Source of the DNA: Methanoculleus sp.
Lineage (GTDB): Archaea > Halobacteriota > Methanomicrobia > Methanomicrobiales > Methanoculleaceae
Assembly (NCBI RefSeq): GCF_020696975.1
Contig: NZ_JAJGBK010000009.1
Location: forward strand, 1 to 51,317
Direction of reading: 5' to 3'
Length of the DNA: 51,317 nucleotides
Below the pieces are notes generated by a model. The model saw nothing but the letters and a program-made list of their open reading frames with translations. It did not search any database and was not told where the DNA came from. A program made the translations under genes and the position numbers. Of the stretch, positions 1 through 51,317 are shown piece after piece (within the stretch, counting starts at the first letter, position 1; every line of letters begins with the position of its first letter).

Positions 1-230
1 ATCGAAGAGTCATCAAAACCATCAACGAGAGGCATATGGAAGGTTATTTGCTGAAAGTACAAAGATCTTGCGGTTTTGGATATTCAGAGAGGGGTGATTT
101 TTACTGCGGATGATCGGCCACAGGCATACCGGATAAAAATAGTTGGGGTCATTTTCATACGAAATAGAGGATATTTCGCAACTAAAAGGTAATGTCTCAG
201 GATCTTTTACAGTTTGCCTTCATACCAGAT
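1..230. other. AT-rich stretch without a clear gene
   Basis: This stretch lies downstream of the DUF115-like gene. Both strands carry short open frames without a convincing start, for example a minus-strand frame from about 220 to 45 that reads through to a stop with no ATG, GTG or TTG. The composition is AT-rich like the neighbouring gene. It could be a decayed gene end or the edge of a gene outside the window. I could not assign anything. Confidence 0.3.
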
Positions 231-1088
231 TCACATAAAAAGTGATTCATATTCTATTCTAGGAAAAACATCTAATAAACCTCCATCGGTTGCATTAAAT
301 ATCTGTACATCATTCTCACTTGCGATTTCACGTATGCACTTATATTGTCTCCACAATGTTACGTAATCTTGGAATTGCCCTTCTAAATCCCCCTGGAACC
401 ATTCATTATAGCCAGATTTTACCATGGCATGATTGTTTTCAGGATAAAAGTGAACACTCTTATTTACATGTAGAAGCCAATCGTGATCGCAACCAAGCAG
501 ATAAATTTCCTTAAACCCTAAATATAAAGCAACATATAGAGCCATTATGCTAACTGATTGAGGTCCAGGAATCATTCGCGAAATATCGATACTACGAGGG
601 GTGTTTCTACCCCACAACCCCCCAAATTTTAAATAATAGACGTCCCTTTTTCTAAAACGCTCATGCATCTCATTCCGATTTTTGTCGGATATGCCGAAGA
701 ATAATTTTGCTTCTCCAGTATTCTTCTCAATCTCATCCATCCATTTTTGCCATGCACCTTCGGTGATGGGGAGGTGATAAGGAGCTATACAATAGTACTC
801 CGGGTTGATTATTGTATAATCGGGATGGACAAAAAAATTACTGACAGCGATACAAATCTCATTTTGCAATAATTTCAAATTTTGACGTTTTATTGATGGA
901 CCTGTAGCAAGGATAAAACATCGCTCACCTTTACGAGTCTCTCTCAATGCGATGTTCTTTTTAAGGAGTGCTTTCCCCTGATTGTCACTACTAAATATCT
1001 GGCGGCACTCTTCCATAAAGTTGTACACCGGCGCCTGGAAGCCCTGGGGGACAAGCCAATATGCGACGTTTTCCTTGAAATTACTCAT
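231..1088 (-). CDS. DUF115/Maf-like protein, probable nonulosonic-acid glycan factor
   Basis: A 285-residue protein if started at the ATG at 1088; an in-frame TTG lies at 1097. It has the features of the DUF115 (MAF_flag10/MptE-like) fold: a glycine-rich ATGPSIKRQN segment near residues 61-70, a GPQSVS segment near 175-180, and LLGCDHDW near 197-204. Bacterial Maf proteins of this family move pseudaminic or legionaminic acid onto flagellin; other members are pterin diphosphokinases (MptE). Here it sits last in a minus-strand run behind neuB and a neuA fusion, so a role in transferring or handling a sialic-acid-like sugar is the better inference. No signal peptide or membrane segment is apparent, so it is probably cytoplasmic. 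The gene is clearly AT-richer than most of the window, which suggests transfer. Confidence 0.6.
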   Translation of the reverse strand: MSNFKENVAYWLVPQGFQAPVYNFMEECRQIFSSDNQGKALLKKNIALRETRKGERCFILATGPSIKRQNLKLLQNEICIAVSNFFVHPDYTIINPEYYCIAPYHLPITEGAWQKWMDEIEKNTGEAKLFFGISDKNRNEMHERFRKRDVYYLKFGGLWGRNTPRSIDISRMIPGPQSVSIMALYVALYLGFKEIYLLGCDHDWLLHVNKSVHFYPENNHAMVKSGYNEWFQGDLEGQFQDYVTLWRQYKCIREIASENDVQIFNATDGGLLDVFPRIEYESLFM

Positions 1089-1103
1089 AGAGGCCAAGTT
1101 CCA

Positions 1104-1973
1104 TTACTTATATCTGAGCTTTTTAATGGATGGTTGTTCGCTTTCATATACCCGTTTCACCCCATCCCCCATCGCTGCCTCAACAACTCTGATATCCCGC
1201 ACCAACCGCATCAATCCCCCGGGTTCCACTGAGGCCGCGTGATCGCTCCCCCACATGGCACGGTCAAGGGTAATATGCCGCTCGACAAAGGACGCTCCAA
1301 GAACCACTGATGCAAGGGTGGTCTGCAGGCCAACTTCATGCCCTGAGTATCCAATAGGGCAGTTGAACTCCTGTTTCAACGTCAGGATCATGCGCAGGTT
1401 CAGCTCCTCAGGTTTGCAGGGGTAGGTACTGGTGCAGTGGGAGATGAGGAGCTGATCATTATCAAGAAGAGAGAGGGCATGCCGGATCTCATCCATCGTG
1501 GACATCCCGGTGGACAGGATCATAGGCCGACCCATCTCATTGATGTGTTTTAACAGGTCATCGTCGGTGAGGGATGCCGATGCAATCTTGTAGCAGGCCG
1601 GCTTGAACTGCTCGATGAAACCCACAGATGGTACATCCCAGCAGGAGGCAAACCAGGCAATACCCTTCTCACCGCAGTATCGGTCAATTTCTTTGTATTC
1701 TTCCGGGCCAAACTCGGTGCGTCTCTTATACTCGATATATGGAAGGCACCCCCAGGGCGTCTCCCGGGGAATCTCCCACTGATCTCGAGGCACACAGAGT
1801 TCAGGAGTTCGCTTCTGGAACTTGACCGCATCGCAACCGGCCAGCGCCGCTACATCGATGAGTTTTTTAGCGATCTCAAGATCGCCATTATGGTTGATCC
1901 CGATCTCCGCGATGATGTAGGTTGGATGGCCTTCACCTATAGATCGACCGCCGATCTCGATTACATCTGGCAT
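1104..1973 (-). CDS. neuB: NeuB-type nonulosonic acid synthase lacking the SAF domain
   Basis: A 289-residue NeuB-domain TIM barrel that would condense phosphoenolpyruvate with a 6-carbon sugar (ManNAc, ManNAc-6-phosphate or a related diamino sugar) to give a nonulosonic acid. Family signatures are visible: AEIGINHNGD at 22-31, KFQKR at 51-55, an STGMS loop near 155, and IGYSGHEVG followed by ERHITLDRAMWGSDHA. The family is usually about 340-350 residues, with a C-terminal SAF (antifreeze-like) domain that helps form the active site across the dimer. This protein stops at about the end of the barrel, so that domain is absent. Its start overlaps the neuA fusion by 13 nt, implying translational coupling. 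The exact sugar product cannot be told from sequence. Confidence 0.85.
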   Translation of the reverse strand: MPDVIEIGGRSIGEGHPTYIIAEIGINHNGDLEIAKKLIDVAALAGCDAVKFQKRTPELCVPRDQWEIPRETPWGCLPYIEYKRRTEFGPEEYKEIDRYCGEKGIAWFASCWDVPSVGFIEQFKPACYKIASASLTDDDLLKHINEMGRPMILSTGMSTMDEIRHALSLLDNDQLLISHCTSTYPCKPEELNLRMILTLKQEFNCPIGYSGHEVGLQTTLASVVLGASFVERHITLDRAMWGSDHAASVEPGGLMRLVRDIRVVEAAMGDGVKRVYESEQPSIKKLRYK

Positions 1974-3151
1974 ATCTTATCCTCTTCCAATCGTTGTATA
2001 ATTAGTTCAGTTAATTCCCGAATAGCTCCTTTACCGCCATGTGCCGAGAGAACAAGCCGTGCCGATGCTTTCACTTCAGGATATGCATCCCCCACGGCGA
2101 CACCACATCCCACAGACCTCAGGCAGGGGAGGTCGTTGATATCATTCCCAACATAAATTATCCCGGATGGATTTATATTATTCTCCTTTAGCCATTCATT
2201 TAATACACTGACTTTATCTGATATCCCCTGTCGGCAGGGGATGCCAAGTTTTTCGCAGCGTGCCTGCACCACGGAATTTTTCTCGGTGGAGAGCACCAGT
2301 AGGGGTAGCCCTGACCTTTTCAGTCGGTCCAACCCCATTCCATCTCCTCTATCGCAGATGACCGCCTCTCTCCCATCCTGAAAGACTACCACCTTATTAT
2401 CGGTGAACACGCCGTCAAAGTCCATGACCAGACCCGAGATGGGGCTTGGAAGCGCCTGAAGATTCTGGCGTCGTCTCTGATCTTGCATCAGCACCTCAGC
2501 AACCCTGAAGTCGATGGGTTCGTCAATCTCCCAGCGCCGTTCTGGAGGCGTTATGTGCATGACGGTCTTGCCGAAGAAGCGATGCTTCGCCTTCAGAAAC
2601 CCTTCGGTGCGCATCACGTAGACTGCACCGGTCTCGATGTACTGCGGTTTCCTCTCCTGTCGCATCGGTCGTGCGTGTTTGTCATGGTTGATCTCGACTG
2701 CCTCGTTATTTTGGTCGTTTTTCCAGAGGAAGTAATGGAAAGGTGTTGCCGTGAAAGCGGAATCAGCATCCTCGTTGAGGAGGACATTGACAGTGCCGTC
2801 AATGTCCTCCGGAGAGGTCAGGGGTGAAGTACACTGGAGAAAAACGATGAGATCGGGCCGGTAGTTCTCGGTGGTCTTCAAGTAATCCAGTACGTGAAGG
2901 AGTGCAGTCTCCGATGATGCAGTGTCGCCGCTGATCTCTGCCGGGCGCCAGATGACCTCTGCACCGTACTGCCTTGAGACCGCGGTGATCTCAGGATCGT
3001 CAGTGGACACGATGATCCTAGTTATGGTTTTTGATTGCCGGGCAGACTCGATGGTATGGGCGATCAACGGTTTTCCAGCAAGCGGACAGACATTTTTGCG
3101 GGGGATGCCTTTGGAGCCCCCCCGGGCCGGGATGATTGCCAGTGAATTCAT
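1961..3151 (-). CDS. neuA: CMP-nonulosonate cytidylyltransferase fused to KdsC-like phosphatase
   Basis: A 396-residue two-domain protein. Residues 1-225 are a NeuA-type cytidylyltransferase (AIIPARGGSKGIPRKN at 5-20), which activates a nonulosonic acid with CTP. Residues 238-390 are a HAD phosphatase of the KdsC type: D244-x-D246 nucleophile pair in VMDFDGVFTD, and VGNDINDLP near 334-342. The fusion suggests that a C9-phosphate is removed and the acid activated by one polypeptide, so the upstream NeuB may use a 6-phosphorylated sugar; this is inference. I chose the ATG at 3151 because GGAGG lies 8 nt before it; the longer frame would need a TTG. It overlaps neuB by 13 nt. No NeuC epimerase is in the window. 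Confidence 0.87.
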   Translation of the reverse strand: MNSLAIIPARGGSKGIPRKNVCPLAGKPLIAHTIESARQSKTITRIIVSTDDPEITAVSRQYGAEVIWRPAEISGDTASSETALLHVLDYLKTTENYRPDLIVFLQCTSPLTSPEDIDGTVNVLLNEDADSAFTATPFHYFLWKNDQNNEAVEINHDKHARPMRQERKPQYIETGAVYVMRTEGFLKAKHRFFGKTVMHITPPERRWEIDEPIDFRVAEVLMQDQRRRQNLQALPSPISGLVMDFDGVFTDNKVVVFQDGREAVICDRGDGMGLDRLKRSGLPLLVLSTEKNSVVQARCEKLGIPCRQGISDKVSVLNEWLKENNINPSGIIYVGNDINDLPCLRSVGCGVAVGDAYPEVKASARLVLSAHGGKGAIRELTELIIQRLEEDKICQM

Positions 3152-3260
3152 GTTTACTGCCTCCAAATCCTAATTCCCTATATAATCTCCAGCAGAAGTT
3201 ACGTACCGGTCACAGATAAGATCCGGCTCGAGAATCATTATTTAGGTAAGAAGTGCTAAG

Positions 3261-4343
3261 TTATGAATGCGCTCTTATCCAATCGCGTATGTGGTAATAT
3301 GACCAAACTGCGCTCTTTTTTGAGGAAAAAACAATCTCATCTATATATAACCTATGGTAGATTTCTGTGAGATATATGTAACTCCGTATTTTAGACGATG
3401 GGCTCTTCTCCTTTTGTATCTCGATCTCTCTTTTTTTCTGGAATAAAGCACAGATCTGTTCGTTTCCACCAATCAGCTTGAACCCAGCTAAATTCATTAC
3501 AGATGATAGTGTACTCAGGGTAAAATGGTATAAGTGAGCATTCTGTAAAAACAACAGGAAATCCCCATAAGAACTATGAACCTTAAAAATGCCTGGAACT
3601 TCGACATAGAGATACCCATCATCGGTTAGCAATTTCGAAATTTCATTAAGGCTTTTTATCGGATGTGAGAAGTGTTCCAGAACATGGCTGAGTATTACTA
3701 AGTCAGCTGGGCCATAACGGGATAATGATGTCGCTTCTCCGCACTCTAGTACAAGCCCCTCTTCTTTTCCACGATTAAGGTATTCTTCCCCTAAATCACA
3801 GCCGAAGGTGAGCCAACCATTCCTCTTAAAAGGTATGAGGGCACCTCCTGCACCACAACCGATATCAAAAGCTTTTAATGACTTTTTGTCCCACCATAGA
3901 GTATGTGGTTTGACGAAATTGTATATTCTCTCTCCATGGTTAACCTGCTCTTTAAAGAAGGACTCGGGTGCTCTGGGCTCTCCTACATAGATTGAGCGAT
4001 AGTCATCTTCATAAAATTTTTTCAAACTATCTTCCGTCATCCGCGGACTTGTCCACATCACACCACAATGCTCACAGAGGTGAGTATGGACTTCAAGGCC
4101 ATATCTATCACGTGTGCCGATTAGTATGCCCTCGCCCTCACCACATAAGCAGGGGACATCTTCAAACGAGTATTCGTTATTCGCTATCTTACGTTTGAAT
4201 GACTCAAGAGCTTGTTGTTGTGTAGCATTCAGTTGTTCTACCGATTCAGTCTGGTTGAACAATCTGGCTAACATCCAATACATCATTTTTTGCCTCGTTC
4301 TGCGTTTTATGTGAGGATATCTCAAAAGATACTTGGCGAGCAA
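3261..4343 (-). CDS. SAM-dependent methyltransferase with N-terminal zinc-binding segment
   Basis: A class I methyltransferase of about 360 residues. The SAM-binding motif FDIGCGAGGA is at 159-168, followed by an acidic post-beta-2 region and VILSHVLEHFSHP, typical of the Methyltransf_23 group. Before it, four cysteines (C65, C67, C90, C93) probably bind zinc. Such proteins are common in polysaccharide clusters, often acting on nucleotide sugars or glycan ends. The start is uncertain: the TTG at 4343 has AAGGAT ahead of it, while ATG at 4286 has GAGG six nt upstream. The gene is AT-rich compared with fcl just upstream, suggesting it was acquired separately. Confidence 0.75.
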   Translation of the reverse strand: MLAKYLLRYPHIKRRTRQKMMYWMLARLFNQTESVEQLNATQQQALESFKRKIANNEYSFEDVPCLCGEGEGILIGTRDRYGLEVHTHLCEHCGVMWTSPRMTEDSLKKFYEDDYRSIYVGEPRAPESFFKEQVNHGERIYNFVKPHTLWWDKKSLKAFDIGCGAGGALIPFKRNGWLTFGCDLGEEYLNRGKEEGLVLECGEATSLSRYGPADLVILSHVLEHFSHPIKSLNEISKLLTDDGYLYVEVPGIFKVHSSYGDFLLFLQNAHLYHFTLSTLSSVMNLAGFKLIGGNEQICALFQKKREIEIQKEKSPSSKIRSYIYLTEIYHRLYIDEIVFSSKKSAVWSYYHIRDWIRAHS

Positions 4344-4553
4344 AATCTTATCCTTTATGATTCTCTTCTGATGATTTGTATGATCGCATTCTTAGCTCAT
4401 TGTGCAGACCAAGAAGGCATTTCCTCAAACTTAAGTTGAAAAGACAGTACCCTCGGGCAGATAACCTGTTTAAGGTTGGAATTGTACTCGCCCATGATGA
4501 AAAATCACCACTATTCAAGCCTGTGCTCTGCTCTATAGATACTGTGCCGTACT
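4344..4553. other. Short AT-rich gap between fcl and the methyltransferase gene
   Basis: About 210 bases. A 69-codon minus-strand frame (4557 to 4348) starts with an ATGA overlap on the fcl stop, which is a common coupling arrangement. Its product has no recognisable family, is rich in serine and basic residues, and resembles translated spacer. A second short minus-strand frame (32 codons, ATG near 4500) overlaps it. I treat the interval as probable spacer or gene remnant at the junction between GC-rich and AT-rich DNA. Confidence 0.35.
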
Positions 4554-6558
<2,005 letters not shown>

Positions 6559-6577
<19 letters not shown>

Positions 6578-7614
6578 CGGTCCGGATACTTCCGGGCGAG
6601 GAACTCGTCCCCCTCGCCCGGGGGCTCAAGCCCGGCCTCCCTCAGGTCCGCATCGACCATGATCTTTGTTAAGTCGGTAAACGTCACGCAGGGCTTCCAG
6701 CCGAGTTTCTCGTGGGCCTTCCCGGCATCCGCGATGAGGTCCTCGACCTCGGTCGGCCGGAAGTACCGGGGATCGATCCGGACATGCTCCTCCCAGTCGA
6801 GGCCTGCGTATGAGAAAGCGGTCTCAAGGTACTCCCGGACCGAGTGGCTCTCCCCGGTCCCGATGACATAGTCATCAGGCTCTTCCTGCTGGAGGATTCT
6901 CCACATACACTCGACGTACTCCGGGGCAAACCCCCAGTCCCGCCGGGCATCCAGGTTCCCCATGTAGAGATATTTATCCTTCCCCGCAAGGATCCGGGCG
7001 ATCCCGCGCGTGATCTTCCGTGTCACGAACGTCTCACCCCGCCGGGGGGACTCGTGGTTGAAGAGGATCCCGTTTGCGGCGAACATCTTATAGCCGTCGC
7101 GGTAGTTTCGCGTCATCCAGTAGGCGTACAGTTTAGCGCAGGCATAGGGGCTTCGCGGCCAGAAGGGCGTCGTCTCACTCTGCGGCGGCGGCGTCGCCCC
7201 GAACATCTCGCTGCTTGAGGCCTGGTAGAACTTCATCCCGTTCCCGCTCCGACGGATCATCTCAAGGAGTCGGGTCGTCCCGAGACCCGTGACGTTCCCG
7301 GTGTACTCCGGAGTATCGAAACTGACCCGCACATGGCTCTGGGCCCCGAGGTGGTAAACCTCGTCCGGTTTGATATTGTAGATGAGGTGGGAGATCTGCT
7401 CGTCGTCGGAGAGGTCGCCGTAATGAAGAAAGAGGCGTGCGCCTGCGTCGTGGGGGTCGGTATAGATATGGTCAAGCCGGGGAGTATTGATGGTCGATGC
7501 CCGCCGGATGATCCCGTGCACTTCGTAGCCCTTGTGGAGGAGGAACTCGGCAAGATACGAGCCGTCCTGCCCGGTGATGCCTGTTATTAAAGCTTTTTTA
7601 GATATATTGCTCAC
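6559..7614 (-). CDS. gmd: GDP-mannose 4,6-dehydratase
   Basis: An extended SDR enzyme of 351 residues from the GTG at 7614. GITGQDG at 12-18 binds NADP. Y157-x3-K161 (YACAK) with the preceding SSSEMFG is the catalytic region, and [17 protein letters not shown] is diagnostic of Gmd. It converts GDP-D-mannose to GDP-4-keto-6-deoxy-D-mannose, the substrate of the downstream Fcl. A TTG at 7635 would lengthen it by seven residues. The TATA box at 7656-7665 predicts transcription start near 7633, so either a 20-nt leader to GTG or a leaderless TTG is possible; I prefer the GTG. Confidence 0.93.
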
Positions 7615-7655
7615 CTTCCCGTCTTTGACAATCAATAATTAGTTTGTACGCCCGC

Positions 7656-7665
7656 GATATATGAA
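7656..7665 (-). promoter_or_regulatory. TATA box of the gmd-GT-fcl operon
   Basis: The minus strand reads TTCATATATC. Its centre is about 27 nt before position 7633, consistent with an archaeal promoter driving gmd. No strong ribosome binding site follows. Confidence 0.5.
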
Positions 7666-8026
7666 TATTGTATCGGGAATACCTGTGCAAAATGAAGTAT
7701 TAGAAAGATTGAGGCAAACAGGGAACCACATTTGCATTCGAAGGCTCGAATGAGGCGATAGATCTCTACACGATTTGCGGATCCATCCCAACCGAACCAT
7801 TTCTTAACCCACCTGCCGGGATAATCCATCGTGCCTCTCGGTGCTCATGCGGGAGGCAGGCGGTTCTTGAAACGTGCACCCGGGCCGTGGCGGGTCAGAA
7901 CTCCAGCGGATATACCAGAACATGGTATCACCCCGTCCAACCGGCTCCCCAGGAGACAAAAGAACACAGCCACAACCCCACCCGGCCGTTAGGTACTAGT
8001 AGCCGGCAATCGATGAGATAACTATC
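7666..8026. other. Intergenic region between gmd and the HAD gene
   Basis: A 65-codon minus-strand frame (7829 to 7632) runs into the gmd start but has no recognisable family, and the gmd promoter lies inside it, so I do not call it. The right half (about 7830-8026) is GC-rich, with an imperfect inverted repeat GATATACC...GGTATC near 7910-7930. Nothing else is identifiable. It marks the boundary between the minus-strand glycan genes and the plus-strand genes. Confidence 0.4.
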
Positions 8027-8701
8027 ATGCTCACCACCCTCATCCTCGACTTCGACGGCGTCATCGTCGAATCCCTCCCCTTAAAGACCGCGGCGTTCAA
8101 AAAGATCTTCTCTTTCGCCCCAGAGCACCTCGATGAGATCATCGCCTTTCACCTTGAGAACGGCGGGATGTCCCGGTACGACAAGTTCCGCCACATATAC
8201 GCAAACATCCTCCACGAACCGCTCACCCCCAAGCAGGAGGAGCGGCTTGCGAGCGAGTACGTCGGGATGATCTTTGAATCCATGCTCACCGTCCCGTACA
8301 CCAAAGGAGCAGAAGACCTTCTCCGGGACTGCTCCAGTGCGCTCCCGCTCTACATCGTCTCCGCAACCCCGGAGGGCGAGATGCACGAGATCGCCCGGCG
8401 CCGGGACCTCACGAAGTACTTCGTCCGGATCTACGGCTCGCCGAAGACGAAGGCCGAGTGCATCAGAGAGATCCTCAACGAGACCGGCGCCTCGCCCGAA
8501 GAGGCCCTCTTCGTCGGCGACGCCCCGAACGACTGGCAGGCGGCCTACGAGACAGGGGTTCGGTTTGTGGCGAGGATTCCGCCCGGTGACCCGAACCGGT
8601 TTGTCGGCCGGCCGGGGGTGGAGCGGATCGTGGAGAACCTTCATCAACTCCGGGAGTATTTACGGGAGAGCATATGCTCATCCCGATCTCGTACCCCCTG
8701 A
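8027..8701 (+). CDS. HAD-superfamily hydrolase (phosphoglycolate phosphatase-like)
   Basis: A 224-residue HAD hydrolase. LDFDGVIVES near 7-16 carries the DxD nucleophile pair, VSATP is the motif II serine/threonine, a lysine lies in SPKTKAE, and LFVGDAPND provides the motif IV acids. An alpha-helical cap lies between residues 18 and 85. Subfamily is IA, like phosphoglycolate phosphatase or beta-phosphoglucomutase; the substrate is unknown. The 3' end overlaps the cyclase gene by 28 nt, so the two are probably co-transcribed. The upstream region has no clear TATA box. Confidence 0.8.
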   Translation: MLTTLILDFDGVIVESLPLKTAAFKKIFSFAPEHLDEIIAFHLENGGMSRYDKFRHIYANILHEPLTPKQEERLASEYVGMIFESMLTVPYTKGAEDLLRDCSSALPLYIVSATPEGEMHEIARRRDLTKYFVRIYGSPKTKAECIREILNETGASPEEALFVGDAPNDWQAAYETGVRFVARIPPGDPNRFVGRPGVERIVENLHQLREYLRESICSSRSRTP

Positions 8702-9342
8702 ACCGGGCAACCCCGCTCTACCCCGGAACGGAACCGCTCACGATCACCCCCACAAAGTCCTTTGAAGGGGGCGATGCGGAGGAAAAGAGCCTGATCGCCG
8801 TATCAAGCCACGCCGGGACGCATATCGACCTTCCCCGGCACTTCTGCCCTGGCGGGGGTTCGGTCAGTGCCCTCCTTGCGCCGGAGGCGATCTTTGAGCC
8901 CGCGCAGTGCATCGAGGTGCCGAAAGAGGGGGAAGAGCCGATCCGGATCCGCGATCTTCTCCCACAACTTGATAAAATCCGGTGCGCCCGTGCGCTCTTT
9001 ATCCGGACCGGGAGCGGCCGGCTCCGGGAGAGCGACCCCGACACTTACGCGAGGGAGCACCCCTGGGTGCATCCCGAGGTGCCGGACTTCCTCTGTAAGG
9101 AGAACCCGGCCCTCAGGCTGTTCGGGATCGATACCATATCCATCGCGACACCGTCGCAGCCGGAGGAGGGGATGAACGTCCACCGCGAGTTCCTCTGCCG
9201 GTCCCCGCACATCTTCGTTCTCGAGGACGTGGACCTCTCCTACGACCGGCTGCTCGAGGGGGGCTGGACCCTGCGGGTCTATCCGGTGATCTTCGACGAC
9301 CTCGAGGGGGTGCCGGTGGTTGCGCTCGCGGAGTTCGGATAA
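8674..9342 (+). CDS. Cyclase-family metal-dependent hydrolase
   Basis: A 222-residue protein of the cyclase/kynurenine formamidase family (Cyclase, COG1878). The metal-binding motif HxGTHxDxPxHF is intact at residues 46-57 (H46, H50, D52, H56). Family members hydrolyse amides such as N-formylkynurenine, or cyclise polyketides. In archaea without tryptophan catabolism the substrate is unclear. ATG 8674 is preceded by GGGAGAG. It overlaps the HAD gene by 28 nt. Confidence 0.82.
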   Translation: MLIPISYPLNRATPLYPGTEPLTITPTKSFEGGDAEEKSLIAVSSHAGTHIDLPRHFCPGGGSVSALLAPEAIFEPAQCIEVPKEGEEPIRIRDLLPQLDKIRCARALFIRTGSGRLRESDPDTYAREHPWVHPEVPDFLCKENPALRLFGIDTISIATPSQPEEGMNVHREFLCRSPHIFVLEDVDLSYDRLLEGGWTLRVYPVIFDDLEGVPVVALAEFG

Positions 9343-9375
9343 CAGGCTGTTGCCGGGTTTTCGGCAGGAGTCCGC

Positions 9376-9641
9376 CTATAGACTGGCCGGACCGCCCCTT
9401 GCAATATATTCCTGCATGGCAGCGGAGAACGTCTTGAGAGCAGCAAGGTCGTGTTACAGAATTGCGTATACCTGCTTAAGATCCAGGTTCCAATATCGAC
9501 GGCCGATTGGATGGACACCAGCATGGCATGGAGAACCATATTCTGCGTATCCCGGTTCTGCAGAAGTTGCTCCTCCGGGATGCGCTGGTATCGTCCCCAA
9601 TCACCGAGCGCCTCCTCAAGTTCGCATATGATGGAGAACCC
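9376..9641 (-). pseudogene. hepT: Degenerate HepT toxin gene (type VII toxin-antitoxin)
   Basis: Right after the MntA stop, the minus strand encodes a HepT-like N-terminus (CELEEALGDWGRYQRIPEEQ, then HAMLVSIQSAVDIG, about 9640-9490). After a frame change it encodes a HepT-like C-terminus (LDLKQVYAIL, a TAA stop, then HDLAALKTFSAAMQEYIARG, about 9487-9376). Roughly 45-50 central codons are missing, including the region that should carry the catalytic R-x4-6-H motif. The start is also lost. The alignment with HepT ends is from family knowledge, not a search, but the order and sequence match well. The toxin is therefore dead while the antitoxin frame remains intact. Confidence 0.8.
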
Positions 9642-10052
9642 TCATTCTCCCACCCGGGCGAGGAGAACCCTGCTGTAAAGGTATTTCAGATCCAGGTATC
9701 TCGCTATCACGCCGGCCTCAAAGGCGATGCGCGTATCCTCGTCCCGGGCGACAAGAAGGCGCCCGGTCTTCACCACCTCATACTGGAACTCAACGGGTGC
9801 AGCGTCCAGGATACGGAGATCGATCTCGCGCCGCGGTGTGATGCACCGCTCCAGGTCGGATGCGAACCCCATGGCGCACTTATAGAGTTCATAGGGTTCC
9901 CTCTCCCCGGATACAAACTGCCCTATGTCGATATCGTTGAACTCGCCGTGACGGAGGAAGGAGCCGTAGAGATACCCGAGCAGGATCTCCTCCCTGCCGG
10001 CGAGGCACCGGCGGAGCGGGTCGATGATCCGCTCCCGGTCAGCATCGTCCAC
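9642..10052 (-). CDS. mntA: MntA-type nucleotidyltransferase antitoxin
   Basis: A 136-residue minimal nucleotidyltransferase. It has GSF at 30-32 and D40-I41-D42, the GSx8DxD active-site signature, and a helical C-terminus. MntA proteins AMPylate and neutralise the HepT RNase. Here the partner hepT lies directly downstream but is broken, so this antitoxin is an orphan. The active-site residues are intact, which suggests that loss of the toxin is recent or that the enzyme has another use. It may share the accessory patch with HicAB just upstream. Confidence 0.82.
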   Translation of the reverse strand: MDDADRERIIDPLRRCLAGREEILLGYLYGSFLRHGEFNDIDIGQFVSGEREPYELYKCAMGFASDLERCITPRREIDLRILDAAPVEFQYEVVKTGRLLVARDEDTRIAFEAGVIARYLDLKYLYSRVLLARVGE

Positions 10053-10280
10053 TTCTCCTCTCCCCTCACGAGCCGGCTGATCTTTGCACGGGGTTGTCCC
10101 CGTGTGGAACCGGACCTGTTAGCAAAAAATGGTGGCCCCTTCCGGCCAATTAATCCTTTCCCTATGAAATAACCTGCTATCCGGCGGCCCTGGACATCTG
10201 CCGGGGGGGAACTGGAAAACCATGAATCGGTCCTGTGGTTGCCGGACACCGGGAGATCGCGTGCACGAAAAGGTTGCCGT
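10053..10280. other. Intergenic spacer between mntA and hicB
   Basis: About 230 bases. It holds a GGGGTTGTCCCC-type inverted repeat near 10091-10102 and an A-run near 10124, the latter possibly promoter-related for mntA on the minus strand. No gene is supported. Confidence 0.35.
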
Positions 10281-10535
10281 TCACGCCCCCGGCCCACATG
10301 CAGCACTCTTCCCGGCAAGAATATCCCGAAGCCGCTCCCTCCCAACAGGCTCCGGAATTCTCCTGCCCTCTTCGCTGGCGGCCTCAAGCCAGACGGAGAC
10401 GGCAACCTTCACCTCGCGGAGCGCTTCCTCCTCGGTCTCGCCGAAGGCAGAGCACCCCGGAAGTTCCGGGACCACAGCGATGAATCCCTCGTCCTCATCG
10501 CTGTAGATTATCTCGATTGCATATCTATGTGGCAT
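10281..10535 (-). CDS. hicB: HicB-family antitoxin
   Basis: An 84-residue protein with the HicB N-terminal fold: YAIEIIYSDEDEGFIAVVPELPGC, then GETEEEALREVKVAVSVWLE. It binds and inhibits the HicA RNase. I chose ATG 10535 because GGAGG lies six nt before it and it overlaps the hicA stop by 11 nt, implying coupling; ATG 10541 and a longer frame from 10565 are alternatives. No clear C-terminal HTH or RHH DNA-binding domain follows the HicB core, so autorepression may need another factor. Confidence 0.85.
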   Translation of the reverse strand: MPHRYAIEIIYSDEDEGFIAVVPELPGCSAFGETEEEALREVKVAVSVWLEAASEEGRRIPEPVGRERLRDILAGKSAACGPGA

Positions 10536-10782
10536 CCTCATCCTCCAGAAAATTATAGTCCTCAATCACTTTAAGCAGTTGACGTACTTGATAGGGTTTT
10601 GCTTTCCCGCCTACGCTCTGGAAGTTCAGGAGCTCCGCAACCCCTTGCCGCGCATAAACCCTGTGACTCCCCTTCCCGCCCCTGAAACGGAACCCGAATG
10701 CCTCTGCTGCACGGCAGAGGTCTTCGAATCGCACATTTTTCACGTTCCGCTTCAAGTTTTCGTAGACCTGCCTTCGCTCCAT
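10525..10782 (-). CDS. hicA: HicA-family mRNA interferase toxin
   Basis: An 85-residue small double-stranded-RNA-binding-like RNase. The core reads FEDLCRAAEAFGFRFRGGKG, with the catalytic histidine H40 in GSHRVY. It precedes hicB with an 11-nt overlap, the usual hicA-hicB order. The first about 14 residues are longer than in many HicA proteins, so a later start is possible, though no internal ATG fits. The catalytic histidine is present, so the toxin looks functional. Confidence 0.85.
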   Translation of the reverse strand: MERRQVYENLKRNVKNVRFEDLCRAAEAFGFRFRGGKGSHRVYARQGVAELLNFQSVGGKAKPYQVRQLLKVIEDYNFLEDEDAT

Positions 10783-10974
10783 GCCCCGGACCCTCGCATA
10801 AAGTTTCTCCCGGGTCAGAGCGCTTAAGCATTCCTTTATGCCTCGGGGATCCCATCCGGGAGCCTGGATCTCGCTGCCGGAGATATTGGGGGGCCATACC
10901 TACAACGAAAACAGTAACCCCCGGATCAGGCCCTCCTCTATGTGCCGGGCAAACTTGTAGGCTCTACTCCCTCT

Positions 10975-10980
10975 AAAAAA
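10975..10980 (-). terminator. T-tract terminator after hcp
   Basis: Six T residues on the minus strand begin four nt past the hcp stop codon. Runs of T are sufficient for archaeal RNA polymerase termination. Confidence 0.5.
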
Positions 10981-10984
10981 GTGT

Positions 10985-12601
10985 TCAGTTCCCCGGCACC
11001 ATCCGGCCGAGGTCCTCCTCGACCGTCGTGATCCCCTTGATCCCGAAGTTCTCGACGAGCACTTTCAGGATCCCGGGCGAGACGAAGGCCGGGAGGCGGG
11101 GGCCGAGGGTGATATCCCTGACACCGAGCGAGAGGAGGCTTAAGAGGACGAGTACCGCCTTCTGCTCATACCAGGCGATGTTGTAGGATATCGGGAGTTC
11201 GTTGATCCCGACGCCGAAAGCTTCCGCGAGGGCTTTTGCGATGACCACCAGGGAGTAGCAGTCGTTGCACTGGCCGGCGTCGAGGACGCGGGGGATGCCG
11301 CCGATATCCCCGAGACCGAGGCTGTTATAGCGGTACTTCGCGCAGCCGGCGGTGAGGATGATCGTGTCTGCCGGGAGGGCCTCTGCAAACCGGGTGTAGT
11401 AGTCCCGTCCGTTGTGCCGGCCGTCGCAGCCCGCCATCACGACGAACCGCCTGATTGCGCCGGACTTCACCGCACCGACGACCGCATCCGCGATGGCGAG
11501 GACCGGGGCGTGGGCGCACCCGGTGATGAGGTCGCCGCGGGAGATGTCCTCTGGGGGCTCACAACGCTTGGCGTGCTCGATCAGGGCCGAGAATTCCTTC
11601 TTTCCGTCCGGCGAATCCTCGATATGCTTTAACCCCGGATACCCGACAAGCCCCGTGGTGTAGACCCGGTCGCGGTAGGACTCCTTCGGGGGGACGAGGC
11701 AGTTCGTGGTGATGAGGACCGGGCCGTTGAACCGCTCGAACTCCTCTCGCTGGAAGGGCCAGGAGCCGCCGTAGTTCCCGACGAGGTGGCCGTACTTCTT
11801 GAGCTCCGGGTAGGCATGCGCCGGGAGCATCTCTCCGTGGGTGTAGACGTCGACGCCCGCTCCGCGGGTCTGTTCGAGGAGGTCGGCGAGGTCCTTGAGG
11901 TCGTGGCCGGTGACGAGGATGCCCGGGCGCGTTCCCGCCGCGGTGCTGACAGTCGTGATCACCGGCGTCCCGTAAGACGCGGTGTTCGCCGTATCGAGGA
12001 GAGCAAGGGTCTTCACGCCGACCTCGCCGCATTTGAGCACGCAGCCGACCATCTCTTCGGCGGAGAGGTCCTGCAGTGTGGCGGCGAGGCCTTCCTGCAG
12101 AAACGCCATGACCCCTTCGTCCTCATAGCCGAGGACGGCAGCGTGGTGCGAGTAGGCTGCCACGCCTTTGAGCCCGTAGACGAGAAGCTCGCGGAGCGAC
12201 TGCAGGTCGGCATCCACGCTCTCCCGGGCGGCGGCGATCTCCTGTGCCTTTGCCGCGATCGCCGCGGGACTTGCCTGCACCCAGGTGCAGGCATCGGGCT
12301 CCGCGCTCCCGGCGGGCGGGAGAGCGTCGCGGAGGCGGACGGCCTCGCCGATCGCGTCGCGGAATCGTGCGGGATCGAAGTTCACGTTGGTCAGGGTGGC
12401 AAAGAGGCACCCCGCGATGAACCTCCCGACCTCCGGGTTTCCGCCGCCATTCTTCATCGCCGCGAGGTTCCGGACCGAGAGGCCCTTGAGGGTGTAGATC
12501 AGGACGTCCTGGAGCCCCGCAGTCTCCTCGTCCTTGCCGCAGACGCCGCGTACGGTGCAGCCGAGTCCCTTTGCCGTCTCTTCACACTGGTTGCAGAACA
12601 T
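10985..12601 (-). CDS. hcp: Hydroxylamine reductase / hybrid-cluster protein
   Basis: A 538-residue Hcp (prismane protein). The N-terminal proximal-cluster cysteines are C3, C6, C15 and C21 (C-x2-C-x8-C-x5-C). Hybrid-cluster ligands fall in segments such as [29 protein letters not shown] and AGQCNDCYS. It reduces hydroxylamine, and in bacteria nitric oxide or peroxide, and serves nitrosative/oxidative stress defence in strict anaerobes. Cytosolic. It is divergent from an HxlR regulator, with two palindromes in the 87-nt gap, suggesting regulated expression. ATG 12601 is preceded by GGAGTGA. Confidence 0.95.
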
Positions 12602-12618
12602 TCACACTTCACTCCATA

Positions 12619-12651
12619 GTATCTTTTTGATACAAAGTATCAATTAGATAC
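12619..12651. promoter_or_regulatory. Tandem palindromic operator between hcp and hxlR
   Basis: Two perfect inverted repeats of the form GTATC-N5-GATAC lie at 12619-12633 and 12637-12651. Their centres are 18 bp apart, and a GATAC-AAA-GTATC palindrome forms between them. The array ends next to the hxlR TATA box and lies 18 nt from the hcp start, so a bound regulator could control both genes. HxlR is the obvious candidate ligand; that is inference. Confidence 0.7.
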
Positions 12652-12654
12652 TCA

Positions 12655-12662
12655 GATATAAG
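12655..12662 (+). promoter_or_regulatory. TATA box of hxlR
   Basis: GATATAAG is centred about 30 nt before the hxlR ATG, giving a nearly leaderless transcript. It directly abuts the second palindrome, so binding there would block TBP/TFB or polymerase access. Confidence 0.6.
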
Positions 12663-12688
12663 TAGGAGGAGGTTTCTCTAATTATACC

Positions 12689-13048
12689 ATGCAGGACGAG
12701 TGTACGGTCAATCAGACCGTCAAGTACCTCGGGAAGAAGTGGATGCTCCTGATCATCCTCGAACTCTACAAAGGAGAGAACTACACCCGGCGGTTCACCG
12801 AGGTGAAGGAGCGGCTCCCGGGGATAACGGCAAAGGTCCTCTCCGCCCGGCTGAAGGAACTGGAGGAGGAAGGCCTCGTCGAGAAGAGGGTGGAGGTCGG
12901 GACCGTTCCCGTCAGAAGCGAGTACACGCTCACCGCAAGCGGGCTTGAGATGGTCGGGGTGATCAAGGATATCAAGCGGTGGGCGCTCAAGTGGAAGATC
13001 GAGAACCTCGCGTGCGGGGCGCAGGACTGCCGGAGGTGCGTGCTGTAA
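12689..13048 (+). CDS. HxlR-family winged-helix regulator with a cysteine-rich tail
   Basis: A 119-residue HxlR-type winged helix. YLGKKWMLLIILEL and ITAKVLSARLKELEEEGLVEKR form the HTH and wing. A cysteine at position 5 and a C-terminal C109-x4-C114-x2-C117 cluster are prominent. HxlR proteins are dimeric sensors of electrophiles or redox changes. The cysteines could bind a metal or iron-sulfur centre or form disulfides. Divergent placement from hcp suggests control of hcp in response to nitrosative or oxidative stress. Downstream it converges on top6A. Confidence 0.88.
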   Translation: MQDECTVNQTVKYLGKKWMLLIILELYKGENYTRRFTEVKERLPGITAKVLSARLKELEEEGLVEKRVEVGTVPVRSEYTLTASGLEMVGVIKDIKRWALKWKIENLACGAQDCRRCVL

Positions 13049-13121
13049 GAGTTATGGAGTTGGCGCTGTACGCACAAAAATATGGGGCCGGGCCCTCTCC
13101 AGCAGGAGCCCGTGGGTCCCC

Positions 13122-14210
13122 TCAGATAATTCCCATCTCCGAGAGCCGCGTCGGCAGGTACTCCTTCGTCACGAAGTCGAGCCCCCGGCTCGCGAACGCC
13201 TGCTGTTCCGACTTCAGCTTCATATCGAGCTGCAGGTTGATCTGGTTACGCCAGTAGTCGGTTGCAAACCTCGGATCGGTCAGTTCAGCCTTTAAGGCGT
13301 TGATGTCCTGCTCGGAGAGGTGGTCGGCGGGGAGGTTGTAGTCGGCGATATCGGAGGGCTGCACCCCGATGAACTGCGCCTGGGGGGTCGCCAGGAGTTC
13401 CGACATATGGGCGCTCTTGATCGAGCCGTAGGCGACGCTCGCGTAGATCCGGTAGGACCAGGGGTCGCCGTCGGTGAAGACCACGACAGGAAGGTTGAGC
13501 GAGTCGTTGAGCCTTCGTAGGACCCGCCGTGTCGAGCGGGCCGGCTGCCCCTTGAGGTGGACCAGGATCGCCCCGTAGTCTTCATCGAACCCGTTCTCCA
13601 TCAGACGGGCGTACATACCGCCGGTCTCGATGGCGATGACGAACTTCGCGTCGTGGTCGACGAACTCGAGGTTATCGACGTTGTTCGGGATGGGATAACC
13701 CGCCTCCCCGACGTCCTCCTGGCAGTGCATCTCTTTGACGCCCCGGCGGGTGGTCTCCCGGATCCGGAGAGGGCCGAAGATCGATGCGCCGTCCTCCTCC
13801 GGCCGGAGGTGGAACGCCTCTCGCTGCACCTCGGTGATGATCTCGAGATCCTCGATCAGGAGATTGCTCTCATCCTGGGCGGCGAACTTCCCCTTCTTCC
13901 AGCCCTCAGAGATGTAATACAACTCTCTCAAGGTCGACGACCGGTTCTCCACGAGTTGCTGCTTTAAGAACCAGATGACATAGGCCATCTTCAGGAGGTG
14001 CACCGCGCCTTTTTCAGTCGTCGCCGCCCGGGTGCTCTCCCGCTCGCCGTATTTCCAGACCTCGCTCTCGTCGTCGTATGCAATATTCTGTTTCGTCCGC
14101 GTCGGCAGCCGGATATAGGGCACGATGCCGTCCCGCATCTGGTCGTACCAGGTGCGGGCGATACCGACGAGCCGTTCCTTTGCCAGCGCATCCATCTCTT
14201 CCCTAGACAT
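13122..14210 (-). CDS. top6A: DNA topoisomerase VI subunit A
   Basis: A 362-residue Spo11-related DNA-cleaving subunit of topoisomerase VI. The winged-helix (CAP) domain carries the tyrosine pair 98-99 in RELYYISE, which includes the catalytic tyrosine. The Toprim domain has the conserved glutamate in [10 protein letters not shown] and the acids of [14 protein letters not shown]. With Top6B it relaxes and decatenates DNA in an ATP-dependent manner. Its start overlaps the top6B end by 8 nt. A T5 run about 40 nt past the stop may terminate the operon. Confidence 0.96.
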
Positions 14211-16005
14211 CGAGATCCACCACCACTTTCATGCCGTCCTCCACGCCGCGCAGATCAAGCGAACCGTCGCCCGAACCCGTGTAGGCGACCTGCCAGGCCG
14301 CGCCGGGAGCGAGCGTGCACCGCCAGACCTTGTTGTACTCCCCGCCGATATCGTCCACGAAGTCCGGCCGGGGCTCTGCATCCACCGCAGCGTCGCCGGA
14401 GAGGTTGTAGAGGACGAGGGTTACTTCCTTTGCCGTGTAGTTGTTCACGTCGATGCGGACCTTTCCGTCGCTCGTCCGCTTCTTCGCGACGACCTTTCGC
14501 ATGATCTTCCCCTCGATCGGGGAGGTATCCACCAGGGGAAGCTCCACGATCTCGCTCACTTTCATGGCAATCGCGGGGATGACCGAGCATATCGCACGGG
14601 CACGGTCGTCCTGCTGCTTTTTTTTGTCCCGGCGGGAGAGGTAGGTCTTGAGTTCCCGCCCGAGTTCCTGGAGGACGAGGACGACCTCCCGCTCGATCTC
14701 CGGGATCGAGGCGACCGCGTCCTTGCTCTCGCTCGTGAAGGGGACGTTCGTGGACGCCACATGGACCATGACGAGTGCCGGGCCCATGGGGAGGCCCTGC
14801 TGCGAGAGGCCGTAACTCTTCCAGTTCACCTGCGTGACACAGTTCGTGATCGCGCAGGCGCCCTGCTGGTAGAGGAGCGGGACACGGTTTGCGAACCGGA
14901 ATATCTGGGCGCTCCCTTCGGCGGGGATCTTGCCGCCGTAGCCTATCGCCGCCTCGATGATGAACGAGTGCCCCCCGTAGACCGCGCTCGGGCGGGTCCG
15001 GGCCTTGATGAAGTCGAGCTGAATCTCCTTCTCAAGCCCCTTGCAGATCAGGTCCTCCCCGATGGGGGAGAGGCACTGCTGCGCCGGCGGGGCCGGGACC
15101 TTCACGGCCTGCATGGCGTCGAGGAGGCTTTTCAATTCTTCGGATTCAAGTTTGTTCACCTTCCGGGTGGGCTTGAGGTTGGCGAGCGCGATCATCTCGT
15201 CCGCGGTCTTCTTGCCGACCCGGGAGAAACTGCCGATGAGGAACTCCTCAACGGTCCCGGTGCTCGCGGCCGCGATCCGCTTTAATGCCCCGAACTCGAT
15301 CCCGTGCGGGTGGGGGAGGATGGACTTCGGGCACGGCGGGACCTCGCCACTCACCCGCTCGAAGACAGTCACCTCGCCGTCGATATCAGCCGTTATCCGG
15401 GCGTGCGGGTTGACGATCGCGGTGAGGCGGAGGTAGTCCACCAGCCGCTTCTTTGCGGCGAGAGTGCTCTTGAACTGGATCTCGATCCGGGTGCCATGCG
15501 TCCGGTCCCAGTCGATCTCCTCGTGGCTGACGATCTCCGGGTCGTTCGTCTCGGTCTTGATCATCAACTCAAACTGGTGAGCCCTCGCCTTCGCCCCCGT
15601 CCGGGAGGTGACCCGCGCCGGGGTGCCGGTGGTGAGCTGAGCATAAAGCACCGCCGCCGATATGCCAATACCCTGCTGCCCGCGGCTCTGCCGGATCTGG
15701 TGGAACCGGGACCCGTAGAGGAGTTTCCCGAAGACCAGGGGGACGTTCTCCGGCACGATCCCGGGGCCGTTGTCCTCGACGGTTATACGGTAGACCTCGG
15801 CGTCGACTTTTTTGATGCCGACAAAGATATCGGGGAGGACTTCCGCCTCCTCGCAGGCGTCGAGCGCATTATCCACCGCCTCCTTGATCGTGGTGATGAT
15901 GCCCCGCGTCGGGGAGTCGAAGCCGAGCAGATGCTTGTTCTTCTCGAAGAACTCCGCGACGCTGATACTCCGCTGCTGTTTGGCGAGATCCTCAGCAAGC
16001 ACCAT
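14203..16005 (-). CDS. top6B: DNA topoisomerase VI subunit B
   Basis: A 600-residue GHKL ATPase subunit. The Bergerat fold motifs are clear: [21 protein letters not shown], and the lid loop [11 protein letters not shown]. The transducer domain and a C-terminal Ig-like extension follow. It dimerises on ATP binding and drives strand passage through Top6A. The start overlaps the hisS stop by 14 nt and the end overlaps top6A by 8 nt, so hisS-top6B-top6A is a coupled operon. Confidence 0.96.
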
Positions 16006-17224
16006 GCCGTGCCACCTCGGCGATGGCGTCCGCCAGGCTCTGCTCCCGCTGCTCCCCGGAGTGGAGGTCCTTGAGGGTCACCGTGCCCGCCTCAACCTCG
16101 CGCTTTCCGAGAACCACGGCAAAGTCCGCGGTCTTTGCGGCGTGGGAGACCTGGGCGCCCATCCCCCGCTGCATCAGGTCGACCTCTGCCCGGATACCGG
16201 CGTCCCGGAAGGCCCGGGCGACCTCGAGAGCCCGCGCCCGTGCGTCGGGCGTGCAGACGACGCCGACAACGGGCTCGTGCGCGAGTTCGAAATCCCCGAC
16301 CGAGACCATGACCCGGTCGAACCCTATCGCAAACCCGCAGGAGGCGACGTCGTCGCCGCCGAAGAGGTGGGCAAGCCGGTAGGTGCCGCCGCCGAGGATC
16401 TGGTTCTCCGCGCCGAGGTTCCTCGCGAACCCCTCAAAGACCATCCCGGTGTAGTAGTCGAGCCCCCGGGCGATCCCGAAGTCCGGCCGGTAGTTGATGT
16501 TCTGGGAGTCAAGGAGCGAGAACGTCTCCTCGATCCGGGCGCGATCCGGGACGTCGCCCGCGACCTCAAAGACCTCGGAGACGTCGCGGCATTCCGAGAG
16601 GGCCGCGAGCGGTTCGGCGAGGTGGGCAAGGTTCTTCTCCACAAGCGCCGCCTCAAGCCCCTCCGGATCGTGCTTGTCGAGGTATGCCATGATCGCCCGC
16701 TGGTCGCCGGGGGCGAGATCGGAGAGGAGATGCTTCATCGGCGCGAGGTGGCCGACATGGAGATCGAAGGTGACCCCGGTCGACCGGAGCGTGTCGTCGG
16801 CGAGCATGATCACCTCGGCATCGGCGAGTGCCGTGTCCGCACCGATGAGCTCGACGCCGAACTGCCAGAACTGCCGGTAGCGGCCTTTCTGGGGGCGCTC
16901 ATAGCGGAAACAGTCGGCAAAGTAGCACCACCGGAGCGGTTTCGGGAGCACCTTGCCCTCGTTGACGTACATTCTGAGGACTGCTGCCGTCACCTCCGGC
17001 CGGAGCGTCATCTTTCTCCCGCCCTTGTCCTCAAAGACATACATCTCCTGGATGATCCCTTCGCCGGACTTCATCGTGAAGAGTTCCAGGTGCTCGAAGT
17101 CGGGCGTGCAGACCTCGCGGTATCCCCACCGGCGCGCCGCTCCTCGCATCCGCCGCTCGATCAGCCGCCGCCGTTCCATCTCGTCGGGTAAAAAGTCCCG
17201 TGTTCCCCGTGGTTTCTGAAGCAT
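15992..17224 (-). CDS. hisS: Histidyl-tRNA synthetase
   Basis: A 410-residue class II synthetase charging tRNA-His. The N-terminus KPRGTRDFLPDE, the histidine-binding motif ARGLDYYTGMVFE, and the C-terminal anticodon-binding domain (VVGVVCTPDARARALEVARA...) are present. I chose ATG 17224, with GGAG about 8 nt upstream, over an upstream start at 17269 because the family begins near LQKPRGTRDF. It lies 16 bp downstream of a small membrane protein gene and overlaps top6B. Confidence 0.95.
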   Translation of the reverse strand: MLQKPRGTRDFLPDEMERRRLIERRMRGAARRWGYREVCTPDFEHLELFTMKSGEGIIQEMYVFEDKGGRKMTLRPEVTAAVLRMYVNEGKVLPKPLRWCYFADCFRYERPQKGRYRQFWQFGVELIGADTALADAEVIMLADDTLRSTGVTFDLHVGHLAPMKHLLSDLAPGDQRAIMAYLDKHDPEGLEAALVEKNLAHLAEPLAALSECRDVSEVFEVAGDVPDRARIEETFSLLDSQNINYRPDFGIARGLDYYTGMVFEGFARNLGAENQILGGGTYRLAHLFGGDDVASCGFAIGFDRVMVSVGDFELAHEPVVGVVCTPDARARALEVARAFRDAGIRAEVDLMQRGMGAQVSHAAKTADFAVVLGKREVEAGTVTLKDLHSGEQREQSLADAIAEVARHGAC

Positions 17225-17240
17225 TCGGTAATCTCCTGAA

Positions 17241-17573
17241 CTAAAGTCTCTTGTGTGAACCCTTATCATTTGTGCGCTCCGCCCTGCCGAAGAATCGCTC
17301 GGCCGTGCTCTCGCCGTGCCAGACGTTCTCCCGGTCGACCCGGCCCTGGAGGTAGAGGGCTAACAGGACCAGGCCGAGGCCGAGGTACTCCCAGGCTTCG
17401 GCGTACACGGTGACGGATAAACCGAGCAGGGCGAGCGCCGTGTAGGGAACCCCCCGGTATGCCGCCGTCCGGTAGCCGGGAAGGCCAGTCCGGTAGAATA
17501 TCCGCAGGTCGCGCAGCCACAGGAAAACAGTGACGGCAACGCCGAACCCTGCAACGTAGGCAAGATAGGACAT
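17241..17573 (-). CDS. Small membrane protein of unknown function
   Basis: A 110-residue protein with an N-terminal hydrophobic helix (about 3-20), a hydrophobic hairpin-like region (about 41-76, likely two helices), and a polar C-terminal tail rich in charged residues. I do not recognise a family. It is first in the operon with hisS-top6B-top6A, with 16 bp to hisS. Consistent codon usage and frame length support it being real. Topology is unproven. Confidence 0.6.
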   Translation of the reverse strand: MSYLAYVAGFGVAVTVFLWLRDLRIFYRTGLPGYRTAAYRGVPYTALALLGLSVTVYAEAWEYLGLGLVLLALYLQGRVDRENVWHGESTAERFFGRAERTNDKGSHKRL

Positions 17574-17582
17574 GAGATGAAG

Positions 17583-17592
17583 TAATATTATA
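17583..17592 (+). promoter_or_regulatory. TATA box of larB
   Basis: TAATATTATA is centred about 33 nt before the larB ATG, in a 47-bp divergent gap. It is near-palindromic, so it might also influence the minus-strand operon. Confidence 0.5.
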
Positions 17593-17620
17593 CTTCCACC
17601 CCTATTTTTGTTATCGAACT

Positions 17621-18897
<1,277 letters not shown>

Positions 18898-18941
18898 TGG
18901 ACAAAACCCTGATGGGAACCGCCGTCATAATCAGGTGAGTC

Positions 18942-20243
18942 ATGTTCAAGCAACTGCGAGACCTCTTCAGGCGAGCCGAACCGGAGGAAGAGATCCTTAA
19001 ACTCTCCTTTGAGGAACTTCCCGCATGGCTGGATTCCCACGAGGAGGAGATCGGGCGCGAACTCTCCGATGCGACGGAGCCGTCAAGGGAGGCAATCAGG
19101 GGCGCTCTCGAACGTCTCAGGGAGATCGTCGCCCGTATGGAGACGGCGGAGGGCGATGAGGAGGTCCATCCCCGGCTCCGCGACATATCAAAGAAGGCAC
19201 TTCCTCAGTTTACGAAGTCAATGGCCCAGATCCTCTCCCGCGAGCCCTCCGGCGACCCGGAGGCCTTCTACGCCACCGCAGCCGAGACCTTAAAGAGCGC
19301 GCTCCGGGCGGTGAAAGGGCAGGGGAAGTACCTCGCCGCCCTCTACCCGGACGATATGAAGGAGGTGCGCGCCGCCGTCAGGGATCTGGGACGGGAGATC
19401 AACACAATGACAGAGGCGATCACCCGCGCCCGGGCAGGCCGGCAGCAGGTGGAAGAGGCCCGGAAGTCGTATGGGTCCCTTGTCAGGATCCAGGAGGAGT
19501 ACGCGGTCGCCTCCGGCCAGGTGCGGGAATGCGGGACGGCACTCGATGTGGCGGACAGGAAGATCAGGGAGACGGAAGAAGACCTGGCCGCCCTCAAACT
19601 GCGCCCGGATTACGCTAAAAAAGATGAGATTGAGGAGAAGATCCGGGAACTTGAGGTCATGGAAGAAGAGGTCGGGCGAGAGATTGCAACTCTCCGGATC
19701 CCCGCCATCCATGTCTTCAGAAAAGCCGAGAAGGTTGCGGGAAAGACCGGGAGCAGCACTGTGACCGCGACGATCGGCCGGGTCCTCGATGCGTACACAG
19801 GCAGTTCGCCGGATGACGAGGAGAACCAGGTCAGCCTGACCGAACGGGTGATGCCGGCGACGCTCGCCATGATCCGACAGGGTGACCTTGTTCTCAAGAA
19901 CCAGGATGAGATCCGTCTCTTCTCAGACCCCGACACCCTGCCGGCCGGGCTGAGACGCGTCCTTGAGCGGGAGCGTGAAGTCCGGGAGCAGCGGGCGGCA
20001 CTGCAGGACGCTCTGGCCGCACTCCCGGGAGTGGTCGAAGAGCAGCGCCTCGCGCTCGCGCTCTCGGAGCTGCGGCGGGAGCGCGAAGCAAAGGATGCGG
20101 CCCGCACCCGGGCGGAGAGCCAGCGGGAGACGGCGCAGGCTGAGTATGCCAGAGAACGCGAAAATCTCCGATCACGCACGAACGCTCTTGCCGGCCAGGA
20201 TGTGGAGATGGCAATCCCCGATCTCCCGCCCCCGTCCACCTGA
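18942..20243 (+). CDS. Large coiled-coil protein of unknown function
   Basis: 433 residues, almost entirely charged helices. I recognise no catalytic motif. Coiled-coil-prone segments lie at about 130-260 (with EEKIRELEVMEEEVGREIA) and 330-415 (LEREREVREQRAALQDAL and an RE/RA-rich tail). A less charged linker at about 262-320 and a Pro-rich end (DLPPPST) frame them. It lacks a Walker motif, so it is not SMC or Rad50. It is cytosolic by composition. It is followed by a membrane protein and a tiny hydrophobic ORF, suggesting a structural or scaffold role. It starts 44 nt after nadM. Confidence 0.6.
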   Translation: MFKQLRDLFRRAEPEEEILKLSFEELPAWLDSHEEEIGRELSDATEPSREAIRGALERLREIVARMETAEGDEEVHPRLRDISKKALPQFTKSMAQILSREPSGDPEAFYATAAETLKSALRAVKGQGKYLAALYPDDMKEVRAAVRDLGREINTMTEAITRARAGRQQVEEARKSYGSLVRIQEEYAVASGQVRECGTALDVADRKIRETEEDLAALKLRPDYAKKDEIEEKIRELEVMEEEVGREIATLRIPAIHVFRKAEKVAGKTGSSTVTATIGRVLDAYTGSSPDDEENQVSLTERVMPATLAMIRQGDLVLKNQDEIRLFSDPDTLPAGLRRVLEREREVREQRAALQDALAALPGVVEEQRLALALSELRREREAKDAARTRAESQRETAQAEYARERENLRSRTNALAGQDVEMAIPDLPPPST

Positions 20244-20318
20244 CCGGGATATGCTAAACCCGCCAAAAAAGGAAACCCTGTTTATCCACCGCGTACAAAC
20301 ACTTGCTGAGAACAGCCA

Positions 20319-21155
20319 ATGACAACAAACACTACCACACCAGAGTCAAACCCACGCCTCTGGATAGCGGTTCCTGCAGTCTCATTTTTGGGAATCGGGA
20401 TCGAGCTGCTGCTCGCATCCGCCGGCTTTCCCCATGCAATCTGGGCAGGCGTCGCAGGATGCGTGATCGCCTCGTGCATCCTCTGTTACCAGGCGTATCT
20501 GAAACCTCGCAAGGATCTCGTCTCGCTCTTCACGCCGCTCTTTGCGCTTCTCATCCTGGTCATACCAAACGAGATCAGCTCAGGCGGCGTAATTGTGCAG
20601 ACGATCTTCGCGGCAACGATCACCTTCCTTGCGGTGCGGGTAGAAAAAGTGTTTAATGCGCCGAAACGACAGGAGATAACAATGAAGCAGATGTTAAACG
20701 AATATATCGGCAGGATTGAGCCGCTCCTCGCCGTGATCGATGAAGAGACCGGCCATCAGGTCGCGCAGTCCCTGCTGACGTATAAGTTCGGGCTCTATGA
20801 GAACGCAGGAGAGAAGAGCACGGAGGCGCTTGCCCGGCTTGAGAGAATCACCCCGCATCCAGACGCGCTGGAACGCGCCCTCCTGATCCTCCGGGAGCGT
20901 GCCGGCAACTTCGCCGATTCCCGGGTGACGACCAACCCCAAGCATACCTTCACGGAGGCGGACTACGACGATCTCGCCATCCGCCTCCGGCCCGACCAGA
21001 TCGAGGATCCTGCGGCCCTTGACCTCGACAACGCGCTGATCCTGCTCTACGCCGTCGGGATCGAGACCTCCCCCGATGATGAGCAGGCACTGGAGGAGCA
21101 CCAGCGCTTTGTCATCCAGATCCTGGAGTCCTACAGGGAAAAACTGACTGCATGA
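20319..21155 (+). CDS. Four-helix membrane protein with a cytosolic helical domain
   Basis: A 278-residue protein. Four hydrophobic helices lie at about 12-32, 38-56, 66-86 and 90-108. A soluble alpha-helical C-terminal half of some 165 residues follows (MKQMLNEYIGRIEPLLAVID...). I do not recognise the family. No catalytic motif is seen. It lies 75 bp after the coiled-coil gene and overlaps a 26-codon ORF as ATGA, so these may form one unit. A membrane anchor for the coiled-coil protein is possible but speculative. Confidence 0.6.
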   Translation: MTTNTTTPESNPRLWIAVPAVSFLGIGIELLLASAGFPHAIWAGVAGCVIASCILCYQAYLKPRKDLVSLFTPLFALLILVIPNEISSGGVIVQTIFAATITFLAVRVEKVFNAPKRQEITMKQMLNEYIGRIEPLLAVIDEETGHQVAQSLLTYKFGLYENAGEKSTEALARLERITPHPDALERALLILRERAGNFADSRVTTNPKHTFTEADYDDLAIRLRPDQIEDPAALDLDNALILLYAVGIETSPDDEQALEEHQRFVIQILESYREKLTA

Positions 21156-21232
21156 TAGAGCCTGACAGGAGGCAATCTCTTCCGGGGCTCATAACAATAG
21201 CGGCGCTCTTCGTGGCCGTGAATCTGCTGTAG
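21152..21232 (+). CDS. Possible 26-residue hydrophobic micropeptide
   Basis: The ATG overlaps the stop of the membrane-protein gene as ATGA, the same coupling used elsewhere in this window. The product is a short basic/acidic head followed by one hydrophobic helix (LPGLITIAALFVAVNLL) and a stop. It is too small for statistical coding evidence. It could be a real membrane micropeptide or chance. Confidence 0.3.
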   Translation: MIEPDRRQSLPGLITIAALFVAVNLL

Positions 21233-21338
21233 AGCGGCCTCGAACGGATCGACCTCTTCTTCGCCGGACGGCCGGGAGGCGATGGGCGGCCCGGTCCGTC
21301 ATGGTGCACGGTCCGGCCCCCCCTCCCGGCACCAGAAA

Positions 21339-21659
21339 TCAGAGTGAGTCGAGGCTGATCCCGGTGAACTCGTCGGCGACCGCGTTGATGTCCTTCACGC
21401 CGAACGCGGTCTGGACCGTGGCGAGTTCGAGGTCGCGCGCCACGTCGCACATATAATCGATGATATCGACCGAGAGTTCCCGCCTCTGTTTGGACTTGCG
21501 GAGCTGGTCCACGAGGAACGTCATCCTCTCGGGAGATTCCATACGGAGCTTGGCGAGGCTCATCACGCACATGTAGATCCGGGTCAGGTTCCTGTCCGTT
21601 CCGGTGATGGTATCGAAGAAGTTCCGGAGGACCTGCGCCTGGTAGACCTCGCCGCTCAT
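21339..21659 (-). CDS. Conserved-looking helical protein of unknown function
   Basis: A 106-residue all-helical soluble protein with no motif I can assign (MSGEVYQAQVLRNFFDTITG...). Codon usage is like the neighbours. It stands alone: it is convergent with the membrane-protein locus on one side and 112 bp downstream of the GTPase gene on the other. The coding assignment is moderately secure; function unknown. Confidence 0.55.
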   Translation of the reverse strand: MSGEVYQAQVLRNFFDTITGTDRNLTRIYMCVMSLAKLRMESPERMTFLVDQLRKSKQRRELSVDIIDYMCDVARDLELATVQTAFGVKDINAVADEFTGISLDSL

Positions 21660-21771
21660 GGTGATCGAGTATTTCTCAATCCCCTATAAAAGGGTGCCGG
21701 TTCATGCTCATCCATGTAAACTCCCGGTTCGCGTTCAGGGGGGGGAACGGTGGGGTCCGGTCAGCTCCGGC

Positions 21772-22941
21772 TCACTTCCGGACGCTGACGATCTTGATGA
21801 TATCGCCGTTCTTCAGTTCGTGGCTGTCCTTGATCCGCATCCCGGTCTTCGCATCGATGGCGTACAGGAACCCCTCACCGATATCGGTGTGGACCTGATA
21901 AGCAAGGTCGCGAGGGGTCGACCCGCGCTTCATGAGGAACGCATCGGGGAGCACCCGACCCTTACCGTCGGTGAGCTTGTGCTCGTCCTCGACCGGGAAG
22001 ACGACGATCCGGTCAAGGAGGTTGAAGATCGCGGCATCCAGCGCCTTCTGGACACCGGTGCCCCCAAACGTCTGCATGAACTCCGCCACCTTCGCGAGCC
22101 CGGCACGCTGCGCGGCGCTGAGGTTTGCTCCAGGGCTCTCGGTGAAACCGCGGTCGCCGGGGAGGTAGCGGATGAACTTCCCTTCCGCAGCCATCCGGAG
22201 CGCGAGTTCACCTGCCGCGCTCGCAAAGACGACGTCATGCTCTGCGAGCCGGTCAAGGCACGCCTTCGGCGCCAGGTCGGCCTTGTTCCCGACGATCAGC
22301 ATCGGTTTGCTGATCGTCATCAGTTCCCGGCAGAACCGGATCAGGTCCTCCTCCCCGGCGGTCCGCAGGTCGACGTCGGTCGCCTCGACGGCGTCGCGGA
22401 CGTGCTCGAAGGTTATCCCGAGACCGGCAAAGACCTCGGCGATCGCGCCCGCAAGGGAGAAGTCCCTTGCCTGGGCCTGCCTCTGGAGCTTCGCCCAGTT
22501 CCGCGAGAGGATACCGTACATCCACATCGACATCTCGTACTGGAGGAACTCGATATCCTTCACCGGGTCGCGCGAGCCGATATCGATCGGATTCCCCTCC
22601 GCGTCCGTTGCCCCGCTGGCATCGACGATCTGGAGTATCGCGTCCGCCTGCCTGAGGTTATCGAGGAACTGGTTCCCGAGCCCCTTTCCCATGTGCGCCT
22701 CGGGGACAAGGCCCGCCACATCGATCAGCCCGATCGGAACAAACCTGACACCGTCCAGGCAGTTCTCGCACGGGACGCGCATCTCCTGACAGGGGCAGGC
22801 TGTCCGGACATACGCGACACCGTGATTGGCATCGATGGTCGTGAACGGGTAATTGGCAATCTCTACCTGGGCCAGGGTCGCTGCCCTGAAAAACGTCGAT
22901 TTCCCGCAGTTTGGTTTTCCTGCAATGGCCAGTGTGATCAT
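21772..22941 (-). CDS. YchF/Obg-related GTPase with TGS domain
   Basis: A 389-residue P-loop protein. G1 is AGKPNCGKST (residues 7-16), followed by NYPFTTIDANHGVAYV, a G3-like LIDVAGLVPEAHMGKGLGNQFLDNL, and a G4-like VGNKAD. The C-terminal TGS domain ends DSHELKNGDIIKIVSV. Such proteins bind ribosomes and hydrolyse ATP or GTP. A cysteine cluster at about 50-61 (CPCQEMRVPCENC) is notable and could bind metal. The start at ATG 22941 has GGAG five nt upstream; a 545-codon frame reaching 23409 is an upstream read-through. Confidence 0.88.
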   Translation of the reverse strand: MITLAIAGKPNCGKSTFFRAATLAQVEIANYPFTTIDANHGVAYVRTACPCQEMRVPCENCLDGVRFVPIGLIDVAGLVPEAHMGKGLGNQFLDNLRQADAILQIVDASGATDAEGNPIDIGSRDPVKDIEFLQYEMSMWMYGILSRNWAKLQRQAQARDFSLAGAIAEVFAGLGITFEHVRDAVEATDVDLRTAGEEDLIRFCRELMTISKPMLIVGNKADLAPKACLDRLAEHDVVFASAAGELALRMAAEGKFIRYLPGDRGFTESPGANLSAAQRAGLAKVAEFMQTFGGTGVQKALDAAIFNLLDRIVVFPVEDEHKLTDGKGRVLPDAFLMKRGSTPRDLAYQVHTDIGEGFLYAIDAKTGMRIKDSHELKNGDIIKIVSVRK

Positions 22942-23208
22942 GAGAACTCCTACCGCACCGTTCGGTTGAGAGTAGTGTTGAGCTATACACCATTTATCAC
23001 CTTCTTTCGCCGGTAGTGCGACCGCGGCCGTGCCGTTGTATCCGTCGTCGCCGGTACGTCCGCCATCCCAACTTCCGGCCCGGATGAACCGTCCGGCCCG
23101 GCGTTCGCCGGACCCGCTGCCACAAGCCGAGGCACCGCCTTCCCACTCCAGATCATCCGGCGCCGCCGAAACGGGGGATTGAATTAGGAGCGAGAACAAC
23201 ATGACTGT
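22942..23208. other. Divergent intergenic region
   Basis: About 270 bases between the GTPase gene and the pyruvate-kinase-like gene. The minus strand has TATA-like GATAAATGG/GTGTATAGC near 22980-23000 for the GTPase gene. The middle is GC-rich with no supported gene. Confidence 0.35.
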
Positions 23209-23799
23209 ATGGGCTTCGTAACCAGAAATGCCTACTATTTCGATGCCCCGGGCGCCGAGAACACTCTCGACGCCGCCCGGTTCGCCGTCGAGAGGGCGCA
23301 GGAACTTGGCGTCCGAAAGATTGTGGTCGCGAGCTCGAGCGGCCAGACGGCGCTTGCCTTCCGGGACGCCATGGCAGGGAAGGATCTCGACCTGATCGTC
23401 GTCACCCACGCGGTCGGGTTCTCAAAGCCCGGTGAGTGGGAGTTCTCACCGGAGGCGGCCGAGACCCTCCGTGCCGATGGTGCAACGATCGTCACCGGGA
23501 CGCACGCGCTCTCCGGGCTCGAACGCGCGATCTCCCGCTCGCCGAGACTCGGCGGGAGTTCCCGCACCGAAGCGATCGCCGAAGCGTTGCGGCGCACCGT
23601 CGCGGTCGGCCTGAAGGTCGCGGTGGAGTGCGCCCTCATCGCGGCGGACCAGGGTGCAGTCGGCGTCGATGAAGAGGTGATCGCGGTGGGGGGCACCATG
23701 AGCGGCGCGGATACCGTCTGCGTCATCCGCCCGGCACATACTGCGGCGTTCTTTGACCTGCAGGTGCGCGAGATCGTCGCCATGCCGAGGAACCGGTGA
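23209..23799 (+). CDS. Pyruvate-kinase alpha/beta-domain-like protein
   Basis: A 196-residue stand-alone domain resembling the C-terminal (PK_C) domain of pyruvate kinase, as found widely in archaea. It has an N-terminal AARFAVERAQELGVRKIVVASSSGQTALAF, then IVVTHAVGF, GATIVTGTHALSG and a GADTVCVIRPAHTAAFFDL segment near the end. No kinase catalytic domain is present, so pyruvate kinase activity is not expected. Function unknown. It is followed within 4 nt by a membrane-protein gene, suggesting a pair. Confidence 0.75.
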   Translation: MGFVTRNAYYFDAPGAENTLDAARFAVERAQELGVRKIVVASSSGQTALAFRDAMAGKDLDLIVVTHAVGFSKPGEWEFSPEAAETLRADGATIVTGTHALSGLERAISRSPRLGGSSRTEAIAEALRRTVAVGLKVAVECALIAADQGAVGVDEEVIAVGGTMSGADTVCVIRPAHTAAFFDLQVREIVAMPRNR

Positions 23800-23801
23800 C
23801 C

Positions 23802-24629
23802 ATGACGCTTGAATCGGTCACGAATGCCGCCGGGCTCCTCCGGCAGCACCCGGTCCTCTGGTCGGTCGGCCTCGTCATGGGCGTCCTCGCGGTCCTCAAC
23901 CTCGTCATCCCCGTATACGGCGGGACGTTCTACGCAGAGCCACTGGCACTCCTGCAGCTCCTCGTGGCGCCGTTTTTGGCCGGCGGGGTCTACGGCATGG
24001 TCAAGGAAGAGAGATTCTCCGCGGGAGAATTCTTGCAGTCCGGCAAGACTCACTACTTCCGGATACTCCTGCCCGCGCTGGTCATCTTCTTTGCAGTCAT
24101 CCTGACGGTCTTTCTGCTCGCGATCCCGCTCGCGCTCCTCGGAGCCGGTGCCGCCGCGGGTATGGCGCCGCTCCTCTTCGGGGTGCTCGTCTCGATCGTC
24201 TTCTTCACGTTCTTCTACGATACCGTGGCGGTTTTTGAAGAGACGAATGTCTTTGAGTCGATCCGGCGGAGCATCGAGTTCGTCATGAACAACCTCGGCA
24301 GCGTCCTCATCTTCTACCTGGTAAACATCGCCGCCCTTGTGGTGCTCGGGTTTGCGGCACTCTTCGCCTGGACTGCGCTCCTTGTGAACAAACTCGAACC
24401 GCTCACCAGCATGAGCCCCGCCGAACTCGAGACGATGATGCCGCAGGATATCCTCGCTCTCATCGGGACCGAGGGGATCTGGATCACCGCGGCGGTCTAT
24501 GCGGTCGTGATCATGCTCTTCTCGGCATTCCTGTATGCCTACAAGGCGAGTTTCTTCCGCAGCCATTCGGAAGGCGCGATCATGCAGCAGGGCGAGTACG
24601 ACGAGAAGGGCCGGTGGTATAAGTACTGA
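23802..24629 (+). CDS. Multi-pass membrane protein (DUF4013/GDPD-membrane-domain-like)
   Basis: A 275-residue hydrophobic protein with about six membrane helices in paired blocks (residues about 18-60, 75-135, 165-195, 215-245). It ends in a polar, charged tail (MQQGEYDEKGRWYKY). The repeated YDTVAVFEETNVFESIRRSIEFV region is typical of archaeal proteins of this class. Either ATG 23802 or a GTG at 23796 that overlaps the upstream stop may start it. A hairpin plus T-run terminator follows. Confidence 0.65.
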   Translation: MTLESVTNAAGLLRQHPVLWSVGLVMGVLAVLNLVIPVYGGTFYAEPLALLQLLVAPFLAGGVYGMVKEERFSAGEFLQSGKTHYFRILLPALVIFFAVILTVFLLAIPLALLGAGAAAGMAPLLFGVLVSIVFFTFFYDTVAVFEETNVFESIRRSIEFVMNNLGSVLIFYLVNIAALVVLGFAALFAWTALLVNKLEPLTSMSPAELETMMPQDILALIGTEGIWITAAVYAVVIMLFSAFLYAYKASFFRSHSEGAIMQQGEYDEKGRWYKY

Positions 24630-24631
24630 CG

Positions 24632-24661
24632 GGTGTCCGGTGGACACCGAATTCCTTTTTT
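24632..24661 (+). terminator. Hairpin-plus-T-run terminator
   Basis: A perfect 7-bp stem (GGTGTCC at 24632-24638, GGACACC at 24642-24648) with a 3-nt loop is followed by TTTTTT at 24656-24661, directly after the membrane protein stop. This bacterial-looking intrinsic terminator is unusually complete for an archaeon. Confidence 0.65.
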
Positions 24662-24781
24662 AGCGCGTTGTTTGGGCGCTCAGGCTCTTCTGAATACTTG
24701 TTATCGCACCACGGGCATAGGCCCTATTGAGTTCTGCAGTCAACCGGGCCATACCTTCTCAAAACTGCACCGGGCACCCCT

Positions 24782-25978
24782 TCACGCCAGCAGATAGAGC
24801 AGCATCCCCGAGACGCCGCCGGAGAATGTCGCCGCGAGGTTGGTGCCCGAGTTCCCGATACTGCCGCGGTTCTCGAGCGTTGCGCCCACGAGGCTGTCGA
24901 CGTTGGTGCCGACGAACCCTGCAATGACCGTGACGACGACCATCCAGGGATCGGCGACGCCCATAACCCACGCGACCGCGGCAACGATGACAGACGCAAG
25001 GATGGCCGCTGCCTCGCCCCGGAGAGTCACCCCGCCGTTCGTCCCCCGGGGGACCGGGCGGAGCGTCGTTATCAGGTAGGGCGTCTTTCCCGTGACCCCG
25101 ATCTCACTTGCCGCGGTATCGGCGGCGGCGGAGGCGACGCTCCCCATGAAGAGCGCCACGAAGGCAGGATGCCCGGTCACACCGAAGAGGATGGCGGCGC
25201 CGGTCGCCACCAGACCGTTCGCAAAGACGTTGAAGTAGCCGCGCACACCCCCGTGCTCCTGGGCGACCCCGAGCTGCTCTTTATCGGCGTAGCGGTAGCG
25301 GGTAGCCCCGGCGCCGATGATGAAGAAGGTGAGCATGATCAGGAACCACCGGACGTCCGCAAAGACGATGAGGATGATGCCGATCATCGCCCCCGAGAAG
25401 AGCCCGCTGACGTCGGCCACTCTGAGCCGGTAGGATGTGTAGCCGAACCCGAACGCTATCGCGGCCGCAGCAGCGAGGATGGTCAGGTCGACCTCGAAGT
25501 TGATCTCCTCAAAGAGGAACATGGTCATCGCCACACCGAGCGCCTCGATCATCAGGGCGTCGTCCCGCCCCCGGAGAGCCGCCCGGAGGAGGACCGCGGC
25601 AACCACACCCATCACAACGACGAGCGGCGCGGTATACTGGAGGTAGAGCATCACCGCGAGCGATATGCCGATGGCGGCAATCAGGTGGGAGAGGTACGCT
25701 GCCTGCCTCTCCCCGACAATCCGGAACGCGAGCTCGCCGATCACGACGATGCCGAGCGTGCAGGTGAAGACGAACGTCGAGAGCCACCCGAGCCCGTAGA
25801 GCGCCGCAAGTGCGATGATCGAGAGCGAGACATACCGGGTGTCCCTGATAAGAAAGAGGACGAGCGAGAACGGTACGAGGAGGAGCGTGAGCAGCCATGC
25901 CGGCTGGAGCAGTGGGGCAAGGCCTATAAAGGCGAGGGTGAGCGCCGATGCCAGAACCAACCCCAGCGGCTTTATCAT
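24782..25978 (-). CDS. DUF92-family membrane protein
   Basis: A 398-residue integral membrane protein with about ten hydrophobic helices. The C-terminal half has DUF92/TMEM19/VTE6 signatures: MGSVASAAADTAASEIG, then LRPVPRGTNGGVTLRGE and GFVGTNVDSLVGATLE. Plant VTE6 is a phytyl-phosphate kinase, so a CTP-dependent isoprenyl-phosphate kinase role in lipid recycling is possible but unproven here. The N-terminal about 170 residues are extra hydrophobic helices. It stands alone on the minus strand, divergent from valS. Confidence 0.75.
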   Translation of the reverse strand: MIKPLGLVLASALTLAFIGLAPLLQPAWLLTLLLVPFSLVLFLIRDTRYVSLSIIALAALYGLGWLSTFVFTCTLGIVVIGELAFRIVGERQAAYLSHLIAAIGISLAVMLYLQYTAPLVVVMGVVAAVLLRAALRGRDDALMIEALGVAMTMFLFEEINFEVDLTILAAAAAIAFGFGYTSYRLRVADVSGLFSGAMIGIILIVFADVRWFLIMLTFFIIGAGATRYRYADKEQLGVAQEHGGVRGYFNVFANGLVATGAAILFGVTGHPAFVALFMGSVASAAADTAASEIGVTGKTPYLITTLRPVPRGTNGGVTLRGEAAAILASVIVAAVAWVMGVADPWMVVVTVIAGFVGTNVDSLVGATLENRGSIGNSGTNLAATFSGGVSGMLLYLLA

Positions 25979-26130
25979 TCTAACATCATTGGCGGTGCAG
26001 GGAAAAAGCCTTTAGGATCCGGGCGCCTGCTGACTTTACCGCTTCTGACGGCGAAAGTCGAGAAAGTCCCGATCATGAGCGGCAATCCGCGCGCGGCACA
26101 GAGCACCCGGCAGCGCCAAAGCCCCGTCGA

Positions 26131-26142
26131 ACAATATATTTC
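26131..26142 (+). promoter_or_regulatory. TATA box of valS
   Basis: ACAATATATTTC is centred about 36 nt before the valS ATG, predicting a leader of around 10 nt. Confidence 0.55.
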
Positions 26143-26171
26143 ACAGGAAGAAGAGAGATCATACGCTGAAA

Positions 26172-28763
26172 ATGTCGCCGTCACATCAACTACCCAAAAA
26201 CTACGATATCGAAGAAGTGGAGAGGCGCTGGCAGAGTGCCTGGCGGGATGAGGACAATTACTTCGACCCCAACTCGCAAAAACCCCGGTTCATCATCGAC
26301 ACGCCGCCGCCGTACCCCACCGGCAACTTCCATATCGGAAACGCCTTAAACTGGTGCTATATCGACTTCATCGCGCGATACAAACGCATGCGCGGCTACA
26401 ACGTCATGTTCCCGCAGGGGTGGGACTGCCACGGCCTTCCCACCGAGGTGAAGGTCGAGGAGACCTACGGGATCACCAAGAACGACGTACCGCGGGAGAA
26501 GTTTCGGGAGATGTGCCGCGACCTCACGCTCTCAAACATCGAGAAGATGCGGACGACGATGCGCCGGCTCGGGTTCTCCACCGACTGGAGCCACGAGTAT
26601 ATCACCATGCTCCCGGAGTACTACCGAAAGACCCAGGCGTCGTTCCTGCAGATGCTCAAAGCCGGCGACATCTACCAGAGCGAGCATCCGGTGAACTTCT
26701 GCACCCGGTGCGAGACGGCCATCGCCTTTGCCGAGGTCAACTACGCTCCCCGGACGACCAAACTCAATTACTTCGACTTCGACGGCGTCGAGATTGCCAC
26801 CACCCGGCCGGAACTGCTCGCGGCCTGTGTTGCCGTGGCGGTCCACCCCGAAGACGAGCGCTACCGCGATCTTGCGGGGAAGAGACTCAAGGTCCCCATC
26901 TTCGGGCACCAGGTGCCGGTCATCGAGGACGTCGTGGTCGACCCGGAGTTCGGCAGCGGTGCGGTGATGATCTGTACGTTCGGCGACAAGACGGACGTCT
27001 ACTGGTGGAAGCAGCACGGCCTTGACCTCCGCAAAGCGATCGACCGGCAGGGGGTCATGACCGCGACGGCGGCCCCGTACGAGGGGATGACGTCGGAGGA
27101 CTGCAGGGAGGCGATCCTTCACGATATGCAGGAAGCGGGGATCCTGAAGCGGCAGGAGGAACTCGAACAGCGGGTGGGGACCTGCTGGCGGTGCAAGACC
27201 CCGATCGAGATCCTCTCGGAGCGCCAGTGGTTCGTGAAGGTTCACCAGGACCAGATCCTTGACCAGGCGAAAAAGATCTCCTGGACGCCGGAGCATATGT
27301 TCGCCCGGATGGAGAACTGGGCAAACTCGATGGAGTGGGACTGGTGCATCTCCCGGCAGCGGATCTTTGCGACCCCGATCCCTGTCTGGTTCTGCTCCAC
27401 CTGCGGCGAGATGGTCCTCCCGGCCGAGGAAGATCTCCCGATCGACCCGACGGTCGATAAGCCGAAGACGCCCTGCCCGAAGTGCGGGGGATCGGAGTTC
27501 AACGGCGAGAAAGATGTCCTCGACACCTGGATGGACTCCTCGATATCGGTGCTCCACGTCACCGGGTGGGACGGGACCGGCAAACCCCCGCTCTTCCCGG
27601 CACAGATCCGCCCCCAGGGCCACGACATCATACGAACATGGGCGTTCTACACGATCCTCCGGGCGAACGCTCTGGTCGGCGGCCATCCCTGGGACGAGAT
27701 CCTGGTCAACGGCATGGTGCTCGGGGAAGACGGGTTCAAGATGAGCAAGAGCCGCAATAACATCATCTCCCCCGAGGAGATTGTCGGGCAGTACGGTGCG
27801 GACGCGCTGCGGCAGTGGGGTGCCGGGGGTGCCGCAACCGGCTCGGACATCATGTTCAACTGGAACGACGTCGTCGCAGCGTCCCGTTTCCAGACCAAAC
27901 TCTGGAACATCTTCCGGTTCGTCATGGGGCACCTGGACTCCGGGACGGAGAATCCGGCACCGGTGACAGAACTCACCGACCGGTGGCTGCTTGTCCGGCT
28001 CTCGGATACCGTCGCTGAGGTGACTGCCGCGATGGAAGGCTACCAGTTCGACCGGGCGCTCAGGGCGATCCGGGAGTTTGCCTGGAACACGCTCGCCGAC
28101 GACTACATCGAGATCGCAAAGGGCCGCCTGTATGCCGAGGATGAGAGCAGTGCCAGCGCCTGCAGTGCACTCCGGACGACCGTGGACGTACTCTGCCGCC
28201 TCCTTGCCCCGATCATCCCGCACTTCGCGGAAGAGTCCTACCACAACCTCACCGGAAGAAGCGTGCACAAAGAGGCCTGGCCGGACTTTGCGTATGCCGA
28301 CGATGAGGCGCGGCGCCACGGCGACCTCCTCGTGAAGACGGTCGCCGAACTCCGGCGCTACAAGCACGACAAAGGCATGGCGCTGAACGCGCCGCTCGGC
28401 CACGTCATGATCTACGCGCCGGAACCGGTCGATGACGCCGGCGATGCCGGGCGGGCGCTTGCCGCTGACGCCAGGTGGAGCACCGGCACGCCCCGGCTCG
28501 AAGAGGTCACGACCGGCGTGAACTTCAACATGGCGGTCATCGGCCCGGCGCTCAGAAAGCAGGCACGGGGATTCATGCAGGCCGTGGAGGCCCTCCCGCC
28601 AGACCTGCTCAAGAACCCGCCCGCAACCGTCACAGTCGACGGTGAGGATATCCCGGTCCCGCCAGACTCCTTCACGCCGAAGGTCGCCTACCAGGTGGCG
28701 GGAGAAGAGGTGGACGTCCTCACGCTCGGGGACGTGATTGTGACGATCGGGCACTCGTCCTGA
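26172..28763 (+). CDS. valS: Valyl-tRNA synthetase
   Basis: An 863-residue class I synthetase. HIGN at 54-57 within [12 protein letters not shown] and KMSKS at 523-527 form the ATP site. The editing (CP1) domain lies between, and zinc-knuckle-like pairs are visible (CTRCE, CWRCK, CSTC, CPKC). It charges tRNA-Val in the cytosol. ATG 26172 follows the TATA box at proper distance. The last 44 nt overlap the convergent tmk gene. Confidence 0.96.
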
Positions 28764-29337
28764 TCTCGCCCGCGATGAACTCCGCAACCTCATCCTTTTT
28801 TAGCAGCGCATCGACGATGACAAACCGCGCGGGGTCCCGGGCTGCAAGGTCCAGGTAGTTCTCCTGCACCCGCTCGAGAATCCCGGCATTTTCAAAATAC
28901 TCTCTCTGTTTTGCAGGATCAAGCCTTGCGACGGCATCCTCAACCGGCAGGACCAGGAGGAACGTACGGTCGGGCCGGATCGACCACCCTTCATGGATCT
29001 GCCGGAGCCACTGGAGCGGGTCGGGGAGGACACCATCGAGGACGACTGGCTGGTAGGCAAACCGTGAGTCGGAGTAGCGGTCCGAGATGACGAGTCTTCC
29101 CGCATCCAGCGCCGGCCGGATCACCCCCTCGATATGCGCTGCGTGGTCGGCGCAGAAGAGCAGCGCCTCGGTGATCGGGTCCATCCGCTCGGCGATCGCC
29201 CGCCGCACCGAGGCGCCGACCCAGGTGGCGCCGGGCTCGCGCGTGAAGAGCGGGTCGAGGTCGGCGAGCAGTTCCCCGAGACTGGAGAGAAGCGTGCTCT
29301 TCCCGCTCCCGTCGATCCCCTCGATGGTGATCAGCAC
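28720..29337 (-). CDS. tmk: Thymidylate kinase
   Basis: A 205-residue kinase phosphorylating dTMP to dTDP. The P-loop [10 protein letters not shown] is at 6-15, then [11 protein letters not shown], and [13 protein letters not shown] is the DRY motif region. I prefer GTG 29337, which has GGAGGGG about 7 nt upstream and a 7-nt overlap with the HisA-like stop; ATG 29358 would add seven residues and a longer overlap. Its 3' end overlaps the valS 3' end by 44 nt tail to tail. Confidence 0.93.
28796..28801 (+). terminator. T-tract terminator for valS inside tmk
   Basis: Six T residues occur 33 nt after the valS stop, within the antisense tmk coding region. valS transcripts probably end here, giving a short antisense overlap with tmk mRNA. 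Confidence 0.45.
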
Positions 29338-30011
29338 GGGTGTCCCCTCCGGACCCATTCGAGCGGCACCGTGCCGTGGTGGACGGCAGTTGCAATGATC
29401 GCCCCGTCAAACCCGATGTCGGTGAGGAGACGGATATCGTCGACCCCGGCGACGCCGCCCCCGTAGAGGAGGCGACCGGGATAACACGCCCGCATCTCCT
29501 CAAGTTCCTCCCGGATGAGGCCGCGCTCTGTCCCCACAGCCCCGATGTTGAGGATGATGCACCCCTCAAACGATAGAGTTGATGCGTGGCGCAGTATCTC
29601 CACCGGCCGGATGCCCCAGGGAAGCACCCGGCCCCCTTTGATATCGATACTGAGATAGCCGGCCCGGTATGCTGCGAGGTCCTCGATCGCTCTCGCCGCC
29701 GTCTCGGTCCCGACGACCGGCGTCACTCCCTCGACCGCCATGCATTCGCCTGGCGACCGGCAGCCCCGGTCAAGGTAACACCGTTCGACCAGGGCAGCGC
29801 AGCGCCGGACAAGGTCGTCCTGCGGGGTTCTGCCCTGGATACTCTCAAGATCCGCGATGTAGATATACCGCGGCTGCAGGGCGGATATATAGGCCTCCGG
29901 CTCGGCGGAAGGGGCCAACCCCCAGGTGAGGGGGCGGTAGCCGGCGCGCATCCCGGACTTCCCATGCACAACAAGACCGCCTGCCAGATCGACTGCAAGA
30001 ATTAGTTCCAT
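29331..30011 (-). CDS. HisA/HisF-related TIM-barrel protein
   Basis: A 226-residue (beta/alpha)8 protein of the HisA/HisF-related group found mainly in methanogens and relatives. ILAVDLAGGLVVHGKSG at the N-terminus and LLYGGGVAGVDDIRLLTDIGFDG near the C-terminus are phosphate-binding loops; the middle has LSIDIKGGRVLPWG. It is not expected to be the histidine-pathway HisA itself. ATG 30011 with GAGG just upstream is preferred to a start at 30047. It is coupled to tmk and divergent from mfnB, which raises a cofactor-biosynthesis role as inference. Confidence 0.8.
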   Translation of the reverse strand: MELILAVDLAGGLVVHGKSGMRAGYRPLTWGLAPSAEPEAYISALQPRYIYIADLESIQGRTPQDDLVRRCAALVERCYLDRGCRSPGECMAVEGVTPVVGTETAARAIEDLAAYRAGYLSIDIKGGRVLPWGIRPVEILRHASTLSFEGCIILNIGAVGTERGLIREELEEMRACYPGRLLYGGGVAGVDDIRLLTDIGFDGAIIATAVHHGTVPLEWVRRGHPC

Positions 30012-30055
30012 GTCCTCAACGCAATCACTATTAGGGTGAAGGATCATTAATTTCT

Positions 30056-30745
30056 ATGCAATTACTCGTCAGTCCAAGCAGCATTGAGGAGGCAAAAAGC
30101 TCGCTTTCCGCTGACATCATCGACGTGAAAAAACCCTCAGAGGGGTCGCTGGGTGCGAATTTTCCCTGGATCATCCGGGGGATCAAGGAGATCGCCGGCG
30201 CCAAGCCTGTCAGTGCTGCAATCGGGGACAATGAGTATAAACCGGGAACGGCTGCTCTCTCTGCTTACGGTGCCGCACATGCAGGCGCTGATTATATCAA
30301 GGTCGGCCTGATGTTCGACGGGGCCGACCGTGCCCGCGACGTCATCGAGGCGGTGACAACGGCGGTGAAGCGGGAGTTTCCCGAGAAATACGTCGTCATC
30401 GCCGCATACGCCGATTTTGAGAGGATGGGCACGATCTCTCCGTTCGCCATCAGTCCGCTGGTTGCGGACGCCGGAGCGGATGTCGCCATGATCGACACAG
30501 GTATTAAAGACGGGAAGAGCCTCTTTGAGTTCATGGACGAGGAGACGCTGACCCGGTTCACCGAACGGAACCGTGAACTGGGACTACAGACGGCCCTTGC
30601 CGGTTCGCTGAAGTTCGAGGACCTCGATGCCTTAAAGCGGATCGACCCCGAGATCATCGGCGTCCGGGGGATGGTCTGCGGGGGCGACCGGTCCACCGCC
30701 GTCAGGGCCGAACTGGTCGAGAAAGCAATGATGATGATCAGGTGA
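30056..30745 (+). CDS. mfnB: (5-formylfuran-3-yl)methyl phosphate synthase
   Basis: A 229-residue DUF556 protein. It turns two glyceraldehyde-3-phosphate molecules into the furan phosphate of methanofuran, the first C1 carrier of methanogenesis. The signature IIDVKKPSEGSLGANFPW holds the lysines at 25-26, and MIDTGIKDGKSLFEF and GVRGMVCGGDR follow. Near-diagnostic for methanogens among archaea, though some methylotrophic bacteria also have it. guaB follows after only 3 nt. The 44-bp gap to the HisA-like gene contains both promoters. Confidence 0.95.
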   Translation: MQLLVSPSSIEEAKSSLSADIIDVKKPSEGSLGANFPWIIRGIKEIAGAKPVSAAIGDNEYKPGTAALSAYGAAHAGADYIKVGLMFDGADRARDVIEAVTTAVKREFPEKYVVIAAYADFERMGTISPFAISPLVADAGADVAMIDTGIKDGKSLFEFMDEETLTRFTERNRELGLQTALAGSLKFEDLDALKRIDPEIIGVRGMVCGGDRSTAVRAELVEKAMMMIR

Positions 30746-30748
30746 TGT

Positions 30749-32215
30749 ATGTATACCGAGAAGATGAAACTGGAAACGACGTTCACATTTGATGATGTGC
30801 TGCTCGAGCCCGCCGAGTCATGGGTCGAGCCCGACGAGGCCGACGTCAGGTCGCGGTTCTCGCGCAACATCCCCCTGAATATCCCTCTCGTGAGCGCCGC
30901 CATGGACACGGTGACCGAGTCGCTGATGGCAATAACAATAGCCCGGGAGGGGGGTATCGGCGTCGTTCACCGGAATATGACCCCGGAACGTGAGGTCGCC
31001 GAAGTCCGGGTCGTCAAACAGGCCGAGGACCTGATCGAGCGTGAGGTCGTGGCGGTCGGCCCGGAATCCACCGTCACCGATGTCGAGCGGGTCATGAAAC
31101 AGTACGGTATCGGCGGCGTCCCCATCATCGAGGACGACCGCGTGATCGGTATCGTCAGCCGCAGGGATATCAGGGCAATCCTGCCCAAGAAGGGCGAGGC
31201 GAAGATCACCGGGTACATGACCAAGAACCTGATCACGGCCTCCGAAGACATCACGGCGGAGAGTGCGCTCGAGACGATGTATGCAAACAAAGTCGAGCGC
31301 CTTCCCGTCGTGGACGGCGAAGGGCGCCTCGTCGGCATCATCACGATGCGGGACATCCTTGAAAAGAGGCAGTATCCCCGCGCGAACCGCGACGCGAACG
31401 GGAAACTCCGTGTCGCCGCCGCGGTCGGACCCTTCGACTTCAATCGGGCGATGATGCTCGTTGAGGCGGGTGTCGACGCCCTGGTGGTGGACTGTGCTCA
31501 CGGCCACAACATGAACGTCGTGAACGCGGTCAAAGAGATCAAGGGGAGCGTCGCCGTCGATGTGGTGGCCGGGAACATCGCAACAAGGCAGGCGGCAGAA
31601 ACCCTGGTCGATACCATCGACGGGCTGAAGGTCGGCATCGGACCGGGCTCCATCTGCACGACACGGATCGTCGCGGGCGTCGGCGTCCCGCAGGTATCGG
31701 CGATCGCAAATGTCGCAGAGGTGGCGCACAAGGCCGGAGTGCCGGTCATCGCGGACGGCGGGATCCGCTACTCCGGGGATATCGCGAAGGCAATCGCCGC
31801 AGGCGCGGACTGTATCATGGCGGGCAGCCTCTTTGCCGGCACCGACGAAGCGCCGGGAAGGGTTACGACGATCAAGGGCCGGCGCTACAAGCAGTACCGC
31901 GGGATGGGGTCGCTTGGTGTCATGAGCAGCGGTGAGTCGAGCGACCGTTACTTCCAGAAGAAGGAGATCGGGAGGACCAAGTTCGTTCCCGAGGGCGTCG
32001 AGGGGGTCACTCCCTATGTCGGCAGGGTCTCGGACGTCATCTACCAGCTCGTCGGCGGCCTGAAGTCAGCAATGGGCTATACAGGGTCAAAGACGATACC
32101 TGATCTGAAGAAGAACGGCAAATTCCTCAGGATCACGTCTGCGGGCTACGGCGAGAGCCATCCGCACAACATCATGATAACCGATGAGGCACCGAACTAC
32201 CGCCTCTTCGAGTAA
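30749..32215 (+). CDS. guaB: Inosine-5'-monophosphate dehydrogenase
   Basis: A 488-residue IMPDH catalysing IMP to XMP with NAD. TFDDVLLEPAES opens the barrel. Two CBS domains occupy about residues 93-205. The catalytic loop GPGSICTTRIVAGVGVPQ holds the nucleophilic cysteine C303. YRGMGSLGVM and a flap with YQLVGGLKSAMGYTGSKTI follow. Length is normal. It follows mfnB by 3 nt and is terminated by a T6 run. Confidence 0.96.
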   Translation: MYTEKMKLETTFTFDDVLLEPAESWVEPDEADVRSRFSRNIPLNIPLVSAAMDTVTESLMAITIAREGGIGVVHRNMTPEREVAEVRVVKQAEDLIEREVVAVGPESTVTDVERVMKQYGIGGVPIIEDDRVIGIVSRRDIRAILPKKGEAKITGYMTKNLITASEDITAESALETMYANKVERLPVVDGEGRLVGIITMRDILEKRQYPRANRDANGKLRVAAAVGPFDFNRAMMLVEAGVDALVVDCAHGHNMNVVNAVKEIKGSVAVDVVAGNIATRQAAETLVDTIDGLKVGIGPGSICTTRIVAGVGVPQVSAIANVAEVAHKAGVPVIADGGIRYSGDIAKAIAAGADCIMAGSLFAGTDEAPGRVTTIKGRRYKQYRGMGSLGVMSSGESSDRYFQKKEIGRTKFVPEGVEGVTPYVGRVSDVIYQLVGGLKSAMGYTGSKTIPDLKKNGKFLRITSAGYGESHPHNIMITDEAPNYRLFE

Positions 32216-32217
32216 CC

Positions 32218-32223
32218 TTTTTT
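32218..32223 (+). terminator. T-tract after guaB
   Basis: Six T residues start three nt after the guaB stop and merge into the TATA box of the next gene, so termination and initiation signals share bases. Confidence 0.45.
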
Positions 32224-32228
32224 ATACC
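32221..32228 (+). promoter_or_regulatory. TATA box of the two-winged-helix regulator gene
   Basis: TTTATACC is centred 27 nt before the ATG at 32252, the canonical spacing for a leaderless archaeal transcript. Confidence 0.65.
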
Positions 32229-32240
32229 AAAAGCACTAAC

Positions 32241-32251
32241 GTTTAGTAAAC
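32241..32251. promoter_or_regulatory. Palindrome directly before the regulator start codon
   Basis: GTTTAGTAAAC is a perfect 11-bp inverted repeat with a one-base centre. It ends at the base before the ATG and so covers the predicted transcription start. This is a good position for autorepression by the gene product; that is inference. Confidence 0.5.
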
Positions 32252-32875
32252 ATGCTTGAGGGCAGTGAGGTTTCCCGCCTTCTTGATATTCTGGGAAACC
32301 GGAACAGGCGGCGAATAATAGAACTGCTGAGGCAGAAGCCGTGTTTTGTGACCGAGATATCAGAACGTCTGGTGATCAGTCCAAAAGCAGTGATAGAGCA
32401 CCTGCAGTTGATGGAGCGCGAGGAACTCCTCGTCTCCTGCCAGGACGAGCGCAGGCGAAAGTATTACTATCTCTCGCATGACATCAATGTCATCGTAAAC
32501 CTGCAGAAGCAGGACGGGGTTACGCTCCCCCTGGTTGAAGAGAACCAGAAGACAAGATTTACGAGAAACCTCGAGACATTCAGGAGAATGGTCCGGGTAC
32601 GCGACGAACTTCTGGAAAATCTCGAACAACTGGAACGGGAGATCGAATCGAGGTTCACCGAGATCATGCGCACGAGGGGGAACTTCATCTCCGACGACGG
32701 CGATCTGGCGATCATCCTTGCCCTCTCTCACGCCGACCTGACGCTCGCTGAACTCGAAGAAGTGAGCAGCCTGCCCACGGATGAACTGAAACAGAGACTC
32801 GGCAACCTCATGTACACTGGAGTTGTCGAACGGACCAACAACCGATACAAGATACGTGGTACACATGGCGAATAA
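32252..32875 (+). CDS. ArsR-like regulator with two winged-helix segments
   Basis: 207 residues. The N-terminal about 85 residues form an ArsR-type winged helix (SRLLDILGNRNRRRIIELLR, then PKAVIEHLQLMEREELLVS). A helical linker at about 90-145 is probably a dimerisation coiled coil. A second HTH-like segment lies near 150-200 (ADLTLAELEEVSSLPTDELKQR). No metal-binding cysteine pair is present. It overlaps the following small-heat-shock-like gene by 11 nt. A palindrome over its own start suggests autoregulation, perhaps as a stress regulator. Confidence 0.75.
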   Translation: MLEGSEVSRLLDILGNRNRRRIIELLRQKPCFVTEISERLVISPKAVIEHLQLMEREELLVSCQDERRRKYYYLSHDINVIVNLQKQDGVTLPLVEENQKTRFTRNLETFRRMVRVRDELLENLEQLEREIESRFTEIMRTRGNFISDDGDLAIILALSHADLTLAELEEVSSLPTDELKQRLGNLMYTGVVERTNNRYKIRGTHGE

Positions 32876-33281
32876 TCCATACGACGAAATGTTCAGGAAT
32901 ATTGCGCGGTTAATGGAGAAGATCCTGAGCGATATGCCTCTCCATGACCCGAAGATCATCGGGTTCACCATCATCAGCGGGTCACCCGAAGGCGCACCCT
33001 ATCTCGACCTGTCTGATGAGGAGGAAGAGTCCGAGTTTGAGGTGATCGAGGGGGACGACTGCATCTACATCACCGCAGCGGTGGATACCCGGGCACAGGG
33101 CGCTCCCTACGTCACGTTCCAGAAGGAATCCGTGACCCTCTGCGTCGGCGGTGAAGAGGAGACGGTCATCGATCTCGACTGCGAGATTGACGTCCCCCAT
33201 AGTTTCTACAACGTGCAGCACGGCGTGATCGATGCCGTCTGCCGGAAGAAGAGCATGCCGGGCGAGATTGCCCGTTCGTAG
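32865..33281 (+). CDS. Hsp20/alpha-crystallin-like (GvpH-like) protein
   Basis: 138 residues. A short helical N-terminus (YDEMFRNIARLMEKILSDMP) is followed by an acidic beta-rich domain reminiscent of archaeal Hsp20-like proteins (DDCIYITAAVDTRAQGAPYV... and LDCEIDVPHSFYNVQHGVIDAV). The canonical A-x-x-x-G-L signature is not clear, so the family call is moderate. ATG 32865 overlaps the regulator gene by 11 nt, implying coupled expression and suggesting a stress-response pair. An alternative upstream start would add 14 unlikely residues. Confidence 0.6.
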   Translation: MANNPYDEMFRNIARLMEKILSDMPLHDPKIIGFTIISGSPEGAPYLDLSDEEEESEFEVIEGDDCIYITAAVDTRAQGAPYVTFQKESVTLCVGGEEETVIDLDCEIDVPHSFYNVQHGVIDAVCRKKSMPGEIARS

Positions 33282-33305
33282 GGTCAGGCCCGGGACTCAA
33301 ACCCC

Positions 33306-33312
33306 TTTTTTT
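33306..33312 (+). terminator. T-tract terminator
   Basis: A run of seven T residues about 25 nt after the Hsp20-like stop, with no convincing stem. Confidence 0.45.
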
Positions 33313-33465
33313 CCAGCCGGTTCCAAACGGTATAGTCGGCCGTCACCCATCTTCCGCTCCTGCCTGCTGCCCCCACCGGCGATAGCCTCTGGTGGGCCGC
33401 AACCCTGCTGCTCTCAGGCCGGGCAAGAGTTAAGTACCTCCTGCTTCATGCCCGGTGTGGGGAAC

Positions 33466-34404
33466 ATGACTGAGGCGGAACGAGTCCAACTGCCCGGGTA
33501 TATACGCCTGTCCCGGAGCGGCGAACTGGAGGAGCGGATAGAGCAAGCGCACGAGGTGCTCCGCGACTGCGTCATCTGCCCCCAGGAATGCCACGTGAAC
33601 CGGATTGAGGGGGAACAGGGGTTCTGCCGGACCGGCCTTTTGCCGCGAGTTTCGAGTTACAGCCCGCACTTCGGTGAAGAGCCTCCGCTCGTGGGGAAGA
33701 ACGGGTCGGGGACGATATTCTTCGCAGGCTGCAATATGCGCTGTGAGTTTTGCCAGAACTTCGAGATCAGCCAGTGCGGGGTCGGCTACGCAGTCTCGTG
33801 CGAAGACCTTGCCGGAGTCATGCTCCGCCTGCAGGAACGCCGATGCCACAACATCAACTTCGTCTCTCCTTCGCACGTCGTCCCCCAGATCCTTCGTGCG
33901 GTCGCTCTCGCTGCCGATCGCGGCCTCAACCTCCCGCTGGTCTACAACAGCGGCGGCTACGACTCCGTGGAGACCCTCCGGCTCCTTGACGGCGTCATCG
34001 ATATCTACATGCCGGACGCGAAGTACGGGCGGGACGATGTAGCGTGGGAACTCTCCCATGCCGCCGACTACACCGGCCGCATGCAGGCCGCCCTCGTGGA
34101 GATGCACCGGCAGGTCGGAGACCTGGAGGTCAGGGACGGGATTGCGGTGCGGGGGCTGATCATCAGGCACCTGGTGCTCCCCGGGAACCTCGCAAACAGC
34201 GAGATCGTGATGAAGTTCATCGCCGACGAGATATCGCGGGACTCTTACGTGAACATCATGGCCCAGTACCACCCGGCATGGAGAGCGGCCGAGGGGGGGA
34301 GGAGCCCGGCGCTTGCAGCACTCCAGCGCCCGGTCACCGCGCGGGAGTTTGCGTATGCCATTCAATGCGCAAAGGAGAACAGGCTCTCCCGCGGGTTCCC
34401 CTGA
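33466..34404 (+). CDS. PflX-type radical SAM protein
   Basis: A 312-residue radical SAM protein of the PflX/COG1313 group, related to pyruvate-formate-lyase activases. The cluster motif C89-x3-C93-x2-C96 in GCNMRCEFC binds the SAM-ligated 4Fe-4S centre. An N-terminal cysteine set (C35, C38, C42, C54) in CVICPQECHVNR...GFCRTG could hold zinc or a second cluster. Substrate unknown. ATG 33466 with GGGGA just upstream is preferred; ATG 33448 is in frame, and a still longer frame starting inside the previous gene is a shadow. It stands between stress genes and a PP2C phosphatase. Confidence 0.85.
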   Translation: MTEAERVQLPGYIRLSRSGELEERIEQAHEVLRDCVICPQECHVNRIEGEQGFCRTGLLPRVSSYSPHFGEEPPLVGKNGSGTIFFAGCNMRCEFCQNFEISQCGVGYAVSCEDLAGVMLRLQERRCHNINFVSPSHVVPQILRAVALAADRGLNLPLVYNSGGYDSVETLRLLDGVIDIYMPDAKYGRDDVAWELSHAADYTGRMQAALVEMHRQVGDLEVRDGIAVRGLIIRHLVLPGNLANSEIVMKFIADEISRDSYVNIMAQYHPAWRAAEGGRSPALAALQRPVTAREFAYAIQCAKENRLSRGFP

Positions 34405-34449
34405 GAGACGGAACACAAAAGCATATTCACTCCGCCATCCAGAGGATGT

Positions 34450-35184
34450 GTGGTGCAGGAACAGGTGAAGGGAGAGTCAGAACTCCGGTACGCGGCAATA
34501 AGCGACACCGGGGGGAGGGAGCAGAACGAGGACGCTTACTGGATCGGCCGGGCGAACGGGTATCACATATTCGCCGTGGCGGACGGCCTTGGGGGGCATG
34601 CCCGCGGAGAGGTCGCGAGCGGGATGGCGATCCGGGCCCTCCGGGAGACCGCAGGCGAGTCTCTCTCCACGATGGAACTTCCTGCAGTGCTTGAACGCGC
34701 ATTTCAGCGCGCAAACGCTGCAATATACGCCTATAATCAGGAGAACGCCCTGAACGCCGGAACAACCCTCTCGGTGGCTATCGTCGACGGGTCAGGCCGG
34801 TGCTGGATCGGCACGGTCGGCGACTGCAGGACCCATATCATCACCCCGTCGTCCGTCTGGCATACGCGTGACCAGAGTTACGTCCAGAGCCTGGTGGAAT
34901 CGGGGGCAATCTCCCCGGCCGAGGCGATGCATCACCCGGGAAAGAACATCCTGACCCAGGCGCTCGGCCTCGCGACACGGGTGCGGGTCGATGTCGATGT
35001 GCAGGAGATTGCCGGGGCGGTCCTCGTGATCAGCTCGGACGGTCTCCACGACTACGTCCCGGAGAGCGCCATCCAGGCCATTGTTCTGGCCGGCGACCCC
35101 GACGAGGCCTGCCGGGGACTGGTCGATGCCGCCAAAGATGCCGCAAGCACCGACAACATCACGGTGATCGTCACGAGAGCGTGA
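34450..35184 (+). CDS. PP2C-family serine/threonine phosphatase
   Basis: A 244-residue PPM/PP2C phosphatase. Metal-binding and catalytic motifs are present: SDTGGREQNEDAYW near 17-30, VADGLGGHARGEVAS near 44-58, IGTVGDCRTH near 118-127, and ISSDGLHDYV and STDNITVIV at the C-terminus. It uses Mn or Mg to remove phosphate from proteins and is cytosolic. It starts at a GTG (34450 or 34453) with AGAGGA ahead. It may be co-transcribed with the radical SAM gene 45 nt upstream. No partner kinase is in the window. Confidence 0.92.
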   Translation: MVQEQVKGESELRYAAISDTGGREQNEDAYWIGRANGYHIFAVADGLGGHARGEVASGMAIRALRETAGESLSTMELPAVLERAFQRANAAIYAYNQENALNAGTTLSVAIVDGSGRCWIGTVGDCRTHIITPSSVWHTRDQSYVQSLVESGAISPAEAMHHPGKNILTQALGLATRVRVDVDVQEIAGAVLVISSDGLHDYVPESAIQAIVLAGDPDEACRGLVDAAKDAASTDNITVIVTRA

Positions 35185-35244
35185 GGGCGGTTCGGCCATC
35201 CGGGCAGGCGGATGCTACGATCCCCTTGAACAGCCTCCCCGGCG

Positions 35245-35739
35245 TTAAACCTCATCCGCTCCCGCATCACGGAGCGCCGCGAGGATTGCCGCGCGGACGC
35301 CTTCGGCCGCCTCGTCTCTCAGCGCTGCACGCAGCATCCCGACCGCCTCCCTGCCGCCGAGGTTTCCGAGGGAGGAGGCGGCACTCCGCCGCACAAACTC
35401 GTTCTCGTCGCCGAGCATGGCTCCAAGGTGCGTGACTGCACGCGAATCGCCGAGCAGCCCGAGCCCCTTTGCCGCCATGTAGCGGACATGGTCTTTCTCA
35501 TCGCCAAGGATACTGACAAGGGGCGCATACGCCTCACGATCGCCAATCAGTCCAAGGGCCTCCGCCGCACGGTAACGCACTTTCCAGTCGCTGTTTCCGA
35601 GCAGGGCAATGCAGGCAGGTACGGCCGGTCTCCCGAGTTCTACGAGCCTGTGCGTCGCTTCGGCCCGGATCCGCTTGTCCGGGTCAGAGAGCCGATAGAG
35701 ATGGGTTGTCAGGTCCTGTTCATCCATAATCCCGGTCAT
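35245..35739 (-). CDS. HEAT-repeat protein
   Basis: 164 residues made of about four to five PBS-lyase-type HEAT repeats, for example DWKVRYRAAEALGLIGDREA, DHVRYMAAKGLGLLGDSRA and EFVRRSAASSLGNLGGREA. These form a helical solenoid for protein binding. No catalytic domain accompanies it. A TATA-like GATATACACGG lies near 35768-35778 on the minus strand. ATG at 35739 or 35727 could start it. It is convergent with the PP2C gene. Confidence 0.82.
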   Translation of the reverse strand: MTGIMDEQDLTTHLYRLSDPDKRIRAEATHRLVELGRPAVPACIALLGNSDWKVRYRAAEALGLIGDREAYAPLVSILGDEKDHVRYMAAKGLGLLGDSRAVTHLGAMLGDENEFVRRSAASSLGNLGGREAVGMLRAALRDEAAEGVRAAILAALRDAGADEV

Positions 35740-35995
35740 CAGGTGTCACATCCACGGGTGATAGCCGTGTATATCACGTTGAGAGGGATTTGCAATAAGC
35801 GTTGATCATTCGCCTCAAAGGGCGATAACCGACAGGAAAATGTTTCAGGCAGGTCCGGTGTCGCCTGCCCCGACAACTCACCATGACCACTCCCTTCCCG
35901 GCGCGGGTGACAGCCGGCGGAAAACGAAGTGAATGCAATCTCCACAGACGCCGGGATCCGCTGCAGGTTCGTATCCCGGTATCTCAGTTCCGTCG
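35740..35995. other. Intergenic region
   Basis: About 255 bases between the HEAT-repeat gene start and the 41-residue peptide gene. It includes the HEAT gene promoter at about 35768-35778. The remainder shows no supported gene or repeat. Confidence 0.35.
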
Positions 35996-36121
35996 TCAGA
36001 TCAGGATTCCACAGGTATATAACGTCAGACTTGCGAGAGCAAGAATACCGATCGCAATGATGAGCGTTCCCAGTTTGTTGAATACGGGATCACTCTCGAT
36101 CCATTTTGCCAGAGCGTGCAT
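35996..36121 (-). CDS. 41-residue single-helix membrane peptide, leaderless
   Basis: The 41-codon frame encodes a short amphipathic head (MHALAKWIESDPVFNKLG) and one long hydrophobic helix (TLIIAIGILALASLTLYTCG) before the stop. A TATA box centred 27 nt upstream of ATG 36121 predicts a leaderless message from exactly this start. A longer frame to 36385 runs into tRNA-Asp and is therefore a shadow. Small size prevents family assignment. Predicted to sit in the cell membrane. Confidence 0.6.
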   Translation of the reverse strand: MHALAKWIESDPVFNKLGTLIIAIGILALASLTLYTCGILI

Positions 36122-36143
36122 GACACCGGATACTGCATCCACG

Positions 36144-36156
36144 TATATATATTTTA
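36144..36156 (-). promoter_or_regulatory. TATA box of the 41-residue peptide gene
   Basis: The minus strand reads AAAATATATATAC. It is centred about 27 nt before ATG 36121 and is followed by no ribosome binding site, fitting a leaderless start. Confidence 0.6.
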
Positions 36157-36336
36157 TCCGAGAAATAAAATTAAATGTGAGTATATAACCATTTCCAATT
36201 CCAGAGGATAGTTTATTCGAGCGGTTTGGGATTTCCGGCAATCTCCCAGGCTTATCGGGGCGCAGGAGTCGTGCAACATCCGCACCGGGGATGCAGGATG
36301 CGCTCCGCTGCTTGCTGGAAGAATGGGAAAAATTGA

Positions 36337-36409
36337 CGCCCAGGACGGAATTCGAATCCGTGTCGACGGCGTGACAGGCCGTCATGATAGGCCACTACAC
36401 TACCTGGGC
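36337..36409 (-). tRNA. tRNA-Asp (GTC)
   Basis: 73 nt. The acceptor stem is GCCCAGG with CCTGGGC and discriminator G. The anticodon arm ACGGC-CTGTCAC-GCCGT gives anticodon GTC. The T arm is CGGATTCGAATTCCG with a TTCGAAT loop. CCA is not encoded. It lies 16 nt downstream of tRNA-Tyr on the same strand and is probably co-transcribed. Confidence 0.95.
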
Positions 36410-36425
36410 ACTCTTTGTTGGTGGA

Positions 36426-36532
36426 TCCCGCCTCCCGGATTCGAACCGGGGACATCGCGGTAGCCGCGCAGTTCGCCCGAGAGCGAAGACTATACTACAG
36501 CCGCGCACTCTACCAGTCTGAGTTAAGGCGGG
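36426..36532 (-). tRNA. tRNA-Tyr (GTA) with an intron
   Basis: 107 nt including a 33-nt intron (36462-36494) between positions 37 and 38. The acceptor stem is CCCGCCT with AGGCGGG and discriminator A. The anticodon stem is CGCGG/CCGCG with loop CTGTAG-intron-A, anticodon GTA. The T arm is CCCGG-TTCGAAT-CCGGG. The intron position is the usual archaeal one, cut by the splicing endonuclease at a bulge-helix-bulge. CCA is not encoded. Confidence 0.94.
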
Positions 36533-36562
36533 TCTCTGCTCTAATAATGTTGTCACGAGCAG

Positions 36563-36572
36563 TTAATATAAG
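36563..36572 (-). promoter_or_regulatory. TATA box of the tRNA-Tyr/tRNA-Asp unit
   Basis: The minus strand reads CTTATATTAA. It lies about 31-40 nt upstream of mature tRNA-Tyr, in the right place to drive both tRNAs. Confidence 0.6.
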
Positions 36573-36612
36573 TTTCGCCTGCCCCACCCGGCACTGCACG
36601 GTCAGGACGTTA

Positions 36613-36624
36613 TTCTATATATAC
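36613..36624 (+). promoter_or_regulatory. TATA box of the isopropylmalate/citramalate synthase gene
   Basis: TTCTATATATAC is centred about 27 nt before the ATG at 36646, predicting a leaderless start there. That ATG is out of frame with the main reading frame (see the gene entry). Confidence 0.6.
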
Positions 36625-36679
36625 AACCTCTGATAATGGATAGATATGAACCCTACAAACGCTAAAGCACCTGGGAACG

Positions 36680-38224
36680 CTGAAGCGTACTGTCTTCTTC
36701 ACCGATAGCCGTGCGAAAAAGAACGTCACTGTTTTCGACACCACACTGCGCGACGGTGAACAAACACCGGGCATCTCGTTCACAATCGAGGAGAAGCTTG
36801 GTATTGCAGAGCAGCTCTCCAGCATAGGAGTACACGCCATCGAAGCGGGCTTTCCCGCATCCTCCGATGCCGAGCGCGAGATCGTCAAAGCCATCAAGGC
36901 CCTCGGGCTCTCGACACAGGTCTGCGGCCTTGCGCGGTCGCTCCGGGCCGACGTGGATGCATGCATCGACTGCGACGTCGATATGGTTCATGTCTTCATC
37001 CCGACGTCCGACATCCAGCGGGAGTACACCATTAAAAAGACCCGCGAACAGGTCCTTGATGCAACCGGCGATATCATCGCCTACGTCCGCGACCACCTCG
37101 GCCAGTGCATGTTCTCCGCGATGGACGCCACAAGGACCGACTGGGATTACCTGATAGAGGTCTTTCGCGTTGCGGTGGATGCCGGGGCCACAGTCATCAA
37201 CGTCCCCGACACGGTCGGCGTGATCACCCCGGCAGCCATGAAACGGCTCATCACCCGGATCGACCGGGAGGTGAACTGCCCGATCGACGTCCACTGCCAC
37301 AACGACTTCGGACTAGCGGTGGCAAACACCATCACGGCGGTCGAGGCCGGCGCCTCGCAGGTGCAGGTGACGGTGAACGGGATCGGGGAGCGGGCCGGGA
37401 ACGCGGATCTCGCGCAGACGGTGATGGTCCTCTCGTCCATCCACGGGATCGATACCGGGATCCGGACGACGGGCCTCGTCGAGACCTCGCGGCTTGTTGC
37501 GCGCTACGCGGGGATGAGCATCCCCGCCACGCAGCCTGTCGTCGGCGAGAACGCCTTCGCCCACGAGAGCGGGATCCACTCCCACGGGGTGATCACCCGG
37601 TCGGATACGTTCGAGCCCGGGATCATGACCCCGGAGATGGTCGGTCACCGGCGCAGGCTCAAACTCGGCAAACACGCCGGGAGGCACGCGGTCAGGCAGA
37701 TGCTCGCCGAGGTGCATATGGAGCCCACCGACCCGCAGCTCGACGAGATCGTGCTGAGAATGAAGGAGATTGCCGGCAAAGGCAAGCGGGTGACGGACGC
37801 AGACCTCTATGAGATTGCGGAGAGCGTCATGCAACTTGCGCCTGACGAGAAGACCCTGAAACTCCAGGACGTCGCCATCATGACCGGCAACCACGTCATC
37901 CCGACAGCAAGCGTCCGGGCGACCGTCGATGGCGTTGAGCACATCTTCTCAAGCGTCGGCAACGGCCCGGTGGACGCGGCGGTCCGGGCGATCCTCGGGA
38001 TCATCCCGGCCCCGGTCCACCTCAAAGAGTTCAACATCGAGGCAATCTCCGGGGGCACCGATGCTCTCGGGCACGTCACCATCGCCGTCGAAGACGAGCG
38101 CGGCAGGGTCTTTGACGCCAGCGGCTCAAGCGACGACATCATCCTCGCATCGGTCGAGGCGGTGATCAACGCCATCAACCTCGTCTGCCGGACGCAGAAG
38201 AACGACCGCGAGCGGGAGGGGTGA
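36680..38224 (+). CDS. 2-isopropylmalate / (R)-citramalate synthase, 5' end unresolved
   Basis: The main frame encodes about 514 residues. VTVFDTTLRDGEQTPGISFT is the DRE-TIM metallolyase signature, VHCHNDFGLAVANT holds the metal-binding HxH, and a C-terminal LeuA-dimer regulatory domain covers about the last 130 residues. It condenses acetyl-CoA with 2-oxoisovalerate (leucine pathway) or pyruvate (isoleucine pathway); the regulatory domain argues against homocitrate synthase AksA. No ATG, GTG or TTG lies in frame upstream of the conserved core: the frame is open only from 36650, and the given start is a CTG. The promoter-predicted ATG at 36646 opens a different frame that stops at 36708. A one-base insertion, sequencing error or rare start could explain this. 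The first in-frame ATG (36953) would remove the catalytic N-terminus. Confidence 0.8.
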   Translation: MKRTVFFTDSRAKKNVTVFDTTLRDGEQTPGISFTIEEKLGIAEQLSSIGVHAIEAGFPASSDAEREIVKAIKALGLSTQVCGLARSLRADVDACIDCDVDMVHVFIPTSDIQREYTIKKTREQVLDATGDIIAYVRDHLGQCMFSAMDATRTDWDYLIEVFRVAVDAGATVINVPDTVGVITPAAMKRLITRIDREVNCPIDVHCHNDFGLAVANTITAVEAGASQVQVTVNGIGERAGNADLAQTVMVLSSIHGIDTGIRTTGLVETSRLVARYAGMSIPATQPVVGENAFAHESGIHSHGVITRSDTFEPGIMTPEMVGHRRRLKLGKHAGRHAVRQMLAEVHMEPTDPQLDEIVLRMKEIAGKGKRVTDADLYEIAESVMQLAPDEKTLKLQDVAIMTGNHVIPTASVRATVDGVEHIFSSVGNGPVDAAVRAILGIIPAPVHLKEFNIEAISGGTDALGHVTIAVEDERGRVFDASGSSDDIILASVEAVINAINLVCRTQKNDREREG

Positions 38225-38406
38225 ATTCCCCCCTTTTGCGGTCTCGTCAGCATCCCATTCCAGCCACCTCACGCGAAGGAGAACTCCAGGCTGCCGACTG
38301 TTCCAGGATTTGGGTGAACAGTGTATGGGCATCAGGCCGGTGATGGGAACAGATGATATAGCCCCGGCGGGGATCTTTCCCGGAGCCAAAAAGAATTGAT
38401 TAAGAT

Positions 38407-38778
38407 TCAGGCAGCGCCGGGAGGCTGCTGCTTTCCTTCCAGTGCTCCCCTGATCTGCGAGGACAACTGCTCGAACCTGCCCTGCAGCGCCTTCTCCTGT
38501 TTCTCAAGCGACTTGACCCGGAGTTCGAGCGTCTCGACCCGCTCGTTCAGGGAAGCGAGGACCTGCTCCTTGCTCTTCTGCATCATGACGCTGCCGACGT
38601 TCATGAAGACCGCCGCATCCTCGGGGACGTCGGCCAGATCCTCGACCGCCCGCCGGGCTTCGCGGATCGTCAGTTCATACTGCGCTTTCTGTGAGACCAC
38701 GGTCTGCAACTGCTGCTGCATCTGCTGGAGCATCGCCAGCTGGTTCTGTACTTTTGGTGGTATATTTTCCATATTCAT
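38407..38778 (-). CDS. pfdB: Prefoldin subunit beta
   Basis: A 123-residue prefoldin beta (NIPPKVQNQLAMLQQMQQQL, then DVPEDAAVFMNVGSVMM and a C-terminal coiled coil). It is two antiparallel helices around a beta hairpin, assembling with alpha into the hexameric chaperone that captures unfolded proteins. Starts at 38778 (GGAGGG 3 nt upstream) and 38772 (10 nt) are both plausible. It ends the RNA-processing superoperon, 156 nt after pcc1, and has a T5 run past its stop. Confidence 0.95.
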   Translation of the reverse strand: MNMENIPPKVQNQLAMLQQMQQQLQTVVSQKAQYELTIREARRAVEDLADVPEDAAVFMNVGSVMMQKSKEQVLASLNERVETLELRVKSLEKQEKALQGRFEQLSSQIRGALEGKQQPPGAA

Positions 38779-38934
38779 CAACCCTCCCAGAGTGGGACGA
38801 AGATCGGTAACAATATTTCGGATGCGGACAGGGGCCACCCCGGCCCGATGCCCTTTCTCTACATGATAGGGGCGTAAAGCCCATAAAATGTGATGGTTCG
38901 GGGAAGAGAACCGCGCCGGTCCACTCTCAGCCCG

Positions 38935-39183
38935 TCAGGTTCCGGACGGGGCGGCGATCTCCCGCATCTCGATTGCTATGCTGATCAGCCGCAGCCAGGT
39001 GTTCAGGGCCGCGCGAAGCGCCGGTATGTCGCTTGCGGCCACATCGAGGACGAGCGTGTCCTCGCCCGCAAGTTGTACGCGGACGGACGACCGGTCCCCC
39101 ACGTCGCCCATCTCCTGGCAGACGGAGAGGTAGAGGGCACGGGCATCGTCCGTCACGAACCGGAAGACTGCCGCGTGCTTCAC
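38935..39183 (-). CDS. pcc1: KEOPS complex subunit Pcc1
   Basis: An 82-residue Pcc1 dimerisation subunit of KEOPS, which makes N6-threonylcarbamoyl-adenosine in tRNA. The ferredoxin-like fold pattern and LVLDVAASDIPALRAALNTWLRLISIA fit the family. The start overlaps the upstream imp4-like gene by ATGA, as usual in this archaeal gene string. Kae1/Bud32 are elsewhere. Confidence 0.88.
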   Translation of the reverse strand: MKHAAVFRFVTDDARALYLSVCQEMGDVGDRSSVRVQLAGEDTLVLDVAASDIPALRAALNTWLRLISIAIEMREIAAPSGT

Positions 39184-39584
39184 GGGACGACCTCCAGCGT
39201 GTAACGCTTCCGCTGCGTTCCGTCAAAGACGATCCGGTGTTTCGGGAGGGTCTCGCCGGCGAAGACGGCGTTGACGTGATCCCTGAGCGCATCGTACACG
39301 GAGCGATCCGAGACGAAGAGACCGCGGGCAATCACCCCGGGCCGCTCCCCGACGGCAAACGACCGGACGGTGATCTCGGCTGCCAGCTCAGCATTAGAGA
39401 AGACCTGAATGAGATAAAAAGGGCCTGATCTGGAGATTATCAGAATCGAGTCGTCAAGGGAGAAGAGGTCACCCATACCCGCCTTGCCACGGGTGACATA
39501 CTCTCCCTCGATCGCGAACGCAAGGTCCCGGGAGAGGGAGCGCACCTCGGGGAGTGGTTTGCGTGACGTCGTGACGACCGTCAT
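39180..39584 (-). CDS. Brix/Imp4-like ribosome biogenesis protein
   Basis: A 134-residue single Brix-domain protein. [20 protein letters not shown] is the family N-terminus, and [21 protein letters not shown] follows. Archaeal Imp4-like proteins are thought to help early rRNA processing. It overlaps rpoP by ATGA on one side and pcc1 on the other, matching the conserved order in other archaea. Confidence 0.85.
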
Positions 39585-39712
39585 CGAGCCTTCAGATCTT
39601 TTATTGCGGCGCCGCGTTCTTTGAAAAGGATGCGGTGTCCACAGTAGGGACAGCGGATATTGACGTCGATCTCCACTTTCTGTTTACATCGAGCGCACTT
39701 ATAGGCAGCCAC
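39581..39712 (-). CDS. rpoP: DNA-directed RNA polymerase subunit P (Rpb12-like)
   Basis: A 43-residue zinc-ribbon subunit: [16 protein letters not shown], then [16 protein letters not shown], with cysteines C6, C9, C21 and C24. It starts with GTG at 39712, six nt after the eL43 stop and shortly downstream of GGAGGG; it ends in an ATGA overlap with imp4-like. Position in the cluster is the expected one. Confidence 0.93.
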
Positions 39713-39718
39713 GACCGA

Positions 39719-40009
39719 TTAGCCCTCCTTCTGCAGTGAACGCTCGATGCTCCGCACAGCGACACGCATTGCGGGAGTCTCGGGGACGTAACTACCGCCG
39801 GCAAACTTGAATCCGCACTTGCGGCAGGCCCAGATCCCCGTCCCTTCACGCTTGACCGCTGCCTGATCGCAGCGCGGGCAGGCGTGGCGCGCACGAGAGA
39901 CCTTCTCGATCTGGTTGACTCTCTTCCGGATAAACCGGCCATACCGCGGGCCAAAACGCCCGGAACTTCCGACTACCCTGCCCTTGGCACTCTGTTTGCG
40001 ACTTGCCAT
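39719..40009 (-). CDS. rpl37ae: Large-subunit ribosomal protein eL43 (L37Ae)
   Basis: A 96-residue zinc-ribbon ribosomal protein. Zinc ligands are C44, C47, C62 and C65 (ACPRC ... CRKC), within a basic N-terminus (SSGRFGPRYGRFIRKRVNQI). ATG 40009 has GAGGT at 40017-40021 just upstream. A dedicated promoter precedes it. Genes rpoP and imp4-like follow tightly. Confidence 0.96.
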   Translation of the reverse strand: MASRKQSAKGRVVGSSGRFGPRYGRFIRKRVNQIEKVSRARHACPRCDQAAVKREGTGIWACRKCGFKFAGGSYVPETPAMRVAVRSIERSLQKEG

Positions 40010-40050
40010 TTAGCGTACCTCTTGTATGTCCTCTAATTTTTGTGCTGTCG

Positions 40051-40060
40051 ATTAATATAC
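40051..40060 (-). promoter_or_regulatory. Internal TATA box before eL43
   Basis: The minus strand reads GTATATTAAT in the 55-bp gap after sdo1. It predicts initiation near 40030 and a leader of about 20 nt with a good ribosome binding site, so eL43-rpoP-imp4-pcc1 can be transcribed separately from the proteasome genes. Confidence 0.55.
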
Positions 40061-40064
40061 TTAC

Positions 40065-40769
40065 TCACGACTTGCGTTCGATAATCCGGGTCTCCGCATT
40101 GCCCTTTGATATCTTGTTGATCAGGTCGTAGAACTCTTCCTGGATACCTGCCGGAATCCTGACGACAGCAATCCAGGAACCATCCTTCTGCCACTCGTTC
40201 TGCTCAAGGGTCACCGCGCTCTGGAGTTCTCCATATGCTCTCGCGGCATAGTCCGCCGGGATCTTCACGGCAATCCGGATCTCCTCAAACCGGATGGGGA
40301 GGATGGGTCGGAGTGCTTTGACCACCTCTTTGACCTGCTCCTCAACCGATTTGAAGGGGTCGATATTCACCCTCGCCTCTTCCATAGCAAGCTCGATGCG
40401 TTGCGGGGGGTGAGGGAAACCGGACTGCGGGTTGATGGCGTTTCGCGAGATGAACGTGATGACCCGGTTCCGTTTTTCTGCAATCAGATGGCGGCGCTGC
40501 TCGGAGGTGAGATGGATCTCGCCTTTCTGGATGATCCGGAGTGCTGCCGGTTCGAACTCGGTCGTCTTGAAGACCTTCAGGAGCGCCTCGTCGGAGGCAC
40601 GCTCGGCATGGGCGGCGTTCGAAAAGATGGAGTCAGCTGCAACAGCGTCCTCCAGGTCGACGTCCTCCCCCTGCCGGATGCGCATGGCCTGGTCGGGGTC
40701 GACGAGCACTTCAAACCGTTCTCCGTAACTCTCAAGCCGCGCTACAACTGCCTGGTCCAGGGGTATCAT
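40065..40769 (-). CDS. sdo1: Ribosome assembly factor SDO1 (SBDS homologue)
   Basis: A 234-residue SBDS protein of three domains. The N-terminal FYSH region contains [24 protein letters not shown], the central domain [27 protein letters not shown], and the C-terminal domain is ferredoxin-like. It helps release the anti-association factor from the large subunit. Seven nt separate it from psmA. In many archaea exosome genes follow it; here eL43 does. Confidence 0.95.
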
Positions 40770-40776
40770 ACGGAGG

Positions 40777-41499
40777 TCACTCTTCGAACTGGTCGACGTA
40801 GGTCTTTACTTCGTCCCTCTCGAGCTTCCTAAACTCCCTGGTCGCAGTGGAGACGACACCGATCTCGATTGCGCTCACGTCCAGCTTCCCCTCAGTCGCG
40901 GCATGCAGGGCCTTGATACCGAGCTTGATGGCACCGGCGAAGTCCGCCTCCTCCTGGTACTCGTCCTCGAAGACCTTCATGACCGCAGGCCGGCCCGTGC
41001 CGATCCCGGTCGCCTTGTACTCAAGAAGCGTGCCGCTCGGGTCGGTCTCAAACAGCCTGGCCTCCCCGTCGCTGATCCCGGCGATCAGGAGAGCCGTCCC
41101 GTAAGGGCGTGCACCGCCGAACTGGGTGTAAGTCTGCATGTGATCGCAGAGTTTCTTGGCGAGGATCTCGACGTTGATCGGCTCGTTGTAGGAGACCCGG
41201 TTGATCTGGGACTCGACCCGCGCCCTATCCACAAGGGACCGCGCATCGCCGACGAGGCCGGAGGACGCCACACCGATATGCGTGTCGATCTTGAAGATCT
41301 TCTCGATGGATACCGGCTCAAGGAGACGGGATGTCACCCTTTTGTCGACGATCAGCACGACACCTTCGCTGCACTTGATTCCGACGGCTGTTGTGCCCCG
41401 CTTAACCGCTTCTCTGGCGTACTCAACCTGATAGAGCCTTCCATCCGGGCTGAAGACAGTGATCGCCCGGTCATATCCCATTTGATATTGTGGTTGCAT
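40777..41499 (-). CDS. psmA: Proteasome subunit alpha
   Basis: A 240-residue alpha subunit of the 20S core. The N-terminus [24 protein letters not shown] is diagnostic (the H0 helix that gates the pore), followed by GTTAVGIKC and [21 protein letters not shown]. It forms the outer heptameric rings of the cytosolic protease. Start and rnp2 stop share a base. Confidence 0.97.
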
Positions 41500-41981
41500 T
41501 ATCGTTCCTCCAAATCGGCTTCGGTGAAAAACAATGACTTCTGATGTTTAATACCCTTTTCGACCAAATCAACCTTTTGACGGGGATAGCGGTACACCGT
41601 AAAATAAGTTTCTCCGACCTGTGCTTCTCCGGCCTCAGAGAGGGGGCGGATCGGCCTCATCCGGCGCCGCAATGCATGTATGGTCCCGGAGGTGGCGACC
41701 GTCCGCAGTGCAGCCCGCTCATCGGCGATCGTGGTGATTGTTGCGAGAGCGGTGGCGATATCCTTCTCCGTTCCCCGCCGGCACCGGACCACGATATACC
41801 CCCCTTCGCAGAAGACCACCGCGGGCTGTGCAAGACCGACGGCCGCGTCTCCGAGAAGGGAGGTCGCGGCCTCGATGACCGAGAAGTAGGCCTGTCTCTG
41901 GTCCACGGCCACCCCATACGGGAGGATCCGTGCAAGGATGTAGCGCCGCTTTGCCCGCATCGCCGGCGGTCTCGGTTTCAC
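41499..41981 (-). CDS. rnp2: RNase P protein component 2 (Pop5)
   Basis: A 160-residue Pop5/Rpp14-family protein (RRYILARILPYGVAVDQRQAYFSVIEAATSLLGDAAVGLA). With Rpp30 it forms the catalytic-domain-binding heterotetramer of archaeal RNase P, which matures tRNA 5' ends. It overlaps rnp3 by 4 nt and psmA by 1 nt. Confidence 0.93.
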   Translation of the reverse strand: MKPRPPAMRAKRRYILARILPYGVAVDQRQAYFSVIEAATSLLGDAAVGLAQPAVVFCEGGYIVVRCRRGTEKDIATALATITTIADERAALRTVATSGTIHALRRRMRPIRPLSEAGEAQVGETYFTVYRYPRQKVDLVEKGIKHQKSLFFTEADLEER

Positions 41982-42622
41982 GCGACCACCTTCACCGGCA
42001 GTTCCGGTTCGGTGAGCCGGCCGACAGAAGCGAGAGCGTCACTCACTTCCACCCCGGTCATCCCGAAGAGGGCGCAGAGGCTCCTGACCTCCCGGACCGA
42101 CCGCTGCTCCATGATCGAGCGCGCATCCGACGATATCGTCAGCGGGAAGCCGTAGCGGCGCTGCAGCGAGAGGATATCCGCGTAACGCTGGAGCGCCTTC
42201 TGGCGTTTCGTCCCGCGGAACTGGATGATGGGGGCAAGCGAGATGTCCACCGCAACGCCACGATCCGCCGCCGTCCGTGCAGCAACGTGATCGAAGGCGT
42301 TTCGCCGGGCGGCATGGATGTTCCTGACGACGTTCACCTCGTTTACCGAGACGACGGCCCGGTTGAAGGAGATATCCCCGGCGTTGACAAAGACCACGTC
42401 GGCCCGCCGGACAGCGGGGTCGCGCACCCGTTTGATGACCTCTTTATGAGAGGCTGCATTGATAACGGCCCCCCTGAGGATCTTTATCCCGGAGGGTTGA
42501 GATCTGATCTCTCCGACGGCAACGATGCTATCGAACCCGAGCTCCGCCGCCTCGAGCGCCATGCGTGCAAGCGTCGAGTCACCGGCAGGATAGGGGTATA
42601 CACTGGCATCTGTGATCTTCAT
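41978..42622 (-). CDS. rnp3: RNase P protein component 3 (Rpp30)
   Basis: A 214-residue TIM-barrel-like Rpp30 (MKITDASVYPYPAGDSTLARMALEAAELGFDSIVAVG near the N-terminus). It partners Pop5. Coupled to rnp2 by ATGA. Upstream, a TATA-like AAATAAATAA at 42652-42661 overlaps the eL15 stop, and a T8 tract follows, so it may have its own promoter. Confidence 0.92.
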   Translation of the reverse strand: MKITDASVYPYPAGDSTLARMALEAAELGFDSIVAVGEIRSQPSGIKILRGAVINAASHKEVIKRVRDPAVRRADVVFVNAGDISFNRAVVSVNEVNVVRNIHAARRNAFDHVAARTAADRGVAVDISLAPIIQFRGTKRQKALQRYADILSLQRRYGFPLTISSDARSIMEQRSVREVRSLCALFGMTGVEVSDALASVGRLTEPELPVKVVA

Positions 42623-42640
42623 CGTGGGCAGGCCGTATGT

Positions 42641-42648
42641 AAAAAAAA
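42641..42648 (-). terminator. T8 tract between eL15 and rnp3
   Basis: Eight T residues on the minus strand within the 33-nt gap after eL15. It could terminate most eL15 transcripts and allow differential expression of the ribosomal protein relative to RNase P genes. Confidence 0.45.
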
Positions 42649-42655
42649 GGGTTAT

Positions 42656-43246
42656 TTATTTCCCGCGGTTCGCGTGGGAACGGATGCTCGGGCGGGTCTT
42701 TTCGGTTCCACGTCCGCGCGTCCGCATTCCGCGCCCCTTCATGCCGGCAGAGGTCTTGCCGCGCTCTGCACGGCCGCGGTGAACCGGGTCGGCCAGCCAC
42801 GCGAGGTTGCGGTCGCTCCGGATCGACGGGTGGTGACCGTCAACCATGATCACCTCGAACCACTTTGCCCGTCCGTCCTCCCCGACCCAGTAAGAGTTCA
42901 GGGCTTCCATGTTCGGGAACTTGCGGGATGCACGTTCCTCGGCCATGCGCTGCAGGCTCTTTGCCGGGGTCAGCCGGCGCATTCCCATGCGTGCGGTCCT
43001 GCGCCCGCGGATGTACCGGGGCTTCCTCCGGCCGCCGCGGCGGACCTTGACCCGCACGACGACGATTCCCTGCTTGGCCTTGTAGCCGAGCGAGCGAGCC
43101 CGGTCAATCCGGGTCGGGTGCTCCACGCGCACGATGCTCCCCTCGCGCCGCCATGTCTGGAGGCGCTCCCAGAGGAGACCTTTCACTTCGGACCTGTCAG
43201 GCCGCTTCCATGCCTCGCGAACGTAGGCATACATTGACTTTGCCAT
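42656..43246 (-). CDS. rpl15e: Large-subunit ribosomal protein eL15
   Basis: A 196-residue highly basic ribosomal protein. The N-terminus [21 protein letters not shown] and the [19 protein letters not shown] segment are typical, as is the [27 protein letters not shown]-terminal region. ATG 43246 with AGGTGATT upstream matches the family start; a longer frame to 43333 is an artefact. First gene of the superoperon. Confidence 0.96.
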
Positions 43247-43367
43247 TCTTTTAATCACCTCAGGTTCAGCGTTTCCGCCACATTCCTTTCCGGGACGTAT
43301 CCCGTGGTTCCTAACAGGTTGACGAGAGCACAAATAAAGGATTCCTTTTGCCCGCCTTCAGGGGGAC

Positions 43368-43862
43368 TTAGACTCCCTTGCGCTTCTCAACGACGCGGAT
43401 GGCCTCGATCCGGGTGACCGGGTACTGTCCGTTCTCGTCCTTCTCCGCCGACTTGACCATATCCCAGACGGTGAGGAGAGCAACGGAGACCCCGGTGAGC
43501 GCCTCCATCTCGACGCCCGTCCTCCCGTAGGACTTCACGCGGGCGGTCGCCTCGATGTAGCCGTCGCCCTCCTCGAAGTCGATGGTGATCCCCGCAAGCG
43601 GTATGGGATGGCACATGGGGATGATGCGCGGGGTCTCCTTCACCGCGAGGGTGGCCGCCACCCGTGCGGTCGCAAGCACGTTGCCCTTGACCGCGGTACC
43701 CTCCCGGATGGCCCGGAGGGTCTCGCCCCGCAGGTAGATCCTCCCGCTCGCAACCGCTTCCCGGGTGACCTCGGACTTTCCCGATATGTCCACCATCTGC
43801 GCGCGGTCGTTCTCAATATGGGTGAAGACCGGGCTCTCGCTCTGTTTGCCGGACTCGTTCAT
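43368..43862 (-). CDS. moaC: Cyclic pyranopterin monophosphate synthase (MoaC)
   Basis: A 164-residue MoaC, second enzyme of molybdopterin synthesis. FTHIENDRAQMVDISGKSEVTREAVA, PMCHPIPLAGITIDF and YGRTGVEMEALTGVSVALLTVWDM are family signatures with the active-site lysine and aspartate region. Needed for formylmethanofuran dehydrogenase (Mo/W). TATA-like TCTTTTATCC lies near 43892-43901. It follows nnr by 57 nt. Confidence 0.96.
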   Translation of the reverse strand: MNESGKQSESPVFTHIENDRAQMVDISGKSEVTREAVASGRIYLRGETLRAIREGTAVKGNVLATARVAATLAVKETPRIIPMCHPIPLAGITIDFEEGDGYIEATARVKSYGRTGVEMEALTGVSVALLTVWDMVKSAEKDENGQYPVTRIEAIRVVEKRKGV

Positions 43863-43919
43863 GTGTATCAGGAGATCGTTTCGTTTTTTCGGGGATAAAA
43901 GAGGGCGTCTTGGGGATGG

Positions 43920-45323
43920 TCACTCCGGCGCTCCGTGTCGGAAGAGTTCCTGTGGGATGCGGTCGAGCATATCGGTCGCGAGCATGCCGTTCGCTCGCTC
44001 CTCCGCGGCCCGCATCCCGGCCCTGCCGCAGACGTATGCCGCGATGCAGGCCGCCTCAAACGCGGGGAGCTGGCAGAAGAGCGCCCCGGCAACCCCGCCA
44101 AGCAGGTCGCCCGTCCCGCCGACGGTCATCGCGGGGGTTCCGGTCCGGTTGAACCTGACCCGTCTCCCGTCGGATATGACGTCGACCGGCCCTTTGAGCA
44201 GGACGGTCCCCGCCGTCGCGGCAGCCTTCACGCTCCGGCCCCGCGTGACGAGATCCGGCGGGAGTTCCGTCCCGGTCATCCGGGCAAACTCGCCCGCGTG
44301 CGGGGTGTAGATCGTCTCCTTGGCCACCGGCAGGGGACGAGCGAGCGCGTCGGCATCAAAGACCGCCCGCTTGGCAGCCTCCGCAATGGCGAGGACGACG
44401 TCGTGGCTCTCCTTCCCGAGGCCCATGCCGCAGACGACGACATCAGCCCGCTCGACGAGCGAGAGGATCGTCTCCAGGTGATCGCCCGTGATCGTCCTCC
44501 CCTCCAGGCGCTCGTAGATCAGGTCGGGCATGGGAATGTACGCAGGCGAGGCCACCCGGACGATGTCGGCCCCGGCGCGGAGCGCTCCCATCGCCGCGAT
44601 GTAGGGCGCGCCCTGATAGGGCCCGCCCCCGACGACGAGAACCTCGCCGCCGGCGCCCTTGTGGGCCCCTTCTGCCCGTGCCGGGACGAGTGCAAGATCG
44701 CCGGGGCCGGTGTAGACCTCGGCCTCGAGCGGGATGCCGATATCCGCGACATCCGCGCCCTCGACCTTCGGCCGGTGGAACGATATGATCCGGTCCGCCC
44801 GGATTCCGGGGGTGGGGACGTCGACGGCGACGACCGGTGCGCCGCTCGCGTTCGCCCGGGCAACGAGGGTTGCAAACGGCTCCCGCACTGCGCCCGATAT
44901 CCCGGTGCCGAGCATCGCGTCGACGATGACGTCGGCCGAGTCAAAGAGCGGCGTGAGCCGATCGACATCGGCGGCGCACCGGACCGGGCGGAGGGTGACG
45001 GAGCAGTGCCGGAGAAGGGACACCTGGGAGGCGGTCGATGAGGTCATCGAGCCGCAGTCGGGGTAGACGACGTCGACCGCATCGAGGTGCTGGAGATACC
45101 GGGCCGCCACCATTCCGTCGCCGCCGTTGTTCCCCCTCCCGCAGAGGACGAGGACGCGGGAGGGACTGCCGGCGAGGACGGCATCCGCGACGGCCCGCCC
45201 GGCGCTCTCCATCATCAGAAGCGACGGCTGCCCGAGCGCGACAGCGTTCCCTTCGACTGCACGCATCCTGCCGGCATCGATTATACCGGTCTCCAGAAAC
45301 TCCCACATACTGTCTGGTGTCAT
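43920..45323 (-). CDS. nnr: Bifunctional NAD(P)H-hydrate epimerase / ADP-dependent dehydratase
   Basis: A 467-residue two-domain repair enzyme. Residues about 1-210 are the YjeF N-terminal epimerase (VLCGRGNNGGDGMVAARYL, DVIVDAMLGTGISG). The rest is the ribokinase-like dehydratase with VVCGMGLGKES and the catalytic VGGTGDLLGG. It reconverts damaged NADHX/NADPHX using ADP. Normal length for the fusion. GDG/GTGD motifs are intact, so it should be active. Confidence 0.95.
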   Translation of the reverse strand: MTPDSMWEFLETGIIDAGRMRAVEGNAVALGQPSLLMMESAGRAVADAVLAGSPSRVLVLCGRGNNGGDGMVAARYLQHLDAVDVVYPDCGSMTSSTASQVSLLRHCSVTLRPVRCAADVDRLTPLFDSADVIVDAMLGTGISGAVREPFATLVARANASGAPVVAVDVPTPGIRADRIISFHRPKVEGADVADIGIPLEAEVYTGPGDLALVPARAEGAHKGAGGEVLVVGGGPYQGAPYIAAMGALRAGADIVRVASPAYIPMPDLIYERLEGRTITGDHLETILSLVERADVVVCGMGLGKESHDVVLAIAEAAKRAVFDADALARPLPVAKETIYTPHAGEFARMTGTELPPDLVTRGRSVKAAATAGTVLLKGPVDVISDGRRVRFNRTGTPAMTVGGTGDLLGGVAGALFCQLPAFEAACIAAYVCGRAGMRAAEERANGMLATDMLDRIPQELFRHGAPE

Positions 45324-45523
45324 TTATGGCCCTCCTGGAGCGTTGTCTGATTGGTGCTATGGCGTTTCTCTGATAGATATCTTTTGAAGACGCGACGGTT
45401 CGGAGCGCAACTGGCCAGAGGGCAGGTGTGCAGAGGGATGCTGATGACAGATGCACAATGCAGTCTTTCGATAAACAAGCTCTTTCACCCTAGAAAGTGC
45501 GGCTTACGCCTCATTTGACCGCA
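45324..45523. other. Intergenic spacer before the dispersed element
   Basis: About 200 bases upstream of nnr. Contains its presumed promoter but no convincing TATA box or gene. The dispersed repeat element begins around its right end. Confidence 0.35.
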
Positions 45524-45798
45524 TAAACCCATGCACGGATTTGCATCGGCTATCGCCACCCACTGCCCCCGCCCCTTGGAGGGGCGGGGAACGATGCTCC
45601 GTAGGAGCAGAGTTGGAGCACCGCTAGGTGCGAATGAGGAGGCCGGAGGCCGGGTGGGGTGGGGTTAGCGAGAAGTGTGGATCTTTGTGATTCCAGTACT
45701 GATCTGTGTAGGTTGAGACAGGGGAGGGGACAAGCCCCCTCCCCGCCAGCCCCTCCCCCAAAGGCGATACTCCCACGGTCCAGTGTACGGAGTTCATC
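45524..45798. repeat. Dispersed MITE-like element, complete copy
   Basis: A non-coding element of about 275 bp, homologous over at least 175 bp to 51115-51317. The ends carry imperfect inverted repeats with a common TATCGCC (45551-45557) / GGCGATA (45763-45769) core. The right end, reverse-complemented, reads TGGACCGTGGGAGTATCGCC and closely matches the left end of the other copy. Internal hairpins: 9-bp stem 45567-45589, 5-bp stem 45596-45608, 5-bp stem with GCTA loop 45618-45631, GGCC pair 45641-45651, 9-bp stem 45721-45744. No transposase. It could be a MITE or a structured RNA element. Boundaries are approximate. Confidence 0.7.
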
Positions 45799-45954
45799 AT
45801 CGTTACAGTTGCTCCAGCATCCCAACCTATTACCAGCAGGCAACCTTTATTCCAAGACTCAAGCCCAAACCCTAACTTTCCATTACCTACCCGCCCAAAC
45901 ACCCCTCCGTCTCTCACACTCCCATGCTTTATTGACACCTCACGACGCACTACT
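45799..45954 (+). promoter_or_regulatory. Region upstream of the RecJ-like gene, with TATA-like box
   Basis: CTTTATTGA at about 45927-45935 is centred roughly 25 nt before ATG 45955, suitable for a leaderless transcript. The rest is C-rich and has no gene. Confidence 0.45.
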
Positions 45955-47358
45955 ATGGAGATGGGCCTCGAAACAGATGTGCGGAGAGCGGCAGACATCA
46001 TCCTTGATGCGGACACGGTGACGATCGTCTCCCACATCGACGCCGACGGCATCAGCACGGAGTCGATCCTCGCGCAGGCACTCACCCGCGAGGGCATGCC
46101 GGTCGACTCCGTCTTCGTCCGCCAGCTCGAACCGATGGCGATGCGCCACGTCCGAAAGGACAGGTCGCTGAAACTCTTCACCGACCTCGGTGCCGGCCAG
46201 CAGGGTCTCCTTGAGGAGCACGGGCTCTCGGTGGACGAAGTCCTCATCCTCGACCACCACGTCAGCCAGCCCTGCGGCACGGCCTACCCCCAGGTGAACA
46301 GCCTCGATCACGGCGTCACCCGCATGAGCGCCGCCGGGATCGCTTATCTGGTTGCAAAGGCAATCGACCCGACAGGCACCGACCTTGCGAAACTCGCCGT
46401 CGTCGGGAACGTCGGGGACATGATGGCCAGAGAGAACTGCGGGCTGGTCGGCCCGGCGCGCGAGATCGTCCAGGACGGCGTGGAGTACGGCAATATCGTC
46501 GTGCAGGACCGGGACTTAAACTGCTACGGGACGTCCACCCGCCCGATCCACATCTGCCTGGGCTACTGTGACGATCCCTACATCGACGGGATCTCGAACA
46601 ACCCAAACGCGGCGCTCCGGTTCCTTGAGAGGCTCGGTGTCGAACTGAAGAACCCACGGGGCGGATGGCTCGTCTGGGAGGAACTCCCGTTTGAGGACCG
46701 GCGCACGATCATCAGTGCCCTCGTCCAGCAGCTCATCGCACACGGGAGGGAAACCGACCGCTTGCTCGCCGAGACCTACATCTTCCCCGACGAGCCGGAA
46801 CGGACACCGCTCCGGAACGCCTCTGAGTACGCCACCCTCTTGAACGCCTGCGGCCGGTGGGCAAAGCCCGGTATCGGGGGGAGGATCTGCCGCGGGGAGC
46901 GCGGGGACGCGTACCGTGATGCGGGGCACATGCTCAGCCATCACCGGACGATCATCCGCGACCTGCTCCAGTACATCCTTGATGCCGGGGTGACCGAGTT
47001 ATCCCACCTCCAGTACATCCACACCGGCGACCGGTTCCCCGACACCATCGTCGGTATCGGGGCAGGGATGGCGCTCTCCAAGCTGAACTGGAAGAAACCC
47101 ATGATGGTGCTCGCCGCGATGGTGGACGAGCCGGAGGTCACGAAGGTCTCGATGCGGACGAACGAGTGGGCGCTCGGCCAGGGGGTCGACCTTCAGGAAG
47201 CGCTCGTCGAGGCATCGGCAGCGGTGGGCGGCGCAGGCGGCGGGCACCGGATCGCCGCCGGGGCATTCATCCCCCGCGAGAGAGAGGAGGAATTTATTGA
47301 TGGTGTCAACCGAATACTCAAGAGACAGTTCGCTTCGGCGAATCCGGACAATTGCTGA
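45955..47358 (+). CDS. RecJ-like DHH-family phosphoesterase/nuclease
   Basis: A 467-residue DHH-DHHA1 protein. SHIDADG (H27, D29, D31) and LDHHVSQ (D100, H101, H102) bind the metals, GNVGDMM follows, and the DHHA1 motif GGAGGGHRIAAGA lies near the C-terminus. Archaeal relatives (RecJ1/GAN type) degrade single-stranded DNA or RNA and associate with the replisome. It overlaps the PUA gene by 59 nt, an unusually long same-strand overlap. TATA box upstream suggests a leaderless start. Confidence 0.9.
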   Translation: MEMGLETDVRRAADIILDADTVTIVSHIDADGISTESILAQALTREGMPVDSVFVRQLEPMAMRHVRKDRSLKLFTDLGAGQQGLLEEHGLSVDEVLILDHHVSQPCGTAYPQVNSLDHGVTRMSAAGIAYLVAKAIDPTGTDLAKLAVVGNVGDMMARENCGLVGPAREIVQDGVEYGNIVVQDRDLNCYGTSTRPIHICLGYCDDPYIDGISNNPNAALRFLERLGVELKNPRGGWLVWEELPFEDRRTIISALVQQLIAHGRETDRLLAETYIFPDEPERTPLRNASEYATLLNACGRWAKPGIGGRICRGERGDAYRDAGHMLSHHRTIIRDLLQYILDAGVTELSHLQYIHTGDRFPDTIVGIGAGMALSKLNWKKPMMVLAAMVDEPEVTKVSMRTNEWALGQGVDLQEALVEASAAVGGAGGGHRIAAGAFIPREREEEFIDGVNRILKRQFASANPDNC

Positions 47359-47800
47359 CTTCCAGTTCGGTGCCGGGGCCGGAGTTGCGGTATTCCCCGA
47401 CGAATGCACCTTCCAGTTCTCCACGACGGGGCGCATCCGTCAGGTGCGGCTCGGAAAGGAGAGGCTTGCAACCGTCAGGGCACAGGACGGCCGCCTGACC
47501 CTCGGGATCACCGGAGCGGCGCGGCTTTGCGCTCATCTTGCCCCCCCGGCCTACCGGGTGACGGTGCAGGAGGACGTGGCGCCGTTCGTCGCGGACGGGA
47601 AGAACGCGATGGCAAAGCACGTTCTCGCTGCCGACGAAGGCATCCGCCCCGGCGACGAGGTGCTGGTGGTGACCGCCGGCGACGTGCTCCTCGCCACCGG
47701 GGGAGCCCTGCTCTCCGGCCGGGAGATGCTGGCATTTAATTACGGTGTAGCGGTAAAAGTACGACAGGGAAGGGGATCAGAATGTTTCCAGGCAAGATAA
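47300..47800 (+). CDS. PUA-domain protein (archaeosine-TGT/pseudouridine-synthase type)
   Basis: A 166-residue protein with a C-terminal PUA RNA-binding domain (VTVQEDVAPFVADGKNAMAKHVLAADEGIRPGDEVLVV...) preceded by a small beta-rich domain, as in stand-alone archaeal PUA proteins. ATG 47300 follows GAGAGGAGG by about 10 nt. It starts inside the RecJ-like gene and overlaps NAC by 19 nt, so the run is translationally coupled. Probably binds tRNA or rRNA. Confidence 0.82.
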   Translation: MVSTEYSRDSSLRRIRTIADFQFGAGAGVAVFPDECTFQFSTTGRIRQVRLGKERLATVRAQDGRLTLGITGAARLCAHLAPPAYRVTVQEDVAPFVADGKNAMAKHVLAADEGIRPGDEVLVVTAGDVLLATGGALLSGREMLAFNYGVAVKVRQGRGSECFQAR

Positions 47801-48123
47801 ACCCAAAAAAGATGAAGCAGATGATGAAGCAGATGGGCATGGAGATGGAGGAGATCGAGGGCGTTGAGAAGGTGGTTATCTACACGCCCGCGGGAAACTA
47901 CGTCTTTGACGATGCCCAGGTCGTCGCGACGACGATGCAGGGGGTCACCACCTACCAGCTCACCGGGGAGGCCCGGTTCGAGGAGGCTATCCCGGAGATC
48001 CCCGACGACGACGTCGCTCTCGTCGCATCCCAGACCGGAGCGGCGGAAGAGGTTGCGAGAGCGGCGCTCATCGAGACCCGCGGTGATATCGCCGAGGCAA
48101 TCCTGAAACTCTCGCAGCAATGA
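47782..48123 (+). CDS. nac: Nascent polypeptide-associated complex protein
   Basis: A 113-residue archaeal NAC. The NAC beta barrel (EIEGVEKVVIYTPAGNYVFDDAQVVATTMQGVTTYQLTG) is followed by a UBA domain (DVALVASQTGAAEEVARAALIETRGDIAEAILKL). It dimerises on the ribosome exit site. A Met/Lys-rich N-terminus MFPGKINPKKMKQMMKQMGM is typical. Overlaps neighbouring genes on both sides. Confidence 0.95.
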   Translation: MFPGKINPKKMKQMMKQMGMEMEEIEGVEKVVIYTPAGNYVFDDAQVVATTMQGVTTYQLTGEARFEEAIPEIPDDDVALVASQTGAAEEVARAALIETRGDIAEAILKLSQQ

Positions 48124-48845
48124 TCGAGACGGGCGAACGTCTCCTGCTCGTCAGTGAGGACCGCGAGTACTTCGTAACGGCAGGCGAGGGCCAGTTCTCG
48201 ACCGACCGCGGGATGATCGACCGCGGGGCGCTCGTGGGCATGAGCCCCGGAGACGAGATCCGGACCCACCTCAACGTCCCGTTCAGGGTCCTGCGTCCCC
48301 GGCCGACCGACTTCTTCGTTCATGCGAAACGGAGCGGAGCACCCATGCTCCCGAAGGATATCGGGATCGTCATCGCCTACACGGGGATGAACCGCGAGGA
48401 CGCGGTCCTTGATTCCGGCACAGGGAGCGGAGTCGCCGCGATCTACTTTGGAAAGATCGCCCGCGAGGTGAAGACCTACGAGGTGCGCCCGGAGTTTGCC
48501 CGGCTCGCGGAGAAGAACGTCAGGGACGCCCGCCTCGATAACGTCGAGGTGGTCGCGGCCGATATGCTCGAAGCAACCGGCAAGTTCGATGTCGTCCACC
48601 TGGACCTCACGATAACCGCGGCACACGTGGAGCATGCCTTCTCGCTCCTTTTGCCCGGCGGCTACCTCGCCTGCTACACGCCGTTTCTCGAGCACACGTT
48701 CACCGCGCTCGATGCCGCAACGCCGCTCTTCCGCGACGTCCACTGTTACGAGTGCATGGAGCGGGAACTGACGCGCTCCGCCCGGGGAACCCGGCCGTCG
48801 ACAAGGGTCGCCCACAGCGGCTACGTCACGATTGCACGAAAATAG
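48120..48845 (+). CDS. trmI: tRNA (adenine-N1)-methyltransferase TrmI
   Basis: A 241-residue class I SAM methyltransferase of the TrmI/Trm61 family that makes m1A57/m1A58 in the tRNA T loop. An N-terminal beta domain is followed by KDIGIVIAYTGMNREDAVLDSGTGSGVAAIYF and VVHLDLTITAAHVEHAF. The NAC stop overlaps its start by 4 nt. Forms a homotetramer in archaea. Confidence 0.92.
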   Translation: MIETGERLLLVSEDREYFVTAGEGQFSTDRGMIDRGALVGMSPGDEIRTHLNVPFRVLRPRPTDFFVHAKRSGAPMLPKDIGIVIAYTGMNREDAVLDSGTGSGVAAIYFGKIAREVKTYEVRPEFARLAEKNVRDARLDNVEVVAADMLEATGKFDVVHLDLTITAAHVEHAFSLLLPGGYLACYTPFLEHTFTALDAATPLFRDVHCYECMERELTRSARGTRPSTRVAHSGYVTIARK

Positions 48846-48849
48846 AGAG

Positions 48850-49038
48850 TTAATACTCCTTCAGCGGGCGTTCCCACCCGGTGTAGCCGCAGTAGATACA
48901 GCAGTCGCCGCCGCATTGCCTGCACTTCTGTGCGGGCTGCGGCACCATCACCGTGCCTTTTTTGTTGCAGTACAGACAGCCAAGCCCATCGCAGTGGCAG
49001 CAGGTCTCAGGGGCGTATGTTTCCGGATCTTCCGACAT
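48850..49038 (-). CDS. Small double zinc-ribbon protein
   Basis: A 62-residue protein with two cysteine clusters, CCHCDGLGCLYC and CRQCGGDCCIYC, resembling the CxxCxGxG zinc fingers of DnaJ. No other domain. Convergent with trmI, 4 bp apart. May be a nucleic-acid or protein-binding factor; function unknown. Confidence 0.7.
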   Translation of the reverse strand: MSEDPETYAPETCCHCDGLGCLYCNKKGTVMVPQPAQKCRQCGGDCCIYCGYTGWERPLKEY

Positions 49039-49223
49039 GAACTCTCCTTCCCGTGTAGTGTTAGGAGGGGGAGATGAGAAAGGTTGTTGTGCATGGGATC
49101 GGAAAAAAGGTATTAGTGGATGTGCGGTGAACCATTATTCTTGAGAGAAGAGGGGCTTTCCCTGAACCCGGCGACGGTCCGGGACGAGCCGGCAGGAGAC
49201 GGGCCCCGGAAGGTAGCCACACG

Positions 49224-50120
49224 ATGTACCATATTATATCGATCCGCGATCTTGAACGAAAAGAACTCGATTACCTGCTGGACCGGGCGCAGGAGTTTGA
49301 TACCGGGAACTACCAGCCCCGGATGCTTGAGGACAAACTTGCGGCGCTCCTCTTCTTCGAACCCAGCACCCGGACAAGGATGTCGTTTGCGACGGCCATG
49401 GCACGGCTCGGCGGACGGTCGATCAGCGTGGACTCCGTGGAGGCGAGTTCCATCGTCAAGGGGGAGACACTGGCCGACACCATCCGGGTGGTGAGCGGCT
49501 ATGCAGACGCCATTGTCCTGCGCCACCCGAAGGAGGGGGCGGCGAGGCTCGCAAGCGAGTTCGCCTCGGTCCCGGTCATCAACGCAGGGGACGGCGCGGG
49601 GCAGCACCCAAGCCAGACACTCCTCGACCTCTACACCATCCGGCAGTCGATGCCGATCAAGGGGCTCGACGTCGGGCTATTAGGGGATCTCCGCTACGGC
49701 AGGACCGCGCACTCGCTGGCCCTCGCCCTCTCCCTCTACGGCGTCACGCTCCACACGATCGCGCCGGGAGGGCTCGAGATGCCGGCAAACATCACCCTCG
49801 AACTTCGGGAGCGCGGGATGGAGGTCGTCGAGCACGAGGATGTCGAGGAGGTGGTCCGGGACCTCGACGTCCTCTACGTTACGAGGATCCAGCGCGAGCG
49901 GTTCCCGGACTCGGCATCGTATTACAACGTCGCGTCCAGTTACCGGATAACACCCGACCTCCTTGCCGGCGTCCGGGATCACCTGATGATCCTCCACCCT
50001 CTCCCCCGCGCCGGGGAGATCGACCCGGCGGTAGATCAGACGCCGTATGCGCGCTACTTTGAGCAGGCGAGGAACGGTGTCCCCGTCAGGATGGCGCTCC
50101 TCCACGAGGTGATGAAGTGA
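49224..50120 (+). CDS. pyrB: Aspartate carbamoyltransferase catalytic subunit
   Basis: A 298-residue ATCase catalytic chain. The carbamoyl-phosphate loop FEPSTRTRMSF lies near 45-55, HPKEGAARLA follows, and HPLPRAGEID is near the C-terminus. It makes carbamoyl aspartate in pyrimidine synthesis. It overlaps pyrI by 4 nt (GTGA), forming the usual pyrBI pair. The 185-bp region upstream shows no clear TATA box. Confidence 0.96.
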   Translation: MYHIISIRDLERKELDYLLDRAQEFDTGNYQPRMLEDKLAALLFFEPSTRTRMSFATAMARLGGRSISVDSVEASSIVKGETLADTIRVVSGYADAIVLRHPKEGAARLASEFASVPVINAGDGAGQHPSQTLLDLYTIRQSMPIKGLDVGLLGDLRYGRTAHSLALALSLYGVTLHTIAPGGLEMPANITLELRERGMEVVEHEDVEEVVRDLDVLYVTRIQRERFPDSASYYNVASSYRITPDLLAGVRDHLMILHPLPRAGEIDPAVDQTPYARYFEQARNGVPVRMALLHEVMK

Positions 50121-50584
50121 CCAGGAAAGACCCATCAGGCGGGCTGATCATCAGCCCGATCAAGAACGGCACCGTCATCGACCACATCACGGCCGGTGAG
50201 GCGTTAAACGTTCTGCGGATACTCGGCATCACCGGGTCGACGCGGGAGTGTCTGAGTATCGCTACGAACGTCAAAAGCAAGCGGATGGGGAGGAAGGATA
50301 TCGTCAAGATCGAGAACCGCGAACTCTGCACGGAGGAGGTCGACCGGATCGCCCTGCTTGCGCCGCAGGCAAAGATCAACATCATCCGGGACTTCCAGGT
50401 CGTGGAGAAGAAGGGCGTGGAGATCCCGAAAGTCCTCAAAGGCGTGGTCAGGTGCCCGAACCCCGGCTGCATCACGAACGCAAACGAGCCTGTCGAGAGC
50501 ACGTTCGAGGTGCTTCCAAAAGGGCTGCACTGCCTCTACTGCGACTGGCTGGTTAAGAACGATATCGCAAGCCACATCATCTGA
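50117..50584 (+). CDS. pyrI: Aspartate carbamoyltransferase regulatory subunit
   Basis: A 155-residue regulatory chain. The nucleotide-binding domain (residues 10-100, with GTVIDHITAGEALNVLRIL) and a zinc domain with C113, C118, C139 and C142 are intact, so holoenzyme assembly and allosteric control by CTP/ATP are expected. Starts with GTG overlapping pyrB. The 3' end overlaps coaD by 8 nt tail to tail. Confidence 0.96.
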   Translation: MTRKDPSGGLIISPIKNGTVIDHITAGEALNVLRILGITGSTRECLSIATNVKSKRMGRKDIVKIENRELCTEEVDRIALLAPQAKINIIRDFQVVEKKGVEIPKVLKGVVRCPNPGCITNANEPVESTFEVLPKGLHCLYCDWLVKNDIASHII

Positions 50585-51035
50585 TCAGGCGCCCGTGCCG
50601 GTCGATCTCCCCCCGGCAGATCCGGGTGCTCGAGATCCGCCGGCCATCTTCGGCGAGGACGCACGAGATCTCGTGAAGATCCACTTTTTTTCGCCCCCGC
50701 TGCCGCCGGAGGTCGTTGATCTCCACGGCAACCGGGAAGGTCTCCTCGGAGACGACGAGGATATCGAAGTCCGTATCAAGGGCGCTGCCGTAGCGGTCGG
50801 TGAGCGGCTCGACCTTCCACGCTGCGGTATAACCGTGCTCGCGGACGAATGACGCAATGTTTTCCAGCCGTTCGCTGTAGGAGTGGACGGGGTGCACCTT
50901 TACGCCGGCAAACTCGTCGGTCGTCAGCCCGATGATCACCTCTCCGTCAGGCCCGGCGAGCTCAAAGGAACGGGCGAGGAGTTTCCGGTGCCCGGCATGC
51001 AGGGGATCGAACGTCCCCCCGACCATCACTTTCAT
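50577..51035 (-). CDS. coaD: Archaeal phosphopantetheine adenylyltransferase
   Basis: A 152-residue nucleotidyltransferase. GGTFDPLHAGHRKLL (HxGH at H13-H16) and SSTRICRGEI carry the ATP-binding motifs. It converts 4'-phosphopantetheine to dephospho-CoA. I chose ATG 51035 because the family begins with KVMVGGTFDPLH; the extra 40 residues of the longer frame are unlikely. Convergent with pyrI. Confidence 0.93.
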   Translation of the reverse strand: MKVMVGGTFDPLHAGHRKLLARSFELAGPDGEVIIGLTTDEFAGVKVHPVHSYSERLENIASFVREHGYTAAWKVEPLTDRYGSALDTDFDILVVSEETFPVAVEINDLRRQRGRKKVDLHEISCVLAEDGRRISSTRICRGEIDRHGRLIR

Positions 51036-51114
51036 CTGGAGGCGTTTGCCGTGAGGGGTTTTATGGGTAGTGGTTGGGGGCGGAAGAAGGGGGAAAGTCA
51101 AACGGCTGACGATA

Positions 51115-51317
51115 GAGAAACCCGTGCAGTTGGACCGTGGGGTATCGCCACGCACTGCCCCCGCCCTATGGTGTGGGGTGCGATGGGCCGCAGGGCCGGA
51201 GCATGAGCACCGCTAGGTGCAGAGGAGGAGGCCGAAGGCCGGGCGGGGTGGGGGTGACACAAGAAGTTTGGATCGTTGGGAGAGCAGTGCAAATCTGTGT
51301 GAGTTGAGACAGGGGAG
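51115..51317. repeat. Dispersed MITE-like element, second copy cut by the window edge
   Basis: Homologous to 45524-45798 in the same orientation. Shared segments include TATCGCCAC at 51143-51151, CACTGCCCCCGCCC, the GCACC-GCTA-GGTGC hairpin at 51207-51220, the GGCCGAAGGCC stretch, and GTTGAGACAGGGGAG at the last bases. The left end GTTGGACCGTGGGGTATCGC is the inverted counterpart of the right end of copy 1. The 9-bp stem near the left end of copy 1 is largely lost here. The window stops where the right-hand hairpin and inverted repeat should follow. Confidence 0.7.

Follow-up and report, generated by a model that had tools for sequence, protein, structure and literature searches.

A conserved array of three dyads between divergent hcp and hxlR genes in Methanoculleus, a probable target of its HxlR-family regulator

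Introduction

Divergent, autoregulated promoters are a known kind among regulators of the HxlR/DUF24 family, one of which, QsrR, binds GTATA-N5-TATAC. In bacteria, the hcp gene for the hybrid cluster protein is controlled by HcpR and FNR as well as by NsrR; these three belong to protein families different from HxlR, NsrR and HcpR being defined by a domain of the Rrf2 or Crp type. Methanogens possess MsvR, which also shows a divergent autoregulated layout, is defined by a V4R domain, is not an HxlR protein and has an operator sequence other than that of the array described below.

According to the accessible text of the structural report, HxlR of Bacillus subtilis is a positive regulator whose affinity for DNA is raised by the signal, and the oligonucleotide crystallised with it, 5'-CAGTATCCTCGAGGATACTG-3', contains GTATC-N6-GATAC (PMC7835342). 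For YodB, the site given as preferred in the consulted section is TACT-[7]-AGTA (PMC8063818), while QsrR is described as sensing through Cys5 (PMC6798810), and the MsvR summary presents a cysteine-modulated regulator of methanogens (PMC3729527). As for Hcp, the excerpt available to us reports that a methanogen of another order makes the protein constitutively without a notable source of NO, for which reason its function in methanogens has been questioned (PMC10210160).

Herein, we describe the 87-nt gap (12602–12688) that separates the divergent genes hcp and hxlR in Methanoculleus sp. The window, that is, the whole stretch of DNA analysed, is 51,317 nucleotides long.

Results

The gap and its three dyads

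The hcp product passes the equivalog cut-offs of both NF003658 (798 bits vs 367) and TIGR01703 (707 bits vs 361). Downstream of hcp, on the minus strand, we observed a gene for a HicA-type toxin (PF07927; 10525–10782), overlapped by a frame that looks HicB-like by eye (10281–10565; joint span 10281–10782). Downstream of hxlR, a minus-strand gene for DNA topoisomerase VI subunit A (NF003332) adjoins a 600-aa frame resembling subunit B by eye, both within 13122–16005. The features of the gap and the two genes flanking it are collected in Table 1.

Table 1. Features of the hcp/hxlR locus (positions in the window)
Feature	Position	Strand	Sequence or product	Reading
hcp	10985-12601	minus	hybrid cluster protein / hydroxylamine reductase, 538 aa	NF003658 (E 3.1e-240), TIGR01703, PF03063
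Shine-Dalgarno-like element	12612-12615	minus	GGAG	before hcp ATG; direct reading
O1	12619-12633		palindrome GTATC-TTTTT-GATAC	hcp-proximal candidate operator
O2	12637-12651		palindrome GTATC-AATTA-GATAC	candidate operator between O1 and TATA-like box
AT box	about 12656-12664		ATATAAGTA	TATA box of hxlR; putatively of hcp on the other strand
O3	12672-12687		GTTTC-TCTAAT-TATAC (N6)	third candidate operator, ends 1 bp before hxlR ATG
hxlR	12689-13048	plus	119-aa HxlR/DUF24 regulator	PF01638 (E 1.4e-23); C5 and tail C109-X4-C114-X2-C117

O1 and O2 are perfect 15-bp palindromes, their edges 3 bp and their centres 18 bp apart. The two inverted repeats noticed by the sequence-only reading are thus real, and the distance of 18 bp that it gave is the one from centre to centre; its picture of a two-site array, however, overlooked O3, which sits between the hxlR TATA box and ATG and is the best conserved of three sites. 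Read inwards, all six half-sites share the consensus GTWTC, the exception to GT(A/T)TC being the right half of O3, where the innermost letter is mostly A. Such a motif agrees with a trait of the HxlR/DUF24 family, dimer binding to a palindrome of about 15–16 bp.

One palindrome alone is weak evidence, since three with at most one mismatch were found in the window against 0.99 expected, and the genome contains further single palindromes of this quality. The O1+O2 pair pattern, by comparison, matched once in the window and not at all in 100 shuffles. When the genome was searched with R1, an array profile built from sequence only, the sole array found was that of hcp/hxlR, the second match being the reverse strand of the same array; a genome-wide regulon in this organism was accordingly rejected.

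We also aligned 64 promoters, chosen as hcp-adjacent and excluding five loci without the full layout (L107, L034, L119, L129 and L137). Information content per column reached 1.44 bits in the O1 half-sites vs 0.58 in five left-flank columns, 1.46 in the O2 half-sites vs 0.75 in the O2 spacer, and 1.77, the highest of the three dyads, in the O3 half-sites vs 0.61 in the O3 spacer. The O1 spacer stood at 1.30 bits because it is T-rich, and the TATA-like box at 1.51. In this alignment, GTTTC and ATAC of O3 are almost invariant, the element taking the form GTTTC-N6-TATAC/GATAC. The plus-strand CTCC that corresponds to the Shine-Dalgarno-like element of hcp was found again in many relatives.

The layout in Methanomicrobiales runs O1, 18 bp, O2, TATA-like box, O3, ATG. 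The centres of O2 and O3 lie 35.5 bp apart in most Methanomicrobiales and 33.5 bp apart, about 2 bp closer, in a Methanosarcinaceae-like family (f8). The fixed O1–O2 spacing of 17–18 bp shows constraint. Cooperative binding, which had been predicted from this geometry and may yet occur, does not follow from it: 18 bp corresponds to about 1.7 turns, so dimers on O1 and O2 would not lie on one face.

Conservation and loss of the array

The array is kept throughout Methanoculleus and, more loosely, in Methanomicrobiales, in Methanothrix (with one palindrome) and in Methanosarcinaceae-like genomes. With up to three mismatches allowed, the pair pattern was present in 19 of the 40 family genomes, in 18 of them upstream of hcp, so that the check proposed earlier, a search for the palindrome pair upstream of hcp in relatives, found it conserved. 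The reversed control pattern matched in 0/40 family genomes, while a match in G021 and an extra one in G003 are G+C-rich chance matches. Two family genomes bear the hxlR orthologue and no upstream pair match: G031 has lost one 18-bp unit and retains a single palindrome, and in G037 the copies are more degenerate.

We then scored each dyad out of 10 in 100 hxlR promoters, comprising 70 adjacent to hcp, 20 beside a gene for a NIR_SIR siroheme protein and 10 beside neither (Table 2).

Table 2. Promoters reaching the dyad scores
Promoter group	O3 >=8	O2 >=7	O2 >=8	O1 >=7
hcp-adjacent (n = 70)	69	69	58	62
NIR_SIR-adjacent (n = 20)	14	13		10
beside neither (n = 10)	5	9		1
base-shuffled	0.35%	8.6%	0.85%	1.1%

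Some of the failures in the NIR_SIR group (L152, L158, L161 and L162) arise partly because the start codon is set differently; the arrays are visible there. Chance, or the AT-richness of a core promoter alone, might explain a single palindrome, whose count in the window is near expectation. Against it stand the conservation of the array, the shuffles in which the pair never arose, and the rarity with which shuffled promoters reach the scores that most hcp-adjacent promoters attain; we regard this explanation as ruled out, with a probability close to nil.

R1 was replicated on named loci, matching the hxlR promoter in 78/80 overall and in 50/51 promoters new to the analysis. Methanothrix-type promoters lack O1, even where hcp is divergent (L119, L129 and L137), so that a second palindrome is dispensable. 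In hxlR promoters of the Methanocorpusculum type without hcp (L101, L103 and L118), there is one dyad and no O3. Taken together, these losses mark O2 as the constant core and O1 as an addition on the hcp side.

Alternatively, O1 and O2 might form a hairpin in the leader RNA of hcp, acting as an attenuator or riboregulator. The 54-nt minus strand does fold stably (−12.1 kcal/mol, z −3.4), as the two neighbouring palindromes pair with one another. Covariation, however, was no better than in shuffles, with 75.4% of cells paired vs 74.3% and the score reached by 74/500 shuffles; moreover, a stem pair is broken in up to 37/64 sequences while the half-site letters stay, and Methanothrix-type loci do without O1. 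We rejected the hairpin, stable yet without covariation, as very improbable.

In two genomes, the array and hcp appear to have deteriorated together. In G031, the 18-bp palindrome loss accompanies a frameshifted hcp. In G012 (L109, C1:869400-873300), a 1.4-kb element lies inside the O3 spacer and parts hcp and O1/O2 from hxlR; hcp is frameshifted here as well, and the element contains a 398-aa frame that we take to be TnpB-like. Such evidence suggests linked decay, the cases being two and an assembly error in hcp being possible.

Co-occurrence with hcp and arrays at other genes

The hxlR orthologue (E <1e-50) and hcp were found in the same 20 of the 40 family genomes, and R1 matches below E 1e-9 were confined to these 20. 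Among 28 genomes of the order without the orthologue, none had hcp, with a query that detects hcp in other genome sets, and none had an R1 match below E 0.01; both sets, 40 and 28, consist of phylogenetically non-independent genomes.

The tie to hcp can also be followed where the two genes are apart. Twenty-eight genomes were searched for both hcp and the array (G178 and G104 being left out), and in 15 of them an hcp unpaired with hxlR keeps an upstream R1 match (E <1e-3) in hcp orientation; in one of the 15, G249, hxlR lies close by with a dyad of its own. The other 13 comprise two with weak matches only (G294 and G337), one having hcp without an array (G190), three with hcp beside hxlR and seven without hcp. 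The array is missing from second hcp copies, which are of another type, in G343, G365, G371, G249, G342, G131, G098, G208, G347 and G381, and G286 shows a weak match at such a copy; some of the hcp genes without an array belong to hxlR-bearing genomes. In G347 and G381 (L262 and L266), two array-like stretches stand upstream of one hcp, one of the stretches having three consecutive dyads.

Where hcp stands alone, the elements run O3, TATA-like box, O2, 17/18 bp, O1, hcp ATG, and the box between O3 and O2 is kept at L176, L188, L197, L199, L200 and L178. From this position, the box may serve hcp also, with O2 and O1 between box and start. Conversely, hxlR genes without adjacent hcp mostly keep at least one dyad.

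One might ask whether another DNA-binding protein occupies the palindromes, hxlR merely adjoining them. This is improbable: the arrays track the hxlR orthologue through the 40 + 28 genomes, they are found at the promoter of hxlR itself where hcp is elsewhere, and their half-site is identical to that in the HxlR crystal oligonucleotide as given in the accessible text (PMC7835342). Control of both genes by HxlR through the palindromes, which had been claimed from the window alone, is well supported by conservation, by co-occurrence and by the arrays at hcp genes far from hxlR, and we think that HxlR very probably controls itself and hcp via this array.

The gene divergent from the hxlR orthologue in f8 genomes is not hcp but one for a small siroheme protein (NIR_SIR), whose closest model is the NirB domain TIGR02374, the score lying far under the cut-off. 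We noted this neighbour at L277 (G172), L276 (G400) and 13 further f8 loci, some genomes having two consecutive hxlR/NIR_SIR pairs. In G208, a gene for the catalytic subunit of Ni-CODH (TIGR01702) has an array (L260:2034-2089, E 2.2e-6) 42 bp upstream, with a Rieske protein on the opposite side. R1 matches above E 0.01 elsewhere in other genomes were treated as noise. Hcp, the siroheme reductase and CODH, the proteins encoded beside the arrays, have in common that they act on small inorganic ligands; nitrosative or sulfite stress would suit the first two.

The regulator

The HxlR winged helix is the one well-supported Pfam domain of the regulator (PF01638, 82.9 bits vs a cut-off of 20.8). Its Pfam matches include neither a Rrf2- or Crp-type domain, as in NsrR or HcpR, nor the V4R domain of the MsvR type, and its scores stay below the NCBIfam cut-offs for RrpA/RrpB (NF047364, 53.7 bits vs 175; NF047367, 43.2 vs 185). 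By sequence, the nearest solved relatives are YdzF, HxlR, YodB and QsrR. The AF2 model has a mean pLDDT of 88.5, with about 71 in the tail, and the best Foldseek match to it was YodB (5hs7, E 1.1e-6), followed by QsrR-DNA (4hqe), HypR and HxlR.

Four cysteines, C5, C109, C114 and C117, are present in 100/100 aligned orthologues of at least 45% identity. C5 provides the N-terminal cysteine before helix 1 that is typical of HxlR/DUF24 regulators, while the tail motif C-X4-C-X2-C was found in 0/13 paralogues. In a regulator from a strict anaerobe, an invariant set of four such residues suggests a metal or Fe-S site.

Discussion

Taken as a whole, our results point to an autoregulated divergent control region in which HxlR would act on three dyads, hold both genes low and release them upon a cysteine-sensed signal, a reading that we consider likely. 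In this scenario, the HxlR-family protein would bind as dimers to the three GTWTC dyads: to O1 and O2, with their N5 spacers, on the hcp side of the central TATA-like box, and to O3, with its N6 spacer, on the hxlR side and over the hxlR start site. Bound HxlR would most likely block TBP/TFB or polymerase in both directions, keeping expression of both genes low. C5, C109, C114 and C117, perhaps as a metal or Fe-S site, would then sense a redox or nitrosative signal that alters HxlR binding, and both genes would be released. The dyads and the extent to which they are conserved, the shared distribution of array, hxlR and hcp, and the four cysteines were observed, whereas binding of HxlR to O1–O3, repression, the shared box and the signal are inferred. 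That one TATA-like box is shared by both genes is uncertain, because on direct reading the BRE side of the box looks unfavourable for minus-strand hcp.

The sign of control is probably repression rather than activation, because O3 overlies the putative hxlR start and, on the other side, O1/O2 separate the hcp start from the central box. The reverse could also hold, given that B. subtilis HxlR is an activator: the same HxlR might use the same sites and activate hcp, as at hxlAB in B. subtilis, with O3 mediating negative autoregulation of hxlR only. The accessible text on B. subtilis HxlR, a positive regulator with signal-enhanced DNA affinity (PMC7835342), speaks for such activation, as does the place of O3 at lone hcp genes, upstream of the TATA-like box and thus suited to it. 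At these same genes, however, O1/O2 fall between the putative TATA box of hcp and its start codon, a place typical of repression, although it is a position relative to the start codon; on balance, activation, the main rival, seems unlikely.

Turning back to repression with release, both the targets (hcp, and NIR_SIR in Methanosarcinaceae-like genomes) and the invariant cysteines hint at a nitrosative or redox signal; a nitrosative one would be plausible, although the constitutive Hcp of a methanogen from another order (PMC10210160) speaks against it.

In the literature on HxlR or Hcp regulation in methanogens and archaea, we found no description of this regulator, subscription papers lying mostly outside the scope of the search. 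As far as that literature goes, the three-site bidirectional archaeal cassette, its link with hcp and the branch with four cysteines would be undescribed. The role of Hcp in methanogens being an open question, a co-inherited dedicated regulator whose operator is defined offers direct access to it: once whatever releases HxlR is found, the physiological signal for Hcp follows. Beyond that, the cassette offers a bidirectional promoter of small size from an archaeon, and the four cysteines, being invariant, single out what is probably a metal-sensing branch of HxlR proteins.

Among known systems, B. subtilis HxlR with its hxlAB promoter (PDB 7bzd, 7bze and 7bzg) is alike in the HxlR/DUF24 fold and the N-terminal cysteine, and the GTATC/GATAC half-sites of its crystal DNA, as given in the accessible text, equal those of the array. 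It differs, according to the same text, in sensing formaldehyde via Cys11-Lys13, in activating and in having a target other than hcp, and the parts of that report at hand mention no four-cysteine set for it (PMC7835342). The best fold match to the regulator is offered by the quinone- and thiol-stress repressors YodB and QsrR (PDB 5hs7-9, 4hqe and 4hqm), although the matched stretches end at about query residue 101, so that the cysteine tail lies outside them. The palindromic box of YodB, TACT-[7]-AGTA in the consulted section, has the same span as the array dyads (PMC8063818), whereas the regulons of these repressors are bacterial and consist of quinone and nitroreductases. With NsrR, the regulator shares the target gene, as NsrR controls hcp in bacteria (PMC10210160, in excerpt), and with MsvR, going by its summary, the likeness lies in being a cysteine-modulated regulator of methanogens (PMC3729527). 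It is tempting to suppose, although we would put this at somewhat below even chances, that we are dealing with a new archaeal class of HxlR proteins in which C5 and C-X4-C-X2-C would form a metal or Fe-S site sensing NO or related species, and in which a movable bidirectional three-operator cassette would control hcp in Methanomicrobiales and, in Methanosarcinaceae-like genomes, NIR_SIR and in one genome Ni-CODH; such a class would be the methanogen counterpart of NsrR/HcpR.
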